25,545 nt of DNA from a virus. Position numbers and translations under genes: made by a program. Positions within the stretch are counted from its first letter, which is position 1, and each line of letters begins with the position of its first letter. Below the pieces are notes generated by a model. It was not told the DNA's origin. It made no database searches and was given only the letters and a program-made list of their open reading frames with translations. Positions 1 to 25,545 of the stretch are shown here, one piece after another. The stretch covers positions 1 to 25,545 of the IMG/VR virus record IMGVR_UViG_3300047474_000053. One strand, written 5' to 3'.

Positions 1-156
1 TAAGAAGGCTTCTATGAAAGTCCATACAGCTCTCTCTAACATATCTTTTAGTTCTTCATTCATCTTATAACTCCAGGCTTCGTTCCAAGGAGTCCACCCT
101 ACATCCATCTTGAATGTACCATCTTGGTTTCTTTTTCTTTTGAATCGTTCAAACAT
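1..156 (-). CDS. Probable holin, partial (C-terminus off the left edge)
   Basis: The ATG at 156 overlaps the stop of the preceding DUF5675 gene as TAATG, and 52 codons are open to the window edge. The visible part starts MFERFKRKRNQDGTFK, is basic at first and then Trp-rich (WTPWNEAW), and reaches LERAVWTFIEAFL where the sequence ends. A basic or neutral head followed by an Arg-x-x-x-Thr-Phe-x-x-Ala-Phe stretch entering a hydrophobic helix is, from memory, typical of small phage holins, which form lysis pores in the inner membrane. Its place after small membrane proteins and a DUF5675 protein fits a lysis cassette. The membrane segments themselves are mostly outside the window, so this rests on the first helix and on context. 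Confidence 0.5.
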   Translation of the reverse strand, partial: MFERFKRKRNQDGTFKMDVGWTPWNEAWSYKMNEELKDMLERAVWTFIEAFL

Positions 157-737
157 TATGTAATAAGTCTACCTTTTAGCATTGCATTTGTTTTGATAAC
201 ATTTCCATTTATCTCTTGAAGTTTTTCATATACGCTATCAGCTAGTATCATATGGTCTTTAGCTTTGTTATCTGCACCACTAAGGTTTATCTTTGTATAT
301 TCTATGGTGACATCATCACCTTTAAGTATTGCACCAGACACTTTAGGATATAGTTTCTTGTACGCATCTGCACTTGAGCCGACCATACCATTAAAGTTTA
401 CATCTAAGTCCTGTTGAGAATTTCCTAAAATGAGACACCCACTGGTATGCTCATCGTTGTTACCTTGGTGGATTAATATAAATTGGAACCCTGGTACATC
501 TTGTAACCATAACATACCTCTATGAAAGGTAGGATATTTCTTGGTGTAACGAGAGTTAAATCCACCAACTGTTCTAAGTTTAAGTTTGTATGTGCCTTCC
601 GGTATGCAGGTTTCGTGCATTACTTTGACTGCTTGGTACTGGTCCTCTAAAGTATAACACTCAAACTTACCATCAATAAACAGCATCCCATTAGTTGCAT
701 CCTTACCAAATTGTGTCCTGACTACTTGTAATTTCAT
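156..737 (-). CDS. DUF5675-family protein, possible cell-wall or lysis enzyme
   Basis: A 193-aa protein whose first ~125 residues match the DUF5675 pattern as I know it: a start like LQVVRTQFGKDATNGMLFID, then CYTLED, an IPEGTYKLKLR strand, a VPGFQFILIHQGN motif and an SGCLILG motif. The His of IHQGN and the Cys of SGC, about 11 residues apart, resemble the His...Ser-x-Gly-Cys arrangement of L,D-transpeptidase (YkuD) active sites. Catalysis is therefore conceivable but is my inference; the family has no established activity that I can cite. The last ~60 residues (after KLYPKVSG) look like a separate, less conserved tail. There is no signal peptide. It lies between membrane/coiled-coil genes and a holin candidate, which fits a lysis role. 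An AAAGG lies just upstream of the ATG. Confidence 0.75.
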   Translation of the reverse strand: MKLQVVRTQFGKDATNGMLFIDGKFECYTLEDQYQAVKVMHETCIPEGTYKLKLRTVGGFNSRYTKKYPTFHRGMLWLQDVPGFQFILIHQGNNDEHTSGCLILGNSQQDLDVNFNGMVGSSADAYKKLYPKVSGAILKGDDVTIEYTKINLSGADNKAKDHMILADSVYEKLQEINGNVIKTNAMLKGRLIT

Positions 738-746
738 ACCTTTATC

Positions 747-1229
747 TTAGTGGCTATGGTTGTTAGCTTCAAGGTATGCCAGTCTAGTTTTTAAATCGTT
801 AAGTTCCCACATATTATTGTTAACAGTTTGTACTTGTGTTTCTACCCTAGTCAACGAATCATTAAGGTCTTGGTACTCCCACTTTTCTAGTAAGTAATAT
901 CTATCTAAATCAAACCCACCATCTCTAACTGTTTGCTCTAAGTTATATAAGTTAGCTTGTAAGGTAGCCATCTCTTCATTGAACCTACCGACATTCTGTG
1001 CAGCCATCTCTAATGATTGTATCTTCTCATACAGTACAGCTATATCATTCTGTACATAAGTGCTATCTTTAAGGGTTACAAATTCATACTCAATATTATT
1101 CATCCTGTCATCAATTCCTGTAAGAGTTATAAGTACAGCGTTAAGAGATTGAATACCTGCACCAACAGAGGACATAAGAGCTATACCTGTTACGACTAGA
1201 CCAAGATTATCTTTAAGTTTTTTAAACAT
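747..1229 (-). CDS. Membrane-anchored coiled-coil protein, probable lysis or tail accessory
   Basis: A 160-aa protein of unknown family. Residues ~1-8 are basic (MFKKLKDN), residues ~9-36 form one hydrophobic segment (LGLVVTGIALMSS... to VLITLTG), and the remainder (~38-155) is a long, mostly charged helix with heptad-like spacing of Leu, Val and Ile, ending NNHSH. The likely topology is an inner-membrane anchor with a soluble coiled coil. The ATG overlaps the stop of the 17-codon ORF upstream (TAATG) and an AGGTAA lies a few bases before it. Position beside other small membrane proteins and a holin candidate suggests a lysis function (spanin-like or holin accessory), but no lipobox or catalytic motif is present. 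Confidence 0.7.
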   Translation of the reverse strand: MFKKLKDNLGLVVTGIALMSSVGAGIQSLNAVLITLTGIDDRMNNIEYEFVTLKDSTYVQNDIAVLYEKIQSLEMAAQNVGRFNEEMATLQANLYNLEQTVRDGGFDLDRYYLLEKWEYQDLNDSLTRVETQVQTVNNNMWELNDLKTRLAYLEANNHSH

Positions 1230-1282
1230 TACTTACCTATCGGACAAGTGTTGCACATACCAGTACATAAACCACAAATCAT
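1229..1282 (-). CDS. 17-residue four-cysteine microprotein (CxxCxxxCxxC)
   Basis: The 53-base gap between two genes is almost exactly filled by a reading frame encoding MICGLCTGMCNTCPIGK. Its ATG follows directly on the TAA of the upstream 70-aa gene, with an AGGTGG a few bases before the ATG. Its TAA shares a base with the ATG of the next gene (TAATG), the same coupling used by certain genes throughout this window. Four cysteines at residues 3, 6, 10 and 13 form C-x2-C-x3-C-x2-C, a spacing that could bind one zinc or an iron-sulfur cluster, or form disulfides. The function is unknown. The fit to both neighbours and the ribosome-binding site argue for real translation; no expression evidence is available. 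Confidence 0.55.
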   Translation of the reverse strand: MICGLCTGMCNTCPIGK

Positions 1283-1495
1283 TTAGCCACCTATCTTCCA
1301 GATTATCTCTGTAATCTCTGAATCAATATTTTGTATGATGTTCAATACATCACTAAGTTTGCTGTTTGAATTTATAACTTCTACTTGTAAGGCAGTAACT
1401 TCTTGTTGTAGATCATTAACTGTTTTAAATAACCAACCTACAAGTGCAGCTAAACCACCTTGTAATACTTGACTTAAATTTACTTGTGCTTTCAT
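1283..1495 (-). CDS. Small membrane/coiled-coil protein
   Basis: A 70-aa protein of unknown family. Residues ~8-24 are hydrophobic with Gly and Ala (LSQVLQGGLAALVGWLF), and residues ~25-66 form an amphipathic helix with regular Leu, Val and Ile (TVNDLQQEVTALQVEV...). This is a short membrane-associated segment followed by a coiled coil, the same plan as its neighbours. A TAGGGATAT stretch just upstream supplies a good ribosome-binding site for the ATG. It sits six bases after the 55-aa gene and directly before the four-cysteine microgene. A holin accessory or XhlA-like role is possible but not shown. Confidence 0.65.
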   Translation of the reverse strand: MKAQVNLSQVLQGGLAALVGWLFKTVNDLQQEVTALQVEVINSNSKLSDVLNIIQNIDSEITEIIWKIGG

Positions 1496-1501
1496 ATATC
1501 C

Positions 1502-1669
1502 CTACATACTTAGGCTACCAACAATTAATATAACTGTGGCAACTAATCCTAATACTTTATAAAATTCTGATTTATCTAACTTCTCATCTAGCTTCTTATC
1601 TATGTCATCTAACTTATCAAATATCATTTGATTCAGTTCTTTCTGTGTAAAGCCATTGGAAGTTGTCAT
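1502..1669 (-). CDS. 55-aa coiled-coil protein with C-terminal membrane segment (XhlA-like plan)
   Basis: A short reading frame below usual length cut-offs, starting at the ATG at 1669, which overlaps the previous stop as TAATG. The protein begins MTTSNGFTQKELNQ, continues through a charged helix rich in Asp, Lys and Leu (KLDDIDKKLDEKLDK, residues ~19-33), and ends with one hydrophobic segment (VLGLVATVILIVGSL, residues ~39-53). A soluble N-terminal coiled coil followed by a single C-terminal membrane helix is the plan of XhlA-type phage lysis accessory proteins. That comparison is by architecture only, since I see no signature motif. Coupling and clean membrane topology make it a real gene in my view. 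Confidence 0.65.
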   Translation of the reverse strand: MTTSNGFTQKELNQMIFDKLDDIDKKLDEKLDKSEFYKVLGLVATVILIVGSLSM

Positions 1670-1812
1670 TATGGAAGGTCATCCTGTGTAAGGAAATCCC
1701 ATTCATCTTGGTATGAAATACGATTATCCCAATCGTAATCGCTTATTCTTTTAATAAATCCGAGAGCTTCTTTTAAAAAATAACCTAAAAGAAAACCAAT
1801 TAAATAATCCAT
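1669..1812 (-). CDS. 47-aa small protein with hydrophobic N-terminus
   Basis: A reading frame from the ATG at 1812 to a TAA that shares a base with the next ATG (TAATG). It encodes MDYLIGFLLGYFLKEALGF, then basic IKR, then a Trp/Asp/Glu-rich tail ending LTQDDLP. Residues ~2-19 could lie in or on the membrane, and the rest is acidic. No family is recognised. I find no clear Shine-Dalgarno sequence, and the ATG lies in the 3' arm of a 7-bp hairpin (1806-1822), so translation may be weak or controlled. Position at the head of the small membrane-protein cluster supports its reality. Confidence 0.5.
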   Translation of the reverse strand: MDYLIGFLLGYFLKEALGFIKRISDYDWDNRISYQDEWDFLTQDDLP

Positions 1813-1822
1813 ACTATGGATT
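1806..1822 (-). promoter_or_regulatory. Hairpin covering the start codon of the 47-aa gene
   Basis: On the minus strand AATCCAT-AGT-ATGGATT forms a perfect 7-bp stem with a 3-base loop, and the ATG of the 47-aa gene is the first half of the 3' arm. It lies just after the end of the glycine-rich fibre gene, at the boundary between the fibre cassette and the putative lysis genes. It could limit translation of the small gene or mark the end of the fibre transcript. There is no clean T-run, so it is not a classical intrinsic terminator. Confidence 0.35.
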
Positions 1823-1847
1823 TTATCATAGAATTTTTAATTAAGGT

Positions 1848-2663
1848 TTAGCTAAAAGTAAAACTACCTGTTCCAGAATTAACACTTGTGTGTTTGTAAT
1901 CCCCAATAGTTGTAGTTGCTACAACTATACTAGTTTCATTTATTGTATATTCTTTTGGATATTTGAGAACAATTATTCCAGAACCTCCAGCTGCACCAGA
2001 ACCATTTTGATGTCCACCCATACCACCTTGACCTGTATTATCTGCTCCAGGTGAAGCATTACCACTGTCTTGCCCTCTACCTATACCACCACTTGCATAA
2101 ATAACAGCAGAACCTGTCATTGATGAACTAGAACCAACACCACCAGAATAACCATTTCCACCAGCACTTCCTTTACCACCTCCGTGACCACCTCTATAAG
2201 GTGGACTACCAGAACTAGAACCACCAGAATTACCTTGACCAGATGTTCCAGAACCACCACCAGCACTTACACCTCCTTGAAATCCACCACCTCCACCACC
2301 AGAACCACCAGAACCACCTGTTTTTGCTGGGCGACCACCAGCACCATAACCTCCACCATTAGCAGTTATGTCTGTTATATCAGAACCTGTAAGAGAAGTG
2401 TTAGTTCCTACACCTCCGTGTGTACCATTACCAGCATCTCCACCTGTATAAATACCATTACTTCCACCACCACCTATTGATACAGAATATGTAGTACCTG
2501 TAGAAAATATTTGACCTGTTGTATCTTCAAGCATACCACCAGCACCACCTCCACCACCAGCTCCTCCACCACCACCACCTGCACCAGCAATGACTAAGGT
2601 TTCAACTAATAAATCGGGTAAAGCAGCTCCAGAAAATCCAAATCTTGTTGCACCTAATGGCAT
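1848..2663 (-). CDS. Glycine-rich receptor-binding protein (tail fibre tip)
   Basis: A 271-aa protein starting MPLGATRFGFSGAALPD, then LVIAG followed by long runs of Gly broken by Ala, Ser and Asn to about residue 230, then SGIIVLKYPKEYTI and a C-terminal strand ending GTGSFTFS. The TTYSVSIGGGG and GGSG-hydrophobic-VLKYP motifs recur in the two other glycine-rich proteins here. Such arrays fit polyglycine-II sandwich domains, known from the T4-like phage S16 adhesin gp38, where loops at the ends bind receptor. It lacks the N-terminal anchor of its neighbours, so it may dock differently. AGGAG lies five bases before the ATG, and the upstream gene ends eight bases away. Role in host recognition is inferred from composition and position. 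Confidence 0.75.
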   Translation of the reverse strand: MPLGATRFGFSGAALPDLLVETLVIAGAGGGGGGAGGGGGAGGMLEDTTGQIFSTGTTYSVSIGGGGSNGIYTGGDAGNGTHGGVGTNTSLTGSDITDITANGGGYGAGGRPAKTGGSGGSGGGGGGFQGGVSAGGGSGTSGQGNSGGSSSGSPPYRGGHGGGKGSAGGNGYSGGVGSSSSMTGSAVIYASGGIGRGQDSGNASPGADNTGQGGMGGHQNGSGAAGGSGIIVLKYPKEYTINETSIVVATTTIGDYKHTSVNSGTGSFTFS

Positions 2664-2671
2664 TTGAACTC

Positions 2672-3136
2672 CTAACTAAAGTCTAATAATGAATTGATTA
2701 AGGGTGTTGAAGCATCAAAGAATAAGAACGATACTAAGTCTATGTCTGCTGCACCTGTACTAAGTGTAAGACCAGCAGCTCCTGGAGTTAGTCCTGTAAC
2801 ATTACCACCACCATTAATTGTAATGGCGTTAATAGCCATAGTCCTGCTACCTGTTCCATCTTGTGTTACTTTTAATGTAAATGAAGAAGTACCATCTGTT
2901 GGTACATTTGTAAAATCTATGTCTGTTACATTGTGTGCAAGTGTTACTGAACCTGTGTTTCCATTTGCTAAATCTATTGTGAGTGTTGTACCAGAAGTAA
3001 CTGCTACATCTTTTTCAACATAGTCTGTTAAGATTGCTCCGACTACTTCACCATCTTTTAATGTAACACTATCTATTGCAACGCCATTAGCAGAAGTCTT
3101 TTCTGATATTGTATCTACTTTAATTTCGCTAGACAT
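2672..3136 (-). CDS. Short tail-fibre protein with shared N-terminal anchor
   Basis: I take the ATG at 3136 (154 aa) as the start, because MSSEIKVDTISEKTSANGVA aligns with the N-termini of three other fibre proteins here. A longer frame from 3208 would add 24 unrelated residues and overlap the upstream gene heavily. With this start the overlap is eight bases. After the anchor (~1-30) comes a beta-rich domain with the pattern TLTIDLANGN, NVTDIDFTNVP, FTLKVTQDGTGSRTM and a closing VSFLFFDAST. I know this arrangement from many phage tail-fibre and appendage proteins. No enzymatic motif is visible. It is probably part of a fibre or collar appendage at the tail tip. Confidence 0.65.
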   Translation of the reverse strand: MSSEIKVDTISEKTSANGVAIDSVTLKDGEVVGAILTDYVEKDVAVTSGTTLTIDLANGNTGSVTLAHNVTDIDFTNVPTDGTSSFTLKVTQDGTGSRTMAINAITINGGGNVTGLTPGAAGLTLSTGAADIDLVSFLFFDASTPLINSLLDFS

Positions 3137-3533
3137 TTGCGAGTTCCCAACCTTGAGTGTTATCACCCTGGTATGCGTTCTCATTCCATATATATTGGTT
3201 ACCATCATCTGGTCCAGCTATAGGTGCTTCCCATACCCAGTTAGAATTAAGTATCCAACTTTCATAAGGTTTAGGTGCTATGAATACATCTTGATCTGGA
3301 TCATAAGTATATCCTATACCTGCATAGTTACCTCTAAAAGGAGTTCCCTCTCCACTGTGTGCATTAGCACTAGTGTTATAGGAAGTTCTTTTACAAGTCT
3401 GTCCTCTAAAATCTCCATACCACGCTTCCCAGTCAGCAAAGCCATCTGGTAAAGTTTCTGTATTGTCCTCATTGATACCAACAATGACTTCTGTCACTAT
3501 GTTGTTATCGTTTATAAATGCGTAATGTGCCAT
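3129..3533 (-). CDS. Conserved marine-phage virion-associated protein (MAHYAFIND type)
   Basis: A 134-aa protein beginning MAHYAFINDNNIVTEVIVG, with CKRTSYNT, RGNYAGIGYTYD, VFIAPKPYESWILN and WVWEAPI. I recognise this series from small proteins widespread in marine T4-like cyanophages and other oceanic phages, usually next to tail-fibre or structural genes; their function is unknown to me. The protein is rich in Trp, Tyr and Asn, and looks all-beta, with no signal or membrane segment. It has its own strong ribosome-binding site (AGGAGAGAG before the ATG), unlike its tightly coupled neighbours, and it is preceded by an orphan fibre C-terminus. Both are consistent with insertion of this gene into the fibre cassette. 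Confidence 0.7.
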   Translation of the reverse strand: MAHYAFINDNNIVTEVIVGINEDNTETLPDGFADWEAWYGDFRGQTCKRTSYNTSANAHSGEGTPFRGNYAGIGYTYDPDQDVFIAPKPYESWILNSNWVWEAPIAGPDDGNQYIWNENAYQGDNTQGWELANV

Positions 3534-3554
3534 AATTTTCTCTCTCCTATTATA

Positions 3555-3593
3555 TCAGCTAAAACTGATTGTACCTGTGTTAATTCTTTTCAT
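3555..3593 (-). pseudogene. Orphan fibre C-terminus (12-codon remnant)
   Basis: The ATG at 3593 overlaps the stop of the 364-aa fibre gene (TAATG), and the frame reads only MKRINTGTISFS before TGA. The last residues copy the way the glycine-rich fibres here end (GTGTVTFS in the 356-aa protein, GTGSFTFS in the 271-aa protein). At the DNA level ACAGG-N-ACA-N-T followed by TTTAGCTGAT is close to the 3' end of the 356-aa gene. I read it as the leftover 3' end of a glycine-rich fibre gene after replacement or insertion. It could also be translated as a meaningless 12-mer. Confidence 0.45.
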
Positions 3594-4687
3594 TATGCCC
3601 AACTTACTGACCCTGTTCCTGCTGTAATTATCAATACAGTATCTTCCTCAATACTATCTGTGGTAGCTGTTAAGCCAGTTGTTGATGCTGTATATGTATT
3701 TGGGTATCTTAGTATTACTACACCACTACCACCAGCAGAACCTGCTTGACTATTTAATCTAGCTCCTCCACCACCTCCACCTGTGTTAGCTGTGCCTGTA
3801 TTATCACTTAAATTTTTTCCATTACCACCACCACCAAGTCCACCAGCAGCACCATTCCTCTCTCTTTCATCAGCACCACCACCTCCACCACCAGAAAAAT
3901 AAACATTTCCACTATCGACTTCTCCAACAGAACGAGATGTTGCAATAGCACTTGTAATTATTGTTGTTGTTAAACCATCTCCACCTACTTGCAATCCATT
4001 ACCAGCACTACCATCAGCTCCTACTTCTGATGCTCCACCACCACCACCACCTACAGAACCATTGTTATTAAAACGACCATTACCACCATTAAAACCTTCT
4101 CCAGCATTTCCAGAACCAGGGCTACCCTGTGTGTTTCCAGCATCTCCACCTGCTTCTCCACCTCCAGAGCCACCATTTCTTCCAGACCTTTGTGTTGCAT
4201 TAGAAACACCACCACCTGCACCACCACCACCACCACCATCAGAAGTATATAAATGAAAAATACTATTGCTACCATCACTACCTCTTGCTTCATTAGTTGC
4301 ACCACCACTTCCACTAGCACCTACAGTTACTGAATAATTAGTGCTAGTTTGTAAAAGAAAACCTGTGTTAGTATCACTACTATTATTATCTAAACTTGTT
4401 TTAAGTCCACCAGCACCACCACCACCAGACCTATCAAATCCACTACCACCACCACCTGCTACAATTAGAAAATCAACAGTCAAACTAGGTGCTGGAGCAA
4501 AATTTGTCCAAGCAGAGCCATTATAAAATTGTGGTTTACTGTCAGTTGTATTGTAAATCATATCACCAGCAACAGAAGTTAAAGCATTTCTAGCAGTTGT
4601 AGTGTATGACTTTAATCCAAGTGCATTATCTATTGCTACATTGTTCTGGTCATTTGTTGAAATCTTATTTGTTTTTAATTCACTCAT
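3593..4687 (-). CDS. Glycine-rich tail-fibre tip protein with N-terminal anchor
   Basis: A 364-aa protein. Residues ~1-66 are the shared anchor: MSELKTNKISTNDQNNVAID, then LGLKSYTTTARNAL, SVAGDMIYNTTDSK and FYNGSAWTNF. From FLIVAGGGGSG onward (~75-325) it is a Gly/Ser/Asn array with NYSVTVGASGSGG and, near the end, GGSGVVILRYPNTYT. The last ~35 residues form a small strand-rich cap ending GTGSVSWA. This matches a polyglycine-sandwich receptor-binding tip joined to a virion-docking head, acting at the tail end in host recognition; the function is inferred. The ATG overlaps the upstream TGA (TGATG). The ending SWA departs from the TFS ending of its paralogues, and an orphan TFS-like end lies just downstream. 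Confidence 0.75.
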   Translation of the reverse strand: MSELKTNKISTNDQNNVAIDNALGLKSYTTTARNALTSVAGDMIYNTTDSKPQFYNGSAWTNFAPAPSLTVDFLIVAGGGGSGFDRSGGGGAGGLKTSLDNNSSDTNTGFLLQTSTNYSVTVGASGSGGATNEARGSDGSNSIFHLYTSDGGGGGGAGGGVSNATQRSGRNGGSGGGEAGGDAGNTQGSPGSGNAGEGFNGGNGRFNNNGSVGGGGGGASEVGADGSAGNGLQVGGDGLTTTIITSAIATSRSVGEVDSGNVYFSGGGGGGADERERNGAAGGLGGGGNGKNLSDNTGTANTGGGGGGARLNSQAGSAGGSGVVILRYPNTYTASTTGLTATTDSIEEDTVLIITAGTGSVSWA

Positions 4688-5757
4688 CAGCTAAATGTCA
4701 CTGTTCCTGTTCCTTGTGTAAATACTATATAACTATCTGAACCATCTGTTTGTACACCACCATCTGTTAAACCTGTTCTTGTTGCACCAATAGTTGCATC
4801 TGCTGTAGCCCATCTTAAAACTACTTCTCCAGAGCCACCATTACCTCCTGTATATGCAGTTTGTCCATTAAGAGAAGCAGCTCCACCTCCACCAGAACCT
4901 GTGTTATCTGTAGCATTACCTGGAGCATTAGCTGCACCTGCTGCACCATTTGAAGCACCAGCTCCACCACCAGAACCTTGACCAGTTCCACCTGCTCCAC
5001 CTCCACCACCACAATAATCTTTTGATGCGTTAGTAATTGTTATTGCTATTTTAGTTCCACCAGTACCACCAGTACCAGAGCTACCATTAGAACCAGCAGA
5101 AGCTGCACCACCACCACCTCCACCATATCCCGAATTATTATTTGGAAAAGAACCATTACCACCAGCGAAACCTTGATTTGTTGTACCAGAGCCACCAGTA
5201 CTTTTACCACCACCACCACCAGAAGCACCATCAAGCAGATTACCATTTCTATCTCTACTTCCACCATTACCACCACCTACAGCTAAAATACCTGCAAATT
5301 CAGTATTGTTACCCTTTGCACCTGTATTTACACCTGAACCAGATGTACCACCACCACCTACAGAAACTCTATATGTTGTAGTACCATCTTTTTTAATAGC
5401 TAAGTAAGGGTTTAAACTTCCACCACCTGCTGCTGTAGCAGTAGGTAAGTTTGTTAAAAAACCACCAGCTCCTCCACCACCAGCGTAATGATAGTATGGT
5501 CCAGTACCACTACCAGAACCTCCACCACCAACTACTAAATAGTTAATTGTAAAAACTGGTAATCCACCTAAATCTTCCCAAGATGAACCATTATAATATT
5601 GAACTTTATTGTCATCAGAGTTGTATATTGTGTCACCAGCAACTGATGTAAGTGCATCTCTAGCACTTGTGCTGTATGACTTTAAATTTAAACTATCATC
5701 AACTGATACATTGTCACCAGAGTATTTACCTATAGCGTTAGTTTCTAGTGTTGACAT
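4687..5757 (-). CDS. Glycine-rich tail-fibre tip protein with N-terminal anchor
   Basis: A 356-aa paralogue of the next gene. The anchor is residues ~1-66 (MSTLETNAIGKYSGDNVSVD, LNLKSYSTSARDAL, SVAGDTIYNSDDNK, YYNGSSWEDL). Then INYLVVGGGGSGSG opens a glycine-rich body to about residue 320, with TTYRVSVGGGG and GGSGEVVLRW. The C-terminus reads GTGTVTFS. The two anchors are far more alike than the glycine-rich bodies, as expected if the tips diversify under host selection while docking is conserved. The ATG overlaps the stop of the 62-aa stub (TAATG), and its own TGA overlaps the next ATG. The DNA is low-complexity (GGW-type codons), favouring slippage and recombination. Receptor-binding role inferred. 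Confidence 0.75.
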   Translation of the reverse strand: MSTLETNAIGKYSGDNVSVDDSLNLKSYSTSARDALTSVAGDTIYNSDDNKVQYYNGSSWEDLGGLPVFTINYLVVGGGGSGSGTGPYYHYAGGGGAGGFLTNLPTATAAGGGSLNPYLAIKKDGTTTYRVSVGGGGTSGSGVNTGAKGNNTEFAGILAVGGGNGGSRDRNGNLLDGASGGGGGKSTGGSGTTNQGFAGGNGSFPNNNSGYGGGGGGAASAGSNGSSGTGGTGGTKIAITITNASKDYCGGGGGAGGTGQGSGGGAGASNGAAGAANAPGNATDNTGSGGGGAASLNGQTAYTGGNGGSGEVVLRWATADATIGATRTGLTDGGVQTDGSDSYIVFTQGTGTVTFS

Positions 5758-5945
5758 TATAAATCACTCCAAGCACTACTACTACGAAATCTCACTTTGT
5801 TACTTGTTGTATTGTAATATATATCTCCTGCTGAACTTACATTAGCAGCAGGGTCAGAGGATAAATTCTTTAAATTTAAAGCACACTGCATAGCAACATT
5901 GTTAGTTGAGCTTGTGCTTATTGTGTTTACTTTGACAGTTACCAT
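5757..5945 (-). CDS. Stand-alone fibre anchor module (62 aa)
   Basis: This small protein consists of the anchor module alone: MVTVKVNTISTSSTNNVAMQ, ALNLKNLSSD, SSAGDIYYNTTSNKVRF and SSSAWSDL, then stop. It aligns over its whole length with the first ~65 residues of the 356-aa and 364-aa fibre proteins and ends just where their distal glycine-rich domains begin. It is coupled to both neighbours by TAATG, so it is unlikely to be a sequencing break. It may cap unused docking sites on the tail, connect the long fibre to the short ones, or be a fibre that has lost its tip. I see no frameshift site joining it to the next gene. Confidence 0.65.
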   Translation of the reverse strand: MVTVKVNTISTSSTNNVAMQCALNLKNLSSDPAANVSSAGDIYYNTTSNKVRFRSSSAWSDL

Positions 5946-8239
5946 TAGATAACTACCAGTGTACCATTATTCGTTACTGTGCCTGTGATTGTGATTGGTC
6001 CAGCCATAACTGAACCTGTGTTAGCTGCGACTGTGTAAGTAGCTGCTTGTGTTTGGTGATGTGTAAATATTCCACCTGCTGTTGTTAATGCTATACCACC
6101 AGCATTCCAAGTAGCCATATCTGTATTGTTTAAGTCATAGTCAATACCATTAGTTAAACCATCTGTAAGTGTAAAGTCTGCATTTCCAACGATAAGTGCG
6201 TTAGCAGAACCAGAAGCTATCTGTGATGGATTAACTTTATAAACTGTGTTGTTAGTTACATCTTCTAAGATTAAGAAATCATTAGCTGTATCTACTGTAA
6301 TACTTGTACCATCAGTTAAGTTAGATGGATCTACTGTAAGGTTAACATCTCCTGATGTTGCACCACCAGCTAAACCAGAGTTGGCTGCTGTGTTTACAGC
6401 AGAAATATCTCCATCAGCTGAACCATTTACCCAGGCAGAACCATTGTATTTAAGTACTTGTCCACTGGATAGTGTGCCTATTGTTACATCATCTAGGTTT
6501 CCTAAATCTATTGCTATGTTTGCTGAACCATTAAAGGATTGACCAGCTATAGTTCTTGCAGTTTGTAGAGTTGTTGCAGTAGTAGCGTTACCAGTTAAAG
6601 CTCCTACAAATGCAGTAGAAGTAACTGATGATAAACCTGTAATTGTTGTGTCTAAGTTAACAGTGACTACACCACTGGTGCCACCACCATTTAAGTTAGT
6701 ACCTGCTGCAACTTCTGTAATATCACCTAAGCTAACTATGTCAGAGATAAGAGCTTTTTTAGTACTGTTATCTGTCACATCTTGGATAATGATAAAGTCG
6801 CTTGTTACTGCTGTAGTTGAAGATAAGTTGTTTGCATCTAAGGTTAAGTCAATAGCACCTTGTGTTCCTCCTCCAGCTAAACCAGAGTCAGAGCCTGTAA
6901 CAATAGCTGTGATGTCACCTTCTGCAATGATGTCACCGATAAGAGCTTTCTTTGTAGAGCCATCTGTTACATCTTCTATAGCTACATAATCAGCTGCTAC
7001 TGCTGTTGCTACTGTGAGTTCGCTAATATCTAAACTTAATGTGTGTGCAATACCTTCACCAGTTGTTGCACCTGTGCTATCAATACCATATCCACCAGTT
7101 ACAGTTGCTACATAGTTTCCTGTAGTATCTGTTCCTAGTGCAACGCTATTAGGTTGTATAGTTGTGGATAGACTTACATTGCCTGATCCATCAAAGCTAA
7201 CTGCTGAAGCTGCAACATCTCCTGTTAGAGAGAAATCTCTAGCTGTAGCGAGAGCTGTAGCTGTACTAGCATTACCTGTTAATGCACCCTCAACATTGAC
7301 TGTTATGGAGCTAGGTAATCCTATTGTAAATGTTTGTCCTGTTAATCCTACAGTTGCTTCATTAGCTGTACCTTGTATAGTTAATGTTTGACTATCTAAG
7401 TCAACAGCACTTGTAGTAGAACCATCTGTTATATCTAAATCTTGTGCAGTTACATTGCTATCTACATAAGCCTTAATAGACTGTTGTGTGGCAAGATGAG
7501 TAGCAGAGTCTGAAGCCATATTATCTTCATCTTTGATAGCTGTACCAGTAGCACTCGTATTAAGTACTGGACTTGTTAATGTTTTATTTGTTAAAGTTTG
7601 TGAGCCTGTAAGCGTTGCAACTGTGCTATCTATTCCAAAAGATATTTTGTTTGTACTAGCAGTTGTAGCTATACCTGTGCCACCTTCTAAATCTAATGTA
7701 TCTGTATCTAAATCTATAGCTATTGGTCCACCAGTATCTGCTGTAAGGTCTAAGTCACTTGCACCTAATTGTGTATCTACATACGCTTTGATAGATTGCT
7801 GTGTTGCTATATGTGTTGCAGAGTTAGATGACATATTGTCCTCATCTTTAACTGCATTACCTGCAACTATCTGTGTTCCAGCTTCGTTAAAGTTTGCATC
7901 TACTCTGTCGTTAATGTCCTCTATGTGTTGTTGTAAAGGAGCCATTCGTACAACAGTTCCTGATGAATGTGATAATCCTGAACTAGCTGCTGAACCTGGT
8001 AAATACCTATTTGGTACAGAGGTTGTTAATTGTTTTGTACCTGTGTTGACAGCAGTAACTAATACTACTTCTCGGTTAGTTGCACTATCAGGGTTTATAA
8101 CAATATAGAAAGGTGCAGAAAGAGTTGTAGGGTAACTATCAACTACAGCATTAACATTAAATGTTGTATCTGATGAACCCATAGTTGAAGTAAGGGTTGT
8201 TTCAAAAGCGTTAAATAGCTTTGTTTCTTGTGCTGTCAT
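5945..8239 (-). CDS. Long repetitive tail fibre protein
   Basis: A 764-aa beta-rich protein, low in Cys and Trp and rich in Thr, Ser, Ala, Gly and Asp. Residues ~1-112 form a head domain (MTAQETKLFNAFETTLTSTM to QQHIEDINDRVD) likely to join the tail. Then come internal repeats: KDEDNM..SATH.ATQQSIKAYVD at ~131-155 and ~236-260, GALTGNA.TAT..TAR twice, and DYVAIEDVTDGSTKKALIGDI with a second close copy (DFIIIQDVTDNSTKKALISDI) and a degenerate third (FLILEDVTNNTVYKV). The final ~120 residues read as a separate end domain finishing NNGTLVVI. This plan is common in trimeric side fibres of marine phages. It lies one base after the nozzle gene and is coupled to the small fibre series by TAATG. It probably forms the shaft for host attachment; partner proteins are inferred only. 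Confidence 0.85.
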   Translation of the reverse strand: MTAQETKLFNAFETTLTSTMGSSDTTFNVNAVVDSYPTTLSAPFYIVINPDSATNREVVLVTAVNTGTKQLTTSVPNRYLPGSAASSGLSHSSGTVVRMAPLQQHIEDINDRVDANFNEAGTQIVAGNAVKDEDNMSSNSATHIATQQSIKAYVDTQLGASDLDLTADTGGPIAIDLDTDTLDLEGGTGIATTASTNKISFGIDSTVATLTGSQTLTNKTLTSPVLNTSATGTAIKDEDNMASDSATHLATQQSIKAYVDSNVTAQDLDITDGSTTSAVDLDSQTLTIQGTANEATVGLTGQTFTIGLPSSITVNVEGALTGNASTATALATARDFSLTGDVAASAVSFDGSGNVSLSTTIQPNSVALGTDTTGNYVATVTGGYGIDSTGATTGEGIAHTLSLDISELTVATAVAADYVAIEDVTDGSTKKALIGDIIAEGDITAIVTGSDSGLAGGGTQGAIDLTLDANNLSSTTAVTSDFIIIQDVTDNSTKKALISDIVSLGDITEVAAGTNLNGGGTSGVVTVNLDTTITGLSSVTSTAFVGALTGNATTATTLQTARTIAGQSFNGSANIAIDLGNLDDVTIGTLSSGQVLKYNGSAWVNGSADGDISAVNTAANSGLAGGATSGDVNLTVDPSNLTDGTSITVDTANDFLILEDVTNNTVYKVNPSQIASGSANALIVGNADFTLTDGLTNGIDYDLNNTDMATWNAGGIALTTAGGIFTHHQTQAATYTVAANTGSVMAGPITITGTVTNNGTLVVI
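7457..7855 (-). repeat. Two-copy repeat inside the long fibre gene
   Basis: Two ~84-base copies, at 7772-7855 and 7457-7540, encode A-V/I-KDEDNM-(S/A)-(S/D)-SATH-(I/L)-ATQQSIKAYVD with a period of 105 residues. The copies differ mainly at synonymous positions and a few conservative residues, indicating an old duplication kept for structure, probably a repeated segment of the fibre shaft. Confidence 0.75.
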
Positions 8240-8240
8240 T

Positions 8241-10220
8241 CTATCCTAATCTCTTTACACCTAGTAATCCTATGGCTAATCCTTCACCACTAGATGAAGT
8301 TGCAATAACCTTACTACCTCTAAATCTTACTAGACAATATTGTGTTACCGACCCTCTTGGAGAAATTTCTTCAATAGGACTACTAACATTTTCTATTATA
8401 CCTCGTAATAAAGTATCTGGTCTGAATATCTCTAATTGAACATTCTGTCCTTCTTTATTTCTTAGTGCCTGATAGATTAAATCGCCTTGTCCATTGACTC
8501 TTAGTGCTTTCCTAAATGGTCTTTCTACCTGATCAGATATATTTATAGGCATATCTACAACCAAGTCATTGACCAACTGGAAACCTCTAACAGCAAACGA
8601 TAATAACTCTGGTGATTGTGATGTATCACTTGTAGTTATAGTAAGTTTTGCAGACATCCATCTACCTTGTACTAACTCTAAAACTTCTTCTTCTCCACCT
8701 GTACCAGAGGCAACAGATATTTGTGGTTCCCAAGTACTAGATGCAGAGTTGTTTATGTCATTAGGAATAGTTGTTGTTGCTAACTCTATAGTTCCTGAAC
8801 TAACACCATTTGTATTTAGCTTTGCTCCTACCCATTGTTTCTTTTCAGATGTATAGAAGTCAGCTAAAGCAGAGATGATATAACCTGTACTTACAAAAGT
8901 ATCTGTCTGTTTATACACACCAACACCACTGATAAGTATGATAAATTTACCTCCAGTTGTACCAGTCTGTGTAATACCTGTAACTTTTGCATTAGCATCA
9001 GAGCTATGTGTCACACTTAAATCTCTAGCTATACCAGCAGTAGGTAAGTAATATCTCCACAAGTTTGTTTCAGTTGCTGATTCGTGTATGCCCATATAGA
9101 CACTATCTCTAGTAACAAACATACTATGTGGACTTTGGTCAACACCATTATCCCATTCTTTTATTAACTGTCTGTTAGCTAAGACATACAAGTTATCTGC
9201 AACAGTTAATTCTGCTGTATAAAATCTACCTGTGTTAGATTGATAACCTTTTGTACCGATATAAACAATACCTTCTGTTGCTGCAAGTGAATGGATCTCT
9301 TCAAAAGGTAACTGTGTTTGTCCTTTAAGACTCCAAGTACCTCCATCAATCTTTAGAGAATAGACATTACTATCTGTGTTACCTGCAATAACTACTGCAC
9401 CTGCATCAACAACACTTGTGAATTGATGTGTTGGTTCTGTTGTAACTAAAGCATCTGTTGTTTCAAAGTCACCAGAAAAGTTAGCTGTGAATGGACTTGA
9501 TTGCCATAAAAACTCTGCTGTTGTGGACTTACCACTAACGAATAATGTACCTTTAGCAAACCAGATCCCTGTAAATGCACCAGTAAATACTGAACCTAAG
9601 TTTTCTGTAGTGAATGTTGTAGCAGATAAGTCATAAGATATAAGTTGTTTGTTTGATCCACCATCTCCTGTGACTATAAATAAATCATTACCGAATGCGA
9701 CTATACCTTGTATTGCATAGCTAACACCAGTACTTGTCATAGCAGTCCAAGTGCCACCCTCATTAATAGATTGATATATGCTTGTACCATCTGTGATATA
9801 CATATAACCATTAGTTGTTTGTGCTAAGTAGTTATTCTCTGATGATAAAGTTAAAGTCTTTTGTTCTACATCTTTCAGTAATCTAACACTGTAAGAGTTA
9901 TCTTGTTCTGCGTGAAAGACATCAATACCTTTGCTATCCCAAAATCTAGAGAAATCATTAGGTGTACCTTCTCTTCTATGTGCTTTATCTAAGCCTTCAC
10001 CACCAGTAAAGTTTGTTCTTGAATAAATCTGACCAAACTCCTGTTGGAAATCCTCTGGTGTTTCTGATGTTTGTATAGCTTGTGCCTGTAGTGGAGCAGT
10101 GTTTATGTTCATCTGCCTACCAGGACCTACAGCAAATCGTAAGAATAAATCATCTAAGTTAGCTTCAAATCCTTGTGCTTGTGGTTGTGCTGTGTTGCTA
10201 GGTGATGGTAATACTGCCAT
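8241..10220 (-). CDS. Beta-propeller-like tail nozzle protein (podovirus tail tubular B type)
   Basis: A 659-aa protein directly after the connector-like gene. The N-terminal ~110 residues contain NLDDLFLRFAVGPGRQMNIN and a conserved RTNFTGGEGLDKAHRRE...RFWDSKGIDVF stretch. Residues ~110-480 hold repeated blades with the look of YMYITDGTSIYQS, LFIVTGDGG, VVIAGNTDSNVYSL, VYIGTKG, VYMGIHE and FIILISGVGVY, each a small beta motif as in propellers. Residues ~530-659 form another domain (VNDLVVDMPINISDQVERPF ... RFRG). T7 gp12 and its relatives, which close the tail channel, are propellers with extra domains, so a nozzle/tail-tube role is my reading. Some siphovirus tail proteins also have propellers, so the assignment is not certain. 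Confidence 0.6.
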   Translation of the reverse strand: MAVLPSPSNTAQPQAQGFEANLDDLFLRFAVGPGRQMNINTAPLQAQAIQTSETPEDFQQEFGQIYSRTNFTGGEGLDKAHRREGTPNDFSRFWDSKGIDVFHAEQDNSYSVRLLKDVEQKTLTLSSENNYLAQTTNGYMYITDGTSIYQSINEGGTWTAMTSTGVSYAIQGIVAFGNDLFIVTGDGGSNKQLISYDLSATTFTTENLGSVFTGAFTGIWFAKGTLFVSGKSTTAEFLWQSSPFTANFSGDFETTDALVTTEPTHQFTSVVDAGAVVIAGNTDSNVYSLKIDGGTWSLKGQTQLPFEEIHSLAATEGIVYIGTKGYQSNTGRFYTAELTVADNLYVLANRQLIKEWDNGVDQSPHSMFVTRDSVYMGIHESATETNLWRYYLPTAGIARDLSVTHSSDANAKVTGITQTGTTGGKFIILISGVGVYKQTDTFVSTGYIISALADFYTSEKKQWVGAKLNTNGVSSGTIELATTTIPNDINNSASSTWEPQISVASGTGGEEEVLELVQGRWMSAKLTITTSDTSQSPELLSFAVRGFQLVNDLVVDMPINISDQVERPFRKALRVNGQGDLIYQALRNKEGQNVQLEIFRPDTLLRGIIENVSSPIEEISPRGSVTQYCLVRFRGSKVIATSSSGEGLAIGLLGVKRLG

Positions 10221-10226
10221 ACGAAC

Positions 10227-11126
10227 CTAGTAGTTAATGTTCATTATCGCTACTGGCTGTGCATACAGAGAGCGTAGATTACCTCTTGCTTCATCAATCA
10301 ACAATGACCTTAGTCGTAGTAATGCGTTTCTTAATCTTTCTCCTGATCCGACAGGATAGTTTTCAGCAGCTAGTTTTTCTGTAATAAATTCTTGTGTTGT
10401 TGCATCTATATCAGTTGCACCTATGATGTCAGCTACTGCTCCGACCATTACAATCTGATGATATGTCTGGTCATCTAGTAAACAGAAAGTAGCTAAGTCC
10501 ACTGTTTCATCAGTAGGTCTAACAAATCTTCTTTTAACTACAAGGTGTACTGTCTTACCTGTTGCAGTGTTATAAAACTGTACTGCTGCGTTTGTACTTG
10601 ATGGTGGGAAATCTCTTAGTAATTCTATACCTGCTGATGTGTACTGACTACCTGATGCAGACTGTACATAGGAGTTAAGAACTTCTACTGTTGATGCTGG
10701 TACTTCTGCGTATGTTGCATTAGAAGTTACATCTGCTGTCGTTACATTCCATAGCGTTGGATATAGTCTTTCTATGTTATCTGATGTTGCATCAAATACA
10801 GACTTACGAGGGAATGTTGGGTTAATAAATATATTATCTTTGTCAGCGTGTGTAGCAGCTGTTGTACCAGAGTAACCTCTTGATACTGACAACACTCTTG
10901 TTGAAGTGTTTGCACTGGTAACTAACATAAGCTCTAGTCCAACCTCTACGATTGCACCATTGCCTAAAAGGTTTTCTTCCTCTACACTAAACAATCCATC
11001 TTCATAAGAAAGTGTGTTTTGTGAGTTAGTCATAGCACCATCTAACCTAGAAAAAGCTGATAAGTCATCAGGTTTATTTAAGTAATCTCTATAAATTCTA
11101 TCTACGAGTGTGCTTACTGCTGCCAT
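10227..11126 (-). CDS. Head-tail connector or tail adaptor-like structural protein
   Basis: A 299-aa protein between the major capsid protein and the propeller protein. It starts MAAVSTLVDRIYRDYLNKPD. A small domain at ~40-100 (LFSVEEENLLGNGAIVEVG, then SRGYSGTTAATHAD) recalls the 'connector' domain that also begins the long fibre here (EVVLVTAV...). After it comes a beta region, then a mostly helical C-terminus from ~215 (LLDDQTYHQIVMVGAVADII ... LRNALLRLRSLLIDEARGN). A helical end with Arg-rich repeats suits an adaptor docking on the portal ring. GGAG lies just before the ATG, immediately downstream of a strong hairpin. Position and plan support adaptor or tail tube A; no specific family is recognised. 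Confidence 0.5.
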   Translation of the reverse strand: MAAVSTLVDRIYRDYLNKPDDLSAFSRLDGAMTNSQNTLSYEDGLFSVEEENLLGNGAIVEVGLELMLVTSANTSTRVLSVSRGYSGTTAATHADKDNIFINPTFPRKSVFDATSDNIERLYPTLWNVTTADVTSNATYAEVPASTVEVLNSYVQSASGSQYTSAGIELLRDFPPSSTNAAVQFYNTATGKTVHLVVKRRFVRPTDETVDLATFCLLDDQTYHQIVMVGAVADIIGATDIDATTQEFITEKLAAENYPVGSGERLRNALLRLRSLLIDEARGNLRSLYAQPVAIMNINY

Positions 11127-11137
11127 ATATCTCCATA

Positions 11138-11173
11138 TTACTAGAGGGAGAAGTATTTATCTCCCTCTAATAA
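11138..11173 (-). terminator. Strong hairpin downstream of the capsid gene (attenuator/processing candidate)
   Basis: A 14-bp stem with one G-T wobble and an 8-base loop. On the minus strand TTATTAGAGGGAGA pairs with TCTCCCTCTAGTAA around TAAATACT. It lies 20 bases after the capsid TAA (followed by a second TAA) and just before the GGAG of the next gene. The stem is strong and GC-rich for this genome, but no T-run follows, so a complete intrinsic terminator is unlikely. Partial termination or protection of the capsid mRNA 3' end would give extra capsid relative to tail genes, which is a common need. Confidence 0.6.
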
Positions 11174-11193
11174 ATATACTATCTATCTTTTTA

Positions 11194-12135
11194 TTAGGCT
11201 ACAGATAGGTTTGTTATCTTTGCGTGGAACTGTTCTGGACCATATTCTAATCCAATTTCTCCATACACTTGGTACTTATAAGCTGCACCAGTTTGAGCTA
11301 ATGGCTCAACAAAGAAGTGTCCTTTTCCTGGAATGTCCAAGAAAACTGGCTTCATAAACGCAAGATCAGCAATGAGAACATCATCAGCTGGTATGTGTCG
11401 TTCAAAAACGATACCTACTTGACCGAAGTCTGTTTCTATTGTTGTGATATTAACGCCACCGATATTTCTATCTCTTGGTGCTAAAGCTAAAGCACTTGAA
11501 TAGATAGAAGATAGTTTCTGCTTTTGAAAAGCATTAGCGAATATAACTGGCATCTCAAATGGAGCACCAGAGTCAGCCATTTTCTTTAAAGCTGATTCTA
11601 CTTTTGCTTGTGTCAAAGCAGCTGCACCACCAGCAACTTCGTTAGTTGTTACTGCTGCTAACATACCTCTAGTTTTTCTAGCTGTACCTATGTTGGCACC
11701 TGCGTTATAAGCTCCTTGAATAAAGGAATGCTCAATATCTCTTGCAGCTGTTTTCATAGCCATATCTAATTGGAAAGCCAATTCATCTTGAACTGGTTGA
11801 TTACCAATGATGGATTCACCTGCAAGGTTTCCAACTGCTGCTTGTTTGGTGTATGATACTTCAACACCATACTGCATTATTTGAGTAACATTGCTTACTT
11901 CGCTTCTTGTTCTACCTTTCATAGTAGGGTCAGCACCTTCAGTAGCTACATTTGCTTGTGTAGCTCCTGCGAGGTCTGTTGTCTGCCAAGTAAATTGTTT
12001 TGATGCGACTGATATACCACCAGTCATACCACCAATTGCACTCAATAATGGAGTATCTGTAGGGGAAACATTAAATAGTTCTCCTACATAGTTAGGGAGG
12101 TTAAAGGATTGTCCTTGACCTGTTATTGCACCCAT
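11194..12135 (-). CDS. Major capsid protein, SU10/DUF5309 type
   Basis: A 313-aa protein with the features I know from the SU10-like (DUF5309) branch of HK97-fold capsid proteins. It opens with FNLPNYVGELFNVSPTDTPL, followed by KQFTWQTTDL, ATQANVATEGAD and RTRSEVSNVTQIMQYGVEVS. A helix with ELAFQLDMAMKTAARDIEHS carries the usual Asp/Glu-rich spine. The C-terminal half includes NVTTI/ETDFGQVGIVFER, LIADLAFMKPVFLDIPGKGH and YQVYGEIGLEYG. It forms the icosahedral shell around the scaffold encoded just upstream. Length is normal for an unprocessed member, and I see no separate N-terminal delta domain, consistent with a separate scaffold. The start has the best ribosome-binding site in the window. 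Confidence 0.9.
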   Translation of the reverse strand: MGAITGQGQSFNLPNYVGELFNVSPTDTPLLSAIGGMTGGISVASKQFTWQTTDLAGATQANVATEGADPTMKGRTRSEVSNVTQIMQYGVEVSYTKQAAVGNLAGESIIGNQPVQDELAFQLDMAMKTAARDIEHSFIQGAYNAGANIGTARKTRGMLAAVTTNEVAGGAAALTQAKVESALKKMADSGAPFEMPVIFANAFQKQKLSSIYSSALALAPRDRNIGGVNITTIETDFGQVGIVFERHIPADDVLIADLAFMKPVFLDIPGKGHFFVEPLAQTGAAYKYQVYGEIGLEYGPEQFHAKITNLSVA

Positions 12136-12140
12136 ATGTT

Positions 12141-12146
12141 CTCCTT
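12141..12146 (-). promoter_or_regulatory. Strong Shine-Dalgarno of the capsid gene
   Basis: AAGGAG followed by AACAT places a near-consensus ribosome-binding site five bases before the capsid ATG at 12135. Unlike most genes here the capsid gene does not rely on stop/start overlap, in keeping with high expression. Confidence 0.8.
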
Positions 12147-12175
12147 TTTATTTGTTAATTAATAAAGAGTAATTT

Positions 12176-12640
12176 TTATAATTTTCTCTCCATTAAGGTT
12201 TTTAATTTTTCTGCTTTGAGAGCTGAACTTGTTTGCCAATCACCATCAGACTGTGCCTGATTTATTTGGTCATCTATGCCTACTGGTTCAACTGGTACTG
12301 ATGCTTCAATCACAGTATCTAAACTATCTTGGCTAGTTATAACTCTGGATCTTTGAGCCTCTTGTTCTGTTACTTGATCAGGACTTGCACCCCAACCATA
12401 GTTTTCAGAAGCAAACTGCTTAATAGAATCAGAATCCATTTCGCCTTTATACAAGTCTTTCAATGCTTTACCTTGTCCAGAGCTAGGATCAAAACCTGCA
12501 TCTTTAATGGCATTACCCATCTGTACAGACTTATACTCTTTCTCTACACCTTCAAGTTCTTTAATGCGTTCTCGCATTGACTTGATAGCATTGTTATCAT
12601 CTTGTGTGTTTTCCACTGTATTTTCCATATCGTTTTCCAT
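12176..12640 (-). CDS. Capsid scaffolding protein
   Basis: A 154-aa, acidic, largely helical protein directly upstream of the capsid gene, the usual place of the scaffold that guides prohead assembly and is then lost. After an Asn/Glu-rich start (MENDMENTVENTQ), residues ~18-45 form a charged helix (SMRERIKELEGVEKEYKSV). Then AGFDPSSGQGKALKDLYKGE and IKQFASENYGWG make a motif I associate with scaffolds of actinobacterial phages. The C-terminus (SSALKAEKLKTLMERKL) is a basic amphipathic helix, the typical capsid-binding element. The ATG at 12640 has GAGGAG a few bases upstream. It is the first gene after the only large non-coding gap, so it probably heads a capsid/tail transcript. Confidence 0.8.
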   Translation of the reverse strand: MENDMENTVENTQDDNNAIKSMRERIKELEGVEKEYKSVQMGNAIKDAGFDPSSGQGKALKDLYKGEMDSDSIKQFASENYGWGASPDQVTEQEAQRSRVITSQDSLDTVIEASVPVEPVGIDDQINQAQSDGDWQTSSALKAEKLKTLMERKL

Positions 12641-12884
12641 ATTCTCTCCTCTCCCAGATTTCTACTAACTACATTATCCTGGGGTAAATAATGCGATAGG
12701 CGACAAGTTATAATTAAAGTACAAATGAGAATTGTCAGCCACTTCTAGCTGTACCGATACTGGGCGATTTAAAATACACAGTTTATACGCCAGAGATAAA
12801 CTGGAGGTGCAATGTCAATTTTGTTCGCAGACTGTTGCTATGCGATACTATATATAGTACCACTATATGTGGGATATGTGTGTA
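12641..12884 (-). other. 244-base intergenic regulatory region upstream of the scaffold gene
   Basis: The longest gap in a window where genes otherwise touch, and more mixed in base use than its surroundings. No gene or tRNA is visible. It holds a perfect 14-base palindrome TACTATATATAGTA (12846-12859), an 8-bp stem CAGTTTAT...ATAAACTG with a 9-base loop (12779-12803), and a 6-bp inverted repeat CATTAT...ATAATG (12672-12693). On the minus strand a TTGACA occurs just before the 8-bp stem with no well-spaced -10. Nearer the scaffold, CTGACA is followed by AT-rich AATTATAAC, a weak promoter-like pair with spacing of 17-20 bases depending on the -10 chosen. A late promoter plus control hairpins, or a small RNA, is the likely content. 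Confidence 0.45.
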
Positions 12885-13712
12885 TTAAAGTTCAGTTAAT
12901 CCTGAAACTCTACGACCTGTTCTAGCAGCACCTGTAGTTGGTGCAAACTCTGATTCTTCTTCTGCTCTAAGTCTTTGTATTTGTTGTAATTCTTCTGGAC
13001 TTTGGAATACTGCTGCCTCTGTAAACTCTTCTAAGCCAAATTGTTCTTCGGCTTCTACACCTCGTTGTGCTTGTAAATCTTGTAATTGTGGTAACTGTGC
13101 TTCAGCAGAAGTAAAGATTTGTCTAGCTTGTGCTTGTGTTACACCAGCTCTTTGTAGTCTTTGTGCCAGATCACCTGTAATACTAAACCCTGCTCTTGCT
13201 GCTTCTCCACCAATCTGTGCAGTAGTTATTCTACCTGCAACAATTTCTTCACCTACTGTTGGGTCTAATGCACCAATAAATATAGCTTCAGGTGTTAAAT
13301 CTAAGTCAAAGTTATTTCTGTAAAAAGATTGTACTTCAGGTATGTTTTCTTGTATGCCTTGAAATGTAGCATCAATTCTTTGTGCAAATTCTCTAGCAGA
13401 TACTTCGCCTTCAATAAGACCTGTGAATCTATCTGTTAGTAAATCTACTGATGTATTTCTTGGAATACCATACTCTTGTAAAGTACCTATGTAACTTTCT
13501 TTAAGACCTGTGTATGTAACTTCATCAAACTTAACTGTTCCATCTGGTCTTTTATTACCAGGAAAAGCTATATCATAAGCATCACTTCTTCTTACTTCTG
13601 CGATAGCTACTTGTGGATCTCCTGTTCTTGCCCACTCACTAGAAAATAATGCTAGAACATCAGGTGGCATATTAGGATATAAACTCTGTGCTAGTTCTTC
13701 ATATGTTGCCAT
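12885..13712 (-). CDS. Virion protein of the putative ejection module, unknown function
   Basis: A 275-aa, mostly helical protein whose ATG overlaps the stop of the 918-aa gene (TAATG). The N-terminal part has a small helical domain (LYPNMPPDVLALFSSEWART) then RRSDAYDIAFPGNKRPDG and an EYGIPRN turn. The middle is helical (VSAREFAQRIDATFQGIQEN). The C-terminus reads EFTEAAVFQSPEELQQIQRL, then EEESEFAPTTGAARTGRR. The R-S-D-x-Y-x-x-x-FPG and alanine/arginine-rich C-terminal patterns recall, from memory, proteins of actinobacterial phages that sit in the same position. It has no membrane segment and no known enzymatic motif. It is the last gene of the run that starts with the 1544-aa protein, so a structural role in the internal core or tail is likely. 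Confidence 0.6.
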   Translation of the reverse strand: MATYEELAQSLYPNMPPDVLALFSSEWARTGDPQVAIAEVRRSDAYDIAFPGNKRPDGTVKFDEVTYTGLKESYIGTLQEYGIPRNTSVDLLTDRFTGLIEGEVSAREFAQRIDATFQGIQENIPEVQSFYRNNFDLDLTPEAIFIGALDPTVGEEIVAGRITTAQIGGEAARAGFSITGDLAQRLQRAGVTQAQARQIFTSAEAQLPQLQDLQAQRGVEAEEQFGLEEFTEAAVFQSPEELQQIQRLRAEEESEFAPTTGAARTGRRVSGLTEL

Positions 13713-16468
13713 TATACATTAACTCCTGTTTGGCTTACAGAACCTTGTCCTAATGCTTGTTGTAATGCTTGTGTTGCATCTGTAGTTACTTGTGTAACAT
13801 CTTGTTCTAAGCCTCTCTCTCTAAGTGTAGTTTGTGCTTTAGCAAAGTCATTAGTCTTAACCATTTCTTGCCACCAACCTTGTGTTTCATCTGCTGTCTG
13901 ACCCCAAACAGAAGTTGTTAAGTTTCTCCAAGGTCTTGCAATATCTTCATAAGTAAGTTCTGGGTTAGTGTAATTACTAAATGCAGCAAGTCTTGATTGT
14001 TTTAATGAACTAACCAGAGCATCTTCATAGTCTGGGTCATCTCTTAACTTACCTGCTATCTCTGCTCTCTCGTTGTCTGTTAACTTACCAAGAGAAGGTC
14101 CTAACCATCTGTTATAAAGTTCTGTTACTTCTCTTTCTCTCTCTGTAGTTCTATCTACACCTGTCAATGCAGTAGAAGATAAATAATTTTCTAAAGATTC
14201 ATCTCTTTTGCCTTCTGCATATGGATCAGCAAATAATGATATTTGTTCTGTTGTATAAGTCTGTGACCAATCACCTGTAACAAATTTACTAGACATCCAA
14301 TTTACTAAAGCCTCTGGTGCATTAGATACACCTGCTGCTTGTAACGAGTTAGCTACTGCTATTTGACCATCTGTAATTGTTTGTGTAGCTGTTGCTGGAT
14401 CAGCATAATAAGTTCTTAACCAATCTCTTTGACTTTGATTATTTGTTTGATACCAGTTAGTTGTTTGTAATTCAAAATCTTCTATATCTCTACCTTCTAC
14501 AGCAGCTTCTGCTATTAATGAAATCATTTCTGGGTCTGTAATCCAAGGTGCTACTTGTGACTGTTCAGTTATTCTTTCAACGAAACTTGCAAAAGGAGTT
14601 TCTACTAAACTGGAAAGTTGATCAGTATTTCCTGTGACTATTGCTACAGAATCAAAAAACGCTTTATTAACTATAGCATTAGGTTGTGGTGCTGTTTCTC
14701 CTTTTGTTAGTAATCCAGCACTAAACAAATCATTATCAGGAATATCGTAAGCTAAATACATAGTGTTTCCTTCATAGGCTTCACCATTAGCTCCTGGTAC
14801 TTCATAAACTATGTAATTAACACCTTCTACATTCCAAAGAAAAGCATTGTCTGGAATATTATTAAATGTAGTAAAAGCTGGATTTGTCATTTGTCCACTT
14901 GCTTGACTTGCCAATCCTGTGCCTGTGACAACTCCACCACCTGTAGTAGGTGTTTCTATTACTACTTCTCCCTCATCAGTAGGTATTGTTTCAGGCGAAG
15001 TTGGAGTTATCTTTTTAATCTCTGTAGCAGTAGTAGTTTCTTGTGGTGTTAAAGTTTTAAGAATAACCGATTCACCAGTAGATGAGTTTTCTTTTACTAA
15101 ATTACCTGATTGATCTATAGCTAAATCAACAAAAAAACCTGGTGCTTCATCAAAGTTACTTACATCAAGTGTTTTTGTAAATCCAGCTAATGTTGCGTAA
15201 TATTCATCTGTTGGATTTCTTACAATAGATGATTCACCTTTAGCATTAGTTTTTACTTTAGGATATTGTTCTTGTTCTACTGTTTCAGGACCTGCTGTTG
15301 GTACTGATAAACTTTCTTCAACCTCTGGTAAATCGTGTCCAATTATCTCATAATCTTCATAAGTTTTTTGTTCAGATAAAAAATTGATTATTCCAGCAGC
15401 TAATTCATCTCTAATAAGTTCAGGTTTTTTTCCTGCTTGTGCTTCTTGATAAGTAGGTTTAGTAGAATATTCTCTAATATCTATACCTAATTCATTAGCT
15501 AAACCTTTTAATCCTATTTCATCTAATTTATCTATGTCATTAGGTCTTATTACACCTACATTAGAAAATATACTTTCTATATTAGGACTTTTATTTTTTA
15601 ACTCCTCTATTAAGTTTTTATCTAAGTAATCATTAAAACTTGATTCCCACCTATTTAATGATGTTGGATTAATAATACTTTTATCTACAGGTTTTCCATC
15701 ACCAAATTCAGGAAGTACAGGTCTGCCTTGTTTATCAACTATAGATATAGACCTACCAGTTTTTGTGTTATACCATCTAGGTTCTTTTGCACTTTCTGCT
15801 CCTCTTAATATATCTTCATCACTGTAAACAGAAAAACCTTCTCTATCAATCATTACCCATTCACCAGCTATATCTTTTGAAGTTGGCTCATCTAATCCTG
15901 TTATTTCTTGATCTCCTGTAAGTGATTTAACAACAGCAGTAGGTGGAAAAAATACTGTAGTAAATAAATCTACTGCTTCTGCAACTTTTTCTTTATTTAC
16001 TCTAGTTTCTCTTTCAACAGGTGCTGATACAACAGTTGTTGACTTTTTGTACTTATCTACATTTAAAATTAAATCGTATTTATCTGAAAGACCTACAGCT
16101 TCAGAGTATGTTCGTGAACTAGCTATTGCATCTTTTGCAGCAGCAATAGTTATAGGTCCAATAATTCCATCTGCTGTAACTCCTAAACTTCTTTGTAACT
16201 CTTTAATCTTGTCGGAAGGGAGAGCTTGACCTTGTGGTTGCATTGGTGCAGTAGATGTACTTGGTTGTTCAACTACTGGATCAGGTTGTGGAGTAGGTTG
16301 TGGAGTAGGAGGTCTTTCTCCTATTCTTTCAAAAAATTTATTATTTAAATCATTAGCAGTATTTTGTGCTGCTTGTTCAGACATACCTGATTCATAATCT
16401 TTTTGTCCAGGACTAACTGGCTCAAATTTATATCTACCTGGAGAACCTACAACTAAATATTTTATCAT
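13712..16468 (-). CDS. Large virion protein with peptidoglycan-binding repeat
   Basis: A 918-aa protein. After a 50-residue head and a Pro/Gln linker (~52-80, PPTPQPTPQPDP), residues ~84-118 form a PG_binding_1 repeat: KIKELQRSLGVTADGIIGPITIAAAKDA, with the DGIIGP turn typical of the family. The rest is not assigned. A Thr/Pro/Gly-rich hinge lies near residue 500, and the C-terminal part has TTNWYQTNNQSQRDWL, YYADPATATQ and ELTYEDIARPWRNLTTS, which I associate with long proteins of actinobacterial phages. Its ATG overlaps the transglycosylase stop (ATGA), so wall binding and wall cutting are encoded by adjacent coupled genes. It probably acts in the virion during genome entry. No membrane segment is evident. 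Confidence 0.7.
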   Translation of the reverse strand: MIKYLVVGSPGRYKFEPVSPGQKDYESGMSEQAAQNTANDLNNKFFERIGERPPTPQPTPQPDPVVEQPSTSTAPMQPQGQALPSDKIKELQRSLGVTADGIIGPITIAAAKDAIASSRTYSEAVGLSDKYDLILNVDKYKKSTTVVSAPVERETRVNKEKVAEAVDLFTTVFFPPTAVVKSLTGDQEITGLDEPTSKDIAGEWVMIDREGFSVYSDEDILRGAESAKEPRWYNTKTGRSISIVDKQGRPVLPEFGDGKPVDKSIINPTSLNRWESSFNDYLDKNLIEELKNKSPNIESIFSNVGVIRPNDIDKLDEIGLKGLANELGIDIREYSTKPTYQEAQAGKKPELIRDELAAGIINFLSEQKTYEDYEIIGHDLPEVEESLSVPTAGPETVEQEQYPKVKTNAKGESSIVRNPTDEYYATLAGFTKTLDVSNFDEAPGFFVDLAIDQSGNLVKENSSTGESVILKTLTPQETTTATEIKKITPTSPETIPTDEGEVVIETPTTGGGVVTGTGLASQASGQMTNPAFTTFNNIPDNAFLWNVEGVNYIVYEVPGANGEAYEGNTMYLAYDIPDNDLFSAGLLTKGETAPQPNAIVNKAFFDSVAIVTGNTDQLSSLVETPFASFVERITEQSQVAPWITDPEMISLIAEAAVEGRDIEDFELQTTNWYQTNNQSQRDWLRTYYADPATATQTITDGQIAVANSLQAAGVSNAPEALVNWMSSKFVTGDWSQTYTTEQISLFADPYAEGKRDESLENYLSSTALTGVDRTTEREREVTELYNRWLGPSLGKLTDNERAEIAGKLRDDPDYEDALVSSLKQSRLAAFSNYTNPELTYEDIARPWRNLTTSVWGQTADETQGWWQEMVKTNDFAKAQTTLRERGLEQDVTQVTTDATQALQQALGQGSVSQTGVNV

Positions 16469-17199
16469 TGTATTTCTCCACGCCTTACTTGTGTTTGTGC
16501 TACTGTATCAGCGAAATCTCCTGCTTCTGCTGGAACTTGTGATTCAAAACTTGGTCGCATACCACCAGCATTAGCTTTAGTCATAGCATCTAATATCTGT
16601 GCAGCAAAGACTTCTTGACTTTGTTTTTGTTTACCAAGTGGTGTCATTGTATTTGAACTTTCACCTACTTGTGGTAAAGGTCTACTAGGACCTTTAGGTT
16701 CTCCTCTGTACAACATATCATTATTTGTAGGAACTTCTATATTCATTAATTCTTCTGAAACCAAATTGTTCATAGAATCAACATACTCTCTTACTGATAA
16801 GCCTTGATTGTCTGATTCATTAAAATTAATTGTTCCCTCTTCCACAAGAGTATTAGCTTTACCAGGACCTGCAAACCAAGCTACAGATACTGCATCCCAA
16901 GAATTGTATTTATTGAAGTATTCTTGTACTTTAAATTTAGCAACTGTATCTTGTGCAACTGGATCGTGCCAATCTGCACCCTCAACTCCAGCTTGTTTAG
17001 CCCATTTATCCCAATTAATATCTAAGATGCCGTATGCACCTAAACCTTGTACTCGTATTGGTTTACCTGTTGCCAGATCCTCAATAATAGAAACTGCGTG
17101 TAATACTTGATAATTACCAGAACTTTCTCTTTGTCTTAAAGCAGATAAATACATATCTATTATTGCTGGGTTACTATCCATAGTTAAATCTTTTTCCAT
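16465..17199 (-). CDS. Virion-associated lytic transglycosylase (SLT-like)
   Basis: I take the ATG at 17199 (244 aa). It follows the upstream TAG by four bases, with CAAGGTAG as ribosome-binding site. The catalytic domain spans residues ~12-125: YLSALRQRESSGNYQ with the presumed acid Glu25, a GKPIRVQGLGAYGILDINW segment (GAYGI), DPVAQDTVAKFKVQEYF, and WDAVSVAWFAGPGKA. These match the lysozyme-like fold of phage soluble lytic transglycosylases, which cut the glycan between MurNAc and GlcNAc. The remaining ~120 residues are low in motifs and Gln/Ser-rich. It presumably opens the wall locally during infection, since it is embedded in the virion module far from the lysis genes. A GTG at 17262 could add a hydrophobic 21-residue leader. 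Confidence 0.85.
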   Translation of the reverse strand: MEKDLTMDSNPAIIDMYLSALRQRESSGNYQVLHAVSIIEDLATGKPIRVQGLGAYGILDINWDKWAKQAGVEGADWHDPVAQDTVAKFKVQEYFNKYNSWDAVSVAWFAGPGKANTLVEEGTINFNESDNQGLSVREYVDSMNNLVSEELMNIEVPTNNDMLYRGEPKGPSRPLPQVGESSNTMTPLGKQKQSQEVFAAQILDAMTKANAGGMRPSFESQVPAEAGDFADTVAQTQVRRGEIQ

Positions 17200-17203
17200 A
17201 ATA

Positions 17204-18190
17204 CTACCTTGGACCACCTGTGATAGCATTAGTAATGATACGATTAGTGGCTTGAATATCACGATTTCTTCCTAACCTTTCTTGTTCTTTTTGTGTAACT
17301 CTATCAAATACATCTTTCATTCTAGCACTAGGGTCTATGTCTGTTACTCCTGGTTCTACTACAGGTTGTATGTGATTACCATAATCCTCTAACTCTCCAG
17401 CTGTTGCCATAATATCTGTTGGTTGTTGTGCAAAATCAACATCTTGTTGATAAGCAGCTTGTGCCTCTGTCAGATAGGTATTAGCTAATAACTTTAATTC
17501 ATAAGGTTTTGGTTTTCTACCTAACTCTGCTTCAAATAAATTCTTAACACTGTTAGACACTGCTTTATAGTCAGGTGGTAAATATGCTTGTACTTTAGTT
17601 GGCTCTTGTATTGGATTATCAAGATACACTTGCATAAGTGTTTCCCATCCTTGTTCAGCTTTACCTTCACCATTTTGATTAGCTTGGCTCATAAGGTCAA
17701 ACATAGCCTCTTTGTCATATCTTCCCCAAACACCAGGTCTAAATGGTCTATTTACTTTTACACCTAGTAAACCTGCATTAATTAAGTTAGCTTGTATCTC
17801 TCTAATCTCTTCAGGAGTAGATGCTTCAAATACATTCTGATCCCCATTGACATAAAAGTTTTCTCCATAAGCACCGATAGTTGTTACTTCTCCACCACGA
17901 TTGACAACTGTGTTTGCATCAACACCAAGATAATTGCTTGTGTCACCTTGTAGTGCAAGAGTTAAAGCATTTTGTAAATTTTCTTGTTCATCAACTGGTT
18001 TATTTAGACTCCACTCAACTAAATAATCTGTCCAACCAAGGTTCCTTGCTACCTGCATAGCATCAGCTGTATCTTTAGAACCTTGTAATAATGCTATTTG
18101 TTCTTCGGTAGGAGTGATAGGGTTAGAACCAGCTAAAGGTTGTTTAACTAATGCTAATATTTCTGATATAAATTGTTCTTTTTCTGTCAT
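17204..18190 (-). CDS. Virion protein of the putative ejection module, unknown function
   Basis: A 328-aa protein that starts within the stop of the 1544-aa gene (ATGA overlap). It is acidic and Gln/Asn-rich. Residues ~1-70 are helical (EKEQFISEILALVKQPLAG, then ALLQGSKDTADAMQVARNLG). A central part carries TTIGAYGENFYVNGDQNVFE and PFRPGVWGRYDKEAMFDLM, reminiscent of a peptidoglycan-binding fold (a helix, then GVWGRYDKEA near residue 152) but too divergent to call. The rest is helical with LGRKPKPYELKLLANTYL and a basic tail. No membrane segment or catalytic motif is visible. Position between the giant protein and the transglycosylase suggests it belongs to the same particle component. Confidence 0.6.
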   Translation of the reverse strand: MTEKEQFISEILALVKQPLAGSNPITPTEEQIALLQGSKDTADAMQVARNLGWTDYLVEWSLNKPVDEQENLQNALTLALQGDTSNYLGVDANTVVNRGGEVTTIGAYGENFYVNGDQNVFEASTPEEIREIQANLINAGLLGVKVNRPFRPGVWGRYDKEAMFDLMSQANQNGEGKAEQGWETLMQVYLDNPIQEPTKVQAYLPPDYKAVSNSVKNLFEAELGRKPKPYELKLLANTYLTEAQAAYQQDVDFAQQPTDIMATAGELEDYGNHIQPVVEPGVTDIDPSARMKDVFDRVTQKEQERLGRNRDIQATNRIITNAITGGPR

Positions 18191-21100
18191 ATTCCTAATC
18201 CTAATTGTACTAGCAAATCATCTTCATATTCAGGTTCTATTTCTCTTGATAACAGAGTATCAAACATAGGTCCAAATTGTGGTGTTTCCTTTATTATTTT
18301 AGTCGCTTCATTCCTAAGTGCTGACCTTACACCTGCGTAATCTTTACCAGTTTTCCATATAGTTTCTGACTTACCAGCAGCAACAAAGCTATCAATAACA
18401 GTTTGTCTTACAGCTAAGTATTTCTTAGTAGCTGAAACTGTTTCAAAATCTTGTAGATCTGGGTCATTGACCATTTTAATTAACTGATTTATTTGCATTT
18501 CAATAGTTGGTTTATTAGGTGAACCTACAATACCAGGTTGTCCATAACCCCAATATCTTTGTTCAAGTTCTTTTTTCTTTGCATCTCTTAATGCTTTTGC
18601 ACCTGCTGTATTGTTACCCATAATACCAATAGTTCTTTCATACTGCTCTAATGCAACTGATCCTAATAGTTTATTCTTAGCTGTAGCCCATTGTTCAGGT
18701 GTTCTATATTCTCTTTTACCTTCTAATAATGACCTCTTGTAAGCATCATACGAAAACTCTGAATAAACAGGAGGTGGTTCTAAATACCAAGCAACTAGAG
18801 GATACTTGTCATAGATTTCCATATTGTCTTTCATCCAGTTAGCACCATCAACAGTAGAAGGATATTTTTCTATAGATACTGTTTTAGCAACTGTTAGAGG
18901 TAATGGGTTTATACCAAATATTTCAACAAACTTATCTGTGGCTAAAGCATCATCATAGTTAACAGATTGTTTAATTGTTCTGTATTCATCAGCTAATGTT
19001 TCAAACATAAAGTAATCAGTGTTCTTATCTGTAATTTCAAATATAGGTGATGAAGCACCAGCAGGTCCAAGCACTTGTGATACTGCTCTAAACAAGAATA
19101 ATACTTTTGCACCTTCTACTGCTTTTTGCATACCTTCTTTAGCTTTTTCTTCTGTACTATCATCAATCTGACCTGAATACAGTAATGCTTTGTATGTGTC
19201 TATAACTGTGTTACCAAAAGCACCTTGTGCATTTTCTCCTTGATTAAATATTAATTTAATAAATTTATCTGCCCAAGCTGGTTTTAATCCTAATGCTTTA
19301 GTCCACTCATCTTTGTTTTGATAATCAAATGGAGGAAACTCACCGAATAATACTTTGTTTACTAAACCCTCTTCTGGAAAGTTTCTAAACATAAATGCAG
19401 CAGGGATCTGGACTACAGGTCCAAAACCTGGTAGCAATCCAGCAGCAATGTTTATACTCTCTGCATAGACAGGCATATTAACCCTGACATCTTGATTAGA
19501 TGTTGCATCTTTAAACATCCAATCTTGTATCAATCCTGTACCTGGATAGTTAAATACGACTTGTCCATTAATAGGGTTTTTATAAAATATACCTTTACCT
19601 GTTGGTCCAAAGGTATCATTCTCTTGTGATGCACCATCCCAAATAGTTCCTGTTCTTGCAGCAACTTGTGGATTAGCTTTCATAATACCTATCCAAGTTG
19701 TGAGTACTTCTTGATACGCATTACCAAATGGGAACAACCAACGACTTGTTTCCCAAAATCTTCTTTGTTCTGTTATGTCATATAGTAATTTTTTAGTTGT
19801 ATCTACACCATAACCCTTAGCCATTATTTCTATAAGTTCTGCATCAGCAATACCATCTTTAGCTGCTGGTATATTTTCCATTCTCTTAATAGTTTTTTTA
19901 TTTAAGTTTGCTTTTTTAGCACCAGCAATTATTTTGTCTTTTACCTCTTGTGTACTAATAGCAATTAAATCTTCTGACTTTTTCCAATAAGATGCTTTAA
20001 ATACTGGAATACGAGATAGTGCATTAGTTGGTTGTGTCATAAACCACTTAAAACCATTTTCTGTAATCGTATCGTAAAACTTTTTTTTCTCTGTTGTCGG
20101 TGGCACTTTCCAATCTACATTATCAGGTAGTACACCATCTCCACCAAATTTCTCTATATACTTATTAAAAATATTTTTTTCATAAGCATCTACTTTTTTT
20201 TGTAACGCTTTAGCTTCTTTTTCTCCAAGCATATTTTTTTCTAATAATTCTAAATCAGATTGTTTAGCTCCTATGTTTCTTGCTGTATCTAAATTAATTG
20301 TTTTACCATCAGCAGTTGTAAATTTGCCAGATATAACAACATTGTATAGATCAGGATTTATTGTCTTACCATCAGCAGATAAGAAACCTTTAAGGTTGTT
20401 TCTCATACCTTCAATAAATAAATTGACTGCTTCATCATACTCTTGTTTAGTTAAGCCACTTGATCCATCAAGTAACTTAAACATATTGCTATTACCTGCT
20501 GTCAAGTTAAGCATTGCTTCTCTAAATTCATTACCTGGAGTTTTTAAATCAATAGCAAGTTTTGCAAAGCCACCTGATACATCATCTGATAATTCTATAC
20601 CTGCAACTTTTTTTGTTATAGTATCTGTTCTAAGAAGGTTTATCATTCTCCATTGTCCTTCTTGCCAACCTTCTAAGTTTCTTAATTTATTAGCCGATAT
20701 ATACTTTAACTTGTTATCAAGAACTATTCTTTGTCCTTTAGTTACTTGTTTAGCTACATCTCCTGTAGATGATTCAGAAATACCTAATTTAAAAGCAGTT
20801 GTATCTAACCAACCTTCTTTTGCATAACTTCCTCTTACACCAATATTGTCATCAAAAATTCTAGCAAGTAGTCCAATAGGATGATCTAATGCTCCTAATG
20901 CACCATTCGCTACAGCTCTTAGTTGTTCTTCGGCTATAACTCTTACTGTCCAAGCTGGTCTTAATAGAACTAAAGGTTTAAATAATTGACTTACATAAAA
21001 ATCAATTCCATTACCTACACCTGATTCACCAACAATTCCTAACAAATCTCTATAACGACCATTGAAACTTGAATCTAGTTTGTTTACAAGTTTTATAACT

Positions 21101-22821
21101 TGACTAGGATTTTGTAATTTAAGGTCTTGTGTAAGTGCTGATTCTAATACATTGTTTTTAAAAAAAGTTTTAGACACTTCATCAATTTGATTGTCAGTTA
21201 AATTTTGAAATTCTTTATTACCTTTATCTCTTTGTTTTTTCCAAAACTGCCCAAATTGATCGGCTACACCACCAAATCTATTTAGTTCTGGTAAATTAGT
21301 TGCTGTATCAGATTGTTCTTTTAAAACTCTTTGTAAAACTGTAAACACATTATCAACAAGTTCATCATTTTTACTTGTAAGTTTTCCTGCTGTTTCTAGT
21401 TTGTTTTTGTATATAACTCGTAAATCTGAAAAATCATCTACTACTTGATTGATAATTGCTGCACCTCTACGAGCAGGATTTTTAGTTTCTAGTTTATCAA
21501 TTTCTGTAATCATATCTTTTACTCTTTGACTACGATTAGTTGTTGTTCCTGCTGGATCAAGAAGTTTAAGAAACTTAGTATATTCAACAATTAAGTTATC
21601 TGGATTGTTAGCACTAAGTTTTGTTTGATACTGTGGACCAAAGTAATCATCAATAGCTCTTCTAAAAGTTCCTACTTTTTGTACTTTAGGCACCATACCT
21701 TCTGTACCAATAGCTAACACTCTTGGTGTCAGTATATTTTTAACTGCTGCTATTGCTGCTTGTTCATCTAGTCCATCAGCCAAACTAAATAATTCTGTAG
21801 TAAATTTAGTAAACTCATCACTCAATGCTTCGTTTTTAATAACAAATTGATTAACTAAATTAAAGTTTGACTTTAATAATATTTCATCAGGTTTATCTTT
21901 GTTTTCATAAATAAATTTTGCTAACTCATCTCCAAGTTTGCCATCAATAGCTTCTTTAGCAGATGTCTTACTAAAAGATTTTCTCATAAAACCATTTAGT
22001 AAACCAAGACTATCAGCACCTTCATCAGTAAGAGTAAGCATACTTTTACCTGCTCTAACTCCCTTAACAGCTTTACCAGCCCAAAAGGTAGGGTCAAGTA
22101 AGTTAAGACCTAAGTCAACTAAACCTGTAAAGAAATCATAAGCTCTATCTTCAGGACCTGCAATAAACTCTAAAGGTTTAAACAACACACGACCTGGAGT
22201 CATATGTGGACTTTTACCTCTAGCAATTAATGCAGCTGCTCTGTCACCATCAAACTGTGCAACTTTCTCTTGTTCAAATACCTGATCAAAGACATTAACT
22301 CCTAAAGAAGAAGCAGCTAGTTGTCTAGCTCGGATAGGGTCTGCACCTTTATCAATTAAATCTTTGTATGTCTGTGTTTTTTCTGGATCAGTAGATTGAA
22401 ACAAGGCAGTACCTAAATCAACTTTTTGTCCTTTTTCTTTAGCCTCTCTCCAATATGCAAATGGTTCTATCTGTGCTTTTTTATACGCTTCAGAAAATGT
22501 TGCACCTTGTTGTACTAAACCAATAGTTCTTATAGGTTCTGCTATTACATTTTCATAAAGAGAACGAACACCTAGTAGTCCACCTTTGACTGCTAATTCG
22601 GAAAAACCACCTGTATCAGGGTTGACATTAAATTGTTCAAAGACTGCATTTTTAATTGCACCATATGTTTTCTCCTTAGCTTTACTAAAGAAATCTGTAA
22701 GACCTTCTACAAAAGAATCATCTGATTGTGTTTTAGTTGCCTGTACCATAACTGATGCAGGTATGTTTGCACTCTGTTGGTTTATAGAACTAAGTCTGTT
22801 TGCCTCATCTGGAGTTACCAT
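18187..22821 (-). CDS. Giant virion protein, probable internal/ejection protein (1544 aa)
   Basis: The largest gene in the window. It begins 8 residues after the small 131-aa gene's last codons, by TAATG overlap. It is mostly helical and Lys/Asp/Asn-rich, with no Cys-based or nuclease motif that I recognise. Notable segments are GGLLGVRSLYENVIAEPIRT near the start, LFKPLVLLRPAWTVRVIAEE near residue 612, and WLFPFGNAYQEVLTTW near residue 1025. The last two are conserved-looking, partly hydrophobic patches that could contact membrane. The C-terminus is helical, ending LLVQLGLGI. Proteins of this size between portal and scaffold are, in podovirus logic, core/ejection proteins that leave the capsid with the DNA. 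I have no enzymatic evidence; a virion RNA polymerase or protease role is not supported by visible motifs. Confidence 0.6.
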   Translation of the reverse strand: MVTPDEANRLSSINQQSANIPASVMVQATKTQSDDSFVEGLTDFFSKAKEKTYGAIKNAVFEQFNVNPDTGGFSELAVKGGLLGVRSLYENVIAEPIRTIGLVQQGATFSEAYKKAQIEPFAYWREAKEKGQKVDLGTALFQSTDPEKTQTYKDLIDKGADPIRARQLAASSLGVNVFDQVFEQEKVAQFDGDRAAALIARGKSPHMTPGRVLFKPLEFIAGPEDRAYDFFTGLVDLGLNLLDPTFWAGKAVKGVRAGKSMLTLTDEGADSLGLLNGFMRKSFSKTSAKEAIDGKLGDELAKFIYENKDKPDEILLKSNFNLVNQFVIKNEALSDEFTKFTTELFSLADGLDEQAAIAAVKNILTPRVLAIGTEGMVPKVQKVGTFRRAIDDYFGPQYQTKLSANNPDNLIVEYTKFLKLLDPAGTTTNRSQRVKDMITEIDKLETKNPARRGAAIINQVVDDFSDLRVIYKNKLETAGKLTSKNDELVDNVFTVLQRVLKEQSDTATNLPELNRFGGVADQFGQFWKKQRDKGNKEFQNLTDNQIDEVSKTFFKNNVLESALTQDLKLQNPSQVIKLVNKLDSSFNGRYRDLLGIVGESGVGNGIDFYVSQLFKPLVLLRPAWTVRVIAEEQLRAVANGALGALDHPIGLLARIFDDNIGVRGSYAKEGWLDTTAFKLGISESSTGDVAKQVTKGQRIVLDNKLKYISANKLRNLEGWQEGQWRMINLLRTDTITKKVAGIELSDDVSGGFAKLAIDLKTPGNEFREAMLNLTAGNSNMFKLLDGSSGLTKQEYDEAVNLFIEGMRNNLKGFLSADGKTINPDLYNVVISGKFTTADGKTINLDTARNIGAKQSDLELLEKNMLGEKEAKALQKKVDAYEKNIFNKYIEKFGGDGVLPDNVDWKVPPTTEKKKFYDTITENGFKWFMTQPTNALSRIPVFKASYWKKSEDLIAISTQEVKDKIIAGAKKANLNKKTIKRMENIPAAKDGIADAELIEIMAKGYGVDTTKKLLYDITEQRRFWETSRWLFPFGNAYQEVLTTWIGIMKANPQVAARTGTIWDGASQENDTFGPTGKGIFYKNPINGQVVFNYPGTGLIQDWMFKDATSNQDVRVNMPVYAESINIAAGLLPGFGPVVQIPAAFMFRNFPEEGLVNKVLFGEFPPFDYQNKDEWTKALGLKPAWADKFIKLIFNQGENAQGAFGNTVIDTYKALLYSGQIDDSTEEKAKEGMQKAVEGAKVLFLFRAVSQVLGPAGASSPIFEITDKNTDYFMFETLADEYRTIKQSVNYDDALATDKFVEIFGINPLPLTVAKTVSIEKYPSTVDGANWMKDNMEIYDKYPLVAWYLEPPPVYSEFSYDAYKRSLLEGKREYRTPEQWATAKNKLLGSVALEQYERTIGIMGNNTAGAKALRDAKKKELEQRYWGYGQPGIVGSPNKPTIEMQINQLIKMVNDPDLQDFETVSATKKYLAVRQTVIDSFVAAGKSETIWKTGKDYAGVRSALRNEATKIIKETPQFGPMFDTLLSREIEPEYEDDLLVQLGLGI

Positions 22822-23216
22822 TATAAGAACTCTAGTAAACTGTCATCACCTGTTTCTAGCCAACTGTCATAAACAAAGTTTCTAATCTCTTCGGCTTGTA
22901 ATACTTGATTTGTTGCTGGAGGATTAATACCAGGACCGAAATCTAATCCTGATGTAACAGGCTCACTTGGTCTTTGAGTTCCTGCAAACACATCCATTTG
23001 TGGCATTGCTTGTCTAGGAGCTTGTGGCTGTGGTAAATCACTTGTTTTAGGTAATCCACCTGTAGCAGCAACTTGTTCTTTTATTTCTTTACCTTCACCA
23101 AAAGTAGTACCAGCAGTTAAACCTGCAACCATACCACCTGGATTTCTTCCTGTTGAATAAGAAGAACCATTAAAATTATTTTTATTTAATCCTTTGTTAC
23201 TCGGTGATCTCGCCAT
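22821..23216 (-). CDS. Small Gly/Pro/Gln-rich virion protein
   Basis: I place the start at the ATG at 23216 (131 aa), because GAGG stands six bases upstream and the protein then begins MARSPSNKGLNKN. A frame from 23237 would add MKKKRMK. It starts inside the preceding acidic gene with 20 bases shared. The sequence is disordered-looking and rich in Gly, Pro, Asn and Gln (SSYSTGRNPGGMVAGLTAGT, then PQPQAPRQAMPQMDVF), and only the last ~25 residues look structured (EEIRNFVYDSWLETGDDSLL). I do not recognise it. The C-terminal helix resembles a docking peptide. Position just after the portal and before the giant protein suggests a portal- or core-associated role. Confidence 0.55.
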   Translation of the reverse strand: MARSPSNKGLNKNNFNGSSYSTGRNPGGMVAGLTAGTTFGEGKEIKEQVAATGGLPKTSDLPQPQAPRQAMPQMDVFAGTQRPSEPVTSGLDFGPGINPPATNQVLQAEEIRNFVYDSWLETGDDSLLEFL

Positions 23217-23421
23217 CTTCATCCTCTTCTTCTTCAAAAAACTGAAACGCTGAACTTATAACCATATAGCCAAATGGAAATACTAAAGGAGGTAGTTGGT
23301 CAATGTACATCTTGCCTCTTGGCTTAAATACATCTTCTTCTAAAATTATGTCATCACCTAACTCATCAACATCAACTAGACAGAAATCTACTATATCTTC
23401 AAACTTTTTATTTATAGACAT
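23197..23421 (-). CDS. Small acidic protein downstream of portal
   Basis: A 74-aa protein coupled to the portal stop by TAATG. Start is MSINKKFEDIVDFCLVDVDE, the middle is PRGKMYIDQLPPLVFPFGYM, and the end is strongly acidic (FFEEEEDEDGEITE). No domain is recognised. The acidic tail coding sequence is also used as the ribosome-binding and start region of the next gene (GAAGAAGAGGATGAAGATGG), so the tail composition is partly forced by this overlap. Probably a minor structural or assembly protein. Confidence 0.6.
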   Translation of the reverse strand: MSINKKFEDIVDFCLVDVDELGDDIILEEDVFKPRGKMYIDQLPPLVFPFGYMVISSAFQFFEEEEDEDGEITE

Positions 23422-25163
23422 TATCCTCCTAATCCACCTAATAATTCTGCTATGCCTGGTGGAGGACCTTGTGGTGGCAAGGCACCTCCTCCAAGCAATT
23501 CTTGTTCAGGTTGTGGTATCTCTGGCTCTTCTGCTGTAAAGAACTTATCTAAGATATTTTGCATATCATCAGGATTCTTTCTTATCTGCACAACAGCCAT
23601 AGTTGCTTTAGGGTCACCACCTTGTGCTTGTGCTAACAATGTATCAAACAATACACTGTCTGCTTTTTCTTTTGTAATTCTATCGTTAACTCTTACAAGG
23701 TTATCTAAACCATCTAGGTTCTCTTGTAAAGTTTGTCTATCAATAATACCAGCTTGAAGTAATTGCAGCCCTGTAACTATCTTCTGTGGTTCATCATATC
23801 CAGCCATAGCTCCATACACTCTTCGTGTCTTATAAGAACTAATATCTTTTGCTGGATCGTATGTTTCTGAATAGAAAGTATTATTCATATAACCAGATAG
23901 TGATTTAGATTCTCCTCCATACATTTTTGCATCCCACTCTAATCTCTTAGAGTCAATCATCTCTATAGCATCAGACATAACTGTGTGATACTCTCTAATC
24001 ATAAGTGACATAGATGCACCTAATTCTTCAAGTCCTCTACCAGTAGCAAAAGCTAGTGGTGATTGTGAATCATCAGTTGTAGGATATGAACCACCAACAC
24101 GAAGTTGTCGTTCTATTCTATCTATCTGTTGGAAAATCTGATAAGGAACATTAGATGCTGGTTTAGAAACCTGTGTACCTGGAGCTAAATAGTTAACAGC
24201 GAATCTACCTTTACGATATTGTCCTGATTCTATCTCTCCAGAGATGTTAGTTTCTGTAAAGACTGCATCTTCCATTGCTATTATTGACATCACATTAATC
24301 TTTGCCATAGAAGCCATAAGTCCTATGATCTGGTCATACTGTCCTTGCAATCTGTCAAAGCTAAATTTCTTACCTATGACAAAGGCAGGTCCACTATCTA
24401 GTGGATTTGGTATGAAGTCAAGAATAGTTGCAGAGGTCATATGGAAAATATAAGTTCCCTCTAAGTTGTAATACTCTGCTATTAAGTCGCCATCACCATT
24501 ACTGTTAGCCCAAGAGCCATTGTACTGGTCTGTATATGCAGAAGCATAGGCATTACCTACACCTAGGAAATCTGTGTTATAAGCATCTTTATTTAATATT
24601 TGATTTGCATATTTAGGATATGTTCTAGCTAGAGCTTCTTTAGGAACTCTACGAACAATAGCCATATCTTTAGGTTGTTGGTCTGCACCAAAGTAACCTG
24701 GGAAACAGTTGTATGGATCACGAAGTTCTGCACAAGGATATGGTGTTCCATTAGCATCTCTCTTTTCTCTAATTACCCACACAGAGAAACCATAACCAGG
24801 TAGCCATCTACCTACTTGTGGCATTTGTAAATCTAGTTTCTGTACCTCATCATACGCATTAACAATCCTTCCAACCTTTTCAGCTTTCTGTCTTGCTCTA
24901 TCGCTATCCTTACCATTAGGTACATCTACTTTTAAGTTAGGAATACGACCAATCTTTTGTGCCAAGTGTTCTAGTCCTGACATCATAAGGTTTGGTACAG
25001 GTACTTGCCAGTCTTGAAAACCTTTAAGGTTATCACCAAGTAAAGCCTGAATACCATCAGGGCCACCATTCATAATTGCACGAACACGACCTCTAGTAGA
25101 GTATGCACTTTGATTATCAAAATGTAACTGTGTTATTGCGTGTTGTATTTGTTCAGGTGTCAT
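23421..25163 (-). CDS. Portal protein
   Basis: A 580-aa protein one base after the terminase stop, the standard place for the portal, the twelve-subunit ring through which DNA enters and leaves. The N-terminal part has a short helix followed by QVPVPNLMMSGLEHLAQKIG and a wing-like domain (LPGYGFSVWVI, AELRDPYNCFPGYFG). The middle shows beta strands around YYNLEGTYIFHM and a stem/clip region. A long helix follows (QYDQIIGLMASMAKINVMSI), then a RQLRVGGSYPTTDDSQS and ATGRGLEELGASMSLMI section. The C-terminal ~50 residues are acidic and then Pro/Gly-rich (EEPEIPQPEQELLGGGALPP). Length and layout are normal for portals of the SPP1 gp6-like group. Family named from pattern, not alignment. Confidence 0.85.
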   Translation of the reverse strand: MTPEQIQHAITQLHFDNQSAYSTRGRVRAIMNGGPDGIQALLGDNLKGFQDWQVPVPNLMMSGLEHLAQKIGRIPNLKVDVPNGKDSDRARQKAEKVGRIVNAYDEVQKLDLQMPQVGRWLPGYGFSVWVIREKRDANGTPYPCAELRDPYNCFPGYFGADQQPKDMAIVRRVPKEALARTYPKYANQILNKDAYNTDFLGVGNAYASAYTDQYNGSWANSNGDGDLIAEYYNLEGTYIFHMTSATILDFIPNPLDSGPAFVIGKKFSFDRLQGQYDQIIGLMASMAKINVMSIIAMEDAVFTETNISGEIESGQYRKGRFAVNYLAPGTQVSKPASNVPYQIFQQIDRIERQLRVGGSYPTTDDSQSPLAFATGRGLEELGASMSLMIREYHTVMSDAIEMIDSKRLEWDAKMYGGESKSLSGYMNNTFYSETYDPAKDISSYKTRRVYGAMAGYDEPQKIVTGLQLLQAGIIDRQTLQENLDGLDNLVRVNDRITKEKADSVLFDTLLAQAQGGDPKATMAVVQIRKNPDDMQNILDKFFTAEEPEIPQPEQELLGGGALPPQGPPPGIAELLGGLGG

Positions 25164-25164
25164 A

Positions 25165-25545
25165 CTAACTCCAAGGACTTTCGTTCATATCTGTTATATC
25201 CCATTCTCCGAAACTTGGTTCATAATCTAATCCTACTTCTGCTAATCTTTCTTTTTGCATTCTTCTTATAACTTTCATTGGAAACCAAGAAGCCATAACA
25301 ACATCTGACTTATTATTTCTACCAGATTGCTTACTAGCACCAGTTGAAAAATAAATTAGCTGTCTACGATATATATTACTCTTTGTTTCGCTTTCTGCAC
25401 TACCATACGGCAAACTTATTAGTTCCTCTCTAAACAATTCTCTCATACTTCCTACACCAAAGATAGGATCAAATTTGTTTTTCTGTGTCTGATGTCCTTC
25501 AAGATATATACCTGTTCTTGAACAATAGTCTTTTAAATCTTTATC
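25165..25545 (-). CDS. terL: Terminase large subunit, C-terminal part (5' end off the window)
   Basis: The frame stays open without a stop from 25545 to the TAG at 25165, so the ATG at 25446 is internal. The visible 126 residues begin DKDLKDYCSRTGIYLEGHQT and include NKFDPIFGVGSMRELFREE, LISLPYGSAESETKSN and RRQLIYFSTG. They finish with ASWFPMKVIRRMQKERLAE and WDITDMNESPWS. The K-F-D-P-x-F-G-V-x-S-M stretch with the nearby Leu-Pro and Ser-x-x-x-K corresponds to the end of the RNase H-like nuclease domain of phage terminases, as I know it from actinobacterial phages. It cleaves concatemers and drives DNA into the prohead through the portal encoded next. The ATPase motifs are outside the window. 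Confidence 0.85.
   Translation of the reverse strand, partial: DKDLKDYCSRTGIYLEGHQTQKNKFDPIFGVGSMRELFREELISLPYGSAESETKSNIYRRQLIYFSTGASKQSGRNNKSDVVMASWFPMKVIRRMQKERLAEVGLDYEPSFGEWDITDMNESPWS

Follow-up and report, generated by a model that had tools for sequence, protein, structure and literature searches.

The region described here lies in a window of 25,545 nucleotides (the whole stretch analysed, positions 1 to 25,545 of IMG/VR virus record IMGVR_UViG_3300047474_000053), in which the minus strand carries, in this order, a 62-aa stem gene, two glycine-rich fibre genes (F1 and F2), a 12-codon stub, a 134-aa gene, a gene starting MSSEIKV and a 271-aa glycine-rich gene. The stem gene (5757..5945, minus) is a stand-alone N-terminal (stem) domain of a fibre. 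It is followed by F1 (4687..5757, minus; 356 aa, MSTLETNA..GTVTFS), whose TGA overlaps the ATG of F2 (TGATG), and by F2 itself (3593..4687, minus; 364 aa, MSELKTNK..GSVSWA), a fibre or adhesin of the Pfam family Gly_rich_2 (PF21722). The profile search matched the 364-aa protein to this family with an E-value of 1.2e-21 and 78.2 bits against a cut-off of 24.3, and both F1 and the 271-aa protein, product of the third glycine-rich gene of the window, match it as well. The right-hand neighbour of the last fibre is the 134-aa gene (phrog_7759; 3129..3533, minus), preceded by a short spacer with its ribosome-binding site (TATAATAGGAGAGAGAAAATT; 3534..3554, minus). A 178-aa frame listed at 2672-3208 (minus) overlaps this gene, and the start of its family is probably MSSEIKV at 3136 and not 3208. 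Stem-only genes of 61-64 aa (MVTVKV/MANVKV.., mostly ending WNDL, WSDL or WGDL) precede F1 in many arrays and are therefore probably real genes rather than broken fibres.

Relatives of the 134-aa protein are present in 31 cultured-phage records, all below 60% identity, and searches of cultured phages gave no match either for the DNA of window positions 1-12000 or for the fibre N-terminus. For the major capsid protein (11194-12135, minus), the top matches among those listed belong to Mycobacterium and Propionibacterium phages at about 47% identity, which hints that this AT-rich phage has an actinobacterial host.

Between F2 and the 134-aa gene, positions 3593-3555 of the minus strand read ATG AAA AGA ATT AAC ACA GGT ACA ATC AGT TTT AGC TGA. 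This stub (MKRINTGTISFS and a stop; 3555..3593, minus) is a real frame with exactly the coordinates given in the preliminary description, and its ATG overlaps the TAA of the 364-aa gene by one common base (GCATAATG). The right half (ACAGGTACAATCAGTTTTAGCTGA; 3555..3578, minus) is an orphan fibre 3' end, homologous to the in-frame F2 ends of relatives, and forms the recombination seam. The left half (ATGAAAAGAATTAAC, encoding MKRIN; 3579..3593, minus) is identical in all seven stub sequences and resembles a fibre-gene start (MSRINTNT in contig L012), from which it may derive. Although the stub frame is open in 7/7 sequences, 35% of spacer shuffles (11-codon stretch, same composition) are open too, and the 12-codon frame itself is probably without function. 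Two candidate explanations were dropped: a -1 frameshift by which the 364-aa gene would be read on into the orphan frame, as inspection of the sequence found no slippery heptamer before the TAA, and a conserved short gene, as open frames are not in excess over shuffles.

To place the stub among its relatives, we used IMG/VR protein searches with F2 (43 loci) and with the 134-aa protein (best 80 of 103 loci), which together gave 70 distinct rows in an alignment upstream of the 134-aa gene. Most of these rows fall into a few classes. Class A has a last fibre that stays in frame up to its end, mostly ..FS-TGA-TATAATAGGAG, while class B, which includes the window, has a different fibre end followed by TAATGAAAAGAATTAACA and the orphan end; classes C and D have fibre ends mostly of the TAATG type (TAG in the class C row L003) with other spacers behind. 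Class B consists of the window and six contigs from samples 3300050343 (two), 3300037635, 3300021371, 3300025652 and 3300025099. When the entire collection was scanned for CATAATG and TATAATAGGAG separated by a gap of 22-52, 60 stretches were returned, and in nine contigs (six of class B, three of class C) they precede a gene of the 134-aa family.

The preliminary description had noted a likeness of the stub end to fibre 3' ends. This likeness, which covers the last 21 nt and the following TGATATAATAGGAG, is not due to chance, as the 32-mer GGTACAATCAGTTTTAGCTGATATAATAGGAG occurs exactly in 17 IMG/VR contigs. Five of them carry the stub, and in 12/12 others a frame runs into the 32-mer. These 12 no-stub contigs correspond to 11 rows (two with the same sequence were merged), most of which have a long fibre frame; the weaker cases are L076, with only 13 codons before the contig edge, and L077, whose gene is frameshifted further up. 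Wherever the array is complete, the gene in the slot with the orphan end begins MSELKTN and is the same gene as the 364-aa F2 of the window. As the F2-slot fibre of these relatives runs into the orphan 32-mer, the orphan end is the old end of the fibre in the F2 slot, and the relatives of class A supply what had been proposed as confirmation, namely an F2 gene that continues in frame into the orphan end. On the other hand, the SVSWA end of F2 is not abnormal for a fibre, as had been assumed: fibres regularly end in SFA, SWA or SWT with TAATG behind (9/30 F1 genes, for example, have SFA-TAA), and ends of the SVSWA-TAATG type are common on fibres with another fibre behind.

Apart from these classes, the arrays vary in length: those with a third fibre (MSRLKVDN..) occur among L004, L007, L010/L011 and L015, an MSRINTNT fibre follows F1 in L012, and F1 runs straight into the 134-aa gene in L108. 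L066, L070, L080 and L003 form a spacer class with a 17-codon frame (e.g., MKDFKYNKTLTVVYNRR) ending just before the 134-aa start, which may be an older scar (compare the TAGTGTATAATAGGAG ends in L069, L094 and L096). Likeness to the fibre N-terminus MSELKTNKI is moderate for the short frames of class C (14-16/24 nt; Markov 0.002-0.02, shuffles 0.02-0.13), and the class D frames of L010 and L015 have no resemblance to it. Fibre genes with frameshifts or small indels are found in L018/L133, L056 and L063 (sample 3300050343); these are perhaps sequencing errors, and counts using these contigs are less sure.

The seam itself can be located by comparing stub and no-stub contigs. L050, which has the stub, and L082, which lacks it, share 99.47% identity across 5,281 columns, starting at -42 from the ATG of the 134-aa gene, at CACAGGTACAATC. 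Left of this point the two contigs have different fibre bodies, and alignment is limited to the stem (78%) and two short collinear stretches (29 and 46 columns). This sharp break of identity at the orphan end, with different fibres to its left, marks the stub as a recombination scar. In 6/8 distinct stub/no-stub pairs (L047 and L001 being one contig) the homology on the right begins between -39 and -45, and in the other two (L062/L090 and L002/L090) the alignment is continuous through the seam at 72-77% with no visible break; this pairwise comparison covered collinear pieces of more than 25 columns. Counted leftward from the TGA, each stub row matches its best no-stub row (best of 28) exactly for 19-22 nt. 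Furthermore, polymorphisms of no-stub relatives recur in the stub contigs: L084 and L082 have ATCACATTT in common, within the right half of the stub, and the window, L056/L075 and L091 have AGAGAGAAAATT, within the spacer that follows. This points to a scar carried by recombination and not to an independent gene. The junction is nearly the same in all stub sequences, with L074 and L084 differing by one and two bases.

Besides marking an exchange, the stub also moves. It is common to the window and the six contigs of class B, which have six different F2 tips. The window and L001 differ by 3 mismatches (99.7% identity) from the ATG of F2 to the last bases before the 134-aa gene, with a 6-base gap after the block of F2 and stub, just before that gene. 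Within the 134-aa gene, the first 240 bases are 93-100% identical per 60-base step and the following ones 44-69%; F1 on the left is 37-70% identical. Since near-identity is thus limited to F2, the stub and the adjoining stretch, F2 together with its stub has moved as a unit. We also placed the classes on a tree of the 134-aa gene, which comprised 51 of the 70 rows (at least 65% identity and at least 180 nt of the gene), without the stub row L135 (contig edge) and with L133 (indels at the fibre end) assigned to class A by hand. On this tree, whose bootstrap is not settled and whose gene itself recombines, the six B rows need 6 changes (shuffled mean 5.8), at least 4 of which are forced by the starred branches. 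The B rows are unclustered and class B is therefore not a lineage; taken together with the six different tips, this argues that the stub travels with fibre cassettes.

With regard to the origin of the new tip, stop types and tip matches fit an exchange between slots of the array. The TAA stop is found in 7/7 stub (class B) F2 genes, 0/18 no-stub (class A) F2 genes and 18/30 F1 genes. The best match of the last 240 nt is an F1 gene for 6/7 F2 genes of class B versus 6/18 of class A, when the candidates were limited to F1 genes and class A F2 genes from other contigs (Fisher 0.027 one-sided, or 0.048 with window and L001 counted once; the samples are small and the rows not independent). The tip presumably stems from an F1-type gene. 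The F1 gene of the window is the only one of 30 internal F1 genes that ends TFS-TGA (TGATG overlap), and its tip (last 240 nt) is closest to the F2 end of L082 (236 versus 167 bits), which suggests an exchange in the opposite direction, of an F2 end into F1.

As to the left half of the stub, ATGAAAAGAATTAACACA agrees with the L012 fibre start ATGAGCAGAATTAATACA in 12/15 bases after the ATG (Markov 0.0004, shuffles 0.0026), a level reached by 5 of 823 ATG contexts of the window (the stub, three fibre-type starts and one other). Without the ACA, which is shared with the C-terminal end, the likeness is weak (9/12; Markov 0.011, shuffles 0.057). The searches found no full-length fibre starting MKRINT, the nearest being MSRINTNT in two contigs (L012/L014) of a more distant phage. 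It is likely but unproved, and suggestive only, that the first codons of the stub (MKRIN) represent the start of a following fibre gene. The sequences directly show a likeness between the fibre start of L012 and the F2 end (ACAnnTACAAT), which would ease the joining of the two.

Based on the intact relatives, the sister pair L050/L082, the shared cassette and the lack of clustering on the tree, the 39 bases are very probably a recombination scar, located where a swappable tail-fibre cassette has its right-hand edge. Within the usual array order of stem gene, F1 fibre, F2 fibre and 134-aa gene, the ancestral F2 would have ended ..GT(I/V)(S/T)FS-TGA-TATAATAGGAG directly before the 134-aa gene. 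An upstream-type tip (S(F/W)(A/T)-TAATG, with the next ATG overlapping the stop) would then have recombined into the F2 slot, presumably between co-infecting phages, bringing its own stop and the first codons of the next frame and joining the old F2 end at ACAGGTACAAT, so that the last seven or eight codons of the old F2 and its stop remained. From then on F2 and stub would have been passed from phage to phage together as a cassette, bounded on the right by a crossover within the orphan end or just past it and on the left by one at, or close to, the start of F2.

The core of the preliminary description, a recombination scar, is thus borne out by the in-frame F2 relatives and by the near-identity of L050 and L082, which starts at the orphan end; the proposal of a replaced tip with the old end left behind is therefore right. 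The alternative offered there, a fibre that had been cut, does not hold, as the 364-aa protein has a complete end of another type. Conservation of the 12 codons as a unit in diverse phages had been named as evidence against a scar; the frame does recur in seven sequences with six tips, but the no-stub polymorphisms in its right half and spacer speak against such a unit.

A different history would start from a longer array, in which an ancestral third fibre (F3) behind F2 was deleted except for its MKRINT start (five or six codons) and its last six codons (GTISFS) in frame, and the old end would then be that of F3 and not of F2. Three-fibre F1-F2-F3 arrays do adjoin the 134-aa gene (complete in L010/L011 and L015, F2 and F3 at the contig edge in L004, an F3 start after F2 in L007), in L015 the SFA-TAATG end of F2 lies directly on the start of F3, the starts of F3 genes (MSRLKVDN or MSRINTNT) are similar to MKRINT, and the common frame of start and end observed here is what a deleted gene would retain. 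However, the F3 genes next to the 134-aa gene end SGxVSWS-TAATG and none of them GTISFS-TGATATAATAGGAG, the way F2 ends in two-fibre genomes, and on the tree of the 134-aa gene the three-fibre contigs group in a clade of their own (class D: 1 change, support 100/99). We consider such a contraction rather unlikely.

Selection may also have played a role. Stop-start overlaps can couple the translation of neighbouring genes, as set out in the available part of one source (PMC6728339), and the stub might have been kept as a 12-codon translational adapter with a restart at TAATG and a stop at the TGA of the original F2, whose distance to the ribosome-binding site would be unchanged. Seven sequences with six F2 tips agree in all of the left 15 nt, each of the seven has the frame open, and other last fibres with a TAATG end also have short frames (17 codons with MKDFKYNK../MKVLKNNK.. 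in L066, L070 and L080; 16-18 codons with MQ.. in L011, L015 and L004), as does L003 behind a fibre ending TAG (17 codons). Nevertheless, shuffles give an open 11-codon stretch in 35% of cases and longer ones in 10-19%, the frames are broken in L007 and L105 (MTNF and MVEKILI before a stop), L104 is without an ATG, and the identity among the stubs is explained equally well by recent spread, which makes selective retention quite improbable. It would be an improbable turn, too, if a scar had become a portable 12-codon stop-start adapter that lets upstream tips fit the last slot with translation of the 134-aa gene kept; if the adapter reading were true, tips would be shuffled between slots as well as between phages. 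Finally, all stub sequences found are metagenome contigs, some of those from sample 3300050343 with frameshifted fibres, as would suit chance similarity or chimeric assembly. The likelihood of this is practically negligible, given the exact 32-nt match at the homologous place in 17 contigs and the nearly identical junction in all stub sequences, which comprise the window and six contigs with five different sample numbers.

Read as a recombination scar, the stub locates one edge of an exchanged adhesin cassette with a precision of a few bases, suggests that exchange occurs not only between phages but also between two slots within one array, and is usable as a marker to count fibre swaps in metagenomes. 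Such exchange has precedents. The fibre mosaics of P2, P1 and Mu reflect exchange of tail-fibre modules between unrelated phages, and according to Tetart and co-workers, gp38 tips are reportedly exchanged by recombination between conserved motifs. A fibre module with an adjoining small gene is likewise common to different Alteromonas phages, according to the available part of that report (PMC10579305). In contrast to the exchange between unrelated phages in the Alteromonas-type, P2, P1 and Mu cases, the exchange here involves relatives and, apparently, two slots of one array.

As far as the available parts of the literature describe it, glycine-rich adhesins with constant and hypervariable parts set the host range of T-even phages (PMC6851490, PMC12892980) and of haloarchaeal hafunaviruses (PMC8651126), and the fibres of the window would presumably bind host receptors as well. 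A search of PDB sequences with the fibre, in which the solved gp38 chains were of interest, gave no match at E-values up to 1. Like the gp38 of T2, S16 and PP01, as covered in those T-even sources, the fibres combine a glycine-rich, presumably receptor-binding tip at the fibre end with constant blocks and variable stretches (PMC6851490, PMC12892980). Unlike in T-even gp38, stem and tip are united in one gene, usually two (one to three) such genes stand in tandem, and a legible stub remains at the outer 3' end after the exchange. The hypervariable region of the haloarchaeal hafunaviruses also has a glycine-rich fibre gene followed by a small gene, varying between otherwise close viruses; these are different viruses, and a leftover gene end is not described in the available part of that report (PMC8651126). 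Compared with these systems, the locus is a case of ordinary adhesin module shuffling that is unusually legible, the principle of modular fibre-tip exchange being already known, and what it shows is a well-resolved scar left by the exchange of fibre tips, in a phage family known here from metagenomes, rather than a new kind of system.
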